Shown one piece after another: positions 1 through 64,000 of a DNA stretch of 64,000 nt. Position numbers and translations under genes: made by a program. Within the stretch, counting starts at the first letter, position 1; every line of letters starts with the position of its first letter. Origin of the DNA: Muribaculaceae bacterium (lineage in GTDB: Bacteria > Bacteroidota > Bacteroidia > Bacteroidales > Muribaculaceae); contig JAFZHD010000018.1 of the NCBI GenBank assembly GCA_017555085.1, forward strand, positions 1-64,000, written 5' to 3'. The notes under the pieces were generated by a model. The model had not been told where the DNA came from. It did no database searches and worked only from the letters and a program-made list of their open reading frames with translations.

Positions 1-30
1 ATTGGATGAATATATTAAAAGAAAATATTA
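1..30 (+). CDS. C-terminal end of an unidentified upstream gene (partial)
   Basis: In frame 2 the first 30 bases read as nine residues, LDEYIKRKY, followed by TAG at 28-30. A perfect palindrome begins four bases later, which is where a terminator for a plus-strand gene would sit. The fragment is far too short to name. The main support is the position of the stop just before the terminator, so a chance frame is quite possible. Confidence 0.3.
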
Positions 31-33
31 GGC

Positions 34-73
34 ATAAATACCCCATTGGAACGCGTTCCAATGGGGTATTTAT
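34..73. terminator. Perfect 40-bp palindrome, probable bidirectional terminator
   Basis: The sequence from 34 to 73 equals its own reverse complement, centred on ACGCGT between 53 and 54. The arms are GC-rich in the middle (CCCCATTGGAAC) and AT-rich outside, so a transcript in either direction would form a long hairpin ending in a U-rich stretch. It lies after the partial plus-strand gene and downstream of mlaF, which has its own terminator nearer by. Confidence 0.6.
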
Positions 74-75
74 CA

Positions 76-127
76 TACTTTTTGTCTACTAAGAGTTTTT
101 TAGTGTATTTTCATCCTACTTTTTGTC
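76..127. repeat. Two direct copies of an 11-mer, TACTTTTTGTC
   Basis: The 11-mer TACTTTTTGTC occurs at 76-86 and again at 117-127, a start-to-start distance of 41 bp, in the non-coding stretch between the palindrome and the mlaF terminator. On the minus strand the motif reads GACAAAAAGTA. Spaced direct copies of a short motif can be a transposase or regulator binding site, but no open reading frame or matching end is present nearby. Confidence 0.4.
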
Positions 128-136
128 CAGGTAACC

Positions 137-163
137 TAAAAAAAGGTTGCGAACTGCAACCTT
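137..163 (-). terminator. Intrinsic terminator of the mlaE-mlaF operon
   Basis: On the minus strand AAGGTTGC and GCAACCTT form an 8-bp stem with a five-base loop (143-163), followed by seven T residues. It starts about 20 bases after the mlaF stop, so the operon appears to end here with no third gene. Confidence 0.8.
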
Positions 164-185
164 TTCTGCTTATGCTTTATTTGTC

Positions 186-956
186 TTATCTCTTGTAAGT
201 GGCAACGAGATAGTCTTTTACCTGTTGGAACAAGTCGGTGGCAAATACAAAATCGTTTAATGCCTCGTTATCGCTTGTGTAGATTTGGTCTTTATTTCCT
301 ACCCAATCTTTGTGTCCTTTGTTGATGAATACAATGTTTTCGCCAATGCCCAATACCGAGTTCATGTCGTGGGTGTTGATGATGGTTGTCATGTTGTATT
401 CGTGCGTAATATCAGAGAGCAATTCATCAATAAGGATTGATGTTTTGGGGTCAAGACCTGAGTTGGGTTCGTCGCAGAACAAGTACTTGGGATTGAGTGC
501 GATGGCGCGTGCAATGGCAACGCGTTTTTGCATACCGCCTGAAAGTTCTGACGGGTATTTTTTGTCTGCACCTTTGAGGTTTACGCGTTCAAGACAAAAT
601 TGTGCGCGCTCTTTCATTTCTGCTTGCGACATGTTGGTAAACATCACAAGGGGGAACATGACATTACCCAAAACGGTTTCGTAGTCAAAAAGAGCTGACC
701 CTTGGAAAAGCATACCGATTTCTTTACGTAATTCCTTCATTTGAGGTGTTGTCATGCTTATAATGTCGCGGCCGTCAAAAAGGATTTGACCTTCTTCGGG
801 GCGAACAAGTCCTACGATAGACTTCATCAGTACGGTTTTGCCCGAACCGCTTTGTCCGATGATGAGGTTGGTCTGCCCGTCATAAAACTTGGCATCGATG
901 TTATGAAGAACGGTTTTATCGTCAAACGATTTCTTGACATTTTTAACTTCAATCAT
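186..956 (-). CDS. mlaF: MlaF-type ABC transporter ATP-binding protein
   Basis: ATPase subunit of an MCE/Mla phospholipid transporter, working on the cytoplasmic face of the inner membrane with the MlaE permease. The 256-residue protein shows all ABC motifs: Walker A GQSGSGKT at 34-41, the Q-loop near 85, signature LSGGMQK at 138-144, Walker B ending in CDEP at 161-164, and the switch His near 196. It overlaps mlaE by four bases, so the two are translationally coupled. In many Bacteroidota an MCE substrate-binding gene (mlaD) follows, but here the operon ends at a terminator. The name rests on the MlaE partner; without it this would be a generic ABC ATPase. Confidence 0.9.
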   Translation of the reverse strand: MIEVKNVKKSFDDKTVLHNIDAKFYDGQTNLIIGQSGSGKTVLMKSIVGLVRPEEGQILFDGRDIISMTTPQMKELRKEIGMLFQGSALFDYETVLGNVMFPLVMFTNMSQAEMKERAQFCLERVNLKGADKKYPSELSGGMQKRVAIARAIALNPKYLFCDEPNSGLDPKTSILIDELLSDITHEYNMTTIINTHDMNSVLGIGENIVFINKGHKDWVGNKDQIYTSDNEALNDFVFATDLFQQVKDYLVATYKR

Positions 957-1702
957 TGGAGCAAAAGATTAGTGAGTGCGACATCAAGGAGAAGAATAAT
1001 GATGCTGCTTGTAACAACAGCATTTGTGCTGGCTTTACCTACTTGCAATGCACCGCCTTTTACATAATAGCCAAAGAATGCTGCAACAGTAGTGATAACA
1101 AATGAGAAGAAAAGCGATTTTATCAAGCCATACCACACATACCACTCGGTAAACATTGTTTGGATACCATAGATGTAACGAGATGTGGGGAAAAGGTCGG
1201 TGAATATCGATACAAGATAACCGCCGTAGAGTGATGATACCATACAGAAGATAACCAAGATGGGCATATAAATGAGGAATGCAACTACTTTTGGCAATAC
1301 CAAGAAGTTACAGGAGTTGATGCCCATGATTTCAAGAGCGTCAATTTGCTCGGTAACTCGCATTGTCCCGATTTCTGACACAATGTTTGAACCTACTTTA
1401 CCAGCCAAAATCAAAGCGAGAATTGATGAAGAAAATTCAAGCAAAACAGTTTCGCGCGTACACATACCCACAGCATAAGAGGGAATGAGCGGTGACATGA
1501 TGTTGAGTTGCATCTGAATGGCGATAACCGCACCGATAAATACTGCAATAATGAGTACCAAAGGAATAGAATTAACGCCAAGTTTGGTGATTTCAAGCGA
1601 TGTGCGTTTGAAAAATTCATTCCAACGGTCGGGAATTGTGAGCACCCTTTTTATGAATAGGCAATAACGGCCAAATGTTTCTAATGAAGATGTAAGTATC
1701 AT
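953..1702 (-). CDS. mlaE: MlaE-type ABC transporter permease
   Basis: Inner-membrane permease of an MCE/Mla lipid transporter for retrograde or anterograde phospholipid traffic. The protein has 249 residues, with about five hydrophobic segments and the family hallmark around residues 125-150 (GTMRVTEQIDALEIMGI). An N-terminal amphipathic stretch precedes the first membrane helix. It is the first gene of a two-gene operon with mlaF. A TAACTTTG box (the Bacteroidota -7 element, minus strand) lies at 1722-1729, about 20 bases ahead of the start codon; I could not place a convincing -33 box. Confidence 0.9.
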   Translation of the reverse strand: MILTSSLETFGRYCLFIKRVLTIPDRWNEFFKRTSLEITKLGVNSIPLVLIIAVFIGAVIAIQMQLNIMSPLIPSYAVGMCTRETVLLEFSSSILALILAGKVGSNIVSEIGTMRVTEQIDALEIMGINSCNFLVLPKVVAFLIYMPILVIFCMVSSLYGGYLVSIFTDLFPTSRYIYGIQTMFTEWYVWYGLIKSLFFSFVITTVAAFFGYYVKGGALQVGKASTNAVVTSSIIILLLDVALTNLLLQ

Positions 1703-1878
1703 AAATTGTAATTTGAAAGTGCAAAGTTACTCATTTTTTTGCCAATTTCATTATCTAAAAAACAACTATGGTGGTCGATAGTGCTAAATATTGGGCGTTT
1801 TTAGCGTTAAAATGCCTGCTATGACCAAAATTTTTAGTAAGTTTGTAACAATTTATAATTAGTATTGACATTTAAGAT

Positions 1879-2487
1879 ATGCTCATAATCGGTATAGCAG
1901 GTGGCACCGGGTCAGGAAAGACAACCGTTGTCAAAAAGATAGTAAGCAGTTTGCCTAAAAATCAAGTTACTGTAATCCCACAAGATTCATATTATTGGGA
2001 TTCGAGTCATGTGCCTGTTGAAGAGCGTAGCAAAATCAATTTTGACGAGCCGGCAGCCATTGAGTGGCCATTGTTGGTCAAGCACCTTAATGAACTGAAA
2101 CAAGGCAAAGCGGTGGAAGTACCCACCTACTCTTATTTGACATGTACTCGTCAACCCGAAACTGTGAGAGTAGAACCGTGTAAGGTAGTGATTGTTGAGG
2201 GTATTTTGGTGCTTAATGATGAGCAGTTGCGAGATATGATGGATGTAAAGGTGTTTGTCGATGCATCTGCCGATGACCGCTTGATAAGAGTTATTTCGCG
2301 CGATTGTGTTGAACGCGGTCGCACGCCGTTAATGGTTATCAATCGTTATCAAGATGTGTTGAAGCCTATGCATGACTTGTATATTGAGCCGTCAAAGAAG
2401 TTTGCCGACTTAATTGTGCCGCAAGGCGGTAACAACGAAGTGGCAATTAAGTTGCTTACCGATTATATTGCATCTCGTTTAAGATAA
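1879..2487 (+). CDS. udk: Uridine kinase
   Basis: Phosphorylates uridine and cytidine to UMP and CMP in pyrimidine salvage. The P-loop GGTGSGKT lies at residues 8-15, and a lid-type RDxxERGR motif near residues 141-148 is typical of the family. The INFDEPAAIEW stretch corresponds to the nucleoside-binding region of uridine kinases. At 202 residues it has the usual length. A TAAGTTTG box at 1838-1845 is a plausible -7 element. lptB follows after 11 bases, so the two probably share a transcript. Confidence 0.92.
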   Translation: MLIIGIAGGTGSGKTTVVKKIVSSLPKNQVTVIPQDSYYWDSSHVPVEERSKINFDEPAAIEWPLLVKHLNELKQGKAVEVPTYSYLTCTRQPETVRVEPCKVVIVEGILVLNDEQLRDMMDVKVFVDASADDRLIRVISRDCVERGRTPLMVINRYQDVLKPMHDLYIEPSKKFADLIVPQGGNNEVAIKLLTDYIASRLR

Positions 2488-2498
2488 AATGAATTCAG

Positions 2499-3296
2499 AT
2501 GGAAGAATTTGAAGCACAACAGGGAACGGTAGATGTTCCTCAATATACAGAAGATAAAATGGTGTTGCGCACCGAGAATTTGGTAAAAAAATATCGTCAG
2601 CGCACCGTTGTAAATCATGTGTCGATAAATGTGACACAAGGTGAGATTGTGGGTTTGCTTGGTCCTAACGGAGCGGGTAAAACGACTACATTCTACATGA
2701 CTACCGGACTGATAACACCTAATGAAGGTCAGATTTATCTGAATGACTTGAACATCACAAATTATCCAGTGTATAAGCGTGCGCAGCAAGGCATTGGATA
2801 TTTGGCACAAGAGGCATCGGTATTCCGTAAAATGACTGTTGAAGACAACTTGCGCTCGGTGCTTGAAATGACAAATACTACAAAAGAATATCAGCGCGAT
2901 AAACTAGAAAGTCTTATCCAGGAGTTTAGCTTGCAAAAGGTGCGTAAGAATCTTGGCGACCGTTTGTCGGGTGGCGAACGCCGTCGTACAGAAATTGCTC
3001 GTTGCTTGGCAATCAATCCCAAATTCATAATGCTTGATGAGCCTTTTGCGGGCGTTGACCCTATTGCCGTTGAGGAGATTCAAACAGTTGTTTACAAACT
3101 CAAAGAAAAGAACATTGGTATTTTGATTACCGACCACAATGCTCCTGAAACACTGAGTATTACCGACCGAGCATATTTGCTGTTTGAAGGTAAGATTTTG
3201 TTTCAGGGCACATCAGAGGATTTGGCCGAAAATCCAGTTGTTAAAGAGAAGTATCTTGGTCGTGGGTTTGTGTTCCACCGCAAGAAATTTGATTAG
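2499..3296 (+). CDS. lptB: LPS export ABC transporter ATP-binding protein LptB
   Basis: Cytoplasmic ATPase of the LptB2FG complex, which extracts lipopolysaccharide from the inner membrane. Motifs in the 265-residue form are Walker A GPNGAGKT at 55-62, signature LSGGERRR near 156-163 and Walker B IMLDEP near 177-182. The FAGVDP that follows, and the overall similarity to LptB, separate it from generic ATPases. The first 20 residues are polar and not part of the fold; an in-frame ATG at 2559 gives the more usual N-terminus (MVLRTENL). Its 3' end overlaps the convergent CPBP gene by 56 bp. Confidence 0.9.
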
Positions 3297-4167
3297 AACG
3301 AACGATAAATTTGCGTAAAGCAACGATAGCGATGGCTGTGACAATGAAACTTGTTGCGGCCATTATTGTTGTGTTATCAGTCGCTCCTAAAGTGTTCGGG
3401 TCAAAGTCAATAACACCTCTTTTAGTGAGCCAAGTAAATGTGACTGTGATATTGTTGTTGAAAGCGTGAGCAATTATTGGAAGCCACAAAGAACCACTCC
3501 ACCACAATAGATAACCGAAAAATGCGCCAAGCAACAAGCGGGGGAAGAAGCCATAAAATTGCATGTGTATTGCGCTGAAAATGAATGCTGTTATCCAAAT
3601 CGCAAAGTGTATGTTGACTTTTTTGTTGGCTGTTGCAATGAGTTTGAGCAATGCGCCGCGGAACAAAATTTCTTCGGCAAATCCGGTCATAATTCCCACA
3701 ATGAGAATAGACATTATCAAGTCGGCAACGCTTGTGCCTCCAAGCAGTATTTCAATGTTTTGCAGAGCCGCTTTCTCGGTTGTTTTCATCCATTGCTCTA
3801 ATGATGCGAAGCTTTCGGGGAATGTGATAGACTCGTTCCATGTTATAATGTAGTTCATGGCGGGGACTGAAATCAACATAACCCCAATAGTCAGCAGAAC
3901 GGGCCACACTCCTGCTTTTTTGTCAACTGATAAGAATGTTGCTGGCTGTTTTGTTGATATCACAGCCATCGCAATAGCGGGCAGTGTGAATGCGATGAGA
4001 TCTTGCATCGTAGCCGTAATTCTCATTGTTGCTGTTGGGTTGTCAGAGATTTTACCCATAAGAATGGAAATAAAACCGGCGACAATTAACCCGATGAAAA
4101 CAAAGAGAATCAATGACGTTAATCTTTGGCCAAATGCAATTCTGAATGTGTACTTATCGTAATTCAT
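3241..4167 (-). CDS. CPBP family intramembrane metalloprotease
   Basis: Membrane protein of the CAAX-protease/bacteriocin-processing (CPBP, Abi) family. It has 308 residues and about eight hydrophobic segments. The three active-site motifs are visible: EEILFR at 165-170, a His in SAIHMQ at 201, and HAFNN at 234-238. The substrate cannot be told from sequence. It lies seven bases downstream of trmN6 in the same direction, probably in one operon. The last 18 codons overlap the end of lptB on the other strand, and this polar tail is probably not part of the membrane fold. Confidence 0.88.
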
Positions 4168-4174
4168 ATATTTG

Positions 4175-4900
4175 CTAAAAATTTAAGTAGAAGTCTTTTG
4201 TTAAACTTATATAGTCGTTGTGATACGTATTGTCGTCGTTGCGAATATAGAGTGTGGAGTTTACGCATTCCTGTTCTATCGGCGATATTTCCCACATTGT
4301 TCTGACCGCGATGCTTTTTGATGGTTTGGAATAAACATCGGTTTGTCGCAAAATGTATAATTGGTTTGCTGACACTGCGTTGATGATTTCGTTGCTTTTG
4401 TCGGCAGGGGCAATAAAAGCCAATCGGCCCAAGTCGGACAGATGTTTTGCCGCATAGGCAATAAGGCTATCATAGTTGAGAGTTTCGCAATGTCTTGCGG
4501 TAGCTCTTGATTTGTCGGGCGCTGTGATGCCATTGGTAAAAAATGGCGGATTGCTGATGATTAGGTCAAATTTTTGCTCGCTGTTTTGTAGAGAATTGAA
4601 ATCGGAATTTATTAATGACAATCTCTCTTTCCATGGCGAATTGTCAAAATTGTATTTGCACTCCTCAGCTGCGAGTTTGTCAATTTCAACTCCTATGATT
4701 TCCGCATCACATCGTTGGGCTATCATCAATGCTATTAAGCCTGTACCGCACCCAATATCAAGTGTTGATTTAATGTTGTGAACGTCGGCCCAAGCACCAA
4801 TAAGTACACCATCGGTGCCAACTTTCATTGCACTGATGTGGTTTTTTACTTGAAATTGCTTGAATCGGAAAACCGACTCTCGGTTGATGTTTTTAGCCAT
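4175..4900 (-). CDS. trmN6: tRNA1(Val) (adenine-37-N6)-methyltransferase
   Basis: Predicted to methylate N6 of A37 in tRNA-Val using S-adenosylmethionine. The SAM-binding motif DIGCGTG is at residues 48-54 and the catalytic NPPF of N6-adenine methyltransferases at 117-120. The N-terminal FRFKQF segment is typical of YfiC-like enzymes, and 241 residues is the usual length. A TACCTTTG box (minus strand) at 4909-4916 lies only eight bases from the ATG, so the message could have a very short leader. The family also includes unassigned methyltransferases, so the exact target is inferred. Confidence 0.85.
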   Translation of the reverse strand: MAKNINRESVFRFKQFQVKNHISAMKVGTDGVLIGAWADVHNIKSTLDIGCGTGLIALMIAQRCDAEIIGVEIDKLAAEECKYNFDNSPWKERLSLINSDFNSLQNSEQKFDLIISNPPFFTNGITAPDKSRATARHCETLNYDSLIAYAAKHLSDLGRLAFIAPADKSNEIINAVSANQLYILRQTDVYSKPSKSIAVRTMWEISPIEQECVNSTLYIRNDDNTYHNDYISLTKDFYLNF

Positions 4901-4957
4901 ACTGACAACAAAGGTAGGAAATATTTCTGAAATGATGGAACATCTACCCTATAAGTC

Positions 4958-4988
4958 TTGTTTAATACAACGATTTTGCTTAACTTTA
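4958..4988 (+). promoter_or_regulatory. Sigma-ABfr promoter for engB-relA
   Basis: TTG at 4958-4960, then exactly 20 bases, then TAACTTTA at 4981-4988, a one-base variant of the Bacteroidota -7 box TAnnTTTG. The likely start of transcription is about 15-20 bases upstream of the ATG at 5011. Confidence 0.6.
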
Positions 4989-5010
4989 CATATTGATAAA
5001 ATTTCAAAAG

Positions 5011-5625
5011 ATGAAAATAGCAAGTGCAAGATTTGAGATAAGCAACTCAACCGTATTTAAGTGCCCCGAAACAAAGATGCACGAATATGCATTTATCGGT
5101 CGCTCAAATGTGGGTAAATCATCGTTAATTAACATGTTAACTGGTAAGACCAACCTTGCCCGCACATCGGCAACGCCTGGTAAAACTATGCTGATTAACC
5201 ATTTTTTGGTAAATGAAGAATGGTATATTGTCGATTTGCCCGGATACGGTTTTGCCCAACGAGGAAAAGAAAGCCGAGAAGCATTGCGCAAGATGATTGA
5301 GGAATATATACTCAATCGTCAGCAAATGACCAATCTGTTTTTGCTTATAGATTCGCGCCTTGACCCACAAAAAATCGATGTCGAATTTATGGAGTGGCTT
5401 GGCGAGAACGGTGTTCCTTTTAGCATTGTATTTACCAAATTGGATAAAATGGGTCCTGAGGCAGGAAAGCGTAAAGTAAATGCCTATTTGGAGCGTTTGA
5501 AACAAGATTGGGAGGAGTTGCCCCCCGTTTTTTTGACATCAAGTGAAGATGGTCGAGGTCGTTGGGAGATTCTCGATTACATCGAACAAATGAACTCATT
5601 GCCAATAGAAATAGACGAAGAATAA
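5011..5625 (+). CDS. engB: Ribosome biogenesis GTPase YihA/EngB
   Basis: Small GTPase required for assembly of the large ribosomal subunit and for normal division. With the ATG at 5011 the protein has 204 residues: G1 motif GRSNVGKS at 30-37, G3 DLPGYG at 75-80 and G4 TKLD at 142-145. The frame stays open to a TTG at 4993, but that would add six residues and sit almost on the predicted transcription start, so 5011 is preferred. relA follows within ten bases. Confidence 0.93.
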
Positions 5626-5634
5626 TCTGTGAAT

Positions 5635-7839
5635 ATGAGCGAAAAATATTTCACCCCCGACGAAAAGAAAGTGCTGATTGCTAACTATCGGTCGCTATTG
5701 CGATTGACTGTTGGTGTCGTTATGCGTGATGATATCAAAAAAGTGAGGTCGGCAATAGCGGAGGGTGTGAAAAACGGACATTGCCCTCGCGATAGATATG
5801 GCATAAATCCTGTGCTTCACTCAATTAAAACAGCAACGGCATTGTGTGATGGCATCAGTCCTGACCGAAATATGGTTGTTGCCATATTGCTTAATAACTT
5901 TTATCGCTCATCATTCTTAGACATCGCAAATCTCAAAACCGATTGGGATGAAGATATTGCCAAACTTGTCAAAGGGTTGTTGAAAGTGTCAACTTTGTAT
6001 AGCCGTCAGGCAGCCGTTGAAAGCGAGAATTTCAGAAAACTTTTGCTCACATTTGCCGAGGATATAAGGGTTATTATCATCATGATTGTCGACCGTATGG
6101 TGTTGATGAAAGCCATCAACCATCATTCTAACGACAAATATGTTCATGATGTGGCATACGAGGCCAACTACCTATATGCACCATTGGCACACCGTTTGGG
6201 TTTGTATGCAATAAAATCGCAACTCGAAGATATGTCGCTCAAATATACGAGTCGTGACACATATACCCAGATTGCATCAAAACTTAACGAAACCAAAGAA
6301 AAACGCGATGCCTATATCGCCGATTTTATCAGGCCGATAAAAGAAAAATTGCAGTCAGAAGGACTCAGATTTGAAATCAAAGGTCGCACCAAGTCGATTT
6401 ATTCGATTTGGAATAAGATGAAAAAGCAAAACAACGATATTGATAAGATATATGATTTGTTTGCAGTGCGTGTGATACTCGACTCTCCTATTGAGAAGGA
6501 AAAAAGTGACTGTTGGTTGGCATATTCGTTAATAACAGACATGTATCAACCAAATCCCTCTCGCATGAAGGATTACCTCAGTATCCCCAAAAGCAATGGA
6601 TATGAGTCATTGCATACCACCGTATATGGCCCTGAGAACCGTTGGGTTGAGGTGCAGATTCGCACAAAGCGAATGGACCTTGTGGCTGAAAAAGGTTTTG
6701 CTGCGCATTGGAAATATAAAGGCATCAAAAGCGAGGCAAATCTCGATACATGGATGAATAATGTGAGAGATATTCTCGAAGCGGCTGAAACCGGTCCTAT
6801 GGAGTTGATGAAGAACATGAAAATGGATATTTATGACAAAGAAGTTTTTGTGTTCACTCCAAAGGGTGATTTGTACAAGTTGCCATTAGGGGCATCAGTG
6901 CTTGACTTTGCGTTCAACATCCATTCAAAACTCGGATGCTCATGTATCGGCGCAAAGGTAAACGGAAAGAATCAGAAACTAAATTACCGCTTGAAAAGTG
7001 GTGATTCGGTTGAGATATTGACTTCATCAAATCAGTCGCCCAAACTTGATTGGTTGAGTTTTGTGGTTACATCAAAGGCGCGAAACAAAATTCGCCAAAC
7101 TGTTCACGAAATGAATAACAAGTCGGCGGAGTTTGGTAAGGAATTGTTGCAGCGCCGAATGAAAAACCGCAAGATTGAGGTTGATGAGGCCGTATTGATG
7201 AAACTGATAAAAAAACTCGGATTCAAAACGGTAACAGACTTTTATGATGGCATTGCCCAAGAAAAAGTTGAGGTAAATGATATTATAGAGGAATATGAAG
7301 CCCTTGAAAAAAAACAAGGCGAGAATTTCGAGGCTCGTTCGGCTGAAGGTTTTGTCTTGCAACCACATGTAAATGAGGAAACTGCCAATAGCGATGTGTT
7401 GGTTATCGGCAACAATATCAAAGGCATAAACTATCGAATGGCTAAATGCTGTAACCCTATTTATGGCGATGGGGTATTTGGCTTTGTTTCGGCCGAAGGT
7501 GTTATAAAAATTCACCGACACGATTGTCCTAATGCGGCCAACATTAAAGAAAAATACCCCTACCGATTAATAACTACTAAGTGGTCAGGTAAATTGGGAG
7601 AACAGTTTGGCGCAACAGTGCGAATTGTAGGTCACGACGACATCGGTATTGTCAATAATGTGACATCAATAATTTTGAAAGAAAAAGGTGTGTCGCTTCG
7701 AAACATATCAATAGATTCTAACGACGGATTGTTCCAAGGTTATCTTGTTGTAGGTGTCAGCGATACACAGACTTTGAATAACTTAATGAAGAAAATTAAA
7801 ACAGTAAAAGGAGTAAAAGATGTTCAGCGTAGCAATTAG
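5635..7839 (+). CDS. relA: (p)ppGpp synthetase, RelA type with inactive HD domain
   Basis: Long RelA/SpoT homologue of 734 residues that makes the stringent-response alarmone from GTP or GDP and ATP. Order of domains (counted from a GTG at 5629): degenerate HD domain about 40-190, synthetase about 235-365 (GRTKSIYSIWNKM, then YESLHTTVYG and EVQIRT), TGS about 405-465, and a C-terminal ACT domain about 665-735. In the hydrolase region the usual HD pair is replaced by NN (AILLNNFY, 85-92) and the later DRLHN pattern by DRMVL. It should therefore be synthesis-only, with a separate bifunctional Rel elsewhere. The ATG at 5635 is chosen; GTG at 5629 is an alternative. Confidence 0.9.
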   Translation: MSEKYFTPDEKKVLIANYRSLLRLTVGVVMRDDIKKVRSAIAEGVKNGHCPRDRYGINPVLHSIKTATALCDGISPDRNMVVAILLNNFYRSSFLDIANLKTDWDEDIAKLVKGLLKVSTLYSRQAAVESENFRKLLLTFAEDIRVIIIMIVDRMVLMKAINHHSNDKYVHDVAYEANYLYAPLAHRLGLYAIKSQLEDMSLKYTSRDTYTQIASKLNETKEKRDAYIADFIRPIKEKLQSEGLRFEIKGRTKSIYSIWNKMKKQNNDIDKIYDLFAVRVILDSPIEKEKSDCWLAYSLITDMYQPNPSRMKDYLSIPKSNGYESLHTTVYGPENRWVEVQIRTKRMDLVAEKGFAAHWKYKGIKSEANLDTWMNNVRDILEAAETGPMELMKNMKMDIYDKEVFVFTPKGDLYKLPLGASVLDFAFNIHSKLGCSCIGAKVNGKNQKLNYRLKSGDSVEILTSSNQSPKLDWLSFVVTSKARNKIRQTVHEMNNKSAEFGKELLQRRMKNRKIEVDEAVLMKLIKKLGFKTVTDFYDGIAQEKVEVNDIIEEYEALEKKQGENFEARSAEGFVLQPHVNEETANSDVLVIGNNIKGINYRMAKCCNPIYGDGVFGFVSAEGVIKIHRHDCPNAANIKEKYPYRLITTKWSGKLGEQFGATVRIVGHDDIGIVNNVTSIILKEKGVSLRNISIDSNDGLFQGYLVVGVSDTQTLNNLMKKIKTVKGVKDVQRSN

Positions 7840-8641
7840 AATAATGGCCATTTTGATGGTTGTGTGTGCTGTTTCATGTAGTGGCGATAAAGCAACTGCA
7901 ACAAAGTTGTTAGACGATGCGAAATTGGCTATTACCCAACAAAATTATCATCAGGCAGTCGCTTTGCTTGATTCGATTGACAAGGCATATTCTACGCAAG
8001 TAGATGTGCGTCGTCAAGCAATGAATGTTCGCCCTCAAGCAATAGAAGGTATGACATTGCGCGAAATAGAGAAGGCTGATAGCGCATTAGCAGTTTGGCA
8101 GGCCGAATATGTCAATCTTAAACCGTTGTTCCAAACAATAAGTGATGCTCGTTTGGTAGAACCTTATATGGTGGCCAAGAACGCAGATAAATCAATTCTT
8201 GAAAAGACTGGTGTTCAAGCGCGTTTGACTCCTGATGGAGACTTTTATGTGATTTCGTCATTGAACGGCAAGCCTATAAAGCACACATCTGTTGGTTTTG
8301 TTGCTGATGGTCAGTCGGTGTCAACATCAGCTGTGGCTTATGACGGCGATAGAAATTATCGTACTAATGGTAGTGAAATCATAACTTTTGTTGATAGCGA
8401 GTGTGATACTCTCGGCGTGTTTGCTTGCAATCACGACCACTCTCCCATCACGTTGGTTTTTAAGGGCAATAAAAGTCATTCGGTTAAATTGTCAGCGAAG
8501 GAAGTAAAGGCGTTTGCCGACACATATCGCTATTCTCAATCAATCAAAGGCATTAGAACAACGATGCGTCGCAAAGAGTTTCTTGACCAACAGTTAATGG
8601 TTGCACGAAATCAAATTGCTCGCACAATGGCTGAGCAGTAA
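7820..8641 (+). CDS. Putative lipoprotein of unknown function
   Basis: A 273-residue protein with a lipoprotein signal: a hydrophobic stretch ending in AVSC, so Cys20 would be lipidated and the mature protein anchored to a membrane. The next 80 residues are rich in Ala, Gln and Lys and resemble helical or TPR-like repeats (YHQAVALLDSID). The rest looks like a beta-rich domain. I do not recognise a named family. The start overlaps the end of relA by 20 bp and has a clear AAGGAG ahead of it, which suggests coupling to relA. A second ATG at 7844 would give a very short signal. Confidence 0.75.
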   Translation: MFSVAIRIMAILMVVCAVSCSGDKATATKLLDDAKLAITQQNYHQAVALLDSIDKAYSTQVDVRRQAMNVRPQAIEGMTLREIEKADSALAVWQAEYVNLKPLFQTISDARLVEPYMVAKNADKSILEKTGVQARLTPDGDFYVISSLNGKPIKHTSVGFVADGQSVSTSAVAYDGDRNYRTNGSEIITFVDSECDTLGVFACNHDHSPITLVFKGNKSHSVKLSAKEVKAFADTYRYSQSIKGIRTTMRRKEFLDQQLMVARNQIARTMAEQ

Positions 8642-8675
8642 AACGCATAAATAGTAAATTAAATAAAATCAAGAT

Positions 8676-9632
8676 ATGAATGTCCCCCAATTAATAGAGC
8701 AACATCAAGGCTCAGGCTTTTCGTTTGAGGTTTTGCCTCCGTTGAAAGGTAAGGGTATTGCTCAATTATTCAAAAATATAGACTGTTTGAAGGAATTTAA
8801 TCCGTTATATATCAACATTACAACGCATCGTAGTGAGATGGTGTATAAAAGCACCCCTGACGGATTGTTCCAAAAAGTGACAGAACGCTCTCGCCCTGGA
8901 ACGGTTGCAGTTGCAGCTGCAATACAACAGCGATATGATATCCCCGCGGTGCCACATATCATTTGCAGCGGATATTCAAAGACTGAAACGGAATATGCCC
9001 TTATTGACTTGAACTTCTTGGGCATTACCAATTTGTTATTGTTGCGTGGCGATAAGGCAAAACACGACTCTCGTTTTATTCCCAATGAAAACGGCCATGC
9101 ACATGCTTCTGAATTACAGTTGCAAGTTAATGAGTTTAATCGCGGCTATTTCCTTGATGGTACAAAGATGGATATCAATACGGGCGAAACATTTTGCTAC
9201 GGAGTTGCGGGTTATCCCGAAAAACATGCTGAAGCACCTAATTTGGACATCGATTTGCATTGGTTGAAACATAAGGTGGATAATGGTGCCTCTTATATCG
9301 TGACTCAAATGTTCTTTGACAATCAAAAGTTTTATGACTTTGTTGACCGTTGCCGTCAGGTTGGTATTAATGTTCCCATTATTCCTGGTGTCAAACCTGT
9401 GACTTCGGTTAATCAAATGACAATTTTGCCTAATGTCTTTCATGTTGACTTGCCCAATGACTTGGCCAACGAGTTGATGAATTGCAAAGATGATGATATG
9501 GCCAAGGCCGTAGGCGTAGAATGGTGCACGGCACAGGTTAAGGACTTGATAGCACATGGTGTACCAAGCATTCATTTCTATTCGTTAAACGCCACACGAA
9601 GCGTGTATCAAGTAGCCTCACAAATCTATTGA
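8676..9632 (+). CDS. metF: 5,10-methylenetetrahydrofolate reductase
   Basis: FAD-dependent reductase that turns methylene-THF into methyl-THF for methionine synthesis. The 318-residue TIM-barrel protein opens with the family motif FSFEVLPP (Glu18 is the expected catalytic residue). It also carries the LLLRGDK segment near residue 125 and the QMFFDN strand near 210, both typical of MetF. It starts a plus-strand run with holB, the AddB-like gene and hemW. No riboswitch-like structure is visible in the 34-base gap upstream. Confidence 0.93.
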   Translation: MNVPQLIEQHQGSGFSFEVLPPLKGKGIAQLFKNIDCLKEFNPLYINITTHRSEMVYKSTPDGLFQKVTERSRPGTVAVAAAIQQRYDIPAVPHIICSGYSKTETEYALIDLNFLGITNLLLLRGDKAKHDSRFIPNENGHAHASELQLQVNEFNRGYFLDGTKMDINTGETFCYGVAGYPEKHAEAPNLDIDLHWLKHKVDNGASYIVTQMFFDNQKFYDFVDRCRQVGINVPIIPGVKPVTSVNQMTILPNVFHVDLPNDLANELMNCKDDDMAKAVGVEWCTAQVKDLIAHGVPSIHFYSLNATRSVYQVASQIY

Positions 9633-9636
9633 TGTT

Positions 9637-10761
9637 ATGAGATTTAGCGATATATTATCACATGACAACGTTAAAGAGCGGTTGCGCAATATGGCCGACC
9701 GCGACAACATTCCTCACGCAATACTATTAGAAGGACCTTCTGGTATTGGTAAGTTTGCAATGGCTCGTGCGTTTGCTCAATATATCCACTGTGAAAATAG
9801 GGTAAACGGCGATAGTTGTGGACGTTGTCCGTCGTGTGTTCAGCATCAGTCGTTCAATCACATAGATACTCACTTTGTATTCCCGGTCGTAAAGAAATCA
9901 TCACCTAAGAAATCATTTTCTGACGATTATATTGAAGAATGGCGCGAGTATTTGAGCGAAAACATGTATATGGACTTTCAAAAATGGCTCCTTTCGCTCG
10001 ATAATATCAATGCACAGCCGCTCATATATGTTGATGAAAGTGCAGAGTTGATAAGAAAACTCAACTATACATCACACTTGGCTAAATATAAAATCGTGTT
10101 GCTATGGTTGCCTGAGAAAATGAATGAACAATGTGCCAACAAACTCCTCAAACTCATTGAGGAACCACATGACGACACTTTGTTTATTATGGTGAGCAAC
10201 AATTCTCGTGAAATTTTGCCCACAATATACTCGCGTACACAACGCATTTCTATGAAGCGATTGTCTGATGATGTTATTGCACAATATCTTATGTTGCATT
10301 ATGGAGTCGGCGACCAAGATGCCTTGGCTTTGGCGCATATATCTGACGGAAATATTGTTACCGCAGAAAAAACGGTTACTCTCGCAGAGGAAAATCAAAA
10401 ATTCCTGGATTTGTTTATTCGTTTGATGCGACTCGCCTATCAACGCAAAATCAAAGACTTGAAAGATTGGAGTGTTGAAGTAGCCGGACTTGGCCGAGAA
10501 CAAGAAATGCGTTTCTTGGAATACTCACAACGCTTAATACGCGAAAATTTTATATACAACATCAATGAGCCGCAATTGATGTATCTTAATCAGCAAGAAG
10601 CTCAATTCAGTCGCAATTTCGCACGATTTATTACCGAACGAAATGTGATAAAACTCATTGAGGTTATGAATAACGCATTGACCGACATATCAAGTAATGC
10701 CAACGGTGGCATTGTGATGTTTGATATGGCAATAAAAGTAATTTTACTATTAAAATCATAA
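9637..10761 (+). CDS. holB: DNA polymerase III subunit delta-prime
   Basis: Clamp-loader subunit that helps open and load the beta clamp. The 374-residue protein has an AAA+ fold with a P-loop-like GPSGIGKF at 33-40, a zinc module with four cysteines (Cys52, 61, 64, 67), and the sensor region SRTQRI near residue 204. The C-terminal half is helical, as in other clamp-loader collars. It lies four bases after metF and 14 bases before the AddB-like nuclease gene. Gamma/tau (dnaX) proteins share the fold but are longer and have a canonical Walker A. Confidence 0.88.
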   Translation: MRFSDILSHDNVKERLRNMADRDNIPHAILLEGPSGIGKFAMARAFAQYIHCENRVNGDSCGRCPSCVQHQSFNHIDTHFVFPVVKKSSPKKSFSDDYIEEWREYLSENMYMDFQKWLLSLDNINAQPLIYVDESAELIRKLNYTSHLAKYKIVLLWLPEKMNEQCANKLLKLIEEPHDDTLFIMVSNNSREILPTIYSRTQRISMKRLSDDVIAQYLMLHYGVGDQDALALAHISDGNIVTAEKTVTLAEENQKFLDLFIRLMRLAYQRKIKDLKDWSVEVAGLGREQEMRFLEYSQRLIRENFIYNINEPQLMYLNQQEAQFSRNFARFITERNVIKLIEVMNNALTDISSNANGGIVMFDMAIKVILLLKS

Positions 10762-10775
10762 ATAATCTAATCATT

Positions 10776-13700
10776 ATGGACGCATTTTTGTATGGAGTAG
10801 CAAAAGTTTATGCCGAGAAAGAGCATGAAAATTTGCTTGATTATTGCTTTGTATTTCCTAATAAACGTAGTGGCGTATTCTTTGGTAAATATTTGACAGA
10901 AGCGTTAGGCAATTCTATTCTATTGCCTGAAATCACAACTATTAATGAGTTTGTGTTTAGCCTAAGCGATAAAGTCGAAGCAACGAGATATGAACAACTG
11001 TTTATGCTTTACAATATCTATCGTTCGGTATTCCTCCAAAAAGATGATAGTCAAGAGCCTGACGCCTATGAATTTGATAAATTTCAATTTTGGGGCGATA
11101 TGCTCATTAATGACTTTAATGATGCCGACAAATATCTTGTTAATACCAATCAATTATTTGTCAATGTCGAACGCTACAAGGAAATCAGCAGTGACTACCT
11201 AACCCCCGAGCAAAAGGAGGTTATAGCCAAATACTGGGGTGAAACAATTCCCGACAATGACGATGATAAGTTTTGGCGACATTTTACACCCGAAGGTATG
11301 TCCGAAGATGGTGTGAGAAAGAAATTTGTCAAGATATGGGCCAAGATGAACGATATCTATGAGGAATTTAATCGTCAATTAGAGAAGAAAGGTCTAACCT
11401 ATTCAGGTCATGCATATCGTGTTGCTGCCGATAAATTGAAAAACTTAGATATCAATAGTTTAAAATACAAGCGATATATATTTATCGGGTTTAATGTGTT
11501 GTCAACATCAGAGATAAGTATATTCTCTCGCTTGAAAGCTTTAAGTTGCGCCGATTTCTATTGGGATTACAATTTCCCTGGTAACGATGTGCAATTCAAT
11601 AAGGCTTCAAGATTTTTGGCTAAATATGTCGAAGAGTTTAAGCCGATATATGAAATTGAAGAATCGAGAGTGGACAGATTCCCTAATATAGACATTATTG
11701 GAGTTCCGTCTAATGTAGGTCAAGTAAAAGAAGTTGGTAAAATTCTCGATTATTTGCACAAGTCAGGTAAGATAGAAAATGTTGAAAATGCCATTGACAC
11801 TGCGGTTGTTTTACCTGACGAGAACTTGTTTGTGCCGTTAATTAATTCATATCCTGCCGACTTTGGGGCAAATGTGAATATCACGATGGGTTATCCAATG
11901 AGATTCACACCGATTGCCGGTTTTATGAAAATTATAGTGTCGTTACATCTTCGAGCACGCAAGGTTAAAGATGAATACACCTATTTCTATGAAGATGTAC
12001 AGAATTTGCTTTCGCATCCATTGTTTAAGGCTGTTGCAGGAGAAGATGCTGAAAAAATTCAAAAGTATTTGTCTGATACTCGACTGTTTAATGTGCCGGC
12101 GTCTTATTTGATACAAAAATTCGCCAAGTTAGACAAAGTGTTCTGCCCGGTTAGCGAAATCAAAGAAGGTAAGGAAGTATTTGAATATGCAGTTGGTTTG
12201 GTTGAATTCTTGTTAAACAAAGTAAAAGAGATGCCTTCAAAAAAACTGGATAAAGACTTTTTGATGCGCTATAACCACACTTTACGCAATTTGAGAAGAT
12301 TGGTGGAAGATTATGGTATAGTAATGCAAGAGAATACATTCTTCCACTTGATAGAACGCGCAATGTCTTCTGATACAGTTACATTCAAAGGCGAGCCCTT
12401 GCATGGCTTGCAAGTAATGGGTGTGCTTGAAACTCGTGCGCTTGATTTCAAAAATGTGATTTTGACATCAATGAATGAGCGTATTTTCCCGCGTAAACAT
12501 TATAAAGGCTCGTTCATTCCTGATGCTATGCGTCGTTCTTATGGAATGTCTACAATAGAGTTTCAGGAGAGTATCTATGCCTATTATTTTTACCGTTTGA
12601 TATCAAGAGCCGAAAATGTGTTCTTGCTATATGATTGTCGCGGCAAAGGTAGTGGCAGTGGTGATATGTCAAGATATTTGTATCAGATGAAATATCTTTA
12701 TCCACAAGAAAACATCAAATTCCATATGTCGCAATATGCGATGACTCTTGACGGCGAAAAGAAAATAGAGATTAAAAAGGACGAAAAAATCATGGAGCGA
12801 TTGGCTCGCTTTCGTCCTTCATATAAAGGAGAGCATAGCAAATGCCTATCGGCAAGTATCATAAAGACATTGGTGAATTGTCCTTTGCAGTTTTATTTGC
12901 AATATGTTGCCGAAGTAAACGCTCCAGATGAAATTAATGAACATATTGATAGTGCCACATTAGGCTCTGTTGTTCACGAAGTTATGGAAAACGTGTATGA
13001 AAGTGGACCTAAATTTGTAACAGCGGATGTATTACAAGGATATATCGATAGTGATACCCAACTTGATAGATTTATCACGCGAGCATTCAATCACTATTTC
13101 CATCGATTTGATTTGAAGTACAAAGGTGAGTCGGATGAGGTTATCTCGGCAAAATTAGATACGCCTTTAACAGGTGAGGCTTTATTGGTTGCTGATGTGG
13201 TCAAATTGATGGTTAAAACATTGCTTGAAAAAGAAAAAGAGTTTGTCCCATTTGAATTTGTAGCAGGTGAACATAAACATCTAGGTGTCTATAAATTTGG
13301 TGACGGACAGGAAGTTAATGTCGTATATATAATCGACCGCATTGACCGTAAAGATAATGTGTTGCGAATAGTTGACTATAAGACTGGTAGTGATGAAATG
13401 TCAGTGGTAAGTGTTGAAGCATTATTTGATGAATCAAACACAAAAAACACAGGTGCGATTTTACAGTTGATGATTTACTGTATGTTGTTTGAGTATTTTG
13501 AAGGTGACAAAATGCTTAAAGACTCAGACACAGAAATTCAGCCGATGATTTATAAACTCAGAACAATCAACACTAAAGGTATTGAAAATATCAAAATAAA
13601 TAGTAAAGATGTGTTGAATTATCGAGATTATCTTGGTGATAAGGACGGTGAAATTGGTTTCAAGTCATTGTTCCACAAATTATTGACAGACTTATTTGAC

Positions 13701-13799
13701 CCCAATGTGCCTTTTAAACAAACTGAAAACGAAGCAAAATGTACGTATTGCAAATTTAAGGTTATTTGTGGCCGTGAGGAAAAAGAAGAGAATTTTTAA
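10776..13799 (+). CDS. AddB-like PD-(D/E)XK nuclease with probable Fe-S staple
   Basis: A 1007-residue protein resembling the AddB half of AddAB-type recombination nucleases. The N-terminal two thirds look like an inactive helicase scaffold (FPNKRSGVFFGKYL near 25-38). The C-terminal nuclease carries HEVMENVYE near 735 and the core motif IVDYKTG near 863-869. Four cysteines in the AddB arrangement are visible: one in NCPLQFYL near 702 and three in CTYCKFKVIC near 989-998, expected to bind a 4Fe-4S cluster that pins the nuclease domain. It probably processes double-strand breaks with a RecB/AddA-like helicase, which is not in this window. Confidence 0.82.
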   Translation: MDAFLYGVAKVYAEKEHENLLDYCFVFPNKRSGVFFGKYLTEALGNSILLPEITTINEFVFSLSDKVEATRYEQLFMLYNIYRSVFLQKDDSQEPDAYEFDKFQFWGDMLINDFNDADKYLVNTNQLFVNVERYKEISSDYLTPEQKEVIAKYWGETIPDNDDDKFWRHFTPEGMSEDGVRKKFVKIWAKMNDIYEEFNRQLEKKGLTYSGHAYRVAADKLKNLDINSLKYKRYIFIGFNVLSTSEISIFSRLKALSCADFYWDYNFPGNDVQFNKASRFLAKYVEEFKPIYEIEESRVDRFPNIDIIGVPSNVGQVKEVGKILDYLHKSGKIENVENAIDTAVVLPDENLFVPLINSYPADFGANVNITMGYPMRFTPIAGFMKIIVSLHLRARKVKDEYTYFYEDVQNLLSHPLFKAVAGEDAEKIQKYLSDTRLFNVPASYLIQKFAKLDKVFCPVSEIKEGKEVFEYAVGLVEFLLNKVKEMPSKKLDKDFLMRYNHTLRNLRRLVEDYGIVMQENTFFHLIERAMSSDTVTFKGEPLHGLQVMGVLETRALDFKNVILTSMNERIFPRKHYKGSFIPDAMRRSYGMSTIEFQESIYAYYFYRLISRAENVFLLYDCRGKGSGSGDMSRYLYQMKYLYPQENIKFHMSQYAMTLDGEKKIEIKKDEKIMERLARFRPSYKGEHSKCLSASIIKTLVNCPLQFYLQYVAEVNAPDEINEHIDSATLGSVVHEVMENVYESGPKFVTADVLQGYIDSDTQLDRFITRAFNHYFHRFDLKYKGESDEVISAKLDTPLTGEALLVADVVKLMVKTLLEKEKEFVPFEFVAGEHKHLGVYKFGDGQEVNVVYIIDRIDRKDNVLRIVDYKTGSDEMSVVSVEALFDESNTKNTGAILQLMIYCMLFEYFEGDKMLKDSDTEIQPMIYKLRTINTKGIENIKINSKDVLNYRDYLGDKDGEIGFKSLFHKLLTDLFDPNVPFKQTENEAKCTYCKFKVICGREEKEENF

Positions 13800-13801
13800 C
13801 T

Positions 13802-14923
13802 ATGGCAGGGCTGTATATTCACATACCATATTGCCACGCTAAGTGCTCATATTGTGACTTTTTCTCAATACCTCGCGCCGATAGCGTTGACAGTTATGTT
13901 GATGCGCTATTGGTCGAATTGTCGTTGAGACGAAATGAAATTGCCCAATCATTTAGTACGGTCTATATTGGTGGAGGTACTCCGTCAATATTGAGTGAGG
14001 AGCAGTTGGCGCGTTTGATTGAGGGAATTGGCAAAACGGTTGATATAGCATCTCTTGAAGAGTTTACAATCGAGGCAAACCCCGAAGATGTTACCCCACA
14101 ATGGTGCGAAACCATTAAGCGATTGGGTGTTAATCGTGTGAGTATGGGTGTTCAGTCATTTGATGATGAGCAGTTGGCCATTATTAATCGCCGCCATTCA
14201 TCGCAAGATGCCATTCATGCGATTGATACATTGCGTAGCAGCGGCATAAATGAGATTAGTTGCGATTTGATATATGGCTTGCCCGGTCAAACTCTTGACA
14301 GTTGGAAACATTCGTTATGTCGGCTGTTAGATTTTGATCTGCCCCATTTTTCATCATATCTGCTCTCGTATGAACCCGGTACTCGTCTATTCCAACAGTT
14401 GAAACACGGCAAGGTGGAGGAAGCGAGCGAAGAACTAGCGCAAGATATGTATAGCTATTTAATTGAAGAAGCTGCAAGGCGTGGCTATGAGCATTATGAA
14501 ATATCCAATTTCTCAAAGCTAGGACATAATGCAGTGCATAACAGCAACTACTGGCGCGACTTGCCATATCTCGGATTAGGCGTATCGGCTCATAGTTTTG
14601 ACGGACATGTGCGTCGCTTTAATGCAAATAAAATCAAAGATTACATTGATTGCATGTCGCAAAGATTGCTTTATTGCAAAGTTGAGGAGGAGACAGCCGA
14701 TGAACGTCACAATGATTATATAATTGTTGCGTTGCGAACAGCGCAAGGTATTGACTTGAATCGATATATGTTCAATTGGGGAACGGATAGGTGTAATCAA
14801 CTATTGTCGGTCGCCCAACAGTTTATAGACAGACAGCAGATGACTCTCAATGGCGATTATCTCGCCATAGCCGAAGCGCATATGCTTATTTCTGACCGAA
14901 TAATGGTTGAGTTTATAGTGTGA
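13802..14923 (+). CDS. hemW: Radical SAM heme chaperone HemW
   Basis: Radical SAM protein related to oxygen-independent coproporphyrinogen oxidase (HemN) and thought to deliver heme. The 373-residue sequence starts MAGLYIHIPYC and has the cluster motif CxxxCxxC at Cys11, 15 and 18, followed by the GGGTPS motif near residue 59. The length and the lack of a HemN-type N-terminal extension favour HemW over a true oxidase. It ends one base before the convergent rlmH stop, with no room for a separate terminator. Confidence 0.88.
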   Translation: MAGLYIHIPYCHAKCSYCDFFSIPRADSVDSYVDALLVELSLRRNEIAQSFSTVYIGGGTPSILSEEQLARLIEGIGKTVDIASLEEFTIEANPEDVTPQWCETIKRLGVNRVSMGVQSFDDEQLAIINRRHSSQDAIHAIDTLRSSGINEISCDLIYGLPGQTLDSWKHSLCRLLDFDLPHFSSYLLSYEPGTRLFQQLKHGKVEEASEELAQDMYSYLIEEAARRGYEHYEISNFSKLGHNAVHNSNYWRDLPYLGLGVSAHSFDGHVRRFNANKIKDYIDCMSQRLLYCKVEEETADERHNDYIIVALRTAQGIDLNRYMFNWGTDRCNQLLSVAQQFIDRQQMTLNGDYLAIAEAHMLISDRIMVEFIV

Positions 14924-15403
14924 TTAATCGTGATGATAGGGCTCGCCTTTGAGTATTGTCATGGCACGGTAAATCTGCTCTATGAAAAATAGTCTAATCA
15001 TCTCGTGTGAGAAGGTCATTTTAGACAATGAGAGTTTTTCGTTTGCACGGTCATACATTTCTTGTGAAAAACCATAAGGACCGCCGATGATAAATATGAG
15101 ATTTTTGGGGAGTGTGACCATCTTTTTATCGATATAATTGGCAAATTCACGTGAGGTAAATTCCTTGCCTCGTTCATCGAGCAACGTAACCCAATCGCCC
15201 TGCCCTATTGCGGCAAGAAACATTTGGCCCTCCATTTCTTTTTGTTTGTCGGTAGTGAGCGATTTTGTGGTTTTAACATCGGGTAAAATCTTCAATTCAA
15301 ACGGAATGTAGTGCCCTAATCGTTTGGTATATTGCTCAATGCCTTCTTGCAGATATTTAGCGTTAGTCTTGCCAATTGCCAATAATGTAATCTTCATATT
15401 CAA
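14924..15403 (-). CDS. rlmH: 23S rRNA (pseudouridine-1915-N3)-methyltransferase RlmH
   Basis: SPOUT-class enzyme that methylates pseudouridine 1915 in helix 69 of 23S rRNA. The 159-residue protein has the knot-forming GGPYGF segment near 107-112 and ends in the conserved YRAMTILKGEPYHH tail. It is a single gene; a TACCTTTG box (minus strand) lies at 15416-15423, about a dozen bases before the start. It abuts hemW end to end. Confidence 0.95.
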   Translation of the reverse strand: MNMKITLLAIGKTNAKYLQEGIEQYTKRLGHYIPFELKILPDVKTTKSLTTDKQKEMEGQMFLAAIGQGDWVTLLDERGKEFTSREFANYIDKKMVTLPKNLIFIIGGPYGFSQEMYDRANEKLSLSKMTFSHEMIRLFFIEQIYRAMTILKGEPYHHD

Positions 15404-15495
15404 TCAAATTTTCTGCAAAGGTAACTAATTTTTGTCGATAACTACATTTCGTCGAGTGATGTGTGATGCTATTTGCTGATTTCGCATTGTTGATA

Positions 15496-15525
15496 TTGCT
15501 ATTTGGCGAGAATTTATTAATTTTG
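15496..15525 (+). promoter_or_regulatory. Sigma-ABfr promoter for the thiE-like gene
   Basis: TTG at 15496-15498, 19 bases, then TAATTTTG at 15518-15525, which fits the TAnnTTTG -7 box. Transcription should start near 15530, inside or at the edge of the hairpin that follows. Confidence 0.6.
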
Positions 15526-15556
15526 TAGGAGCGTGTAAAAGTATGCTCCTATTTTA
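15526..15556 (+). promoter_or_regulatory. Hairpin followed by a U-rich run in the thiE-like leader
   Basis: TAGGAGC (15526-15532) and GCTCCTA (15545-15551) can pair over seven bases with a 12-base loop, followed by TTTTAATTTTT. It looks like a small intrinsic terminator placed between the -7 box and the ATG at 15569. It may be an attenuator, a 5' stabilising hairpin, or coincidence. Confidence 0.4.
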
Positions 15557-15568
15557 ATTTTTAGAACA

Positions 15569-16153
15569 ATGTTACAATTTATCACACATAAATCATCCCG
15601 CTTTACCTATGCTGAGCAAGTTAAAATGGTAATAGAAGGCGGTTGTCGTTGGGTACAGTTGTATATGGAAGATGCGACTGACGAAGAATTCAAAAAAGTG
15701 GCCGAAGAGATAACTCCTTTGTGCCAAGAGACTGATACGATACTTGTGTTTGATGGTCGAGTTGAGTTAACAATGGATATGAAAGTGCATGGTGTGCATT
15801 TACATCGCACGAACATGCCAGCAGGTCAAGCGCGTGAGTTTCTTGGTGCAGGTGCAATAATTGGTGTGTCGGTCAATACTGCTATCGAAATCATGGCAAC
15901 TCGCGGTTTGGATGTTGATTATGTAGCGCTTGCGTGTGATTTGACCGCAGGAGGTTATAAAGGCATTGTTGGCGAGGTGCGCGCTGCCGGCATAGAATTG
16001 CCGATAGTTGCAGTTGGCGATATTTCGCTGCAAGATATACCTCAATTAGTGTCTGATGGTGTAAATGGCCTGGCATTGTCGAAGGCTATTGTTGAGGCCG
16101 AAAACCCTGTCGCTTTTACTCGTGAAGTGATTAATTCCTTATATGGTAATTAA
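15569..16153 (+). CDS. Divergent thiamine phosphate synthase-like protein
   Basis: A 194-residue TIM-barrel protein resembling ThiE, which joins the pyrimidine and thiazole halves of thiamine. The family blocks can be followed: QLYMED at 30-35 (usually QLREK), VFDGR at 60-64 (usually INDR), GVHLHRTN at 75-82, IGVSVN at 98-103, DYVAL at 117-121 and AVGDI at 148-152. Several substrate-binding positions differ, including the basic residues of QLREK and the phosphate-binding PTxTK region, which reads ACDLTAG. It may be a true but divergent ThiE or a paralogue with another role. No TPP riboswitch is visible in its leader. Confidence 0.7.
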   Translation: MLQFITHKSSRFTYAEQVKMVIEGGCRWVQLYMEDATDEEFKKVAEEITPLCQETDTILVFDGRVELTMDMKVHGVHLHRTNMPAGQAREFLGAGAIIGVSVNTAIEIMATRGLDVDYVALACDLTAGGYKGIVGEVRAAGIELPIVAVGDISLQDIPQLVSDGVNGLALSKAIVEAENPVAFTREVINSLYGN

Positions 16154-16198
16154 TGGCGAGACATAGTGGATTTGTAGAATGATATAAATTGAGATAAA

Positions 16199-16591
16199 AT
16201 GAAATTTGGATTTGTGCTAAACGCAGTATTTACTGGCACGCTTGCCGATTGGGTTTGGGCGGCTGTATTGGTGGCAATCATTTTTCTTGTGATAATCGTG
16301 GCGTTTTTTGTACTGACATCAAAGAAGCATGGCTCAAAACAGTTGACTGAAATTTCAGAACTTCAAGCGACTCAAAAAATTGAAGATGGTTACATTGGTG
16401 TTGACATGGAGCCTGCACAAGTTGTCGGACAAACAGGTGTTGCTTTGACCGATTTGCGCCCATCTGGTAAAATTACTGTTGCCGGTATTGATTATGATGC
16501 CGTTGCATTGTTAGATTTTGTTGCTGCCGGTTCGGCAATCGTTGTGGAAAAGTATGAGAATGCACAATTATATGTCAAAGAAAAGAAATAA
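16199..16591 (+). CDS. NfeD-like membrane protein with C-terminal OB fold
   Basis: A 130-residue protein with one membrane segment at about 17-40 and a soluble C-terminal domain of about 65 residues whose pattern (GQTGVALTDLRPSGKITVAG, then VVEKYENAQLYVK) is that of the NfeD OB fold. NfeD proteins usually pair with an SPFH/flotillin-like partner in membrane organisation. None is adjacent here; kdsB follows after nine bases. The short N-terminus lacks the ClpP-like protease part of long NfeD proteins. Confidence 0.75.
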   Translation: MKFGFVLNAVFTGTLADWVWAAVLVAIIFLVIIVAFFVLTSKKHGSKQLTEISELQATQKIEDGYIGVDMEPAQVVGQTGVALTDLRPSGKITVAGIDYDAVALLDFVAAGSAIVVEKYENAQLYVKEKK

Positions 16592-16600
16592 CATTTAGAT

Positions 16601-17356
16601 ATGAAATTTGTAGGAATTATCCCTGCCCGATATGCCTCTACCCGATTCCCGGGCAAACCGTTGGTTGATATTTGTGGCATGTCAATGATAGAACGCGTGT
16701 ATCGTCAAGTTAGTAAAGAACTTGATGAGGTGTATGTCGCAACCGATGACCAGCGCATTTATGATGCTGTTGTTGCATTTGGCGGAAAAGTCGTGATGAC
16801 ATCAACCGAGCATCGCAGCGGTACCGACCGTTGTTATGAAGCATATTGCAACGTTGGCTCTGATGCCGATGTGGTGATTAACATACAAGGAGATGAGCCT
16901 TTCATTGACCCAAGTCAAATAGCGGAAATCAAAGCGTGCTTTGACGATGAGTCGGCACAAATTGCGACACTTGTTCGCCCCTTTGATGCATCGCGTGGCT
17001 TTGAAGCATTATTTGACCCAAATGTGGTTAAAGTGGTGTTGGCCAATGATGATAGCGCGATTTATTTTAGCCGTGCAATCGTGCCTTATGTGCGCAATTA
17101 TCCTTGGCAACAATGGCTCGACAATCAGCAATTTTATACCCACATCGGTTTGTATGCTTATAGGGCTGATGTATTGTCAAAGATCACAGAATTACCTCAA
17201 TCGTCACTTGAACTCGCTGAATCGCTCGAACAACTGCGTTGGGTTCAGAATGGATATAAAATCAAAGTTGGACGCTCGTCATGCCCTACTATCGGCATTG
17301 ATACACCTGCCGACCTTGAAGAGGCTCGCAAATTTTGTGAACAGTTAAACGATTAA
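16601..17356 (+). CDS. kdsB: 3-deoxy-manno-octulosonate cytidylyltransferase
   Basis: Activates Kdo as CMP-Kdo for attachment to lipid A. The 251-residue protein begins with the nucleotidyltransferase signature IIPARYASTRFPGKPL (residues 5-20) and contains the TSTEHRSGTDR and INIQGDEPF motifs of KdsB. It is flanked at close spacing by the NfeD-like gene and the M16-like gene, so the three are probably co-transcribed. Other Kdo and lipid A genes lie elsewhere in the window. Confidence 0.95.
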   Translation: MKFVGIIPARYASTRFPGKPLVDICGMSMIERVYRQVSKELDEVYVATDDQRIYDAVVAFGGKVVMTSTEHRSGTDRCYEAYCNVGSDADVVINIQGDEPFIDPSQIAEIKACFDDESAQIATLVRPFDASRGFEALFDPNVVKVVLANDDSAIYFSRAIVPYVRNYPWQQWLDNQQFYTHIGLYAYRADVLSKITELPQSSLELAESLEQLRWVQNGYKIKVGRSSCPTIGIDTPADLEEARKFCEQLND

Positions 17357-17358
17357 CA

Positions 17359-18648
17359 ATGACCAAACAATTAAATCGCAGTCAAGCACCCGTGGTCAAA
17401 GGTTTTGGCGAATTGATTATACCACAAGTGCGCTGTGTTGAATTGGACAACGGAGTGCCCGTTACAATATATGATAGTCCCGATTCACTTGATGTTAATC
17501 GAGTTTCATTGATGTGGGACGGTGGTATGTGTGAGTCGCCTAATGCTTCTATTGCCTCTTTGACTGCCGATATGTTGCGCGAAGGCTCTACGCAGCATTC
17601 AGGTGCGGAAATCGCCGAGATGCTTGAATATAATGGTTCATGGCTAAAATCGAGCGTTTCATCTCATCATTCTGCGATGGTGATGTATTCGCTTAATTCA
17701 AAAGTTGATGAGGTTTTCCCGCTCTTAAACGAAATCGTGACTGCCCCATCTTTCCCCGAGCGACAAACAGCCGTGTTGCGTGAAAAAATGGTCGCTCGTG
17801 CGCGCGTTGATATGGAAAAGGTTGAGTATCATAGTGCGATAGCCAACCGTCAACTCGTGTTTGGCGAGAAGCATCCGTTGTCAACAAGCCTGACTCCCGA
17901 GGAGTTGGCGTTAATTTCGGTTGATGATTTGCGTGAACATCTTCGGCGAGTATATGTGCCTGCCGGGTTGCAAATATATTTGTCGGGCCGCATATCGCCG
18001 TCAATCGAAGATAAACTGAATGATGTGTTTGGTTGTGTCGCAGTTGATAAGCCTGCGCAAGAATTGAATATCATACCGTTTGAACAATCGCTTGGTAAAT
18101 CGCGTATTATACAGCGTCCCGGAGCATTGCAAAGTGCGTTGAAAATCTCATTACCTACAATTAATCGTGATAACGAAGATTATCTTGATTTGCGTTTGGC
18201 TGTGGCTGCGCTTGGCGGATATTTTGGAAGTAGATTGATGACGAATATAAGGGAAGATAAAGGTTATACCTATGGTATATCGGCTGCGCAGATGGGTTAT
18301 CGCGAAGGCGCGTGTGCCCATATCTCGACACAATGCGATAATAAGTATGTTTATCCGTTGATTGAAGAGATTAAGAAGGAAATAGCACTGCTCCAATCGG
18401 GCGGCGTAAGTGACGATGAATTGGTCCGTTTACAAAATTATATGATGACATCGCTTGTTTCGACTCTAGATTCGCCATTTTCAATTATGGAGTATTACGA
18501 AACTTTGCGGGCGATTGGCGTTGGTGCCGATTATTTTGAAAGTCAATTACAATCGGTTAAAAACATCACATCTGACCGAATAGCTCAAATGGCTACGCGT
18601 TATCTCGATATTGAAAATATGTATATTTCAATCGCAGGTGACATTTAA
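17359..18648 (+). CDS. M16 (pitrilysin) family protein lacking the zinc motif
   Basis: A 429-residue protein with the two-domain M16B fold: an N-terminal half with GGMCESPN and ML-REGST (canonical HMLFKGT region) and a C-terminal half with the SRLMTNIREDKGYTYG motif near 295-310. The catalytic HxxEH should fall at 67-71 but reads SLTAD, so both zinc His and the catalytic Glu are gone. It is predicted to be a non-peptidase homologue, perhaps the partner subunit of an active M16 enzyme encoded elsewhere. No signal peptide is visible. It starts two bases after kdsB. Confidence 0.82.
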   Translation: MTKQLNRSQAPVVKGFGELIIPQVRCVELDNGVPVTIYDSPDSLDVNRVSLMWDGGMCESPNASIASLTADMLREGSTQHSGAEIAEMLEYNGSWLKSSVSSHHSAMVMYSLNSKVDEVFPLLNEIVTAPSFPERQTAVLREKMVARARVDMEKVEYHSAIANRQLVFGEKHPLSTSLTPEELALISVDDLREHLRRVYVPAGLQIYLSGRISPSIEDKLNDVFGCVAVDKPAQELNIIPFEQSLGKSRIIQRPGALQSALKISLPTINRDNEDYLDLRLAVAALGGYFGSRLMTNIREDKGYTYGISAAQMGYREGACAHISTQCDNKYVYPLIEEIKKEIALLQSGGVSDDELVRLQNYMMTSLVSTLDSPFSIMEYYETLRAIGVGADYFESQLQSVKNITSDRIAQMATRYLDIENMYISIAGDI

Positions 18649-18660
18649 CTCGCAAAACTG

Positions 18661-18691
18661 TTGATTAAGTGATTTTTTTTTGCGAAATTTG
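18661..18691 (+). promoter_or_regulatory. Promoter for the PPi-phosphofructokinase gene
   Basis: TTG at 18661-18663, 20 bases, then GAAATTTG at 18684-18691, a one-mismatch match to TAnnTTTG. It leaves an AT-rich leader of about 55 bases before the ATG at 18752. Confidence 0.5.
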
Positions 18692-18751
18692 CAGTGAATT
18701 TTTCAAAATTAAATTGAATCTAATTTTAATAAACCTATAAACGCTTAGTTA

Positions 18752-20395
18752 ATGAAAAAAAGTGCTTTGCAAAAGGCTCGTGCTGCTTATCAGCCTAAAT
18801 TGCCTATCGTTCTTACAGGTGCTGTAAAGGCTGTGGAAGGTAACCCCACAGAATCAGTAGCAGACCAAGAAGAAATCAAAAAATTGTTCCCCAACACTTA
18901 CGGTCTTCCCGAATTGAAATTTGAAAAGGAAGCAAATCCCGTTCATGGTTCAGCAATCAATGTAGGTGTTATCCTTTCAGGTGGCCAAGCTCCTGGTGGT
19001 CACAATGTAATCAGTGGTCTTTTTGACGGTATCAAAAAAATCCACAAAGACAGCCGTCTCTATGGTTTCCTCATGGGTCCTGGCGGTTTCGTTGACCACA
19101 AATACATGGAACTCACTGCCGATATCATTGACGAATATCGCAACACTGGTGGTTTCGACATCATCGGTTCTGGCCGTACAAAATTGGAAACACAAGAACA
19201 ATTTGACAAAGGTCTTGAAATCCTCAAAGAACTCAACATCAAAGCTCTCGTTATCATCGGTGGTGACGACTCAAACACTAACGCTGCTATCCTTGCTGAA
19301 TACTACAAGGCTATCAACGCTGGTGTTCAAGTAATCGGTTGTCCCAAAACGATCGACGGTGATTTGAAAAACGGTTTGATTGAAACATCTTTCGGTTTCG
19401 ATACTGCAACAAAAGTATATTCAGAAGTTATCGGTAACATCCAACGTGACTGTAACTCTGCTAAAAAATACTGGCACTTCATTAAATTGATGGGACGTTC
19501 GGCTTCACACATCGCTCTCGAATGTGCTCTCCAAACTCAACCCAACATTTGCATCATCTCAGAAGAAGTTGAAGCTAAAAACATGACTCTCCAAGATGTT
19601 GTAAACTATATCGCTGATGTTGTTGCTGCTCGTGCTGCTAAGGGTGACGGTTATGGTACTGTACTCATCCCAGAAGGTCTTATCGAGTTCATCCCCGCAA
19701 TGAAGAAACTTATTGCTGAACTCAACGACTTCCTCGCACACAACGCAAATGAATTTGCAGAAGTTGAAAACAAACGTCAATATATCATCGACCACATTTC
19801 AAAAGAAAACGCTGAAATCTATGCGAGCCTTCCCGAAGGTGTTGCTCGTCAGTTGACTCTTGACCGTGACCCCCACGGCAACGTTCAAGTTTCACTCATC
19901 GAAACTGAAAAATTGCTCGGTGAAATGGTTGGTCGTCGTTTGGCTGAAATGAAACAAGATGGCAAGTTCGTGGGTAAATTCTCTGCTCTCTACCACTTCT
20001 TCGGTTACGAAGGTCGTTGCGCAGACCCCTCTAACTTTGATGCTGACTATTGCTACGCTCTCGGTTTCAATGCTGCTTGCTTGATTAACGCTGGCGTAAC
20101 TGGTTATATGTCATCAGTTCGCAACTTGACTAATCCTTCTGTTCAATGGGTTGCAGGTGGTATCCCCGTAACTATGATGATGAACATGGAACGTCGTCAC
20201 GGTGAAATGAAACCCGTTATCCAAAAGGCTCTCGTTCGTCTTGATGGTGCACCTTTCCGCAAATACGCTTCTAAACGCGATGAATGGGCAATCAATACAT
20301 CATATATGTATCCTGGTCCTATCCAATACTTCGGTCCTTCTGAAGTTTGTGACCAACCCTCAATGACTCTCCGCTACGAATTGGGTGATAAATAA
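18752..20395 (+). CDS. pfp: Diphosphate-fructose-6-phosphate 1-phosphotransferase
   Basis: PPi-dependent phosphofructokinase of glycolysis, freely reversible in vivo. The 547-residue protein belongs to the long PFP group. GGDDS at 170-174 (ATP enzymes have GGDGS) and PKTIDGD at 198-204 with its Lys are the residues that select PPi over ATP. Codon choice differs from the neighbours, with many AAC, TTC, GAC, CTC and CGT codons, as expected for a very abundant enzyme. It has its own promoter and terminator and is probably a single-gene unit. Confidence 0.93.
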
Positions 20396-20430
20396 TTGAA
20401 ACAACAATAAATACCTAAATTACAGCTTGC

Positions 20431-20475
20431 AAAGCCTGCCGCATGAGCAATGTCGCTCTCGGCAGGCTTTTATTT
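20431..20475 (+). terminator. Intrinsic terminator after pfp
   Basis: AAAGCCTGCC (20431-20440) pairs with GGCAGGCTTT (20461-20470) around a 20-base loop region, followed by TATTTTG. It begins about 35 bases after the pfp stop. Confidence 0.75.
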
Positions 20476-20582
20476 TGTGCGTGAACAATAAATAAGGACT
20501 TATATATAATGAGTTTTTCGCCGAAAGGCACGTAGTTATTGAAAAATAGTGTAACTTTGTGGTATTATAAAATTACAGCATT

Positions 20583-21428
20583 ATGAAAACAAGAGATGAA
20601 TTGATTGACGATTTGTTAACTTTGGCATTTGCCGAGGATGTGGGTGATGGTGACCATACAACTTTGAGCACTATTCCTTCTGACGAAATGGGCAAGCAAA
20701 GACTTATCGTTAAAGAAGAAGGTATTATTGCCGGCATAGAAATCGCAAAGAAAGTGTTTGACAAATTTGACCCCGAGTTGAAAATGACTACATATATTGC
20801 CGATGGTACTCATGTAAAGCCTGGTGATATTGCATTTGTTGTTGAGGGTCGTGTACGCTCATTGTTGCAAACCGAGCGTGTTATGCTTAATATCATGCAA
20901 CGTATGAGTGGCATTGCAACTGTTACGGCAAAATATCAAGCAAAACTTGAAGGTTTGAAAACTAAGGTACTAGATACTCGCAAAACTACCCCCGGTTTGC
21001 GTATGCTTGAAAAAGAGGCTGTGAGAATTGGTGGCGGTTGCAATCATCGCATCGGTTTGTTTGATATGATTCTCATTAAAGACAATCATGTTGACTTTGC
21101 TGGTGGCATTAAAGAGGCTATTGAATCGGCCAAGAAGTATTGCAAAGAAACAGGTCGCGATTTGAAAATAGAGATTGAGGTTCGTAATACCGACGAAATT
21201 AATCAAGCACTTGAAGCAGGTGTTGACCGCATCATGCTTGATAATTTTACACCAGAGCGCACTCGTGAGGCAGTTGAACTTATCAATGGTCGAGTTGAAA
21301 TCGAATCATCGGGTGGTATCACTATTGACACATTGCGTGCTTATGGCGAATGTGGCGTTGACTTCATTTCAGTTGGAGCACTCACCCACTCTGTCAAAGG
21401 TTTGGATATGAGTTTCAAAGCATGCTAA
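20583..21428 (+). CDS. nadC: Nicotinate-nucleotide pyrophosphorylase (carboxylating)
   Basis: Quinolinate phosphoribosyltransferase, the step that makes nicotinate mononucleotide in de novo NAD synthesis. The 281-residue protein has the expected AEDVGDGDHTT start, LNIMQRMSGIAT near 100, DTRKTTPGLR near 130, GGGCNHRIGLFD near 152 and the C-terminal ESSGGI phosphate-binding loop. A TAACTTTG box lies at 20552-20559. The stop is immediately next to the stop of the convergent HAD gene. Confidence 0.95.
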   Translation: MKTRDELIDDLLTLAFAEDVGDGDHTTLSTIPSDEMGKQRLIVKEEGIIAGIEIAKKVFDKFDPELKMTTYIADGTHVKPGDIAFVVEGRVRSLLQTERVMLNIMQRMSGIATVTAKYQAKLEGLKTKVLDTRKTTPGLRMLEKEAVRIGGGCNHRIGLFDMILIKDNHVDFAGGIKEAIESAKKYCKETGRDLKIEIEVRNTDEINQALEAGVDRIMLDNFTPERTREAVELINGRVEIESSGGITIDTLRAYGECGVDFISVGALTHSVKGLDMSFKAC

Positions 21429-22073
21429 TCAGTTGCGATTAACTGATAGCATTTGACTGACAGTATAGCCTGCGAGGTTTGCAATAACTTCGTGGGCTTT
21501 TTCTTTAACTAAATCTGCGCTGTTGCTTGTAGTGAGTGCGATTACGGTAGCGCCCGATGCCATTCCGGCATCAAGTCCTTGCAGCGAGTCTTCAAAAATA
21601 TAGCAATCGCATGGGGCGCATTCAAGTGCTTGCGCTGCCAATAAATATCCTTGCGGGTCGGGTTTTGACCTGGTTACATCAGAACCTGTTATGATAGCCG
21701 AAAAATATGGTTTGAAAAACGGATATTGGCGATAAAGAGTTTCCATCTTTACATTATCACTGCTTGTTACAATGGCGCAAGGAATGTCGTGCGACTTTAA
21801 TTCGTCAAGAAATTCTATGACTCCGTCATATATGGGATAAACCATACCGAGTTCAAAACGATGCACACGGTCAATGATGTCTTGATGAAGATATTTGGGA
21901 TAATATGTGTCAAGAATTTTGAATAAGGCGTTACCTTTTATGATATGGGCAAAATTGGGGATATTTGTGGGATAAATGCACTCGATATCTTCCCAAAATT
22001 GAGTGTAAAGTCCCTCGCTATCAATGAGTACGCCATCAAGGTCAAATAATACGCCAACTTTTTTCATTCTCAA
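21429..22073 (-). CDS. HAD family hydrolase, beta-phosphoglucomutase-like
   Basis: A 214-residue haloacid dehalogenase phosphatase of subfamily IA. Motif I is DLDGV at 11-15 (nucleophile Asp11, acid Asp13), motif II is VTSSD near 98-102, the motif III Lys is in RSKPDPQGY near 133-142 and the acidic pair follows in FEDSLQG near 157. An all-helical cap lies between motifs I and II. The substrate is probably a small phosphorylated compound such as a sugar phosphate, not determinable from sequence. A TAATTTTG box (minus) lies at 22090-22097. Confidence 0.85.
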   Translation of the reverse strand: MRMKKVGVLFDLDGVLIDSEGLYTQFWEDIECIYPTNIPNFAHIIKGNALFKILDTYYPKYLHQDIIDRVHRFELGMVYPIYDGVIEFLDELKSHDIPCAIVTSSDNVKMETLYRQYPFFKPYFSAIITGSDVTRSKPDPQGYLLAAQALECAPCDCYIFEDSLQGLDAGMASGATVIALTTSNSADLVKEKAHEVIANLAGYTVSQMLSVNRN

Positions 22074-22157
22074 CAGTTTTATTTTTACGCAAAATTAATA
22101 CCTAAAACGGCTATTATTGCGTTGATTTGAGTTAATTTTGTAAAAGATTTTGAAATT

Positions 22158-23540
22158 ATGGGAGAAAGTACATCACAATCATCGTTAACACTTGGTACAG
22201 CCCCAATCGGGAAGTTGCTTTTGCAATACTCGGTGCCGGCAATTATAGCAAGTGTTGCCACATCATTGTATAACATTATCGATAGCATGTTTATCGGCCA
22301 AGGGGTTGGTGCATTGGCTATTTCGGGTCTCGCTATTACTTTCCCGTTGATGAACTTGGTTATCGCTTTCTGTATGTTTATCGCTGCAGGTGGCTCAACT
22401 ATTTGCTCAATTTTCCTTGGACAAAAGGACCATAAGCGAGCAATAGATGTATTGAACAATGTGTTGGTATTAGCCATTATTCACTCGGTTGTATTCGGCG
22501 GACTTTCATTATTGTTTCTTGATGAGATATTGTATTTCTTTGGTGCGACCGAAGAAACCATATCTTATGCCCGCGAGTTTATGCGCATAATCTTGTATGG
22601 TACACCTATCTCATATATTTTCATCGCCTTAAATAATATGATGCGTGCTACGGGATATCCTAAGAAGGCAATGGTTACTGCATTGCTATCGGTGGCCGTA
22701 AATCTTGTATTAGCTCCAATATTCATCTTCGTGCTTAAATGGGGCATTGCTGGTGCTGCATTTGCAACGATATGCGGTCAGGCGGTTGCGATGGTGTGGG
22801 TTGTTCGCCACTTTTTTGAAAAGAACAGTTATGTGCGTTTTTCATTCAATGGTGAAATGTTGTCGTGGAAAATTGTCAAACGCATCTACTCTATTGGCCT
22901 ATCGCCTTTCTTGATGAATGTGTGTGCGTGCATTGTCGTTATTTTCATCAATACTGCATTGCTTAAAACAGGCGGTGATAATGGCAACCTTGCCGTTGGA
23001 GCATTTGGAATAGTCAATCGCACAGGTATGTTATTTGTAATGATTGTATTCGGTGTGACACAAGGCATGCAACCTATATTGGGATTCAACTATGGCGCCA
23101 ATCAATGGCAGCGCGTTAAGCACACTCTCAAAATCGGTTTTGTTGCCGGAGCAATAATTACGACTGTTGGATTTCTTGTCGCTGAGATTTTTCCCTATCA
23201 AGTTGCGTCAATGTTTACAACCGATGCAACATTAATAGATATTTCGGTAACAGGTTTTGAAATAAGTTTTATATTCTATTTTGTAATTGGCGGACAGATT
23301 GTTATTCAAAATTTCTTCCAATCTATTGGCAAACCAAAGGTGTCAATTTTCTTATCACTAACCCGACAACTCTTGTTCTTGGTCCCCACTTTATTGATAT
23401 TGCCCGCCCTATTCGGGTTGAAGGGGGTGTGGTGGAGTCTTGCAGTGTCAGATATGCTCGCTTTTGTAGTAGGGATTATAACCCTTTCAATCTTGCTTAA
23501 ACGAGAAAATCGCCATTTTTCAATGATAAAAAAACAATAA
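22158..23540 (+). CDS. MATE family efflux transporter
   Basis: Multidrug and toxin extrusion transporter of the inner membrane, 460 residues with about 12 hydrophobic segments arranged as two similar halves. The N-terminal LGTAPIGKLLLQYSVPAI stretch and the central TGYPKKAM segment are typical of MepA-like proteins. The antiporter ion and the substrate cannot be predicted. A TAATTTTG box at 22133-22140 lies 18 bases ahead of the start. The flavoprotein gene follows after two bases. Confidence 0.9.
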   Translation: MGESTSQSSLTLGTAPIGKLLLQYSVPAIIASVATSLYNIIDSMFIGQGVGALAISGLAITFPLMNLVIAFCMFIAAGGSTICSIFLGQKDHKRAIDVLNNVLVLAIIHSVVFGGLSLLFLDEILYFFGATEETISYAREFMRIILYGTPISYIFIALNNMMRATGYPKKAMVTALLSVAVNLVLAPIFIFVLKWGIAGAAFATICGQAVAMVWVVRHFFEKNSYVRFSFNGEMLSWKIVKRIYSIGLSPFLMNVCACIVVIFINTALLKTGGDNGNLAVGAFGIVNRTGMLFVMIVFGVTQGMQPILGFNYGANQWQRVKHTLKIGFVAGAIITTVGFLVAEIFPYQVASMFTTDATLIDISVTGFEISFIFYFVIGGQIVIQNFFQSIGKPKVSIFLSLTRQLLFLVPTLLILPALFGLKGVWWSLAVSDMLAFVVGIITLSILLKRENRHFSMIKKQ

Positions 23541-23542
23541 TT

Positions 23543-25114
23543 ATGATACATGAATTGCAAATAAGGGTTGCACCCGAAATCGCTTATGCACCGCTTCGAT
23601 TGACCATGCATGTCTCAACTATGCTTGGCGTTGATGCTAATAGCATTAATGAATGTCGAATAATAAAGCGTTCGATTGATGCGCGTCAGCGAAATGTGAT
23701 GATAAACCTAACTTTAAAAGTGTATGTCAATGAAATGCCCGAATCACAATCGATGATAACCCCCATAGAATATCCATGTGTTAAAGATGCATCAAATGTT
23801 ATTGTTGTAGGTGCAGGCCCTGCCGGATTGTTTGCAGCATTGCGTTTGGTAGAATTAGGTTTGCGACCAATAGTGTTAGAGCGAGGTAAGAGTGTTGATG
23901 AACGCCGTCGTGATATGGCTAAAATTGCTCGTGAGAACATTGTTGACCCCGATTCAAATTATTGTTTTGGCGAAGGTGGTGCAGGCGCTTTTTCAGATGG
24001 CAAATTATATACCCGAAGCAAAAAGAGAGGCTCTGTTGATAAAATTTTGGCAATTTTCCATCAACATGGAGCATCACAAGATATATTGATTGATGCACAT
24101 CCTCATATCGGCACAGATAAACTACCCTCTGTAATCAAAGCTATGAGAGAAACAATCATTGCTGCTGGTGGCGAAGTGAGATTTTCTTGTCGTGTAACGG
24201 ATTTTGTATTGGAGAATGATGCGATAAAAGGCGTTGTATGTGCCGACGGAAGCCGCTATGATGGACCTATTATATTGGCAACTGGGCATTCTGCGAGAGA
24301 TATATATTATCTGCTTGAAGACAGAAAAGTAGATATTGAGCCCAAGGGCATTGCGGTCGGTGTCAGATTGGAGCATCCGCAACACTTGATTGACTGCATA
24401 CAATATCATAGCAAAAACGGACGAGGCAAATATCTACCTGCTGCAGAGTATTCAATGTTGACGCGTGTTGACGGTCGTGGAGTATATTCTTTTTGTATGT
24501 GTCCGGGAGGATTTATAATTCCCGCAGCAAGTGGCGAAAATCAGTTGGTGGTAAATGGAATGTCTCCCTCTAACCGTGGCACAAAGTGGGCCAACTCTGG
24601 TATGGTTGTAGAAGTATTGCCCGAAGATATAGCTGAATATAATCGCTATGGCAATTTGAAAATGATGAAATTTCAGGAGGATATCGAAGCCCGATTTTAT
24701 GAAGAAAGCGGCCGAACACATAATGCTCCCGCTCAACGAATGGTTGATTTTGTCGAAGGTCGTGATTCGCGTAGTCTTCCTGCTACTTCTTATGCTCCGG
24801 GCATTCATCCTTCGCGCATAGACAAACTGCTCCCCTCTTTTATCGCGACTCGATTGCAAAAAGGATTTGCCGATTTCGGTCGCAAATCGCGTGGCTTTTT
24901 GACAAATGAGGCTGTGTTGATTGGCGATGAAACACGCACATCTTCACCTGTGAGAGTTCCTCGTGATAAAGAAACCCTTCAACACATAAGTGTCAAAGGG
25001 CTATTTCCTTGTGGAGAGGGCGCCGGCTATGCAGGTGGCATTGTGTCCGCAGCCATTGATGGCGAGAGATGTGCCGAAGCCGTTGCTAACTTAATCTTCG
25101 GTTTGGATTTCTGA
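23543..25114 (+). CDS. FAD-dependent oxidoreductase of the COG2509 type
   Basis: A 523-residue flavoprotein. The FAD-binding loop GAGPAG is at 90-95, after an 85-residue N-terminal domain that is common to this family, and ERGKSVDERRRDM follows. The FGEGGAGAFSDGKLYTR segment near 140-156 and a C-terminal GEGAGYAGGI near 492-501 complete the cofactor site. The physiological substrate of the family is not established, to my knowledge. The gene is probably co-transcribed with the MATE gene. Its last 24 bases overlap the convergent DUF695 gene. Confidence 0.85.
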   Translation: MIHELQIRVAPEIAYAPLRLTMHVSTMLGVDANSINECRIIKRSIDARQRNVMINLTLKVYVNEMPESQSMITPIEYPCVKDASNVIVVGAGPAGLFAALRLVELGLRPIVLERGKSVDERRRDMAKIARENIVDPDSNYCFGEGGAGAFSDGKLYTRSKKRGSVDKILAIFHQHGASQDILIDAHPHIGTDKLPSVIKAMRETIIAAGGEVRFSCRVTDFVLENDAIKGVVCADGSRYDGPIILATGHSARDIYYLLEDRKVDIEPKGIAVGVRLEHPQHLIDCIQYHSKNGRGKYLPAAEYSMLTRVDGRGVYSFCMCPGGFIIPAASGENQLVVNGMSPSNRGTKWANSGMVVEVLPEDIAEYNRYGNLKMMKFQEDIEARFYEESGRTHNAPAQRMVDFVEGRDSRSLPATSYAPGIHPSRIDKLLPSFIATRLQKGFADFGRKSRGFLTNEAVLIGDETRTSSPVRVPRDKETLQHISVKGLFPCGEGAGYAGGIVSAAIDGERCAEAVANLIFGLDF

Positions 25115-25531
25115 TAAATCCTTCATTTCGTCATATTCATTCCATTCGGGGTCGTTCTCGCAATAAATGGTAATAGGAAGCAATTCAAATGATTGAAGTG
25201 CTTCGTTAAGTTTGCGACCAAATATGTTTGTGCTTAAAGTGTAGAACACCCAATTTCTTTCGCCATCACCTGTGTAGATGCCTGTCAAAACTGCGATGGG
25301 GTCTTTGCGGAATGCCTCGGTTAATGCATCTTGCACTTTCTCCATTAATTCTGATGTCGCTACATCGGGCATGCCTGATGCATCGCAGTCATATTTCCAA
25401 GTGACCTCTACTCTGATAGAGAATTTGGGGTTGTTTCTAAAAAAATCTATATCACGACGACCTGTAACCATAATCAAGTTGCCGTTTTCGCTTTCTGTTG
25501 GTGCTGTCCACCATTCTGAATTATTTGCCAT
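25091..25531 (-). CDS. DUF695 domain protein
   Basis: A 146-residue protein that I recognise as DUF695-like: it starts with EWWTAPTESENGNLIMVTGR and contains the TGIYTGDGERNWVFYT strand near 85-100 characteristic of that domain. No signal peptide or membrane segment. The function of the family is unknown. A TACCTTTA box (minus strand) lies at 25550-25557, about 19 bases before the start. The C-terminus is strongly acidic. Confidence 0.75.
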   Translation of the reverse strand: MANNSEWWTAPTESENGNLIMVTGRRDIDFFRNNPKFSIRVEVTWKYDCDASGMPDVATSELMEKVQDALTEAFRKDPIAVLTGIYTGDGERNWVFYTLSTNIFGRKLNEALQSFELLPITIYCENDPEWNEYDEMKDLSEIQTED

Positions 25532-25597
25532 TTGATTTGATATTTTTGTTAAAGGTAGTAAATAGGTTGATATACGCCAAGTAAAATGCGCTAAAAT

Positions 25598-25628
25598 TTG
25601 CGATAGTGCTAATGTTTTGTTAATTTCG
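25598..25628 (+). promoter_or_regulatory. Sigma-ABfr promoter for the secreted glycoside hydrolase-like gene
   Basis: TTG at 25598-25600, 20 bases, TAATTTCG at 25621-25628 (one mismatch to TAnnTTTG). The ATG follows about 33 bases later. Confidence 0.55.
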
Positions 25629-25660
25629 CAAATGTAATATCAGAATAACCAATAAAATAA

Positions 25661-27355
25661 ATGAAAAAAGTATTATCATCAATAGCCCTTTCGCTATGTG
25701 CTGTTGTTGCGCTTGCTCAACCTAAATATGAAGTGAGAGCAGTGTGGTTAACAACTAATGGTGGCCTAGATTGGCCCAAGGGTGAAACTAGTGTATCGCA
25801 ACAAAAAACCGATTTGTGTGAAATTTTGGATAAACTTGAAGAAGCCAACTTTAACACCATTATTTTTCAGGCACAAGTTAAGGGCGATGTCGCATGGATG
25901 TCGGCCAAACAACCTGCGATGAATTCTCTTACCGGTAACGGCTCGGTTGGTCTCAGTTATGATGTTAGTCAGTTTGTGATAGATGAGTGTCACAAACGCA
26001 ATATGGAATGCCATGCATGGATTGTCCCCTATCGCATTGGCACACAAAAGGAGGCTAATAAATACAAGGATAACTCTGTGAAGCATGTAACAGTGACACA
26101 TCCCGAATTGTGCGTTCTTTATAATGGCGCTTATTATCTTGACCCTGGATTGCCCGCAACAAGAGAATATTTATTGGATGTATATAAAGAACTCCTTAGT
26201 AACTACAATTTTGATGGCGTAAATTTCGACTATACACGTTATCCCGGTTCTGAATTTGATGATGCGGCATCTTATGCAGCATATAATTCTGGATATTTAC
26301 CCAAAGATGATTGGCGACGTAATAACATCAATACTTTCATTGCCGAATTTTATGAAATGGCTAAGGGCATTAATCCCGACATAAAAGTTGGCGCGGCACC
26401 CATTGGGACATATAAGAATGTTCAAGGCTATGGAAATATGACGGCCTATGGCAGTGTTTATCAAGATGCTTGTCAATGGATGCAGTCGGGCAACCATGAT
26501 TTGCTCATTCCTCAAATGTATTGGAACGAGAAAAACGGATTTTCGCCCAATATGGTTACTTGGGTAAACAATAGTGCAGGTCGTCAGTTGGTTGTTGGTC
26601 TTGCTCCCTATAAAATGGTTGATGGAAGTAATGATTGGGAAACATCGGTTATTACCGACCAAATTGAAAAAGTGAGAGCACAAGAAGGAATGTCAGGAGT
26701 ATGCTTTTTCCGTACCGACCATGTGATTGATGTGACACAGTCAAAGATATCATCGTTGTATAAACAACTATGCGATAACTATTTCAAATATCCCGCGCAT
26801 ATAGTGCCGATGGATTACAATGGCATTACTACGCCCAATGCGCCTCGAAATGTGAAACAAGAGCGTAATGGTTGGGATTACACAATCACTTGGGATGAAC
26901 CAGATCCCGACACAGAAAATACTCCTATCAAGTATTATAGTGTATATTTGACAAACGGCACAATCGTTGATACAAGTGATTTGCAGACCGTTGTAGCCTT
27001 CAAGGTTAAGGGGAACAAGTTTGTATATTCGTCGTTAGACTCATCGCTTACATTTGCTGTTACCGCATTTGATAAAAATTATTATGAAAGTCAACCAGCA
27101 TTGTCAGATGTGGCAAGTTTGGACGGTATTGATGCCGATAGCAAAATCGTTGTTAATAATGGCCTGATAAATGTTTCAGGCGCCAAGCCAATTTCTGTTA
27201 TAGAGGTCTATTCTATGATGGGTGACTGTGTCGTGTTTGAAAAAGTTGGCGGCGTTGAAGCAAGTGTTGACTGTGCTCACTTGTCAAAAGGTATTTATGT
27301 CTTACGAGTGAAATATGAAGACGGTAGCAATGTTGTTAATAAGTTTATTCGATAA
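25661..27355 (+). CDS. Secreted GHL10-type glycoside hydrolase-like protein with FN3 and type 9 secretion tail
   Basis: A 564-residue exported protein. A signal peptide (about 1-19, ending ALAQ) is followed by a GHL10/DUF187 TIM-barrel domain at about 23-340, with the family features VRAVWLTT near 26-33 and NFDYTRYPG near 189-197. A fibronectin type III domain spans about 395-485. The last 65 residues look like a Por_Secre_tail (T9SS type A) domain: IEVYSMMGDCV, then LSKGIYVLRVKYEDG and a basic KFIR end. It is thus predicted to cross the outer membrane by type 9 secretion. The substrate, perhaps a peptidoglycan or polysaccharide, is not determinable. Confidence 0.82.
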   Translation: MKKVLSSIALSLCAVVALAQPKYEVRAVWLTTNGGLDWPKGETSVSQQKTDLCEILDKLEEANFNTIIFQAQVKGDVAWMSAKQPAMNSLTGNGSVGLSYDVSQFVIDECHKRNMECHAWIVPYRIGTQKEANKYKDNSVKHVTVTHPELCVLYNGAYYLDPGLPATREYLLDVYKELLSNYNFDGVNFDYTRYPGSEFDDAASYAAYNSGYLPKDDWRRNNINTFIAEFYEMAKGINPDIKVGAAPIGTYKNVQGYGNMTAYGSVYQDACQWMQSGNHDLLIPQMYWNEKNGFSPNMVTWVNNSAGRQLVVGLAPYKMVDGSNDWETSVITDQIEKVRAQEGMSGVCFFRTDHVIDVTQSKISSLYKQLCDNYFKYPAHIVPMDYNGITTPNAPRNVKQERNGWDYTITWDEPDPDTENTPIKYYSVYLTNGTIVDTSDLQTVVAFKVKGNKFVYSSLDSSLTFAVTAFDKNYYESQPALSDVASLDGIDADSKIVVNNGLINVSGAKPISVIEVYSMMGDCVVFEKVGGVEASVDCAHLSKGIYVLRVKYEDGSNVVNKFIR

Positions 27356-27358
27356 AAT

Positions 27359-27389
27359 TTGCTATTAAGGAAAAACTATTGTTACTTTG
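27359..27389 (+). promoter_or_regulatory. Promoter for the DUF3127 gene
   Basis: TTG at 27359-27361, 20 bases, TTACTTTG at 27382-27389 (one mismatch to TAnnTTTG). It starts right after the stop of the preceding gene. Confidence 0.55.
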
Positions 27390-27415
27390 TATAATAAACG
27401 AAAAATATATACAAG

Positions 27416-27796
27416 ATGGAAATAAAAGGTAAAATTATTCTTGCACTCCCTGAGGTTGTTGGAACATCAAAGGCGGGTAATCCTTGGAAGAAGAAAGAAT
27501 ATGTTCTTGAGACACAAGAATCTTTCCCCCGTAAAGTGCACTTTGATTTTTTTGGTGACAAAGCAGACCAATATAACTTGGCAGTTGGCGATGTGATTAC
27601 TCTCAGTTTTGATATCGAAAGCCGTGAATATAATGGTAAATGGTTTACAAGTATCAGAGGCTGGAAGGCTGAAAAAGATGGCGTAGCATCTGCTCCCGTA
27701 GCGGCATCTGCACCCGCACCAGAATTTGGTGGCGCTCCCGTTCCTCCCGCACCCCAGAATTTTGGTGGCAATGAGACAGATGATCTCCCCTTCTAA
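27416..27796 (+). CDS. DUF3127 OB-fold protein with SSB-like acidic tail
   Basis: A 126-residue protein. Residues 1-85 match the DUF3127 pattern (MEIKGKI, KKEYVLETQE, FPRKVHFDFFGDKAD, YNGKWFTSIRGW), which reads like a small OB fold. Residues 90-120 are a flexible Ala/Pro/Gly linker, and the protein ends in ETDDLPF. That layout, OB fold, disordered linker, acidic tip ending in Pro-Phe, is the layout of single-stranded DNA-binding protein, whose tip recruits repair and replication partners. DNA binding is therefore plausible, but it is inference. It is flanked by a promoter and a strong terminator, so it is monocistronic. Confidence 0.8.
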   Translation: MEIKGKIILALPEVVGTSKAGNPWKKKEYVLETQESFPRKVHFDFFGDKADQYNLAVGDVITLSFDIESREYNGKWFTSIRGWKAEKDGVASAPVAASAPAPEFGGAPVPPAPQNFGGNETDDLPF

Positions 27797-27818
27797 AAAG
27801 AAACGGTAAACATAATAT

Positions 27819-27849
27819 AAGGCAATACATTATTTGTATTGCCTTTTTT
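27819..27849 (+). terminator. Intrinsic terminator of the DUF3127 gene
   Basis: AAGGCAATAC (27819-27828) pairs with GTATTGCCTT (27836-27845) around a 7-base loop, followed by a run of T. Confidence 0.85.
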
Positions 27850-27863
27850 TGTGGTATGTCAAC

Positions 27864-27891
27864 AAAAAAAGCAGGCAAGTGCCTGCTTTTT
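27864..27891 (-). terminator. Terminator of the lpxD-lpxC/fabZ-lpxA operon
   Basis: AAAAAGCAGGC and GCCTGCTTTTT form an 11-bp stem with loop AAGT. T-runs lie on both strands; the element is placed just after the lpxA stop at 27914 on the minus strand. With the previous hairpin it separates two convergent units. Confidence 0.8.
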
Positions 27892-27913
27892 GATTAAAGT
27901 AAAGTCTTGTCTA

Positions 27914-28690
27914 TTATACATAACCGCGGAGAATGCCTCGTTGAGAGTTGCGAATAAACATAATGATTTCGTCACGCTCTTTTGTCGCAGGAAGTTCTGC
28001 TTCGATGCGTTCAACAGCATCGCTGTTGTTCAAACCTGAAAGATAGAGGTAACGATAGATTTCTTGGATTTCGCGAATTGTTTCGTTGCTGAAATTGCGA
28101 CGACGGAGACCTATTGAGTTGATACCGGTGTATGCAATAGGTTCGCGAGCTGCTTTGACATAAGGAGGAATGTCCTTGTTGATGCGTGCGCCACCTTGAA
28201 CCATAACATGAGAACCGATGTGACAGAATTGGTGTACCAATGTACCACCACCGATAACTGCAAAGTCATCAACAACAACTTCGCCAGCAAGTTGAGATGC
28301 ATTCGCGATAATTACATTATTACCAACAATAGTGTCATGAGCCACATGAGAATAAGCCATGATAAGGCAGTTGTTGCCTACTACGGTTTTGCCTTTTGCG
28401 GCAGTACCACGGTTTACTGTTACACATTCGCGAATAGTTGTGTTATCGCCAATGATAGCCACTGTTTCTTCGCCTTGGAACTTCAAGTCTTGGGGAGGTG
28501 CCGAAATTACGGCTCCGGGATATATAATGCAGTTTTTACCGATGCGAGCACCTTCCATGATAGTAACATTGCTGCAAATGCGTGTTCCTTCGCCGATTTC
28601 AACATTGTGTTCGATTGTTACAAATGGGTCGATAACAACATTGGGAGCAATTTTAGCAGCAGGGTGCACATATGCTAATGGTTGTTTCAT
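27914..28690 (-). CDS. lpxA: UDP-N-acetylglucosamine acyltransferase
   Basis: First enzyme of lipid A synthesis, transferring a 3-hydroxyacyl chain to UDP-GlcNAc. The 258-residue protein is a left-handed beta helix of hexapeptide repeats (visible in IEHNVEIGEGTRICSNVTI and similar runs) followed by a helical C-terminal domain starting near 190. The catalytic His is probably the one in MAYSHVAHD near 122-125. Last gene of the lpxD-lpxC/fabZ-lpxA operon, 13 bases after the fused gene. Confidence 0.95.
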   Translation of the reverse strand: MKQPLAYVHPAAKIAPNVVIDPFVTIEHNVEIGEGTRICSNVTIMEGARIGKNCIIYPGAVISAPPQDLKFQGEETVAIIGDNTTIRECVTVNRGTAAKGKTVVGNNCLIMAYSHVAHDTIVGNNVIIANASQLAGEVVVDDFAVIGGGTLVHQFCHIGSHVMVQGGARINKDIPPYVKAAREPIAYTGINSIGLRRRNFSNETIREIQEIYRYLYLSGLNNSDAVERIEAELPATKERDEIIMFIRNSQRGILRGYV

Positions 28691-28703
28691 TGTTTTCTAT
28701 TGT

Positions 28704-30086
28704 TTATTTGTTTTTGATAATTTGTGCCATAAATTCACATTCGGTTACGATTTTCTCGCCTACGAATGCATAGCCTTTCATAACTGCGCAACCACGACGG
28801 AGTTCAGTCATAAATGAAACATGGAAGATGAGTGTGTCGCCGGGAACAACTTTCTGACGGAATTTCACATTGTCAATCTTCATGAAGTAAGTTGAGTATT
28901 TTTCGGGCTCGTCAACTGTACCCAATACAAGGAGTCCGCCTGTTTGTGCCATTGCTTCAACAAGAAGGACACCGGGCATAACGGGCTCTTGGGGGAAGTG
29001 ACCTTGGAAGAAAGGCTCGTTAGTAGTGACATTTTTCACACCAACGATGTAGTTGTCGCCTTTTTCGATGATTTTATCAACAAGCAAGAAAGGATAACGG
29101 TGGGGCAAGAACTCGCGAATTTTGTTGTTGTCCATCAATGGTTCTGCATTGGGATTGTATACGGGTGCTTGAAGTTCTTGGCGTTTGATTTCTTTGCGAA
29201 TTTTCTTTGCAAAAGTTGTGTTGATTGAGTGGCCGGGACGAGTAGCGATGATTTTGCCTTTGAGAGGGCGGCCAATGAGAGAAATGTCACCGAGCACATC
29301 CATGAGTTTGTGCCGCGCAGGCTCGTTGTCGGCAAAGAGAGGCTTGTCGTTAAGATAACCAAACTCGCTTACATTGATACGAGGTACATTCATCAAGTCG
29401 GCAATGTGGTCGAGTTCGTCTTGTGAAAGGGGTGAGTCATAAATTACGATAGCATTGTTAAGGTCGCCACCTTTAATTAGATTGCCTTTTACAAGGGGCT
29501 CGATTTCGCGAACAAACACGAAAGTGCGGCTTTGAGCGATTTCGGTGTGGAATTCTTGAAGGTTTTCAAGAGTTGCATATTGATTGGCCAAAATGGGCGA
29601 ATCAAACGAAACCATTGTATCGATACTGAATTCGTCATCAGGGAGAACTACGATTGAAGAACCGGTAGTGTCGTCTCTTACTTCGATTTTTTGTTTAACG
29701 ATATAGTAGTCTTTATCGGCTTTTTGTTCTTCAATGCCAACTGCTGCGATTTTTTCGCAGTACTCTTTTGCGCTACCGTCAAGAATGGGAAGTTCGGGGG
29801 CGTTGAGTTTGATGAGACAGTTGTCAATGCCTGATGCATAGAGAGCAGCCAAAGCATGTTCGATTGTGCTGATTTTGACATCGCCTTTACTGATAACTGT
29901 ACCACGAGTTGTATAAGTTACATTTTCGGCTAACGCGTCAATGATAGGCTCGCCTTCGATGTCTATGCGTTGGAATTTGTAGCCATGGTTTTCCGGTGCA
30001 GGATAGAAAGTTGCATCGATATTAAGGCCGGTGTGCAAACCTTTGCCAGAAACCGAAAATTCGCTTTTAAGTGTAGTTTGTTTCAT
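28704..30086 (-). CDS. lpxC/fabZ: Bifunctional UDP-3-O-acyl-GlcNAc deacetylase / hydroxyacyl-ACP dehydratase
   Basis: A 460-residue fusion that is normal in Bacteroidota. Residues 1-310 are LpxC, the zinc deacetylase that commits to lipid A; zinc ligands include the His in TIEHALAAL near 78 and the His of ARHKLMDVLGD near 261, with the active-site His in RPGHS near 288. Residues 318-460 are FabZ, which dehydrates 3-hydroxyacyl-ACP, with HRYPFLLVDK near 330 and the catalytic GHFPQEPVMPG near 361. Fusion places consumption and dehydration of the same acyl-ACP substrate under one start. It sits between lpxD and lpxA. Confidence 0.95.
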   Translation of the reverse strand: MKQTTLKSEFSVSGKGLHTGLNIDATFYPAPENHGYKFQRIDIEGEPIIDALAENVTYTTRGTVISKGDVKISTIEHALAALYASGIDNCLIKLNAPELPILDGSAKEYCEKIAAVGIEEQKADKDYYIVKQKIEVRDDTTGSSIVVLPDDEFSIDTMVSFDSPILANQYATLENLQEFHTEIAQSRTFVFVREIEPLVKGNLIKGGDLNNAIVIYDSPLSQDELDHIADLMNVPRINVSEFGYLNDKPLFADNEPARHKLMDVLGDISLIGRPLKGKIIATRPGHSINTTFAKKIRKEIKRQELQAPVYNPNAEPLMDNNKIREFLPHRYPFLLVDKIIEKGDNYIVGVKNVTTNEPFFQGHFPQEPVMPGVLLVEAMAQTGGLLVLGTVDEPEKYSTYFMKIDNVKFRQKVVPGDTLIFHVSFMTELRRGCAVMKGYAFVGEKIVTECEFMAQIIKNK

Positions 30087-30092
30087 TATATG

Positions 30093-31112
30093 TTATTTTT
30101 GATTTTTCTCTAAATTAGATACTCTTTCGTTTAATTTGCTTAGGTTCTTGATATATACAGTTTGACGAGCAAATTCTTTTGCATCTGTTGCAGGGTATCC
30201 CATCAATCGGCAGTTTCCTGCTACATTTGAGGGAATGCCCGATTGTGCGCCAATCAAGACGTTGTCGCCAACTGTTATGTGGCCTGCAAAACCAACTTGA
30301 CCGCCAACCATGCAATTTGCACCAACTTTGGTTGAACCTGCTACGCCTACTTGTGCGGCCATAACAGTGTTCTCTCCTATTTCAACATTGTGAGCAATTT
30401 GAATAAGGTTGTCAAGTTTTACGCCTGCGTGAATGCGTGTAGAGCCCATTGTCGCGCGGTCTATGGTGGTGTTTGCGCCAATTTCAACATCGTCTTCAAT
30501 TACAACATTGCCGATTTGAGGAATCTTGTTGTAGCCCGATGAAACGGGAGCAAAGCCAAAACCGTCACCACCTACAACAACACCAGCTTGAAGAATGCAA
30601 CGATTACCGATTACGCAGCCGTGATATACTTTGGTGCCGGGATAAAGAATACAGTCGTCGCCAATGGTGACATTGTTACCGATATATACTTGTGGATAAA
30701 TTTTCACATTCTTGCCGAGTTTCACATATTTGCCGACATAGGCAAAAGCGCCGACATAGGCACCTTCGGGAATTTCTACGCCGTCTGAAATGAATGAGGG
30801 TTGCTCGATGCCTGTGGGTTGTGGGTTGAGAAACTCATTAACCATATTGAGCAACATGGCAAGAGTTGCGTAAGGGTCGTCAACATGAATCAATGTTGCC
30901 TTGACTTCTTGTTCGGCAACAAAGTCGCGTTTTACCAATACGATTGAAGAATTTGTGGTGTAAATATGGTGTGTATATTTAGGATTTGCCAAGAACGAAA
31001 TAGCGCCTTTGTGGCCTTCTTCGATTTTGGCAAATGTGTGAACCATAACATTGCCGTCGCCTTCAACTGTGCCGTTTACAAGGCTTGCAATTTGGTTGGC
31101 TGAAAATTCCAT
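30093..31112 (-). CDS. lpxD: UDP-3-O-(3-hydroxyacyl)glucosamine N-acyltransferase
   Basis: Adds the second acyl chain in lipid A synthesis. The 339-residue protein has the LpxD N-terminal uridine-binding domain ([16 protein letters not shown], then [11 protein letters not shown] near 34-44), a hexapeptide beta helix from about 105, and the catalytic HN in [11 protein letters not shown] near 242-243. First gene of the lipid A operon; the upstream gap of 124 bases contains a weak CATCTTTG box (minus) at 31147-31154. Confidence 0.95.
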
Positions 31113-31236
31113 TGACTATATTTTAAGTTATAAACTAAATATTATACAAAGATGGCAAAAATTATTTAGATAATAATTATAATTGCCGTTAAAAATGTAT
31201 TTATTTGGCGTTTAGGCAACGATTAAGGCATTTTGG

Positions 31237-32067
31237 CTAAACCAATGTGATGCCATCGTCTGTGAAGTTGATTTTTCGTTCCTTGTAAAGGTAACCCAAC
31301 GCTTTTTTGAAATCTTTTTTGCTGCATGCAAATGTGTCCTTGATTTCTTCTGGCGACGATTTGTCGTTCAACAATCCTTGGCCTCCCGAAATTTGTAACC
31401 AATCAAGTATTTCCTGTGCCAAATTAGATGTGCGATTGGCCGAAGTGTCGTTTAGCGTAAGGTCTATTTTGCCGTCGGGTCTCACTGCTTTTACATAGGC
31501 CGTAAGGCTGTCCCCTACTCTTACATTACTATATGTTTCATTGCGATAAATCAACCCGTAATGTTGATTGTCGACGATTGCTTTATAGCCGAGATTGTTG
31601 ATTTCGCATATTAGCACATTGACAGAATCGCCGCGTTTGTAATTGGGTAATGTGTTGCCGATGAATTTGTTAATCTTGGTAGATGCGACAATTCGTTTTG
31701 TATTATTGTCAAGATAGACATAAACAAGGTAGTTGCCACCTTCTCTCATTTTTATTCTTTGCTCGCTGAACGGAACTAGAAGGTCTTTGGCTAACCCCCA
31801 TTCAAGGAAAGCGCCGATTCCGGTTGATTGTTTTACGGTCAAAAAAGCAAACTCGCCTACTTGTGCCATTGGATGTAATGTTGTGGCAATTAAGCGGTCT
31901 TCTGAGTCGGTGTAGATAAATACCTCAATCGAATCGCCTTCGTTAAGAGGAGTAGATATGTATCGGGCAGGTAGCAAGATTTCTACATTGTTGCCTCCAT
32001 CAAGATACACGCCAAAATCAACTAGTTTGACAACTTTAAGGGTGTTGTATTTGCCTATTTCTATCAT
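31237..32067 (-). CDS. cvfB: CvfB-like S1 domain RNA-binding protein
   Basis: A 276-residue protein made of several S1-like OB folds (VVKLVDFGVYLDGG near 12-25 and LTAYVKAVRPDGKIDLTL near 187-204) with a C-terminal winged-helix segment (FACSKKDFKKALGYLYKERKI). This matches CvfB/YitL, a conserved RNA-binding protein linked in firmicutes to virulence gene control. Its role in Bacteroidota is not known to me. It is monocistronic and divergent from rsmG. A TAACTTTG box (minus strand) lies at 32105-32112. Confidence 0.8.
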   Translation of the reverse strand: MIEIGKYNTLKVVKLVDFGVYLDGGNNVEILLPARYISTPLNEGDSIEVFIYTDSEDRLIATTLHPMAQVGEFAFLTVKQSTGIGAFLEWGLAKDLLVPFSEQRIKMREGGNYLVYVYLDNNTKRIVASTKINKFIGNTLPNYKRGDSVNVLICEINNLGYKAIVDNQHYGLIYRNETYSNVRVGDSLTAYVKAVRPDGKIDLTLNDTSANRTSNLAQEILDWLQISGGQGLLNDKSSPEEIKDTFACSKKDFKKALGYLYKERKINFTDDGITLV

Positions 32068-32150
32068 TTGTGATAAATTTGCAATATTAAGGGATAATTA
32101 TATGCAAAGTTATTCCAAATATTTGACTTGTTAAACTTTATAAGATAAAA

Positions 32151-32771
32151 ATGGACTGTATCCTAAAATATTTTCTTAATTTGAGCGAGACTCAAATCAA
32201 GCAATTTGAGCAGTTGGGAGTTTTATATCCTGAATGGAATGAAAAAATCAACGTTATATCTCGCAAAGATATTGACAATCTCTACCCTAATCATATTTTG
32301 CACTCGTTGTCGATAGCAAAATTCCTCTCGCCTGTTGCAGGTTCAACTTTTCTTGACATGGGCACTGGTGGCGGTTTCCCCGGCATTCCTTTGGCTATCA
32401 TGTTCCCCGATTGTCAGTTCCATTTGATTGATAGAATAGGCAAAAAAATCAAAGTGGCAACAGCAATAGCGCAAGAAATCGGCTTGAAAAATGTGACTTT
32501 TCAGCATGGAGATATAGGCGAGTGTCGCAATAAGTATGACTTCGTTGTGAGTCGTGCCGTTATGCGTCTTGATGAACTTGTGCCACTCATTCGCAAGAAT
32601 ATAAGTAACGTTGGCAAAAACTCATATCAAAACGGCCTTATTTGTCTAAAAGGAGGAAATCTTGAAGAAGAATCGGTTGGCGTGAATTATCCAGTAATAG
32701 ACTATTCGATAACTGAATTTTTCAACGAACCGTTTTTTGAGACAAAGAAAATTGTTTATGTCCCAATGTAA
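32151..32771 (+). CDS. rsmG: 16S rRNA (guanine-527-N7)-methyltransferase RsmG
   Basis: Methylates G527 of 16S rRNA with S-adenosylmethionine; loss of this enzyme classically gives low-level streptomycin resistance. The 206-residue protein has FLDMGTGGGFPGIPLAI at 68-84 (the SAM site) and SRAVMRLDEL near 134, which correspond to RsmG motifs, as does the N-terminal EWNEKINVISRKD. The MBL-fold gene follows closely. Promoter elements upstream are weak by eye. Confidence 0.93.
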   Translation: MDCILKYFLNLSETQIKQFEQLGVLYPEWNEKINVISRKDIDNLYPNHILHSLSIAKFLSPVAGSTFLDMGTGGGFPGIPLAIMFPDCQFHLIDRIGKKIKVATAIAQEIGLKNVTFQHGDIGECRNKYDFVVSRAVMRLDELVPLIRKNISNVGKNSYQNGLICLKGGNLEEESVGVNYPVIDYSITEFFNEPFFETKKIVYVPM

Positions 32772-32782
32772 CATTGCTCAAT

Positions 32783-33421
32783 ATGATTGTCAGTAGATTT
32801 ACATTTAACCTATTTGGCGTAAACACTTATATCCTATGGGATGCTGATAGTCGCGAGGCTGTGATTATCGACCCTGGAATGACCAAAGAAACCGAGTGCA
32901 AGCAGATTGATGATTTCGTTCGCGAGAATTCATTGAAATTATGCCATATGATTAATACACACATGCATATTGACCATTCTTTTGGTGTGTCGTATATATC
33001 TCGCAAGTATGGGTTGCCTCTTGAAGCGAATAAAGAGGACCAGTTTTTGGCTGAGCGAATTCAGCAGCAAGCAAAGATGTTTGGGTTGCCAATATCGGTT
33101 GAAGATTTAAATATCAATACGGCCTTGGTTGATGGCCAAATCATAAATGTTGGTTCGGAAGAACTTCGTGTAATTCATGTGCCAGGTCATTCGCCGGGTG
33201 GAATAGCATTTTATTCACCCGAATCGGGATTCTTGATTTCGGGCGACTCGCTTTTTCAACGTAGTATAGGTCGCACCGATTTGCCTGGCGGTGATTATAA
33301 TCAATTAATCAATTCGCTGAATGTGAAACTGATGACCTTGCCGGGTGAAACTGTAGTTTACCCGGGCCATGGGCCAGAAACAATGATTAAAGACGAGAAA
33401 GATTTTAATCCATATCTGTAA
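32783..33421 (+). CDS. MBL-fold metallo-hydrolase, glyoxalase II-like
   Basis: A 212-residue metallo-beta-lactamase-fold hydrolase. The metal-binding HxHxDH motif is at His60, His62, Asp64 and His65, followed by VPGHSPGG near 137, SGDSLF and the C-terminal PGHGP. The spacing resembles glyoxalase II and related thioesterases, but the substrate is uncertain. ATG at 32783 is chosen; an in-frame TTG at 32774 would add only three residues. It is the second gene after rsmG and ends at a perfect palindrome. Confidence 0.85.
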   Translation: MIVSRFTFNLFGVNTYILWDADSREAVIIDPGMTKETECKQIDDFVRENSLKLCHMINTHMHIDHSFGVSYISRKYGLPLEANKEDQFLAERIQQQAKMFGLPISVEDLNINTALVDGQIINVGSEELRVIHVPGHSPGGIAFYSPESGFLISGDSLFQRSIGRTDLPGGDYNQLINSLNVKLMTLPGETVVYPGHGPETMIKDEKDFNPYL

Positions 33422-33432
33422 TTAAGCAAGTA

Positions 33433-33472
33433 AAAAGCAGTAAAGCGAGAGTACTCTCGCTTTACTGCTTTT
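33433..33472. terminator. Perfect 40-bp palindrome, bidirectional terminator
   Basis: The bases 33433-33472 equal their own reverse complement, centred on GTAC. The arms contain AAAAGCAGTAAAGCG and its complement, so both strands give a GC-containing stem ending in at least four T. It sits exactly between the convergent MBL gene (stop 33421) and glnS (stop 33486) and should end both messages. Confidence 0.85.
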
Positions 33473-33485
33473 ATTGAATTGGATA

Positions 33486-35189
33486 TTATTTCTTTTGTGC
33501 TTTTTCCCAACTGTCTTTAAGAGCGATAGTTCTGTTAAAGATGATGTTGTCGGGAGTTGAGTCATAGTCAGGTGTGAAATATCCGATGCGTTGGAATTGG
33601 AAACGATTGCCAACCTGTGCATTTTCCGCAAGGAATGGCTCGATCTTAACTCCGGTAACAACTTTGAGAGACTCGGGATTGAGCATTTCGCGGAAGTCTC
33701 GATCGGTTTCTGCTGCGGGGTTCTCAACGTCAAAGAGACGGTCATACAAGCGAACAGTAGCATTGATAGCATGTTCGGCAGATACCCAATGGAGCGTGCC
33801 TTTTACTTTGCGCATGCTGCCGGGCATACCGCTTCGTGTTTCAGGGTCGTATTCGCAATAGATTTCAACGACATTGCCTTCGTCATCCTTTTTGAGACCT
33901 GTGCATTTGACAATGTATGCGCCTTTAAGGCGAACTTCTGCCCCGGGAGTCATGCGGAAATACTTTTTGGGCGGATTTTCCATGAAGTCCTCGCGCTCGA
34001 TGTATATTTCTTTTGTGAAAGGCATTGCGTGAGTACCACCGTTTTCTTCTTCGGGGTTGTTGTCCATTTCAACCATTTCAACTGTGTTGTCGGGGAAATT
34101 GGTGATGACAACTTTAACGGGGTCAATTACAGCCATTACACGTGTAGAGTGAGAGTTCAAGTCTTCTCTAACGGCATGTTCAAGGAGTGAAATGCTGTTC
34201 AAAGCCTCGTATTTTGTGTAACCGATTGCCGAAATGAAGTTTTTGATTGATTGAGGAGAGTAACCGCGACGGCGCATACCAGAGATAGTTGGCATGCGGG
34301 GATCGTCCCAACCGGCAACAAGACCTTCTTGAACGAGTTGCAAAAGTTTGCGTTTACTCATTACAGTGTATGTGAGGTTGAGTCGGTTAAACTCAATTTG
34401 GCGAGGGCAATATGTTTCATCAGCCAATTCTTTCACATAGTATTCATACAAAGGACGGTGAGGTACAAATTCCAATGTACAAATAGAGTGTGTAACGCCT
34501 TCAAAGTAGTCGCTTTGTCCGTGAGCAAAGTCATACATGGGATATACATTCCATGTTGTGCCTGTGCGGTGGTGAGGATGTTTGATGATGCGATACATGA
34601 TTGGGTCGCGGAAGTGCATATTTGATGATGCCATATCAATTTTTGCACGAAGAACGCGAGCACCTTCATCAAATTCGCCTTTGTTCATGCGTTCAAACAA
34701 GTTGAGGTTCTCCTCTACCGAACGATTGCGGTATGGGCTTTCAATACCGGGTGTTGTTGTAGAGCCTTTTTGTGCTGCGATTTCAGCAGATGTTTGGTCA
34801 TCAACATAGGCTTTGCCTTCTTTGATTAGGCGAATAGCGAGATCATATAATTGAGGGAAATAGTCTGAGGCATAATACTCTCTGTCTTCCCAATCAAAAC
34901 CCAACCAACGAATATCCTCTTTGATTGAGTCTACATATTCAACATCTTCTTTAACGGGGTTGGTGTCATCGAAACGAAGGTTACATGTCCCGCCAAATTT
35001 CTCAGCGATGCCAAAGTCCATACAGATAGCTTTTGCATGGCCGATGTGGAGATAGCCGTTGGGCTCTGGTGGGAAACGGGTGTTTAATCTTCCTCCGTTC
35101 TTACCTGCTTGAAGATCGTCAAATACCATTTGTTCAACGAAATTCAAGCCTTTTTTCTCGGTGTTTTCGGTTTCGTTAATTTCAACCAT
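33486..35189 (-). CDS. glnS: Glutaminyl-tRNA synthetase
   Basis: Charges tRNA-Gln directly with glutamine. The 567-residue class I enzyme has the RFPPEPNGYLHIGHAKA stretch with HIGH at 48-51, and the KMSKS equivalent MSKRKL near 277-282. The C-terminal third is the beta-barrel anticodon-binding part. A tRNA-Gln(CUG) gene lies about 4.6 kb away. The gene stands alone; a TAAATTTG box (minus strand) lies at 35234-35241, about 45 bases before the start. Confidence 0.95.
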   Translation of the reverse strand: MVEINETENTEKKGLNFVEQMVFDDLQAGKNGGRLNTRFPPEPNGYLHIGHAKAICMDFGIAEKFGGTCNLRFDDTNPVKEDVEYVDSIKEDIRWLGFDWEDREYYASDYFPQLYDLAIRLIKEGKAYVDDQTSAEIAAQKGSTTTPGIESPYRNRSVEENLNLFERMNKGEFDEGARVLRAKIDMASSNMHFRDPIMYRIIKHPHHRTGTTWNVYPMYDFAHGQSDYFEGVTHSICTLEFVPHRPLYEYYVKELADETYCPRQIEFNRLNLTYTVMSKRKLLQLVQEGLVAGWDDPRMPTISGMRRRGYSPQSIKNFISAIGYTKYEALNSISLLEHAVREDLNSHSTRVMAVIDPVKVVITNFPDNTVEMVEMDNNPEEENGGTHAMPFTKEIYIEREDFMENPPKKYFRMTPGAEVRLKGAYIVKCTGLKKDDEGNVVEIYCEYDPETRSGMPGSMRKVKGTLHWVSAEHAINATVRLYDRLFDVENPAAETDRDFREMLNPESLKVVTGVKIEPFLAENAQVGNRFQFQRIGYFTPDYDSTPDNIIFNRTIALKDSWEKAQKK

Positions 35190-35293
35190 TTTATAGTGAG
35201 ATTATAATGTTTGTTATATGGATTAATAAGATGCAAATTTAATCATTATTTTTGGTTGTATAATCAAACCAACCATAAAAAACGAAGCAAAAT

Positions 35294-35325
35294 AAAAAAG
35301 ACAAGCCATGTGACTTGTCTTTTTT
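35294..35325 (-). terminator. Terminator of the thrS-infC-rpmI-rplT operon
   Basis: GACAAG (35300-35305) pairs with CTTGTC (35314-35319), extended by A6/T6 flanks. It lies about 20 bases after the rplT stop on the minus strand, with a T-run in that direction. Confidence 0.8.
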
Positions 35326-35346
35326 ATTGGTAGAAGTGTTAAACGA

Positions 35347-35697
35347 TTAAGCGTTTTTTACTTTTTCTACGATAGCCTTGAATGCTGCGGGATTGTTAAG
35401 CGCGAGGTCAGCGAGGACTTTGCGGTTGATTTCAATACCTGATTTGTGGATGAGTCCCATCAATTTTGAGTAAGACAAATCTTCGAGGCGTGCAGCAGCA
35501 TTGATACGCTGAATCCAAAGAGCACGGAAGTTGCGTTTTTTGTTTTTGCGGTCGCGGTAAGCATAAGTCAAACCTTTTTCCCAAGTGTTTTTGGCAACGG
35601 TCCAAACATTTTTGCGACATCCGTAATAACCTCTGGTTAATTTCAGGATTTTCTTTCTGCGAGCTCTAGAAGCTACATGATTTACTGATCTTGGCAT
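35347..35697 (-). CDS. rplT: Large ribosomal subunit protein bL20
   Basis: Early-assembly protein of the 50S subunit that binds 23S rRNA. The 116-residue basic protein shows the classic pattern [19 protein letters not shown], then GYYGCRKNV and [10 protein letters not shown]. It is the last gene of the thrS-infC-rpmI-rplT operon, 103 bases after rpmI. No L20-type autoregulatory pseudoknot is obvious in that gap by eye. Confidence 0.98.
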
Positions 35698-35800
35698 TTT
35701 TTTGAAATTTTTGAATGTTAGCGGCTATTGCTCTTAAATGCTAAACATTCGGTTAGTAATAATTTAAAAATCACGAATTAAAAACGGAAACCTGCTTTTG

Positions 35801-35998
35801 TTACTTGAGGGCAAGTAATGCCTTTACGTTGCTCTCGTCAACTTTAGCTACTATAGATGAGTGAGTGAGGTTTCTTTTTTGCTTTTTAGTCTTCTTTGTC
35901 AAGATGTGACTTTTGAAAGCATGTTTTCTTTTGATCTTTCCTGATCCGGTAAGGGCGAACCTCTTTTTGGCACCGGAGTTAGTTTTAATCTTTGGCAT
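35801..35998 (-). CDS. rpmI: Large ribosomal subunit protein bL35
   Basis: A 65-residue, very basic ribosomal protein of the 50S subunit. The sequence [14 protein letters not shown], then [14 protein letters not shown], is typical. It lies between infC and rplT in the usual order. Confidence 0.97.
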
Positions 35999-36065
35999 TT
36001 TTGTTAATTATAAAAGTTATTAATTCGAGTTATATAATATCCTAATCTGCTCGAGATGTGGATGA

Positions 36066-36647
36066 TTATTTCTTTTTAGGTGAAAGCATGATAATCATAC
36101 GCTTTCCTTCAAGGACGGGCATCTGCTCTACTTTACCAAACTCTTCGAGGTCGTTGGCAAAACGAAGCAAGAGAACTTCACCTTGTTCTTTGAAGAGTAT
36201 TGAGCGACCTTTGAAAAATACATACGCTTTAACTTTGGCGCCTTCCTTCAAGAATCCGACTGCATGTTTCAACTTGAAGTTGTAGTCGTGTTCGTCGGTT
36301 TGCGGTCCGAAACGAATTTCTTTTACTACGACTTTTGTTGATTTGGCCTTTTGTTCCTTTTGGCGTTTTTTCTGTTGGTAAAGGAACTTTTGATAATCAA
36401 GAATTTTGCAAACGGGTGGTTCTGCATTGGGTGAAATCTCAATCAAGTCAAGACCTAGTTCGTCCGCAAGTCTGATAGCCTCCTGAATTGAATATACACC
36501 GCCTTCAACATTGTCACCTACAAGGCGCACCTCTTTGGCTCTGATGTTTTCGTTGATGTTGTAAGGATCCTTTGTGTTCTTGTCTCCTCTACGGGGTTGG
36601 GCGTTATTTCTATTGTTTTGCCCTGGGTTTTGGGGTTTTTTATCCAT
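36066..36647 (-). CDS. infC: Translation initiation factor IF-3
   Basis: Binds the 30S subunit and checks initiator tRNA and start codon. The 193-residue protein has an Asn/Gln-rich N-terminal extension (1-25), the N-domain beginning with [18 protein letters not shown], a Lys-rich linker helix near 90-110, and the C-domain with [20 protein letters not shown]. It starts with ATG, not with the rare AUU that E. coli uses for autoregulation. It is eight bases after thrS in the same operon. Confidence 0.97.
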
Positions 36648-36655
36648 TCAGTGGT

Positions 36656-38593
36656 TTATTGATTAATCATTTTTTCGACCTCTTCAGCCAAATTTTCTGC
36701 AAAGGTAGTAATTTTCATTGAACCTTTATCACCTTCGCCCTGTTTTCTTACAGAAATTTCACCATTTTGTGCTTCTTTTTCGCCTACAATGAGCAAATAA
36801 GGTATTCTTTTGAGTTCATTGTCACGAATTTTCTTGCCAATTTTCTCATTTCTGTCGTCAACGAGAGTTCTAACATCCATAATGTTCAACTGTTTTGCAA
36901 CTTCGTGAGCATAGTCGTTGAATTTCTCGCTGATGGGAAGTACTACTGCTTGGTCGGGAGTTAACCACAAGGGGAAACGGCCGGCAGTGTGTTCCAAGAG
37001 AACGGCAACGAAACGCTCCATTGAACCGAAAGGTGCACGGTGAATCATTACGGGGCGATGTTTTTGGTTGTCGGCGCCAGTATATTCAAGTTGGAAACGC
37101 TCGGGTAGGTTGTAGTCAACTTGGATAGTGCCTAATTGCCAACGGCGACCGATTGCATCTTTTACCATGAAGTCAAGTTTGGGACCGTAGAATGCTGCCT
37201 CGCCAAGTTCGGTTCTTGCATTAAGACCTTTTTCGGCACATGCTTCAATGATTGCGTTTTCGGCGAGTCGCCAATTTTCGTCGCTACCTATATATTTTTC
37301 TTTGTTGTTGGGGTCGCGGAGTGAAATCTGTGCTTCGAAATTTTCAAATTTGAGTGCCTTAAATATATAAAGGATAATATCCATTACTTTAAGGAATTCT
37401 TCTTTGATTTGGTCGGGAGCGCAGAAGATGTGAGCGTCATCCTGAGTAAAGCCACGAACGCGAGTCAAACCGTGGAGCTCGCCACTTTGTTCATAGCGGT
37501 ATACTGTACCAAATTCTGCAAGACGCAAGGGTAATTCGCGGTATGAGCGAGGGAATGCCTTGAAAATTTCGCAGTGGTGGGGGCAGTTCATGGGTTTGAG
37601 CAAGTATTCTTCTCCTTCTTCGGGTGTGTGGATGGGTTGGAATGAGTCCTTACCATATTTTGCATAGTGGCCAGATGTCACATAAAGCATCTTATTACCG
37701 ATGTGGGGAGTGATTACTTGTTGGTAGCCATATTGTTTTTGGATTTTGCGCAAGAATTGTTCGAGACGGTCGCGCAATGCGGCGCCTTTGGGCAACCACA
37801 AAGGCAAGCCTGCACCTACATTTGCAGAGAATGCGAAAAGTTCCATTTCTTTGCCGAGTTTGCGGTGGTCGCGTTTCTTGGCTTCTTCAAGGAGTTGGAG
37901 GTATTCATCAAGCATTTTTTTCTTTGGGAAAGAAACACCATATACGCGAACGAGTTGGTCGCGTTTTTCATCACCTCTCCAATAAGCGCCTGCAAGCGAC
38001 ATGATTTTAACCGCTTTGATGGGGGCGGTGTTGGGAATGTGTGGTCCGCGGCAAAGGTCGGTGAATGAGCCTTGTGTATAGGTCGTGATGTGACCGTCTT
38101 CAAGCTCGTTAATCAATTCGCATTTATATACTTCTCCCCTTTCGCCAAAGAGTTTCAATGCGTCTTCTTTTGAGATGTCGGCGCGTTTGATTTCTTCTTT
38201 GCGCTGAGCGAGTTCAAGCATTTTTGCTTCAATTTTGGGGAATTCGGCAGCTGTGATTGTATTGCCATTAGGGTCAATGTCATAGTAGAAGCCTGTTTCG
38301 ATAGCAGGGCCGATGCCGAATTTAACTCCGGGATACAATTCCTGCAATGCTTCTGCTAATAAGTGGGCCGAACTGTGCCAGAAAGCGTGTTTACCTTCGG
38401 CATCATCCCATTTGAAAAGTTTGATTGTCGCGTCTTCGTAGATGGGACGAGTGATATCCCATTGAGTATCGTTTACCGAAGCTGCAAGAATATCTTGCGC
38501 CAAACGAGAACTGATGCTTTCAGCGATTTGAAGAGGAGTTGTGCCCTTTTCAAATTGCTTTACGCTGTTGTCGGGAAAAGTGATATTTATCAT
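36656..38593 (-). CDS. thrS: Threonyl-tRNA synthetase
   Basis: Class II synthetase of 645 residues with the full set of domains: TGS domain about 1-62, the editing domain about 65-225 with [12 protein letters not shown] (the HxxxH editing His at 73 and 77), the catalytic core about 240-535 with the zinc-site [10 protein letters not shown] near 335, and a C-terminal anticodon-binding domain. First gene of the translation operon. The promoter upstream is a good consensus. Confidence 0.97.
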
Positions 38594-38655
38594 TGTGTAA
38601 GTTGTTTTTTATTTTAGGATTTTGCCTAAATGGCACATTTATACAAAATCGGGTG

Positions 38656-38686
38656 CAAATTTACGGAAATTATTTCGTAAAATCAA
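38656..38686 (-). promoter_or_regulatory. Sigma-ABfr promoter for thrS-infC-rpmI-rplT
   Basis: On the minus strand TTG (38686-38684), 20 bases, TAAATTTG (38663-38656), a full match to TAnnTTTG. It leaves a leader of about 55 bases containing a small TGCC/GGCA hairpin around 38622-38634. Confidence 0.7.
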
Positions 38687-38726
38687 TAGTTTATAACAAA
38701 AAATAGCGTTGAAAACACAATTAAAA

Positions 38727-39719
38727 TCATATGCGTGGCAGAGGCATCATGCGAGATATGAATCCGCGGAGTTTGCGCATGTAAGATATTAGTTTTGATT
38801 CTTTTGGCGCAGAAACTTGTATTTTGCGCGAATTTAGGTGCGCTAAGAACGTGTCCTCGTTCCACTCTGCTTGATGTTTGAGAATGGCTAGTTTGATTTC
38901 CGCCAATTTCTCTGCATTGCTGTTCTTCTCATAGATGACTGCAAGAGACAATGCTATTGAGGTGTATGTGTTGATAAGCCCTTCTTTAACAGTGGTATTG
39001 TCGTAAAAATGTTCTATTAGTTTTTCGCGGCTTTTCATGGCCATTCTCAACTGCTTTTCGTTGTCGGCAACTCCCCACATTCCTTGTGAATGCTTGCGGT
39101 AAACAGCCATTGGCGTAGCGAAATAATGTATGTGCCCGGTAGATGCATGCAGCATGTGCAATGTGTAGTCGGGAGCTGCAACTTCGCTTATCCACGAGGG
39201 GATTTGTGGAAGTACGCTTCGGCGGTACATTACCGATAGATTTGTGATGTAATTGCTGCGAGACAGGTCGTTAATGGTGGTGTCTGTCTTTTGGCCGCCA
39301 TTACTTAGGCTTTTGGTATTGTTGTGGCTGTAATAGTTTATTACACGGTGAAAGGTGACATTGCACTCGGGGTGCTTCTCCATGTACTCGACTTGTCGTG
39401 TGAGTTTGTGCTTGTTGCACCAATAATCATCGCCTTCGCATTTTGCTAAATACTCACCTGTACATGCGGCTAATGTTTCCATGAGATTGCGGTGCACGCC
39501 GATGTTCCTTTCCCGTTCGAGTATCTTGATGATGTGGGGATAGCGTTGTTGCCATTCTCGGCAAATGCGCAGTGTGTTATCGGTGCTGCAATCGTCGCCG
39601 ATGACCAATTCAAACGGGTGGTCGAATTTTTGTAGCACTACCCCTCTGATGGCTTCTGCGATATATTTTTCGTGATTGTATGTAAGCATCATTACGCTTA
39701 CTTTTGGCGCTGCATTCAT
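38727..39719 (-). CDS. Glycosyltransferase family 2
   Basis: A 330-residue inverting GT-A glycosyltransferase. It starts VSVMMLTYNHEKYIAEAI (8-25), has the nucleotide-sugar region VIGDDCSTDNT near 39-49 and the metal-binding-type KCEGDDYW near 92-99. The C-terminal 100 residues are helical and ungrouped. The likely substrate is a surface polysaccharide or O-antigen sugar, but donor and acceptor cannot be read from sequence. It lies 50 bases downstream of tRNA-Gln in the same direction and has no other glycan gene next to it. G+C appears slightly higher than in its neighbours. Confidence 0.85.
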   Translation of the reverse strand: MNAAPKVSVMMLTYNHEKYIAEAIRGVVLQKFDHPFELVIGDDCSTDNTLRICREWQQRYPHIIKILERERNIGVHRNLMETLAACTGEYLAKCEGDDYWCNKHKLTRQVEYMEKHPECNVTFHRVINYYSHNNTKSLSNGGQKTDTTINDLSRSNYITNLSVMYRRSVLPQIPSWISEVAAPDYTLHMLHASTGHIHYFATPMAVYRKHSQGMWGVADNEKQLRMAMKSREKLIEHFYDNTTVKEGLINTYTSIALSLAVIYEKNSNAEKLAEIKLAILKHQAEWNEDTFLAHLNSRKIQVSAPKESKLISYMRKLRGFISRMMPLPRI

Positions 39720-39734
39720 GGGCTAAAATGAAAA

Positions 39735-39754
39735 TAGCCGATAAAAATCGGCTA
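39735..39754 (-). terminator. Hairpin between tRNA-Gln and the glycosyltransferase gene
   Basis: TAGCCGAT (39735-39742) and ATCGGCTA (39747-39754) form an 8-bp stem with a four-base loop. On the minus strand it follows the tRNA 3' end by 15 bases and is followed by TTTTCATTTT. The T-run is interrupted, so it may be a leaky terminator that lets some transcription into the glycosyltransferase gene. Confidence 0.6.
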
Positions 39755-39769
39755 AATGTTGTTGTATTG

Positions 39770-39840
39770 TTGCCTTGGAAGGATTCGAACCCTCACAGGC
39801 GGAACCAGAATCCGACGTGCTACCATTACACCACAAGGCA
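39770..39840 (-). tRNA. tRNA-Gln (anticodon CUG)
   Basis: The minus strand folds as a cloverleaf: acceptor stem TGCCTTG/CAAGGCA (seven perfect pairs), D arm with GTG...CAC and AATGGTAG loop, anticodon loop TTCTGGT reading CTG, and T arm GAGGG-TTCGAAT-CCTTC. The discriminator is A and CCA is not encoded. The anticodon reads the codon CAG. The lowest anticodon-stem pair is mismatched (T-C). Confidence 0.93.
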
Positions 39841-39861
39841 ATGTCAACTATTTGACGTGTG

Positions 39862-39892
39862 CAAAGGTAGAAACTTTTTTTAGAATACACAA
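39862..39892 (-). promoter_or_regulatory. Promoter for tRNA-Gln
   Basis: On the minus strand TTG (39892-39890), 20 bases, TACCTTTG (39869-39862), a full consensus match. The following leader contains the small palindrome GTCAACTATTTGAC at 39843-39856. Confidence 0.7.
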
Positions 39893-39902
39893 TTATTTTT
39901 GC

Positions 39903-39910
39903 TAAATTTG
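39903..39910 (+). promoter_or_regulatory. Bacteroidota -7 box for the DUF4924 gene
   Basis: TAAATTTG at 39903-39910 matches TAnnTTTG and lies 17 bases before the ATG at 39928. The -33 region would fall at about 39880-39882, inside the divergent tRNA-Gln promoter, so the two promoters overlap. Confidence 0.5.
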
Positions 39911-39927
39911 CGGAAAATTTCGGAATT

Positions 39928-40479
39928 ATGATTATAGCATCTAAAAAGCGAAAAGAAAACATTGCGGAGTATTTATTATATATGTGGCAAGTCGAAGATT
40001 TGATAAGGGCTTATGGCCTAAATTTAGACTTGATTGACGAGGCTATTGTATCAAAAATGGACCTTGATGAAGAGACACATAAAAAGGTGCTTGAATGGTA
40101 TGAGTCATTGATTGACATGATGCGCTCAGAAGGTGTTGTGCAATCGGGGCATTTGCAGTTGAACAAAAATGTAATTATTCAGTTGACCGATTTGAGTAAC
40201 ACACTTTTGAAAGACTCACGTTTTACGGAATATTCGGCAGAGTTTTACCGTACTCTCCCATTTATAGTTGAGTTGCGTGCCAAAGCAAAAGATTCGGCTG
40301 TTGGCGAGATTGAGACGTGCATGACTGCGCTTTATGGAATTCTTTTGATGAAGCTTCAAGGCAAGGGGATTTCGGATGATACAGCAAATGCGGTTAAACA
40401 AATTACGCGTTTTATAGCATTGTTGTCTCATTATTTCAAATTAGACCAAGAAAATCAACTGTTCAAAGACCAAGAATAG
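39928..40479 (+). CDS. DUF4924 family protein
   Basis: A 183-residue, mostly helical soluble protein without signal peptide. The start MIIASKKRKENIAEYLLYMWQVEDLIRA and the central MRSEGVVQSGHLQLNKN segment are what I recall for DUF4924 proteins of Bacteroidota. The function is unknown. It precedes rfbD by 81 bases, but rfbD has its own promoter. Confidence 0.75.
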   Translation: MIIASKKRKENIAEYLLYMWQVEDLIRAYGLNLDLIDEAIVSKMDLDEETHKKVLEWYESLIDMMRSEGVVQSGHLQLNKNVIIQLTDLSNTLLKDSRFTEYSAEFYRTLPFIVELRAKAKDSAVGEIETCMTALYGILLMKLQGKGISDDTANAVKQITRFIALLSHYFKLDQENQLFKDQE

Positions 40480-40511
40480 CATAGTGCAAACGGTCAAATG
40501 AGCCTTTAAGT

Positions 40512-40542
40512 TTGCATTTGCCGTCGCTTTGCTGTATCTTTG
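40512..40542 (+). promoter_or_regulatory. Sigma-ABfr promoter for rfbD-prfC
   Basis: TTG at 40512-40514, 20 bases, TATCTTTG at 40535-40542, a full match. The ATG follows 18 bases after the box. Confidence 0.7.
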
Positions 40543-40560
40543 TGAAAAATTTAGATAAAT

Positions 40561-41427
40561 ATGAAAATATTGGTAACGGGTGCTAATGGTCAGTTAGGAA
40601 CTGAAATGCGCAATATTCTTGAAAAAGAATGTCCTGGTGTTACATTGTACACTGACATCGCAGAGTTGGATTTGACTGATGCCAAGGCTGTTGGATTGTA
40701 TGTCGTTAAGAATGAAATCACTCATATTGTCAACTGTGCGGCTTATACGGCAGTTGATAAGGCTGAGGAAGATAAGGCTTTGTGCGCGGCTGTGAATGTA
40801 GATGCCGTAAAAAACATTGCAAATGCGGCTGACTCGGTTGGCGCCAAAGTAATTCACATCTCAACTGATTATGTTTTTGACGGAACTGCCCATAGACCCT
40901 ATCGTGAGTCGGACAAAGTTAACCCCGTTTCTCAATATGGAACAACTAAGCGAGCCGGAGAAACTGCGTTGATTGCACTCGCTCCCGATAGCATTATAAT
41001 TCGCACAAGTTGGCTCTATTCTCCTTATGGCAAGAATTTTGTGAAAACAATGATTGCGTTAGGTAAGGAGCGTTCGGAGTTGAAAGTGGTTAGTGACCAA
41101 ATAGGCACTCCTACCTATGCGGCAGACCTTGCATTGGCTATATATAAAATCTTGATGAGCCATCAATGGGTTGAAGGTATTTACCATTACAGTAATGAAG
41201 GTGCATGCTCATGGTATGATTTCACAAAAGCGATTCATCGCATAGTGGGTATTGTTGATTGTGATGTTAAGCCTATCCCGACAGAGGACTACCCCACTGC
41301 CGCTACTCGTCCCTATTACAGCATATTGGACAAGTCTCTCATCCGTGCTACCTATGGTGTTGAAACTCCTCATTGGGAAGAAAGTTTGCAAAAATGTATA
41401 GAGATTTTAACAACAAATAAAGAATAA
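40561..41427 (+). CDS. rfbD: dTDP-4-dehydrorhamnose reductase
   Basis: Last step of dTDP-L-rhamnose synthesis, an NAD(P)H-dependent reduction. The 288-residue SDR-type protein has the nucleotide loop GANGQLG at 7-13, the STDYVFDG motif near 101-108 and the catalytic YGTTK (Tyr126, Lys130). The genes for the other dTDP-rhamnose steps (rfbA, B, C) are not in this window. prfC starts three bases after the stop. Confidence 0.92.
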   Translation: MKILVTGANGQLGTEMRNILEKECPGVTLYTDIAELDLTDAKAVGLYVVKNEITHIVNCAAYTAVDKAEEDKALCAAVNVDAVKNIANAADSVGAKVIHISTDYVFDGTAHRPYRESDKVNPVSQYGTTKRAGETALIALAPDSIIIRTSWLYSPYGKNFVKTMIALGKERSELKVVSDQIGTPTYAADLALAIYKILMSHQWVEGIYHYSNEGACSWYDFTKAIHRIVGIVDCDVKPIPTEDYPTAATRPYYSILDKSLIRATYGVETPHWEESLQKCIEILTTNKE

Positions 41428-41430
41428 TTT

Positions 41431-43011
41431 GTGGCTAATTTAACAGAAGAAATAAGTAAACGACGCACATTTGCGATTATCAGTCACCCTGACGCTGGTA
41501 AAACAACTTTGACCGAGAAATTGCTCTTGTTTGGTGGTGCTATTCACATTGCCGGAGCAGTTAAATCAAATAAAATCAAAAAGTCGGCAACATCTGACTG
41601 GATGGAGATTGAAAAGCAACGCGGTATCTCAGTTGCTACATCTGTGATGGGTTTCAATTATGGAGATTATAAAATCAATATTTTGGATACTCCTGGTCAC
41701 CAAGATTTCGCCGAAGACACTTATCGCACTTTGACTGCTGTTGACAGCGTAATTATCGTTGTCGATGTGGCGAAGGGCGTTGAGCAACAAACACGAAAAC
41801 TTATGGAAGTGTGCCGTATGCGCAACACTCCCGTTATTATATTTGTCAATAAATTGGACCGTGAAGGTCGCGACCCGTTTGAAATTCTAGATGAACTTGA
41901 ATCAGAATTGAAGATTTCGGTCCGTCCATTAAGTTGGCCTATCAATATCGGTGCGAAATTCAAAGGCGTATATAATATATATGAGCAGTCGTTAGACTTG
42001 TTCACTCCTAATAAGCAACGCGTATCTGAACGCGTTGAGATTGAAGACGTAAATGATCGTCGTATTGACGAGAACATCGGCGAAAAAGATGCCGCAAAAT
42101 TGCGCGAAGATTTGGAGCTGATTGAAGGGGTTTATCCCGAATTTAGTGTAGAAGAATATCTTAAAGGTCAAGTTGCACCAGTGTTCTTTGGTTCAGCGCT
42201 AAATACATTTGGTGTTAAAGAATTGCTTGACTGTTTTGTCAAGATTGCACCTGCCCCTCGCCCCATTGTAGCCGAAGAGCGCGAAATCAAACCTGATGAA
42301 GACAACTTCTCGGGATTTGTGTTCAAGATTCACGCTAATATGGACCCCAATCACCGCAGTTGTATCGCGTTTGTTAAGGTGTGCTCAGGTAAGTTCGAGC
42401 GTAATGCTAACTACAAGCATATAAGAACAGGCAAAATGATGAAATTTGCCGCACCTACAGCATTCATGGCGCAAAAAAAGAATATTGTTGACGAGGCATT
42501 CCCTGGCGATATCGTGGGTATTCCTGATACAGGTAACTTTAAAATTGGCGATACGCTCACATCGGGTGAGCAAATCCATTTCAAAGGCTTGCCGAGTTTC
42601 TCTCCCGAAATGTTCAAGTATATTGAAAACACTGACCCCATGAAGTCGAAACAATTGGAAAAAGGTATTCAGCAACTTATGGATGAAGGTGTGGCGCAGT
42701 TATTTGTTAATCAGTTTAATGGTCGCAAAATTATCGGTACTGTCGGTCAGTTGCAATTTGAGGTTATCCAATATCGCTTGTTGAACGAATATGGTGCTCA
42801 ATGTCGATGGGAACCAATATCATTGTATAAGGCATGTTGGATTGAAAGCGACGATGCCGAAGCATTGGCTGCATTCAAAAAACGCAAGCATCAGTTTATG
42901 GCGGTTGACCGCGATGGACGCGATGTGTTTATGGCCGACTCAAACTATGTGTTGCAAATGGCGCAAAGCGATTTCCCTAAAATCAGATTCCATTTTACAA
43001 GCGAATTCTAA
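41431..43011 (+). CDS. prfC: Peptide chain release factor 3
   Basis: GTPase that recycles RF1 and RF2 after termination. The 526-residue protein has the P-loop HPDAGKTT at 19-26, DTPGHQDF near 90, NKLDREGRDP near 144 and the RF3-specific C-terminal half with RHKHQFMAVDRDGRDVF-type sequence near the end. The start is GTG at 41431; no better ATG is near, and the sequence begins MANLTEEISKRRTFAIISHP, as expected for RF3. A terminator follows. Confidence 0.95.
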   Translation: MANLTEEISKRRTFAIISHPDAGKTTLTEKLLLFGGAIHIAGAVKSNKIKKSATSDWMEIEKQRGISVATSVMGFNYGDYKINILDTPGHQDFAEDTYRTLTAVDSVIIVVDVAKGVEQQTRKLMEVCRMRNTPVIIFVNKLDREGRDPFEILDELESELKISVRPLSWPINIGAKFKGVYNIYEQSLDLFTPNKQRVSERVEIEDVNDRRIDENIGEKDAAKLREDLELIEGVYPEFSVEEYLKGQVAPVFFGSALNTFGVKELLDCFVKIAPAPRPIVAEEREIKPDEDNFSGFVFKIHANMDPNHRSCIAFVKVCSGKFERNANYKHIRTGKMMKFAAPTAFMAQKKNIVDEAFPGDIVGIPDTGNFKIGDTLTSGEQIHFKGLPSFSPEMFKYIENTDPMKSKQLEKGIQQLMDEGVAQLFVNQFNGRKIIGTVGQLQFEVIQYRLLNEYGAQCRWEPISLYKACWIESDDAEALAAFKKRKHQFMAVDRDGRDVFMADSNYVLQMAQSDFPKIRFHFTSEF

Positions 43012-43016
43012 ATAAG

Positions 43017-43047
43017 ACAAAAAGCGGTTCTTTGGGGCCGCTTTTTT
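43017..43047 (+). terminator. Intrinsic terminator after prfC
   Basis: AAAGCGG (43021-43027) pairs with CCGCTTT (43038-43044) around a 10-base loop, followed by further T. It lies ten bases after the prfC stop. Confidence 0.85.
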
Positions 43048-43136
43048 ATATTTTGGGTATAAAATTAGCCAAAAAATTGGCATTTGTTTTAATTTTATCA
43101 TAAAAAACAAATTATTTGTAAGAAAATGCATAGATG

Positions 43137-43170
43137 TTGATTATACTCAAAGTAAAAATTATTATCTTTG
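43137..43170 (+). promoter_or_regulatory. Probable promoter of the threonine operon
   Basis: TATCTTTG at 43163-43170 matches TAnnTTTG. The nearest upstream TTG (43137-43139) is 23 bases away, longer than usual. The leader of about 40 bases is too short for a leader-peptide attenuator. Confidence 0.5.
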
Positions 43171-43215
43171 TAGAATAACTTACATATAGCAACATAAAAC
43201 CATTGAATAGTAAAC

Positions 43216-45651
43216 ATGAAAGTTTTAAAATTTGGAGGAACATCAGTTGGAACAGTTGAAAGTCTTCAACATGTCAAATGCATTGTTGAATCTTGTAATG
43301 AACCTGTAATAGTTGTAGTTTCGGCATTAGGCGGAATTACCGACCAATTGATTAACACGGCAAAACTTGCTGTCAATGGAGATATCGCCCATATTGATTC
43401 GTATAACAAAATCGTAGAACGCCACTATAATGTTATTGACAATATCGTACCTGCCGACAAACGCGATTCGTTAAAAGCCATTGTTACTCCCCTTTTGGAA
43501 GAATTAGGCAATATATATCGTGGTGTAAGTTTGATTCGCGATTTGTCTGACCGAACATTGGACATTGTCGTAAGTTATGGCGAAAGATTGTCTTCGGTAA
43601 TCATTAGTTACATCATAGCAGATGCTCGTCATTTTGATTCTCGCAGTTTCATTAAAACCGAGTCACAATTTGGCAAGCACATTCTCAATAACGAATTAAC
43701 ACAGTCGTTGATTCATGCAACATTTGACGGTTGCGACTACAAGGTGGCTATTGTTCCCGGATTCATTGCGTCAAACACAAATGGCGATATAACAAACTTG
43801 GGTCGTGGTGGTAGCGATTATACTGCTGCTATTCTTGCTGCAACTCTCGATGCATCTGTGCTTGAAATTTGGACCGATGTTGACGGATTTATGACCGCAG
43901 ACCCTCGTGTGATTAATAGCGCTTATGTTATTGACCACTTGTCGTTTGTTGAAGCAATGGAATTGTGTAACTTTGGCGCGAAGGTTATTTATCCTCCGAC
44001 AATATATCCTGTATTCCACAAGAATATACCCATTAAAATCAAGAATACCTTTAACTCTACTGCTCCCGGTACATTGATTTCGGAGCAAAGACCAAGCCCC
44101 GAAGGCAAGGCTATTAAAGGTATATCATCAATTAATGATACCTGTTTGATTACCGTATCGGGTTTGGGTATGGTTGGTATTATCGGTATTAATGCACGCA
44201 TCTTTAATGCTTTGGCAAAAAATGGTGTAAGTGTATTCTTGGTGTCACAAGCATCAAGCGAGAACACAACTTCTTTTGCTGTTAAGAATGCCGATGCCGA
44301 TTTGGCCGTTAATGTTTTGTCCGAAGAATTTGCAACCGAACTTAAAAGTGGCGAATTAAGTGCCATTTCAGCCGAGCGAAATTTGGCGACTGTTGCGATT
44401 GTAGGGGAAAATATGAAACATTCTACCGGTATTGCCGGTAAGTTGTTCAACACATTGGGGCGTAATGGTATCAATGTGATAGCGTGTGCCCAAGGTGCAT
44501 CAGAAACAAATATCTCATTTGTAATCGATTTAAAAAACCTTCGTAAGGCATTAAATGTTATTCACGACTCGTTTTTCTTGTCTGAAACACAAGTGCTCAA
44601 CTTGTTTGTTGTAGGTATTGGTAATGTTGGTCGCCACTTGTTGCAACAAATCAATATGCAGCAAGAAAAATTGTTGAAGAATAAGGCTCTCTCATTGCGC
44701 ATTGTTGGTATATCAAATTCTCGCAAATGTATTTTTGACCGTGAGGGTATTGATATTTCAAACTACAATGAGTTGCTTGAACAATCTGAAATTGTCGCTA
44801 CTCCCGAAAATATCAAGAATGAGGTTTTGGGAATGAATATATTTAATTCGGTATTCGTTGACTGCACAGCAAGCGATGCTATTGCGGCATTGTATGCCGA
44901 TTTGTTGTCACACAATATCAGTGTTGTTGCAGCAAATAAAATAGCAGCTTCATCAGATTATTCGAACTATTCAAACCTCAAACGCATTGCGCGCAAGAAA
45001 GATGTTAAATTCTTGTTTGAAACAAATGTTGGTGCTGGTTTACCTATTATCAATACGATCAATAGCCTTATAAATTCAGGCGATAAAATCTTGAAAATTG
45101 AGGCGGTATTGTCGGGTACACTCAACTTTATATTCAATGTGTTGAGCAAAGACACTCCTTTCAGCAAGGCTATTGCAATGGCGCGTGAAGCCGGTTATAG
45201 TGAGCCAGACCCTCGTATTGACCTCAGTGGCAAAGATGTTGTCAGAAAACTTGTAATCTTGGCGCGTGAAGCCGGTTATAAAGTTAATCAGGAAGATGTT
45301 GTTCGCAATCTTTTTGTGCCTGAAAAATACTTTGAAGGTAGCGTTTCTGATTTCATGACAAATATCAGTAATCTCGATGGCGAATTTGAAGCAAAACGAG
45401 TTGATGCAGAAAAGAACGATGAACATTTCCGCTTTGTTGCAAGTTTACAAGATGACCGTGTAGAAGTCGGCTTGCAGACCGTTGACTCAAAACATCCATT
45501 CTATTCGTTGGAAGGAAGTAATAATGTGATATTGTTAACAACTGAGCGCTACAAGGAGTTCCCTATGGTAATCAAGGGTTATGGTGCTGGCGCAGAGGTT
45601 ACAGCAGCCGGTGTATTCGCCGATATTATTAGCATAGCCAATATTCGATAA
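43216..45651 (+). CDS. thrA: Bifunctional aspartate kinase / homoserine dehydrogenase
   Basis: Catalyses the first and third steps from aspartate to threonine and methionine. The 811-residue fusion has an aspartokinase domain at about 1-290 starting KFGGTSVG (5-12), two ACT regulatory domains about 310-450 where threonine feedback would act, and homoserine dehydrogenase about 460-811 with the nucleotide motif GIGNVGRH near 466-473. First gene of thrA-apgM-thrC. Confidence 0.95.
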   Translation: MKVLKFGGTSVGTVESLQHVKCIVESCNEPVIVVVSALGGITDQLINTAKLAVNGDIAHIDSYNKIVERHYNVIDNIVPADKRDSLKAIVTPLLEELGNIYRGVSLIRDLSDRTLDIVVSYGERLSSVIISYIIADARHFDSRSFIKTESQFGKHILNNELTQSLIHATFDGCDYKVAIVPGFIASNTNGDITNLGRGGSDYTAAILAATLDASVLEIWTDVDGFMTADPRVINSAYVIDHLSFVEAMELCNFGAKVIYPPTIYPVFHKNIPIKIKNTFNSTAPGTLISEQRPSPEGKAIKGISSINDTCLITVSGLGMVGIIGINARIFNALAKNGVSVFLVSQASSENTTSFAVKNADADLAVNVLSEEFATELKSGELSAISAERNLATVAIVGENMKHSTGIAGKLFNTLGRNGINVIACAQGASETNISFVIDLKNLRKALNVIHDSFFLSETQVLNLFVVGIGNVGRHLLQQINMQQEKLLKNKALSLRIVGISNSRKCIFDREGIDISNYNELLEQSEIVATPENIKNEVLGMNIFNSVFVDCTASDAIAALYADLLSHNISVVAANKIAASSDYSNYSNLKRIARKKDVKFLFETNVGAGLPIINTINSLINSGDKILKIEAVLSGTLNFIFNVLSKDTPFSKAIAMAREAGYSEPDPRIDLSGKDVVRKLVILAREAGYKVNQEDVVRNLFVPEKYFEGSVSDFMTNISNLDGEFEAKRVDAEKNDEHFRFVASLQDDRVEVGLQTVDSKHPFYSLEGSNNVILLTTERYKEFPMVIKGYGAGAEVTAAGVFADIISIANIR

Positions 45652-45652
45652 T

Positions 45653-46858
45653 ATGAAATATATTGTAATACTTGGAGATGGCATGGCCGATGAGCCTATT
45701 GAGGCGCTTGGTGGTAAAACCCCACTTCAAGTTGCCAATACTCCTGCCATGGATTATCTTGCCCGCAATGGTAAGTGCGGAACATTCGTAACTGTTCCAC
45801 AAGGATTTCATCCTGGCAGTGAAATCGCCAATCTCACTGTTTTGGGTTATGATGTTGCCGAAGTGTTTGAGGGTCGTGGCTCTCTTGAAGCGGCAAGTAT
45901 GGGCATTCCTATTGAAGAAAATGAAATGGCTATGCGATGCAATATAATTTGCATTGAGAATGAGAAAATCAAAAACCATTCAGCCGGCCACATTTCTAAT
46001 GAGGAGGCAACTGAACTGATAAAGTATTTGCAGCAAAATATAACTGATGAGAGAATTAAATTCTTTCCAGGTGTGTCATACCGACATTTGCTCAAAATCA
46101 AAGGAGCCGATAAGCGCATTAAATGCACGCCGCCACATGATGTTCCTGGAACTGACTACCTTGATGTTATGATTCAGGCAGAATGTGAAGAAGCGGAATT
46201 GACAGCTGACATGCTCAATGCTTTAATTCTTGAATCGCAAGAATTGTTGAGCAATCACCCTATTAATCTCAAACGCGTTGCCGAAGGTAAAGACCCCGCA
46301 AATAGCATTTGGCCTTGGTCGCCAGGTTATAAGCCATCAATGAAGACTATGCAAGAGTTGTATGGCTTTTCATCGGGTAAGGTCATTTCGGCAGTTGACC
46401 TCATTCGAGGTATTGGAGTATATGCAGGGTTAGAGCCAATATTGGTTGAAGGTGCAACCGGCTTGTATGACACGAACTATGAAGGTAAAGTTCAAGCTGC
46501 GATTGAGGCATTGAAAGAAAATGACTTTATTTTCTTGCATATCGAAGCAAGTGATGAAGCTGGTCATGAAGGTGATATCGACTTAAAAATAAAGACGATT
46601 GAATATCTTGACAATCGTGTGATAAAACCATTGCTTGATTCGTTATCATCAATAAATGATGATGTCGCAATAGCATTGTTGCCTGACCATCCTACTCCAT
46701 GCCGAATCAGAACGCATACTGCTCAGCCCGTACCTTTTGTCATTTACAAACCTGGACAACAAGCCGATAGCGTTGAACAGTTTGATGAAGAAGCGGTGAA
46801 ATGCGGTGCTTATGGCGAGTTAAAGAAAGATGAGTTTATAAAAGAATTAATTAAATAA
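45653..46858 (+). CDS. apgM: Cofactor-independent phosphoglycerate mutase (ApgM type)
   Basis: A 401-residue member of the archaeal-type 2,3-bisphosphoglycerate-independent mutase family, which is in the alkaline phosphatase superfamily. It starts YIVILGDGMADEPIE with the metal Asp in GDGMAD, has GSEIANLTVLGYD near 51-63 including the nucleophile Ser, and ends with ALLPDHPTPC near 340-350. In Bacteroidota this gene regularly lies in the thr operon, and it has been proposed to serve as a homoserine kinase, which would fill the step between thrA and thrC that has no other gene here. That role is inference from position. Confidence 0.88.
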   Translation: MKYIVILGDGMADEPIEALGGKTPLQVANTPAMDYLARNGKCGTFVTVPQGFHPGSEIANLTVLGYDVAEVFEGRGSLEAASMGIPIEENEMAMRCNIICIENEKIKNHSAGHISNEEATELIKYLQQNITDERIKFFPGVSYRHLLKIKGADKRIKCTPPHDVPGTDYLDVMIQAECEEAELTADMLNALILESQELLSNHPINLKRVAEGKDPANSIWPWSPGYKPSMKTMQELYGFSSGKVISAVDLIRGIGVYAGLEPILVEGATGLYDTNYEGKVQAAIEALKENDFIFLHIEASDEAGHEGDIDLKIKTIEYLDNRVIKPLLDSLSSINDDVAIALLPDHPTPCRIRTHTAQPVPFVIYKPGQQADSVEQFDEEAVKCGAYGELKKDEFIKELIK

Positions 46859-46861
46859 AAA

Positions 46862-48166
46862 ATGCAATATTACAGTACAAATGGTGATTCATCCAAAGTG
46901 AGTTTGCAAGAAGCAGTTGTGCATGGATTAGCATCTGACAAAGGTCTGTTCATGCCCGAAGTTATTCCAACTATTCCCAAGGCTTTCTTTAACAACATAG
47001 CAGAAATGTCGTTACAAGATATAGCTTATGTTGTTGCAAACACATTGTTTGGTCAAGATATTGATTCAAAAACGCTCAAAAACATTGTAAACGAAACTTT
47101 GAACTTTGACATTCCTTTGGTTAATGTTGAAGGTAATAAATATAGTTTAGAGTTGTTTCATGGCCCCACATTGGCTTTCAAAGATGTAGGCGCACGATTT
47201 ATGGCTCGTTTGTTGGGACATTTCAACCAACGAAAAGGCGAAGATGTCGTTAATGTGCTTGTCGCAACATCGGGTGACACTGGTAGTGCTGTGGCTAACG
47301 GTTTCTTGAATGTGCCGGGAGTTAGAGTATTTGTACTTTATCCCAAAGGTAAAGTGAGCCATATACAAGAATGTCAATTTACAACATTGGGTGCTAATAT
47401 CACAGCATTGGAAGTTAACGGAACTTTTGATGACTGTCAGGCATTGGTTAAGAGTGCCTTCATGGATAAGGAATTGAACGAAAAAATGCAGTTGACATCG
47501 GCTAACTCTATTAATGTCGCCCGATTCTTGCCTCAAATGTTCTATTATTTCTATGCTTATGCGCAGTTGGCTAAAATGGGTAAACCGTTAGATAAAATTG
47601 TAGTGTCAGTACCAAGTGGTAACTTTGGTAACATTACAGCCGGCTTGATTGGCAAAAAAATGGGCTTGCCCATTAAACGCTTCATTGCTGCAAATAATAA
47701 GAATGATATTTTCTATCAATATCTACAAACTGGCGAGTACTCACCTCGCGCTTCGGTTCAGACTATTGCGAATGCAATGGATGTTGGTGCGCCTTCAAAT
47801 TTTGCTCGTATTCTTGATTTGTATAAAAACTCACACGAAGCAATTTCAGCTGAAATATCAGGTTGCACATACGATGACAATCAGATTGCAGAAACATTGA
47901 AAGAAACATATCAGAAGACTGGCTATCTGCTCGACCCACATGGTGCAGTCGGTTATCGCAGTCTGCTTGAAGGTTTGAACGATGATGAAATCGGTGTGTT
48001 CCTTGAAACTGCTCATCCTGCCAAATTCAAAGAAACAGTTGAAAATATCGTAGGCGAGAAAGTTGCTATACCTTCAAAATTGGCTGCATTTATGAAAGGT
48101 CAAAAATCAACTGTTAAGATGACATCATCTTTTGCATCTTTCAAAAAATACTTAATGAATATATAA
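46862..48166 (+). CDS. thrC: Threonine synthase
   Basis: PLP enzyme that converts O-phosphohomoserine to threonine. The 434-residue protein has the PLP lysine in GPTLAFKDVGARF (Lys107), ATSGDTGSAVANG near 133-145 and SVPSGNFGNITAG near 246-258. It completes the operon thrA-apgM-thrC and begins three bases after apgM. Confidence 0.96.
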   Translation: MQYYSTNGDSSKVSLQEAVVHGLASDKGLFMPEVIPTIPKAFFNNIAEMSLQDIAYVVANTLFGQDIDSKTLKNIVNETLNFDIPLVNVEGNKYSLELFHGPTLAFKDVGARFMARLLGHFNQRKGEDVVNVLVATSGDTGSAVANGFLNVPGVRVFVLYPKGKVSHIQECQFTTLGANITALEVNGTFDDCQALVKSAFMDKELNEKMQLTSANSINVARFLPQMFYYFYAYAQLAKMGKPLDKIVVSVPSGNFGNITAGLIGKKMGLPIKRFIAANNKNDIFYQYLQTGEYSPRASVQTIANAMDVGAPSNFARILDLYKNSHEAISAEISGCTYDDNQIAETLKETYQKTGYLLDPHGAVGYRSLLEGLNDDEIGVFLETAHPAKFKETVENIVGEKVAIPSKLAAFMKGQKSTVKMTSSFASFKKYLMNI

Positions 48167-48184
48167 TCCCTAAATCGATATATT

Positions 48185-48547
48185 ATGGCAAATAAAAGAG
48201 AACTTAAAAAAAGAATCAAGTACATTTGCGGTGATTTGGCCGGCGAATGTATCATGGCTCGCACTTTGATTCCCGGAATCGACGCTGAGCAAATGAACGA
48301 AGTTGTATATGATATTGCTGCATTGCAAACAATGACTTTGAAACGAGTTACTTTCGGTTTTGACAAAACCAAAAAAGAATTTGCTGATGCCAAGGCTTAT
48401 AACAAAGCAAAAACACAATATTTTGCCGAAGCTTTTGCGCAGTTGGTAAACGAGTTCAACAAAGGTGTTGCCGATGTTGTTGCTGCAATGAATAAAGCGT
48501 TGCCTGCATCTCAAAAAGAAGCAAACAAACAAGCAATCAACTCATAA
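48185..48547 (+). CDS. Conserved small protein of unknown function
   Basis: A 120-residue soluble, helical, Ala- and Lys-rich protein with no signal peptide or membrane segment. It starts MANKRELKKRIKYICGDLAGECIMA; Cys15 and Cys22 are the only cysteines. I recognise it as a type of hypothetical protein seen in Bacteroidales but cannot assign a domain. It sits 18 bases after thrC and ahead of a terminator, so it is probably the fourth gene of the threonine operon. Confidence 0.75.
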   Translation: MANKRELKKRIKYICGDLAGECIMARTLIPGIDAEQMNEVVYDIAALQTMTLKRVTFGFDKTKKEFADAKAYNKAKTQYFAEAFAQLVNEFNKGVADVVAAMNKALPASQKEANKQAINS

Positions 48548-48560
48548 CAAAAACTATTTA

Positions 48561-48595
48561 AGCAGGCATGAATCATATTTGTGCCTGCTTTTTTA
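48561..48595 (+). terminator. Terminator of the threonine operon
   Basis: AGCAGGCA (48561-48568) pairs with TGCCTGCT (48582-48589) around a 13-base loop, followed by five or more T. The nitrilase gene begins only five bases later. Confidence 0.85.
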
Positions 48596-48599
48596 AAAG

Positions 48600-49388
48600 A
48601 TGTCACATCCAATGAAAATAGCGATTATCCCCTATGACATAGCATGGGGAGATAAAGATGAAAATCTCATGTCAATTGGCGAGAAATTACGCCGCGTTGA
48701 CACCGATACTGATATTGTGGTATTGCCTGAAATGTTCACAACAGGTGTTCTGAATGACCCCGTTATGGTCGCAAACTTGGCAGAGACAAATCAGGAACGA
48801 ACAATGATGGCTTTGAGCCGTTTGGCGTCATTCTTTAATTTCGCTATTTGTGGAAGTTTCTTGGCTACGACTTCGGGAAATTATTACAATCGAGCGTTCT
48901 TTGTAGAACCGTCGGGCGAAGTGACATATTATGATAAAAAGCATCTATTTTCTGTTGGCGGGGAAGATGCACTCTTTTCGGCGGGTGCCAAGCAATCTGA
49001 GATTATCAGATATAGAGGATGGAATATCTCTCTTGCTGTATGTTATGATTTGCGTTTCCCTGTTTGGAATAGAAATGTGGACAATAGATATGACATTAAA
49101 ATCTTTGTCGCAAATTGGCCATCAAGCCGTTCCTATGCATGGCAACATCTTTTAATTGCTCGTGCTATTGAAAATCAATCTTATGTTGTAGGTGCCAATA
49201 GAGTTGGTGGAGATGATAGCGGAACTTATTGCATTGAAGACTCTATGTGTATTGATTATTTGGGTAAAATAATCTCGAAAAAATCGGCAGATAACATTCT
49301 ATATTCTGTTGCCGATTATGAGAAGTTAACGGCATTCCGTCGCAAGTTCCCTGTGTGGAAAGATGCCGATGAATTCAGTTTAGATTAA
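48600..49388 (+). CDS. Nitrilase family omega-amidase (YafV-like)
   Basis: Carbon-nitrogen hydrolase of 262 residues with the Glu-Lys-Cys triad in place: Glu44 in VLPEMF, Lys113 in YDKKHLF and Cys148 in AVCYDLRFP. The sequence around these matches the YafV branch, which hydrolyses 2-oxoglutaramate and related omega-amides. The ATG at 48600 is directly after the thr terminator; an ATG at 48612 gives the more usual MKIAII start. I see no clear promoter of its own. Its last nine bases overlap coaE on the other strand. Confidence 0.88.
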   Translation: MSHPMKIAIIPYDIAWGDKDENLMSIGEKLRRVDTDTDIVVLPEMFTTGVLNDPVMVANLAETNQERTMMALSRLASFFNFAICGSFLATTSGNYYNRAFFVEPSGEVTYYDKKHLFSVGGEDALFSAGAKQSEIIRYRGWNISLAVCYDLRFPVWNRNVDNRYDIKIFVANWPSSRSYAWQHLLIARAIENQSYVVGANRVGGDDSGTYCIEDSMCIDYLGKIISKKSADNILYSVADYEKLTAFRRKFPVWKDADEFSLD

Positions 49389-49949
49389 CCGTAATATCTG
49401 TGGTAAAATAGGTGTAACCAAATCGTTAACGATTTTCTTTATGTTTGGATGTGGTTTTTTAATCTCAATTTGTTGAGAATTGATGCGTGAAATCACATCT
49501 TGTCGAGAGATGTTGTTGCGTGACATAACACGGTTGATGCGCAACTCCATAGGCGCTGTAACCTCCCACACTTCATCGACTATTTTGTCTAATCCGCTTT
49601 GATATAAGATTGCAGTCTCTATAAATTTGACCGAGCCGTTATTTTCTTCAATCCATTTAATAATATCGTCTTTGACGGCTGAGTGAGTTATTTGGTTAAG
49701 TGTTTCTAGCTTTTGCTCGTCGTTGAATACGATGTTGGCAAGTACTGGGCGATTGATTTGGTTGTTTGCGATAGCCTTTTCGCTGATTTTTGACGCAATC
49801 TGTTGCTTAATGGTGTCACTGCTATCCATTAATCTTTTCGCATTGCTATCGCAATCATAAATACCATATCCGAGTTTGGAAAGGACCGTACTAACAACAG
49901 TCTTGCCCACTCCTATCCCGCCAACTATCGCTATTACTCGCTGTTTCAT
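49380..49949 (-). CDS. coaE: Dephospho-CoA kinase
   Basis: Last step of coenzyme A synthesis. The 189-residue protein has the P-loop GGIGVGKT at 10-17, YDCDSNAKRLM near 31-41 and the lid region RINRVMSRN near 133-141. It shares one base with the ybbR-like gene before it, in the order nusB-yajC-ybbR-coaE. Confidence 0.92.
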   Translation of the reverse strand: MKQRVIAIVGGIGVGKTVVSTVLSKLGYGIYDCDSNAKRLMDSSDTIKQQIASKISEKAIANNQINRPVLANIVFNDEQKLETLNQITHSAVKDDIIKWIEENNGSVKFIETAILYQSGLDKIVDEVWEVTAPMELRINRVMSRNNISRQDVISRINSQQIEIKKPHPNIKKIVNDLVTPILPQILRLI

Positions 49950-50920
49950 TATTGCTCGATGATATATTCAACACTATCTGGTTTAACCGATATGTTTTGG
50001 TAGTAAACCGAATCACAACTAACGGTGACCGGAATTTTATTTGAAGTTGATTTTGATGCCTTGTATGTTGCTTTTAATACAATGTCTTTGGGTAACTCAT
50101 TGTATCTGCTCATAGGAATCAGATAGCTTACTTCGCATTTAGACGGAAATACAATTAATTTACTGCCGTCGGTGCTTTCGGACTGAATGTTGATGCTGAC
50201 TTTTTTTGAAATCAACGGTTCAACAGGAATTGTAACAGTGACCTTGTTGGGCTTGGCCTTTATGTTGTTGGGCAAAATCAAGGTTACTTGTTCTTTGATT
50301 GTATCAGTAACATTGTCGCGCGAGATTAATGCTGTGTTGACTGCTATAATGCTATCGGGAATGGGGTTTTGACTAAACAATTTAATAGAGTCAACATTTG
50401 CAGTAATGTTGCCGCATATCACATATTGTGGATTGGGCTTGATATTGGCGTTTATAATTAGTTTTACACTTTTCCCTGGCAAATTGGTGATAGCACTTTT
50501 TATTGAGTCGGGAGTGAATGATACAATCTGGGCATTTGACCCGAATTTTGATTGTAGTATTGAATTGATGTTAGAACGGCTTAATATAATTCGTCCGTTG
50601 ACATACTGAACATCTTTGTATTTTACCTTGATAGAGGGATTGTTGCCTAACGAAAATCTAACCAATGATGAACCTTTATCTCTGACGCTCACATTGATTT
50701 TGTCGGGGATGTTGTCAATAAGAGTAATACTGTCGGGTACTTCTGTAATATCTAACGGAAGTACATAGTCTTTTTGAATCTCATCATTAAGAGCAAGCAT
50801 CAACCAAAAGATAGATGCAACGATTAAGAATATCAAAAACAGAAAAGCATTCTTGCCTGTTGATGATTTTGCTATTTTTCTTAATGAAGAGATTAGTTCG
50901 TTGTTGTTTTCGTTGGGCAT
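49949..50920 (-). CDS. YbbR domain protein, membrane anchored
   Basis: A 323-residue protein with one N-terminal membrane helix (about 24-44) and a long periplasmic or extracytoplasmic region composed of beta-rich YbbR-like repeats (for example LPLDITEVPDSITLIDNIPDKINV near 56-80 and a second around 145-175). In firmicutes YbbR/CdaR controls the diadenylate cyclase; a cyclase gene is not in this window, so the role here is open. It lies between yajC and coaE. Confidence 0.8.
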   Translation of the reverse strand: MPNENNNELISSLRKIAKSSTGKNAFLFLIFLIVASIFWLMLALNDEIQKDYVLPLDITEVPDSITLIDNIPDKINVSVRDKGSSLVRFSLGNNPSIKVKYKDVQYVNGRIILSRSNINSILQSKFGSNAQIVSFTPDSIKSAITNLPGKSVKLIINANIKPNPQYVICGNITANVDSIKLFSQNPIPDSIIAVNTALISRDNVTDTIKEQVTLILPNNIKAKPNKVTVTIPVEPLISKKVSINIQSESTDGSKLIVFPSKCEVSYLIPMSRYNELPKDIVLKATYKASKSTSNKIPVTVSCDSVYYQNISVKPDSVEYIIEQ

Positions 50921-50940
50921 GGATCGTCTGTAAGAAAAGA

Positions 50941-50975
50941 AAACCCACTATGTTGGTCAACAACATAATGGGTTT
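50941..50975 (-). terminator. Strong hairpin between yajC and the ybbR-like gene
   Basis: AAACCCA (50941-50947) pairs with TGGGTTT (50969-50975), and TATGTTG pairs with CAACATA inside it. On the minus strand it is followed by a broken T-rich run (TTTTCTTTTCTT). It may be a partial terminator that lowers expression of ybbR and coaE relative to yajC. Confidence 0.55.
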
Positions 50976-50998
50976 CATGTTATTGATTTTAGAAACTC

Positions 50999-51331
50999 TT
51001 ATTTAGCTTCTTGATTTTCAACTTGTGCTTCGGCTGCTGAGGGATAAACAGAGCCTTTGTCAATAGTGATTTTTACATTATCGGCAATTTCGATAATGAA
51101 GGCATTGTCTTTGATGCCGCGAATTTTGCCATAAATACCGCCGGCTGTAATTACGCGGTCACCTACTGTGAGCGATTCACGGAATTTACGGATTTCTTTT
51201 TGGCGTTTTTGTTGTGGGCGAATCATGAAGAAATAGAAAATTGCAATCAAAGCAACAATCATTACGATATTCATCATGCCACTACCGGCAGCAGGTGCTG
51301 CTTCTTGAAGTAATACGAAATTTGTAATCAT
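50999..51331 (-). CDS. yajC: Preprotein translocase subunit YajC
   Basis: Small inner-membrane partner of SecDF. The 110-residue protein has a single membrane helix near 22-40 followed by the family motif FYFFMIRPQQKRQKE and the GDRVITAGGIYGKI domain. It lies 48 bases after nusB. Confidence 0.94.
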   Translation of the reverse strand: MITNFVLLQEAAPAAGSGMMNIVMIVALIAIFYFFMIRPQQKRQKEIRKFRESLTVGDRVITAGGIYGKIRGIKDNAFIIEIADNVKITIDKGSVYPSAAEAQVENQEAK

Positions 51332-51379
51332 AATAGAGTATTTGTTGTTTTAAGTTTTTACAAATATAACATTAATTTA

Positions 51380-52804
51380 TCAGACTTTGTTGAGTTTGCC
51401 CTCACTTTTGAATTTATTAATAACAGAGTACAAAATACCATTAATAAATTGTCCGCTTTTGGGGGTGCTGTAACAATTCGCGATTTCGATGTATTCGTTG
51501 AGTGTTACAGGTATGGGAATCAAGGGGAACTCTGTCAATTCGGTTATCGCAACTGTCATGATAACGATATCCATAAATGCCAAACGGTCGGGGTCCCAAC
51601 TGTTATTGTTTACATATTGCTCAATGAGTTCGCGATACTCGTCGGCTTTATTGATAGCGCTTTCAAACAGTTTTGGACCAAAGTCACGGTCCTCATCATC
51701 TTTGAATTGAGGAAGGAACGATGTTCGTTCACCATTGTTAGCAAAATGCTTGATGCTCTTCATTGCAAATGTGCCCATGATTTCAAGGTCATCATTCCAG
51801 TAGATTGATTGTGCTTCAAGAATTTCGCCCAACTCTTCCGAGGGAAGAATGATGTTTTTGAGAATACTTCTCCATAATTCGCAGTCTTCGGCAAATGATT
51901 GATCCTCAGCTACCATATATTTTTGATACACTTCTGAAGCAAGAATAGCGTCAAGAATATGTTTTGTGAAAAGAGGCTCATTTGTCCAGAAATTGAGGTT
52001 CTTGTCTTGATATTTTGCCAACGCAGGATGCTCTTCAATAGAACGAATAAACTCGTTGTCAGCAAATCTCATATTGGGGTTAAGGTCTTCATAAGAAGGG
52101 AGATTTTTGCTCTTCGCCGCTTCAAGACGGTTGCGTTGGAGGCGTGTCAACTCAATCATCAACAAGAACAAGCTGTGGTATAACTCATATCCCTTGTCAA
52201 ATGATGTTGCGAGCGCTTTCTTCGCTGATACGAGCGATAAAGTTGTGTCGCCATAATTTGACAATGTGTTTAAGAGCATTGAAACGCCCAAGTCAAAACC
52301 TACGTGAGTGAAATCGGGATTCATTCGGCAGATTTCAACAAATTGAGGGTCGTTAACAATAACTGTGTTTACCATTACCTTCCAGAACATAGCCTCGTCG
52401 CTGATTTCGGCAGGTTTGAGCTTTTTCAAATTTTTGAATGCAACCGAATCTACAATTTTAGAGTGTAGTCTTAAAACGATAGAGTCGTATGCTTCAACAT
52501 TATTGTCTTCACGAGAAATGATGAGTTTAATCTCGTCATTAGACAACAATCCTTTGGCGAGTTTTAATGTAGACAATAAATTTAAATCAAGATTTTGAAT
52601 GGGAGAACGTTTGTTCTGCGGTTTGACTGTGCAACCCGAGAGTTCAAGGATAAGAAGAATTAAATCAAGATATAATTTGTAAGCAAATCTTTTGTCTTTT
52701 GATGCGGTTTCAGGTGCTTTTTCAAGTGTGAAATCTTTGCGTGTCAACAGATATGAATATAGCATCTGTACAACCTTAATTCTAATCAAAATGCGATTTA
52801 TCAT
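51380..52804 (-). CDS. nusB: Transcription antitermination factor NusB, enlarged by internal duplication
   Basis: Binds boxA RNA with NusE during rRNA transcription. The C-terminal 100 residues are the NusB fold proper (WDPDRLAFMDIVIMTVAITEL, then VTLNEYIEIANCYSTPKSGQFINGIL), and the start MINRILIRIKVVQMLYSYLL is typical of Bacteroidota NusB. The protein has 474 residues, against roughly 300 that I recall for the phylum. Residues about 37-189 and 204-360 resemble each other: DKRFAYKLYLDLILLILEL with DKGYELYHSLFLLMIEL, and FWKVMVNTVI with LWRSILKNII. A TAATTTTG box (minus strand) lies at 52836-52843. Confidence 0.9.
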   Translation of the reverse strand: MINRILIRIKVVQMLYSYLLTRKDFTLEKAPETASKDKRFAYKLYLDLILLILELSGCTVKPQNKRSPIQNLDLNLLSTLKLAKGLLSNDEIKLIISREDNNVEAYDSIVLRLHSKIVDSVAFKNLKKLKPAEISDEAMFWKVMVNTVIVNDPQFVEICRMNPDFTHVGFDLGVSMLLNTLSNYGDTTLSLVSAKKALATSFDKGYELYHSLFLLMIELTRLQRNRLEAAKSKNLPSYEDLNPNMRFADNEFIRSIEEHPALAKYQDKNLNFWTNEPLFTKHILDAILASEVYQKYMVAEDQSFAEDCELWRSILKNIILPSEELGEILEAQSIYWNDDLEIMGTFAMKSIKHFANNGERTSFLPQFKDDEDRDFGPKLFESAINKADEYRELIEQYVNNNSWDPDRLAFMDIVIMTVAITELTEFPLIPIPVTLNEYIEIANCYSTPKSGQFINGILYSVINKFKSEGKLNKV

Positions 52805-52898
52805 AATTCTAAATGTCCTTTTTGTTAATAATGTGCAAAATTACTAATTAATTGCGAGATTATTACTATTTGAATAGATGTTTTTGACGTTGTGACTG

Positions 52899-53924
52899 TT
52901 ATTCGGCCAAAGGATTCCATCCTTGTGCTTTCAATACCATTTCTCCGCCATCACGAGTAATCATTGCGCAGCCAAGAGATTCGTCGGTTATGTAGCCAAT
53001 AATTTTAACGCCTTCGATTTTTTCGACAGCATCGTGACTGTGTAGGGGCACTGTGAATAACAATTCATAGTCCTCTCCCCCATTTAACGCAGCTGTAACC
53101 AAATTCATGTTAAACTCTTCGGCCATTACTGCTGTTTGATAATCAATGGGTATGCGGTCTTCATATATGCGACAGCCCACCTTGCTTTGCTTGCAAATAT
53201 GCATCAATTCTGATGAAAGACCGTCCGAAATGTCAATCATTGATGTTGGTACAATGTTTTCTTTGCGAAGACTCTCTACAATGTTTTTGCGTGCTTCGGG
53301 TTTCAACTGGCGCTCTATGAGATATTCTTTACCTTGGAAATCGGGTGTGAAGTTGCGGTCGTTACCCGATGCGATTTTTTCGCGTTCCAAGAGTTGTAGC
53401 CCCATATATGCTGCTCCAAGGTCGCCTGAAACGCAGATTAAATCAGTGTTTTTTGCACCATTGCGATATGCAATTTGAGACTCATCTGCTTCGCCGATAC
53501 AAGTAATGCTGATAATCAAACCGGAGCGCGATGTTGTTGTGTCTCCACCAATTAAGTCCACACCATATATATCGCATGCTAATTTAATGCCAGCATATAA
53601 TTCTTCAATATGCTCAACTGTAAAGCGTTTTGATATAGCCAATGAAACGGTTATTTGTTTGGGACAACCGTTCATAGCATATATGTCCGAGAAATTAACA
53701 ACAGCTGATTTGTAGCCGAGATGTTTTAACGGCACATAAGTCAAATCAAAGTGTACGCCTTCAACAAGCATGTCGGTTGTTATCAAAGAGCTGTTGCCGG
53801 CTTTGATAACTGCACAATCATCACCAACGCCTTTCAGTGTTGATTTGTTATGTATTGTAATATCGTTGGTGAGTCGGTCGATTAAACCGAACTCACCAAG
53901 TTGAGAGATTTCTGTTTGAGACAT
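52899..53924 (-). CDS. thiL: Thiamine-monophosphate kinase
   Basis: Phosphorylates thiamine monophosphate to the diphosphate. The 341-residue protein starts QLGEFGLIDRL and has GVGDDCAVIK near 31-40, LVEGVHFDLTY, NFSDIYAMNG near 77-86, and VDLIGGDTTTS near 120-130, all typical of ThiL metal and nucleotide sites. It is the last gene of sppA-lpxK-pnp-thiL. The thiE-like gene is elsewhere in the window, not linked. Confidence 0.94.
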   Translation of the reverse strand: MSQTEISQLGEFGLIDRLTNDITIHNKSTLKGVGDDCAVIKAGNSSLITTDMLVEGVHFDLTYVPLKHLGYKSAVVNFSDIYAMNGCPKQITVSLAISKRFTVEHIEELYAGIKLACDIYGVDLIGGDTTTSRSGLIISITCIGEADESQIAYRNGAKNTDLICVSGDLGAAYMGLQLLEREKIASGNDRNFTPDFQGKEYLIERQLKPEARKNIVESLRKENIVPTSMIDISDGLSSELMHICKQSKVGCRIYEDRIPIDYQTAVMAEEFNMNLVTAALNGGEDYELLFTVPLHSHDAVEKIEGVKIIGYITDESLGCAMITRDGGEMVLKAQGWNPLAE

Positions 53925-53927
53925 TAT

Positions 53928-54746
53928 TTATTCTTTGAAACGGTTAACCAATTCGCGCATAATTTCCATCATGCGTGGTTGTGCTTTTTGTGCTGCTTTT
54001 TGAACTTCTTCGTGTGACACTTTTTCCACGATACCTTCTACACCCAAGTCTGTGATGACTGATACGGCAAACACCTCCATGTTGCCATGACGTGCAACAA
54101 TAACTTCGGGTACAGTAGACATACCCACAGCATCACCACCGATGCGATGGAAATAACGATATTCAGCAGGTGTTTCAAATGTTGGGCCTTGTGTGCCAAC
54201 ATATACACCTTCCATCACTCGGATGCCTTTTTCTTTGGCAATAGTCTTGGCTTCGGCAATTAGACGATGCGAATATGGTTCGCTCATATCGGGGAATCGG
54301 TCGCCTAGTTCATTATAATTTTTGCCTCTGAGTGGATGCTCGGGGAAAAGATTGATGTGGTCGTTGATAATCATGATGTCCCCTATTTCAAAGTCTGGAT
54401 TCATACCGCCTGCTGCGTTTGACACAAACAATGTTTTAACTCCAAGCGCCTTCATCACTCTCACGGGGAATGTTACTTGTTTCATGTCATAACCTTCGTA
54501 AAAATGGAAACGACCTTGCATTGCCATAACTCGCTTTTCGCCCAATTTGCCAAAAATCAAATTGCCGCTGTGCCCTTCGACTGTTGATACGGGGAAGTTA
54601 GGAATTTCGGTATATGGGATGTATTGTTTGTCTTCAATGTGGTCAACCAATGCGCCCAAACCTGTACCGAGGATAATTGCTGTTTGGGGTATATCTGCAA
54701 CTTTTGTGCGGATATAGTCTGCTGTCTGATTAATCAATGATATCAT
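53928..54746 (-). CDS. Purine nucleoside phosphorylase I
   Basis: Cleaves inosine and guanosine with phosphate in purine salvage. The 272-residue protein has ILGTGLGALVDHI at 25-37, VEGHSGNL near 56-63 (the phosphate-binding His), GRFHFYEGYD near 77-86, SNAAGG near 108-113 and the base-binding GGDAVGMSTVPE near 204-215. This is the trimeric PNP family (PunA-like) rather than hexameric DeoD. Confidence 0.92.
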   Translation of the reverse strand: MISLINQTADYIRTKVADIPQTAIILGTGLGALVDHIEDKQYIPYTEIPNFPVSTVEGHSGNLIFGKLGEKRVMAMQGRFHFYEGYDMKQVTFPVRVMKALGVKTLFVSNAAGGMNPDFEIGDIMIINDHINLFPEHPLRGKNYNELGDRFPDMSEPYSHRLIAEAKTIAKEKGIRVMEGVYVGTQGPTFETPAEYRYFHRIGGDAVGMSTVPEVIVARHGNMEVFAVSVITDLGVEGIVEKVSHEEVQKAAQKAQPRMMEIMRELVNRFKE

Positions 54747-54763
54747 AATTCGTATGTTTAGTG

Positions 54764-55846
54764 TTAAATTTTTCTTTTGATTTCTTTGTTCAGTTCAATC
54801 TCAAATGGGTTATTGTTATTAACAAACTGCACTTGAATTGGAATATAAAAAACTTGTGATTTTAACTCTTGCGGGAATTCGGGGTCGTTGGCTATTCTGA
54901 CCGCATCTTTCTCGGTGGTAATAATGAATTTTTTGTCACCAGGAAGCATTGCCAATTTATGTGAAATATCGTCGTAATCGTGTGATACAAATTTATGGTG
55001 GTCTTCATATATTTTCACCTTGATTTTTGCTTTGTATTGTTTGAGATAACGAACAAAAGGTCGTGGATTAGCAATGCCCGACAAGGCAAGTATAGTGTCA
55101 GATTGTGTCAACCACCCCAATTCGGGGGTATAAGTCGCGTATTCAGGGAATACTGGAGTTAATGCCCCATAAACATATTTTGAAAAATACAGTTTCTGAT
55201 AAGGATAAAGATTGAGATTGTGCTCAAACTCTCTCATTGTCATGGGTTTGATATCTTCGGGACATTTTGAAACAATGACAAAATCAGCACGACTCAAACC
55301 CGAAATGCTTTCGCGTAATCGGCCTAACGGCATAATTTTATCCTTGAATATAGGACGGTTATATTCGGTAAGCACTATTGCTACTTTGGGCTTAACATAG
55401 CGGTGTTGAAAAGCGTCGTCAAGAAGAATCAAGTTTACTTCGGGATGAAGTTCTTTTATGCGCTTAATTCCATCACATCGTTTTTCGCAAACAGCGACAA
55501 CAACACTTTCGCCAAATTTGCGGTACATTTGATATGGCTCATCTCCGATAATGTCGGGTGTGGAATTATCATCGGCAAGTACAAAACCTTTTGTTTGTCT
55601 TTTGTAACCACGAGATAGCACCGCAATCTTGTAGTGACTGCGAAGAATGTTAATGATGTATTCGGTGTGAGGAGTTTTGCCTGTGCCACCAACTGCCAAG
55701 TTGCCGATAACAACCACCGGGATGTCAAACTCTTCGTGTTTGATAACACCCAAGTCAAACAGCCAATTTCTGATAAAAACGACTATGCCATATATGCGAG
55801 ATATTGGCCATAGCAATAAGGTTCTTATGAGTCGTTTTTTGCTCAT
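54764..55846 (-). CDS. lpxK: Tetraacyldisaccharide 4'-kinase
   Basis: Phosphorylates the lipid A disaccharide at the inner membrane. The 360-residue protein has an N-terminal membrane-associated helix, the P-loop-like GNLAVGGTGKTPHTEY around 49-63 and the DDAFQHRYVKP stretch near 142-152 that is diagnostic for LpxK. It joins the lipid A genes lpxA, C and D about 24 kb away. It lies seven bases after sppA. Confidence 0.95.
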   Translation of the reverse strand: MSKKRLIRTLLLWPISRIYGIVVFIRNWLFDLGVIKHEEFDIPVVVIGNLAVGGTGKTPHTEYIINILRSHYKIAVLSRGYKRQTKGFVLADDNSTPDIIGDEPYQMYRKFGESVVVAVCEKRCDGIKRIKELHPEVNLILLDDAFQHRYVKPKVAIVLTEYNRPIFKDKIMPLGRLRESISGLSRADFVIVSKCPEDIKPMTMREFEHNLNLYPYQKLYFSKYVYGALTPVFPEYATYTPELGWLTQSDTILALSGIANPRPFVRYLKQYKAKIKVKIYEDHHKFVSHDYDDISHKLAMLPGDKKFIITTEKDAVRIANDPEFPQELKSQVFYIPIQVQFVNNNNPFEIELNKEIKRKI

Positions 55847-55852
55847 TTCAGT

Positions 55853-57619
55853 TTATTTGATTTCAACTACCTCCATGCGGCATTGCAAGGGAGCGAGGTC
55901 TTTTAGGTAATTAATTTGTTGATAGTATTGGTATGTTTCGCCCAATTCTTTTTTTAGTATTTCGCTTTTGAGGTTGAAGTCGCCTTTCATCAAAGAGTTG
56001 ATTAATTCCTCTTCGAGAGAAGGATATTCCGCGATTGCATATTTGTTGTATCCGAGTTCTTGTGCCATATCTTTTATGGCCATGTCAAGTCCGCCGAGTT
56101 TGTCAACCAATCCGAGTTCAAATGCTGATTTGCCATCCCAAACGCGGCCTTCGGCGATTGCTTTGATGGAGTCAACCGACATTGAACGGCCGGTAGCACA
56201 TCTGCCTACAAAGTTTTCATAGCCATTGTTAATCATCACTTGCAATTTTTGGCGTTGGAATGGAGTCAATGGCTCGGTGAGCGAAATGAAACCGCCATTA
56301 TCGTTGGTTGATACAGTGCCTTGTGTTACTCCTAGATTGTCTGTGAGAAGTTTGTTGATGCATGGAATCACACCGAAGATGCCGATTGAGCCGGTTAATG
56401 TTACAGGTTCGGCATAAATGCAATGTGCGCCACATGAAATGTAGTAACCGCCTGAAGCAGCAACATCGCCCATTGAAACGTAAAATTTCTTACCTTTGGC
56501 TTTAAATTGTTCTAATGCTTCCCAAATTTGTTCAGAAGCAAATGCACTACCACCACCCGAGTTTACGCGCAAAATCAAACCTTTGATATTCTCATCATCG
56601 GCCAATTTGAGGATTTGGGGTGCCATAGTGCGGCCAACGATACCTTCATCGCCTTGGTCTACGATATTACCAACAGCATACAATACGGCGATTGTGTTAG
56701 AACTGTTGTCGGGGTTTAGAAGGTCTTTTGATGAGAAATATTCGGCAGGTGTAATGAGGTTGAGTTCATCCGTTTTATTAATGCCGCAAAGGCCTTTCAT
56801 CTTTGACTCAACTTCGTGGCGATAAGCCAAGGCATCAACGATTTTGCGAGCAATATATGATTGTGCAGGCTCGGTAATTATAATACTATCAGCCCAATTG
56901 TTTACATCTTCAACAGTCACTTTTCTCATTGCGGCAATGTCGCTACTCAGGTACCCCCAAATGTTACCGAGATATTGCTGTTGTTGCAAACGGCTAGGTT
57001 CACTCATTTCGGTCAAAATATAAGGCTCAACAGCGCTTTTAAATGTTCCAACTTTGATGATTTGCATTTCTACGCCTAATTTGTCAAGAAGGCCTTTGTA
57101 GAATTGTGTCGTAGCGGAAAGTCCTTTAAGCTCCACAGCGCCCATTGGGTTGATGAAGATTGAGTCAGCGGCACATGCGACATAATAGTCGCCTTGTGTG
57201 TAGTTGTCACCATAGGCATAAATCCATTTGCCTGACTTTTTGAAATTTCGCAACGCTTTGACAATTTCGGTGCGTGTCGCTATTCCCGACTGCGAAAGGT
57301 CGCAGTTGATATAGATACCTTTAATGTGGCTATCGTTTGCAGCGGCTTCGATTGAGTAAAGTATTTCGTTCAACCCTACTGCATCATTGCCTTGGTTGTA
57401 TATTTTAGAGATAATATCAAATTTAGGCGCTCTTTCATCTATTACGGAATTGAGGTCGAGATATAAAACTGAATTGTCTTTTATATTGGCTTGCGTCTGT
57501 TTTGCACCGCTAATGCCAATTGCAAGGATGAAGAGTATGAATAAAAGGAAAAATAATCCGACTGAAATCCAAATGCCGGCCAAAGTGCCAAGCATCGATG
57601 TGAGAAATCTTTTGAGCAT
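55853..57619 (-). CDS. sppA: Signal peptide peptidase SppA, 67K type
   Basis: Membrane-anchored serine protease that degrades cleaved signal peptides. The double-domain form of 588 residues: one N-terminal membrane helix (about 12-35), a first S49 domain, and a second S49 domain with the nucleophile Ser in NSGGGSAFASEQ near 353 and ASGGYYISCGAHCIYAEP near 388, then TGSIGIFG. The ATG at 57619 is chosen because it gives MLKRFLTSMLG followed by the membrane segment; an ATG at 57646 adds nine polar residues and is less likely. Confidence 0.9.
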   Translation of the reverse strand: MLKRFLTSMLGTLAGIWISVGLFFLLFILFILAIGISGAKQTQANIKDNSVLYLDLNSVIDERAPKFDIISKIYNQGNDAVGLNEILYSIEAAANDSHIKGIYINCDLSQSGIATRTEIVKALRNFKKSGKWIYAYGDNYTQGDYYVACAADSIFINPMGAVELKGLSATTQFYKGLLDKLGVEMQIIKVGTFKSAVEPYILTEMSEPSRLQQQQYLGNIWGYLSSDIAAMRKVTVEDVNNWADSIIITEPAQSYIARKIVDALAYRHEVESKMKGLCGINKTDELNLITPAEYFSSKDLLNPDNSSNTIAVLYAVGNIVDQGDEGIVGRTMAPQILKLADDENIKGLILRVNSGGGSAFASEQIWEALEQFKAKGKKFYVSMGDVAASGGYYISCGAHCIYAEPVTLTGSIGIFGVIPCINKLLTDNLGVTQGTVSTNDNGGFISLTEPLTPFQRQKLQVMINNGYENFVGRCATGRSMSVDSIKAIAEGRVWDGKSAFELGLVDKLGGLDMAIKDMAQELGYNKYAIAEYPSLEEELINSLMKGDFNLKSEILKKELGETYQYYQQINYLKDLAPLQCRMEVVEIK

Positions 57620-57680
57620 GATATTTCTAATTTTTGTTTTGTGCAATGTCGATTGGATTAGTGCCTACAATCTGACGTTA

Positions 57681-57710
57681 CAAAATTAATAAAAGGTTTT
57701 AGTAAATCAA
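57681..57710 (-). promoter_or_regulatory. Sigma-ABfr promoter for sppA-lpxK-pnp-thiL
   Basis: On the minus strand TTG (57710-57708), 19 bases, TAATTTTG (57688-57681), a full match. About 55-60 bases precede the sppA ATG. Confidence 0.6.
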
Positions 57711-57852
57711 ACAAAAATAGCGACTAATTGTGCGCATTTTGGTGCTAAAATATGGCATAAACTAAAAAATAGCGATCTTTGTTTCGGTATATCAATATAG
57801 TTGGTTAATTTTGTGGCAATATCAATAATAATTTTAGAAGCTACCACTAGTC

Positions 57853-58305
57853 ATGGCAAAGGAAATTGAGCGCAAATTTTTGGTCAAATCAGATTTGTAT
57901 AAATCAATGGCACTCAGTGCTGTATATATAGAGCAGGGATATTTGTCTTTGCGTAAGGAGGCGACTGTTAGGGTGCGTTTGAAAGGAGACTGTGCATATT
58001 TGACGGTCAAAGGAATTTCGCAAGGTGCGATAAGAGATGAGTGGGAGTATAGAATACCAACAGTCGATGCACATGATATGCTTGAACGCTGTGGCGAAGG
58101 AAATGTGATATCAAAGCATCGCTATGAGGTGATGTTTGAGGGGCATTTGTGGGAGATTGACGAATTTCATGGTCAGCATGAAGGGTTGGTGGTCGCTGAA
58201 ATAGAATTAGGGGCAGAGGACGAAACGTTTCCCCTACCCCCGTTTGTTGGCGATGAAGTGACAGGAAATCCTGCCTATTTCAATTCTTCATTGGCTGGTA
58301 TTTAG
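57853..58305 (+). CDS. CYTH domain protein
   Basis: A 150-residue protein of the CYTH/triphosphate tunnel family. The hallmark ExExK is at residues 4-8 (EIERK), and the alternating basic and acidic strands of the tunnel follow (ATVRVRLKGDCAYLTVKG, then HRYEVMFEGHLWEIDEFHG). Small bacterial members are inorganic triphosphatases or of unknown role. A TAATTTTG box lies at 57806-57813. It overlaps the convergent rlmD by four bases. Confidence 0.87.
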   Translation: MAKEIERKFLVKSDLYKSMALSAVYIEQGYLSLRKEATVRVRLKGDCAYLTVKGISQGAIRDEWEYRIPTVDAHDMLERCGEGNVISKHRYEVMFEGHLWEIDEFHGQHEGLVVAEIELGAEDETFPLPPFVGDEVTGNPAYFNSSLAGI

Positions 58306-59714
58306 TCGCGAAGTGTCAGTTTGACAACATTTTCCACATGATGTGTATGTGGGAACATGTCTACTGGTTGAATGGCTTCAACTTTATATTTCACATCAAG
58401 TAAAGCCAAGTCGCGAGCTTGTGTTGCAGGATTGCAACTTACATAAACAATGCGTCGTGGAGATGCGTTGAGAATAACCTTGACAACATCGTCGTGCATA
58501 CCTGCGCGCGGTGGGTCGACAATCATAACATCGGGACGGCCATGCTCGGCGATGAAAGCATCTGTAAGCACATCTTTCATGTCGCCTGCATAGAATAGCG
58601 TATTGTCAATGTTATTGATGTTAGAGTTGATTTTGGCGTCTTCAATTGCTTCGGGAACATATTCAATGCCGATAACCTTGCTTGCTTGTCGGGCCACGAA
58701 GTTTGCAATCGTACCCGTGCCAGTATACAAGTCATACACGAGTTCGTTTCCGGTGAGTTCCGCAAAGTTGCGTGCGACCTTGTAGAGTTCATAGGCTTGC
58801 AAAGAATTTGTCTGATAAAAAGACTTTGGGCCTACTCTGAATCTTAGGCCTTCCATCTCCTCTTCAATGAAATCTTTGCCTGAATATGTGATGATGTTTT
58901 GGTCTGAAATTGTATCGTTGACTTTGAGATTTACCACATATAATAAAGATGTGATTTGTGGGAATTTGTCTTTAACAGCTTCAAGCAAAGATTTAATCTT
59001 GGTCTCGTCATTTTCTCCAAATACAACTACCGCCATGATTTCTCCTGTTGATGCGATGCGAATCATCAAAGTACGAAGCAAGCCTTGTTGTGCGCGAAGA
59101 TCGTAAAAAGAATAACTGTTATCTTTTCCGTATTGCTTGATAAAGAGGCGTAATTGGTTGCCTAAATCATCTTGCAAATGACATTTTTTGATGTCCAAAA
59201 CTTTGTCGAATGCGCCCGAAATGTGGAAACCCGCAGCATCGCGGTCGGGAAATTCTTCGCCGCTTCTCATTTGCTCATAGGTAAGCCAACATTTGTTTGA
59301 GAATGTGTATTCCATTTTGTTGCGATATTCCCAAATGTTTTTAGATCCTAAAATTGGTGTGATTTCAGGGATTTCAACCTTTGCGATTCTAACGAGAGCA
59401 TCATTTACTTGCTGCTGTTTGCATTTTAATTGAAACTCATAAGGCAAGTGTTGCCAACGGCATCCTCCGCAAGTTCCAAAGTGTTCGCACTTAGGTTCTT
59501 GGCGAATTTCGGACTGTTTTATGAGGTTGACAATATGTCCTTCGGCATAGGATTTTTTCTTCTTGTCCAACTTTACATCTGCAATGTCTCCAGGTGCTCC
59601 GTAGGGGACAAAAACTACCATGTCATTAACTCGGGCCAAGCTATTGCCTTCGGCCGCTACATCTATAATTTCAACTCCTTCAAGTATGGGGAGCTCTTTG
59701 CGTTTTCGTGCCAA
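58302..59714 (-). CDS. rlmD: 23S rRNA (uracil-1939-C5)-methyltransferase, RlmD/RumA type
   Basis: A 470-residue class I methyltransferase with an N-terminal TRAM domain (about 10-65), an Fe-S cluster motif with Cys76, 82 and 85 (CEHFGTCGGCRW) plus a fourth Cys near 176, the SAM loop DLYTGTGTIANF near 331-342, and the nucleophile Cys in VYVSCNPAT near 427. RlmC, RlmD and RlmCD differ in which uracil they modify, so the exact position is inferred. A TAACTTTG box (minus strand) lies at 59741-59748. Confidence 0.87.
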   Translation of the reverse strand: MARKRKELPILEGVEIIDVAAEGNSLARVNDMVVFVPYGAPGDIADVKLDKKKKSYAEGHIVNLIKQSEIRQEPKCEHFGTCGGCRWQHLPYEFQLKCKQQQVNDALVRIAKVEIPEITPILGSKNIWEYRNKMEYTFSNKCWLTYEQMRSGEEFPDRDAAGFHISGAFDKVLDIKKCHLQDDLGNQLRLFIKQYGKDNSYSFYDLRAQQGLLRTLMIRIASTGEIMAVVVFGENDETKIKSLLEAVKDKFPQITSLLYVVNLKVNDTISDQNIITYSGKDFIEEEMEGLRFRVGPKSFYQTNSLQAYELYKVARNFAELTGNELVYDLYTGTGTIANFVARQASKVIGIEYVPEAIEDAKINSNINNIDNTLFYAGDMKDVLTDAFIAEHGRPDVMIVDPPRAGMHDDVVKVILNASPRRIVYVSCNPATQARDLALLDVKYKVEAIQPVDMFPHTHHVENVVKLTLRD

Positions 59715-60025
59715 TTTCTTAATGTATTAAAATTATTCTGCAAAGTTAATAAATTATGAATAAATACTCCTATTGTTGTGTTTATATTTTCGGTGAATTC
59801 TTGGTGATTTGTTATGCCGATTTTGTGGGAAAAGTGAACTGAAATTGCACATCAGAGCAAATGATATAGACGAATTTTGAGTTTGGCCCGCCATTACACA
59901 TAAAATATAGGCAAAAATCTCACTGAAATTTTGCGAGTCCCATTTTTATATCGTAAATTTGCAAAACTCTCCTAACGATAGTACAAAACACTTATTAAAT
60001 ATTTAATTAAAAACATTACTTAACA
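59715..60025. other. Intergenic region between divergent rlmD and ppdK
   Basis: This 311-bp stretch has no credible reading frame. It holds the rlmD -7 box (59741-59748, minus strand) and the ppdK promoter (59931-59961, plus). Between them, about 59770-59930, I see no convincing hairpin or operator; it may hold regulator sites that cannot be read by eye. Confidence 0.5.
59931..59961 (+). promoter_or_regulatory. Sigma-ABfr promoter for ppdK
   Basis: TTG at 59931-59933, 20 bases, TAAATTTG at 59954-59961: full consensus. It leaves an A-rich leader of about 60 bases before the ATG, a layout seen for highly expressed genes. Confidence 0.7.
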
Positions 60026-62740
60026 ATGAAAAGAGTTTACACGTTCGGTGACGGAAAAGCCGAAGGTAATGCCTCGATGAGAAATACTCTCGGAGGTAAA
60101 GGTGCGAACCTTGCTGAAATGAACCTGTTGGGTATGCCTGTACCTCCAGGTTTTACTATTACAACAGATGTATGTACTGAATACACCCAAAAAGGTCGTG
60201 AAGCAGTTGTTGCCCTTATTAAAGAAGAAGTAGAAGCGGCAATCGCTCATGTTGAAACACTCACAGGCAAAAGCTTTGACAATCCTGCTAATCCCCTTCT
60301 CGTATCAGTTCGCTCTGGTGCTCGCGCATCAATGCCTGGTATGATGGATACAGTATTGAACCTCGGTATGAATGATGCAACAGTTGCTTCTCTTGCAGAA
60401 AAGAGCGGCAATCCTCGTTTTGCATGGGATAGCTACCGTCGTTTCGTTCAAATGTATGGTGACGTTGTTCTCGGTATGAAACCCGTGAGCAAAGACGACA
60501 TCGATCCATTTGAAGAAATCATGGAAAAGGTTAAAGAAGAAAAAGGCGTTAAACTTGACACAGAACTTGAAGTTGCCGATCTTCAAAACCTCGTTAAAAT
60601 GTTCAAGGCTGCTGTAAAAGAATTTACAGGCAAAGACTTCCCCGATAGCGCATGGGAACAACTCTGGGGCGGTATCTGTGCAGTATTTGACAGCTGGATG
60701 AACGAACGTGCAATTCTTTACCGTCGCATGAACCAAATTCCCGAAGAATGGGGTACTGCGGTTAACGTACAAGCAATGGTTTACGGTAACATGGGTGACA
60801 ACTCTGCTACTGGTGTTGCATTTAGCCGTGACGCTGCAACTGGTGAAAACATGTTTAACGGTGAATATCTTATCAATGCACAAGGTGAAGACGTTGTTGC
60901 GGGTATTCGCACTCCCCAACAAATTACCACAGAAGGTTCTCGCCGTTGGGCTGCTCTTCAAGGTATCAGCGAAGAAGAACGCGCAAGCAAATATCCTTCA
61001 CTCGAAGAATCAATGCCCAAGTGTGCTGCTGAATTGATTGCTATCTCAAATCGTCTCGAAGACTACTACAAAGATATGCAAGATATGGAGTTCACTATCC
61101 AAGATGGTAAACTCTGGATGTTGCAAACTCGTAACGGTAAACGCACAGGTGCTGCAATGGTTAAAATTGCTATGGACCTCTTGCGCGCTGGTCAAATCGA
61201 CGAAAAGACAGCGCTCATGCGCATGGAGCCTCAAAAACTTGATGAACTCCTCCACCCCGTATTTGACAAAGACGCTTTGAAACGTGCAAAAGTTGCTGCA
61301 AAAGGTCTTCCCGCATCTCCCGGTGCTGCAACAGGCCAAGTAGTATTCTCTGCTGACGAAGCTGAACTTTGGTCAGAAAAGAAGAAAAAAGTAGTTCTTG
61401 TTCGTATTGAAACATCACCCGAAGACCTCCGTGGTATGGCAGTTGCTCAAGGTATCTTGACAATGCGTGGCGGTATGACTTCTCACGCAGCAGTAGTTGC
61501 TCGCGGTATGGGTAAATGCTGTGTTTCTGGTGCTGGCGAAATCAAAATCGACTACAAAGAAAAAACACTCGAAATGAGTGGTAAAGTATATAAAGAAGGT
61601 GATTGGATTTCACTTAACGGTTCTACAGGTGAAGTATATGACGGTCAAGTTCCCACTACAGACCCCGAGCTCGACGGTGACTTTGGTGCAATCATGAACC
61701 TCGCTGAAAAATATACAAAAACTCTCGTTCGCACAAATGCTGACTCACCCCGCGATGCTAAACAAGCACGCTACTTCGGAGCACAAGGTATCGGTCTTTG
61801 CCGTACAGAGCACATGTTCTTTGAAGGTGACCGTATCAAGGCAGTTCGCGAAATGATTCTCGCAAGCGACAAAGAAGGTCGTGTATCTGCTCTCGCTAAA
61901 TTGCTCCCCATGCAACGTGGTGACTTCGAAGGTATCTTTGAAGCAATGGACGGTTATGGCGTGACTATCCGCTTGCTTGACCCCCCCTTGCACGAATTCG
62001 TACCACATCAAACTGCAACTCAAAAAGAGCTTGCAGAAGAAATGGGCTTGACTCTTGAACAAGTTAAAGCAAAAGTTGACAGTTTGGAAGAATTCAACCC
62101 CATGCTCGGTCACCGTGGTTGTCGTCTTGGTATCACTTACCCCGAAATCACTGAAATGCAAACTCGCGCTATCATTGAAGCAGCACTCGCAGTTAAAGCT
62201 CGCGGCATCGATGTATATCCCGAAATCATGATTCCTTTGGTTGGTTCACTCAAAGAAATCCAAAACCAGGCAGATGTTATCAACGCTACTGCTGCACAAG
62301 TATTTGCTGAAAAAGGCGAAACTGTAGCATACAAAGTAGGCACAATGATTGAAGTTCCTCGTGCTGCATTGGTTGCTGACCAAATCGCAACAGTTGCTGA
62401 CTTCTTCTCATTCGGTACAAATGACTTGACTCAAATGACATTTGGTTTCTCACGTGACGACGCTCCCAAGTTCTTGAAATTCTACAAAGAAAACGGCGTT
62501 ATCAAGACAGATCCTTTCGAAGTTCTCGACCAAGAAGGTGTTGGCCAACTCGTTCGTATGGGCGTTGAAAGAGGCCGCGCTACAAAGGCTGACCTCAAAG
62601 TTGGTATCTGTGGTGAACACGGTGGTGAACCTTCATCAGTTAAGTTCTGTGCTAAATTGGGTATGAACTATGTAAGTTGTTCTCCCTTCCGTGTGCCCAT
62701 CGCACGCGTTGCTGCTGCACAGGCTGCTATCGAAGAATAA
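60026..62740 (+). CDS. ppdK: Pyruvate, phosphate dikinase
   Basis: Interconverts PEP, AMP and PPi with pyruvate, ATP and phosphate. The 904-residue protein has the three expected parts: an N-terminal nucleotide-binding domain (GGKGANLAEM near 23-32), the swivelling phosphohistidine domain with GGMTSHAAVVARGMGK (catalytic His near 483), and a C-terminal PEP-binding barrel ending in GICGEHGGEP and NYVSCSPFRVPIAR. Codon choice favours AAC, TTC, GAC, CTC and CGT as in pfp, which marks a very abundant protein. It is flanked by its own promoter and terminator. Confidence 0.96.
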   Translation: MKRVYTFGDGKAEGNASMRNTLGGKGANLAEMNLLGMPVPPGFTITTDVCTEYTQKGREAVVALIKEEVEAAIAHVETLTGKSFDNPANPLLVSVRSGARASMPGMMDTVLNLGMNDATVASLAEKSGNPRFAWDSYRRFVQMYGDVVLGMKPVSKDDIDPFEEIMEKVKEEKGVKLDTELEVADLQNLVKMFKAAVKEFTGKDFPDSAWEQLWGGICAVFDSWMNERAILYRRMNQIPEEWGTAVNVQAMVYGNMGDNSATGVAFSRDAATGENMFNGEYLINAQGEDVVAGIRTPQQITTEGSRRWAALQGISEEERASKYPSLEESMPKCAAELIAISNRLEDYYKDMQDMEFTIQDGKLWMLQTRNGKRTGAAMVKIAMDLLRAGQIDEKTALMRMEPQKLDELLHPVFDKDALKRAKVAAKGLPASPGAATGQVVFSADEAELWSEKKKKVVLVRIETSPEDLRGMAVAQGILTMRGGMTSHAAVVARGMGKCCVSGAGEIKIDYKEKTLEMSGKVYKEGDWISLNGSTGEVYDGQVPTTDPELDGDFGAIMNLAEKYTKTLVRTNADSPRDAKQARYFGAQGIGLCRTEHMFFEGDRIKAVREMILASDKEGRVSALAKLLPMQRGDFEGIFEAMDGYGVTIRLLDPPLHEFVPHQTATQKELAEEMGLTLEQVKAKVDSLEEFNPMLGHRGCRLGITYPEITEMQTRAIIEAALAVKARGIDVYPEIMIPLVGSLKEIQNQADVINATAAQVFAEKGETVAYKVGTMIEVPRAALVADQIATVADFFSFGTNDLTQMTFGFSRDDAPKFLKFYKENGVIKTDPFEVLDQEGVGQLVRMGVERGRATKADLKVGICGEHGGEPSSVKFCAKLGMNYVSCSPFRVPIARVAAAQAAIEE

Positions 62741-62761
62741 TAATTATTCTTTCAAATAGAA

Positions 62762-62790
62762 AACCGCGGAGTATTGCTCCGCGGTTTTTG
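62762..62790 (+). terminator. Intrinsic terminator of ppdK
   Basis: AACCGCGGAG (62762-62771) pairs with CTCCGCGGTT (62777-62786) around TATTG, followed by T-rich sequence. Confidence 0.9.
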
Positions 62791-62816
62791 TTTTATATAC
62801 CATAATATATATACAT

Positions 62817-62840
62817 AAAAAAGGCGACAAATTGTCGCCC
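62817..62840 (-). terminator. Intrinsic terminator of the non-coding RNA
   Basis: GGCGACAATTTGTCGCC (62823-62839) folds on itself, followed on the minus strand by six T (62817-62822). It points away from the promoter at 63070-63100 and faces the ppdK terminator. Confidence 0.85.
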
Positions 62841-63064
62841 TATAAAATCCACACCAAAGGATGCGATGAAACTCCGAATGACAGGATTTGAGTGCTCACA
62901 ATCCTTTGTAATCCGCCTGGGTGTAAAAACCTCTCGTTAGAGATGGGGCCCGCCATTAGATTGTTACGCTTGTCTCGGTATTTCATAAAAATTTGATGAG
63001 TTTCCCAATCAACTTTGATGTGGTAAAATTCCTATTTTGGCAAGGCTCTCTCGCCTCGTTTTCA
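62817..63064 (-). ncRNA. Structured non-coding RNA, about 250 nt; possibly 6S RNA
   Basis: The minus strand shows a complete RNA gene with no open frame: a consensus promoter (63070-63100), a transcript start expected near 63064, and an intrinsic terminator. Long-range helices are visible: 63013-63023 pairs with 62849-62859 over 11 bp with one G-U, 62998-63004 pairs with 62868-62874 over 7 bp, and GACA near 62971-62974 pairs with TGTC near 62880-62883. Inside are hairpins CTCT-AACG-AGAG (62931-62942) and AGGATT/AATCCT (62883-62905). The rod-like layout and size suggest 6S RNA, but I cannot match a family. The motifs of tmRNA, SRP RNA and RNase P RNA are absent. Confidence 0.72.
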
Positions 63065-63069
63065 TAACG

Positions 63070-63100
63070 CAAATTTAGTGTCAAAAGTTCAAATGTGCAA
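63070..63100 (-). promoter_or_regulatory. Sigma-ABfr promoter of the non-coding RNA
   Basis: On the minus strand TTG (63100-63098), exactly 20 bases, TAAATTTG (63077-63070), a full match to the Bacteroidota consensus, with GC following the box as in the best promoters of this window. Confidence 0.75.
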
Positions 63101-63214
63101 CAGTTCTGCTCAATTAAATAAAGATGTTGCATGATAAAGTATGTACAATTTAATCAATAAGCGAGTATAGGTGTCCTGAAACTATCCCATAATGAAGTTT
63201 TTTAATGAGTTGAA

Positions 63215-63244
63215 TTGAAAATTAAAAGAAATTTGTTATCTTTG
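63215..63244 (+). promoter_or_regulatory. Sigma-ABfr promoter of the Crp/Fnr gene
   Basis: TTG at 63215-63217, 19 bases, TATCTTTG at 63237-63244, a full match. The ATG follows 28 bases after the box. It is divergent from the non-coding RNA promoter, about 115 bases away. Confidence 0.65.
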
Positions 63245-63272
63245 TGTCGCACAAATATGTTATATAGCACTA

Positions 63273-63971
63273 ATGATTAAAAGCACTCTTGAAAAGATAA
63301 TCAGTGAAGACCTTCACGAAATTTGGAGTATTTTGGCCGATGATGAGAAACGACTCATTATGGACAATTTCATTATCCATAATTTCAAAAAGAATCAAAT
63401 AATTTATGCCGAGGGAGATGAGCCCGAATACTTGTGGTGTCTCATTAAAGGTAAGGTTAAAAAGTTCAAAGATGGTATCGGTGGACGCCAACAAATTTTG
63501 CGTCTGCATCGCCCTGTTCAGTATTTCGGTTATCGAGCATATTTTGCCGAGGAAAAGTATGTGTCAAGTGCAGCAGCATTTGAAGCATCAACTGTCGGTG
63601 CCGTGCCTTTGAGTTTGGTGAAAACGCTTATAACTAAAAATAGTGACCTCGCGTGGTTCTTTATTCACGAATTATCGCGAAATCTTGGTGGCTCTGACAC
63701 AAAAATTGTCAACCTTACTCAAAAACATATTCGCGGTCGTTTGGCAGAAGCCCTTATTATCCTTAAAGATAACTATGGCTATGAAGACGATAATTCAACT
63801 TTGCGCATTTACATGTCGCGCGAAGATTTGGCTAACTTGTCAAATATGACAACATCAAATGCGATTCGCACTCTCACAAGTTTTGTGAACGAGAAAATCA
63901 TTATCGTTGACGGCCGACGCATTAAGATTACCAATGAGCCGATGCTCAGAAAAATCAGTAAATTTGGTTAA
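63273..63971 (+). CDS. Crp/Fnr family transcriptional regulator
   Basis: A 232-residue regulator with an N-terminal cyclic-nucleotide-binding-like beta barrel (about 25-130: IIYAEGDEPEYLWCLIKGKVKKF) and a C-terminal winged helix (about 155-225) whose recognition region reads SREDLANLSNMTTSNAIRTL. There are no N-terminal Fnr-type cysteines; the ligand is unknown. RGRLAEALIILKD near 160 is the usual hinge of the family. It could act on nearby genes, including the adjacent RNA, but no binding site was identified. Confidence 0.88.
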   Translation: MIKSTLEKIISEDLHEIWSILADDEKRLIMDNFIIHNFKKNQIIYAEGDEPEYLWCLIKGKVKKFKDGIGGRQQILRLHRPVQYFGYRAYFAEEKYVSSAAAFEASTVGAVPLSLVKTLITKNSDLAWFFIHELSRNLGGSDTKIVNLTQKHIRGRLAEALIILKDNYGYEDDNSTLRIYMSREDLANLSNMTTSNAIRTLTSFVNEKIIIVDGRRIKITNEPMLRKISKFG

Positions 63972-64000
63972 AGCGGTAATCGCTTAATTTTACCAGAGTC

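Follow-up and report, generated by a model that had tools for sequence, protein, structure and literature searches.

6S RNA restrains transcription globally, and some of the species bearing it have two 6S copies. In published 6S RNAs, a central bubble separates the closing stem from the apical stem; the molecule is a rod that polymerase binds as a mimic of an open promoter (PMC8876501). The polymerase copies the 5' strand of the bubble into the neighbouring helix P2, the opening of which frees the enzyme; in B. subtilis, the 3' strand of P2 thus freed pairs with the distal part of the 5' bubble strand (PMC8876501). The primary sigma factor and the promoter of Bacteroidota are unusual, and the 6S RNA of these bacteria is therefore well suited to testing how closely mimicry of the open promoter tracks the promoter itself. 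PMC7366714 gives the sigma-ABfr consensus as TAnnTTTG at -7 and TTTG near -33, and reports the detection by RNA-seq of a 6S RNA in B. thetaiotaomicron, together with pRNAs of two classes. Rfam holds a family RF01693, Bacteroidales-1, with the description "6S-Bacteroidales RNA suggested", and 6S-Flavo (RF01685) was regarded by Weinberg and colleagues as performing the 6S RNA function (PMC2864571).

The locus considered here belongs to a Muribaculaceae bacterium, and "the window" designates the whole stretch of DNA analysed, 64,000 nucleotides long. A unit on its minus strand (Table 1) is, with high probability, the gene of a Bacteroidales 6S RNA, a rod-shaped open-promoter mimic that would hold polymerase in reserve.

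Family assignment and gene unit

A cmscan search of the window returned RF01693 and one tRNA, and nothing else in Rfam. The RF01693 match extends over the whole model and reaches 125.2 bits (threshold 60, E 2e-20), so that the earlier note on this DNA, which had assigned the RNA gene to no named family, was wrong in this respect. The Rfam search that it had proposed as a check also disposes of other identities, since RNase P, tmRNA and SRP RNA, like the canonical 6S family RF00013, are without a match in the unit. The gene is single-copy in the host genome, which is 99.86% complete. Conservation among relatives, another check then proposed, was found as well: above the threshold, RF01693 is present in 33 of 61 relatives and in 30 genomes of a 148-genome sample of the order, always once per genome, and named records include Bacteroides (with B. 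fragilis and B. faecis), Prevotella, Coprobacter, Mediterranea and Muribaculaceae. Two metagenome-assembled genomes titled Clostridium and Lachnoclostridium (L134 and L137) carry a full Bacteroidales-type 6S gene scoring 144 and 182 bits; both assemblies are probably mislabelled or contaminated.

The minus-strand promoter, the intrinsic terminator and the lack of an open frame, all three pointed out in the earlier note, are borne out. With a spacer of exactly 20 nt between TTG and TAAATTTG, the putative promoter fits the sigma-ABfr consensus. Among 53 related loci, 48 have the strict pattern TTG-N(19-21)-TAnnTT[T/C]G no more than 130 nt ahead of the RNA, with the N20 spacing in 45 of these 48; random windows of the same loci gave a background of 1.6%. 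Both transcript ends are predicted, one from the -7 box and the other from the terminator, and on neither strand does the unit overlap an ORF of at least 60 aa with a normal start. The gene fits the pattern of the 6S class, that of single free-standing genes of ~200 nt which possess their own promoter and terminator.

The RNA unit lies ~170-210 nt from the start codon of a divergent gene for a Crp/Fnr-family regulator, which the earlier note considered either as a regulator or simply as a neighbour. This short distance, together with the divergent promoters, would suit an RNA acting by base pairing or in cis on the Crp/Fnr gene or on the convergent ppdK gene, but only 8 of the 53 loci, all within close relatives, have the former beside the RNA, and two have the latter, whereas the RNA itself persists in many families and its gene has its own promoter and terminator. 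Such a regulatory role is thus extremely unlikely. The Crp/Fnr gene, served by its own divergent promoter, is just a neighbour; the regulatory link was rejected because this neighbourhood is not conserved.

Table 1. Coordinates of the RNA gene unit, its structural elements and its neighbours in the window.
Feature	Position	Strand	Remarks
Promoter, primary Bacteroidota sigma factor	63070..63100	-	TTG 63100-63098, N20, TAAATTTG 63077-63070
Predicted primary transcript, ~250 nt	about 63066-62817	-	Start from -7 box, end from terminator
5' leader hairpin CGAGGC-GAGAGA-GCCTTG	63041..63058	-	Outside Rfam model; AGAG loop conserved in close relatives
6S-type RNA core, RF01693 Bacteroidales-1	62841..63025	-	Model positions 1-179
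Closing stem P1, 5' strand, 11 bp	63013..63023	-	Covariation; unpaired in Rfam model
Helix P2, 5' strand GAAACUC, 7 bp	62998..63004	-	Covariation (A2)
Central bubble, 5' strand	62977..62997	-	Position between P2 and P3
Apical arm: P3 (GAG/CUC), P4, P5, conserved internal loop AAUGGCGGGCC/GGAUUAC	62890..62976	-	Covariation in P4 and P5
Central bubble, 3' strand, short UCC/GGA hairpin	62875..62889	-	Weak pairing support
Helix P2, 3' strand GAGUUUC	62868..62874	-	Covariation (A2)
Closing stem P1, 3' strand	62849..62859	-	Covariation; unpaired in Rfam model
Candidate collapse helix: distal 5' bubble strand / P2 3' strand	62986-62975 / 62877-62866	-	11 pairs
Strong intrinsic terminator stem-loop	62823..62840	-	Perfect 8-bp stem, then T6 62822-62817
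Pyruvate phosphate dikinase gene (ppdK)	60026-62740	+	Convergent
Crp/Fnr gene promoter TTG-N19-TATCTTTG	63215-63246	+	-7 box at 63237
Crp/Fnr-family regulator gene (cNMP_binding + HTH_Crp_2)	63273..63971	+	Divergent; neighbour, outside unit

Covariation in the rod

The window RNA contains each part of the published rod, namely the closing stem, the central bubble and the apical stem by which the 6S class is defined (PMC8876501). Its folding energy is -71.3 kcal/mol, compared with -55.7 +/- 4.8 for dinucleotide shuffles (z -3.3). Two alignments of relatives were used: A1 comprises 52 related RNAs aligned by MAFFT and folded by RNAalifold, and A2 comprises 89 sequences reaching other families. 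In A1, the structure formed by P1, P2, P3, P4 and P5 has 90.9% of its cells paired versus 80.4% when shuffled, and two-sided changes affect 29 of the 43 pairs; they affect 41 of the 43 in A2, which was fitted to the model and is thus biased towards it. P1, P2, P4 and P5 of the window RNA are supported by covariation. The 11-bp and 7-bp nested helices that the earlier note had drawn correspond to P1 and P2, and the covariation test that it suggested for them reveals compensatory changes in both across relatives. In the window copy, every pair of these two helices is canonical.

Compensatory changes concern six of the seven outer pairs of P1, one pair being for instance A-U in 25 sequences and G-C in 20. 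When tested against a null that takes the tree into account, P1 obtains p-values from 5e-4 to 0.007 for 9 of its 11 pairs; these values are valid only if the structure is specified beforehand, as it was here by the single-sequence fold and the earlier note. An all-against-all covariation test, underpowered for P1, leaves this stem at E above 1 among 16471 pairs, and in the blind search only pairs of P4/P5 stand out. P2 is nearly invariant among close relatives and varies in remote ones, where AAACCU/AGGUUU and GAAGCUU/AGCUUC are found; its 98.2% of paired cells and its two-sided changes in five of seven pairs (A2, n=89) thus rest on remote homologs in a model-fitted alignment. In A2, P4 has two-sided changes at each of its 13 pairs. 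The apical pairing of the Rfam consensus, P4/P5, includes two mismatches in the window copy and two-sided changes in relatives. The Rfam model of RF01693 leaves P1 and P2 unpaired, whereas the compensatory changes support both; relatives belonging to this family thus show parts of the fold not recorded in the Rfam entry.

The minimum free energy structure of the single sequence was rejected as the one true fold because it forms the collapse helix at its centre, where covariation is scarce, whereas P2 covaries. The hairpin UUGAU/AUCAA that it places in the 5' strand of the bubble, with 75% of cells paired, is contradicted by variation.

Hairpins like that of the leader, with three or more pairs and an xAGAGx loop, were present in 16 of the 53 loci (background 0.65% per 45 nt). 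The 16 aligned instances show compensated stems, a covariation that is partly circular since these hairpins were picked partly for pairing, except for two shorter-stemmed ones (L005 and L019) added by eye.

Central bubble and proposed release of the polymerase

The 5' strand of the bubble beside P2, which is the expected template, is strongly conserved in A1. By analogy with other 6S RNAs (PMC8876501), pRNA synthesis would probably start within 62997-62991, with a product that would read roughly AUUUGAUGAGUUUCCC. The 3' bubble strand, UGUCAUUCG, bears a loose resemblance to the -7 box TAnnTTTG; a loose pattern of this kind was observed in 32 of 89 relatives versus six expected from shuffles, these sequences being related to each other.

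The single-sequence fold of the window RNA adopts the candidate collapse helix. Compared with shuffled sequences, this helix does better in a set of 53 close relatives (median p 0.03, for related sequences) but no better in 36 remote ones, and is therefore lineage-restricted at best. A possible collapse helix, like that of B. subtilis 6S-1, and the small leader hairpin are two lineage-restricted extras.

For this organism, polymerase binding, pRNA synthesis and a release step can be inferred as follows. The primary holoenzyme would transcribe an RNA of ~250 nt ending at its own terminator, and this RNA would fold into a rod consisting of P1 and P2, the central bubble and the apical arm P3-P5. 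As the bubble between two duplexes would mimic an open promoter, the sigma-ABfr holoenzyme would bind it and be kept off DNA as growth slows. Once nucleotides return, the enzyme would transcribe the 5' strand of the bubble in the direction of P2, yielding a short product RNA. This step would open P2, the freed 3' strand of which would pair with the distal 5' bubble strand to form the collapse helix, and the polymerase would be released.

Another reading is that of a 6S-shaped RNA specific to Bacteroidales with another partner, either the core polymerase or a different protein, and no pRNA templating. Ms1 of Actinobacteria offers a precedent, being described in PMC9130861 as a 6S-like RNA that binds the core enzyme, and the strongly conserved apical internal loop AAUGGCGGGCC/GGAUUACAAA of the window RNA suggests extra contacts, to which can be added the missing RF00013 match. 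This reading is nevertheless improbable given the strong conservation of the expected template, the homology with 6S-Flavo and the pRNAs reported for the Bacteroides 6S RNA in PMC7366714. The earlier note had hesitated between 6S RNA and a lineage-specific small RNA; identity as 6S RNA is favoured by the RF01693 score, the covarying architecture and the 6S-Flavo homology, and further backed by the 6S RNA and pRNAs of B. thetaiotaomicron.

Relation to other 6S families

Canonical 6S RNA (RF00013, membership threshold 46.4 bits) is absent from the host genome even at E 10, and was rejected as the family of the unit. It was not found in 147 of 148 order genomes nor in any of the 149 class genomes searched, whereas the same search recovers canonical 6S in E. 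coli, B. subtilis, Caulobacter and Synechococcus. The sole RF00013 match among the order genomes (L031, 1501-1688, 52.1 bits) lies immediately ahead of a tRNA, on a contig of 10.3 kb that may be a contamination.

A covariance model, R1, was built from A1 only, that is from Bacteroidales-1 sequences. It matches 61 of the 148 order genomes (E up to 0.001), compared with 39 for RF01693, and 22 of the 149 class genomes. The five class loci found by RF01685 are all recovered by R1 with overlapping coordinates on the same strand, the weakest match being L059 (E 4e-4). On the basis of this recovery, Bacteroidales-1 and 6S-Flavo appear to be one family. One locus, L068, is matched independently by both Rfam models (49.3 and 41.1 bits). 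The link runs through relatives, as the window RNA itself has no RF01685 match at E up to 5. No clan joins RF01693 and RF01685 in Rfam, and the link may have been anticipated by others. Wehner 2014 is said to have predicted Bacteroidetes pRNAs. A broader proposal, which is tentative and rather doubtful when taken as a whole, would be that Bacteroidota 6S RNAs, Bacteroidales-1 and 6S-Flavo together, form a single class-wide family adapted to the sigma-ABfr promoter, and that the leader hairpin with an invariant AGAG in one lineage controls processing or polymerase affinity.

Since its family is already catalogued, the gene itself is ordinary. RF01693 was known, and what is added is a modest structural description, covering P1 and P2, and the 6S-Flavo link absent from Rfam. 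The full fold supported by covariation, the wider reach of R1 and this link should make the RNA easier to study in gut commensals.

Compared with RF01693 Bacteroidales-1 (Weinberg 2010, PMC2864571), a free-standing gene of Bacteroidales, the window RNA matches all 179 positions and displays in addition a 5' leader hairpin that the model leaves outside. The 6S RNA reported in PMC7366714 is from another species, B. thetaiotaomicron, the genus of which carries RF01693. Relative to RF00013, the window RNA differs by its Bacteroidota-type promoter and presumed sigma partner, its conserved apical internal loop and its lack of any RF00013 score, but canonical 6S RNAs such as SsrS of E. coli and 6S-1 of B. 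subtilis share with it the closing stem and the apical arm on either side of a central bubble. The collapse helix and the 3' bubble hairpin of B. subtilis 6S-1 (PMC8876501) have possible counterparts in the window RNA. In two class relatives (L074, 1501-1664, and L078, 1501-1662), most of P4/P5 is missing and P1, P2 and the bubble are kept, so that the apical arm is shortened in some 6S-Flavo members. 6S-Flavo and Bacteroidales-1 share P1 and a P2 with AAACUC/GAGUUU.
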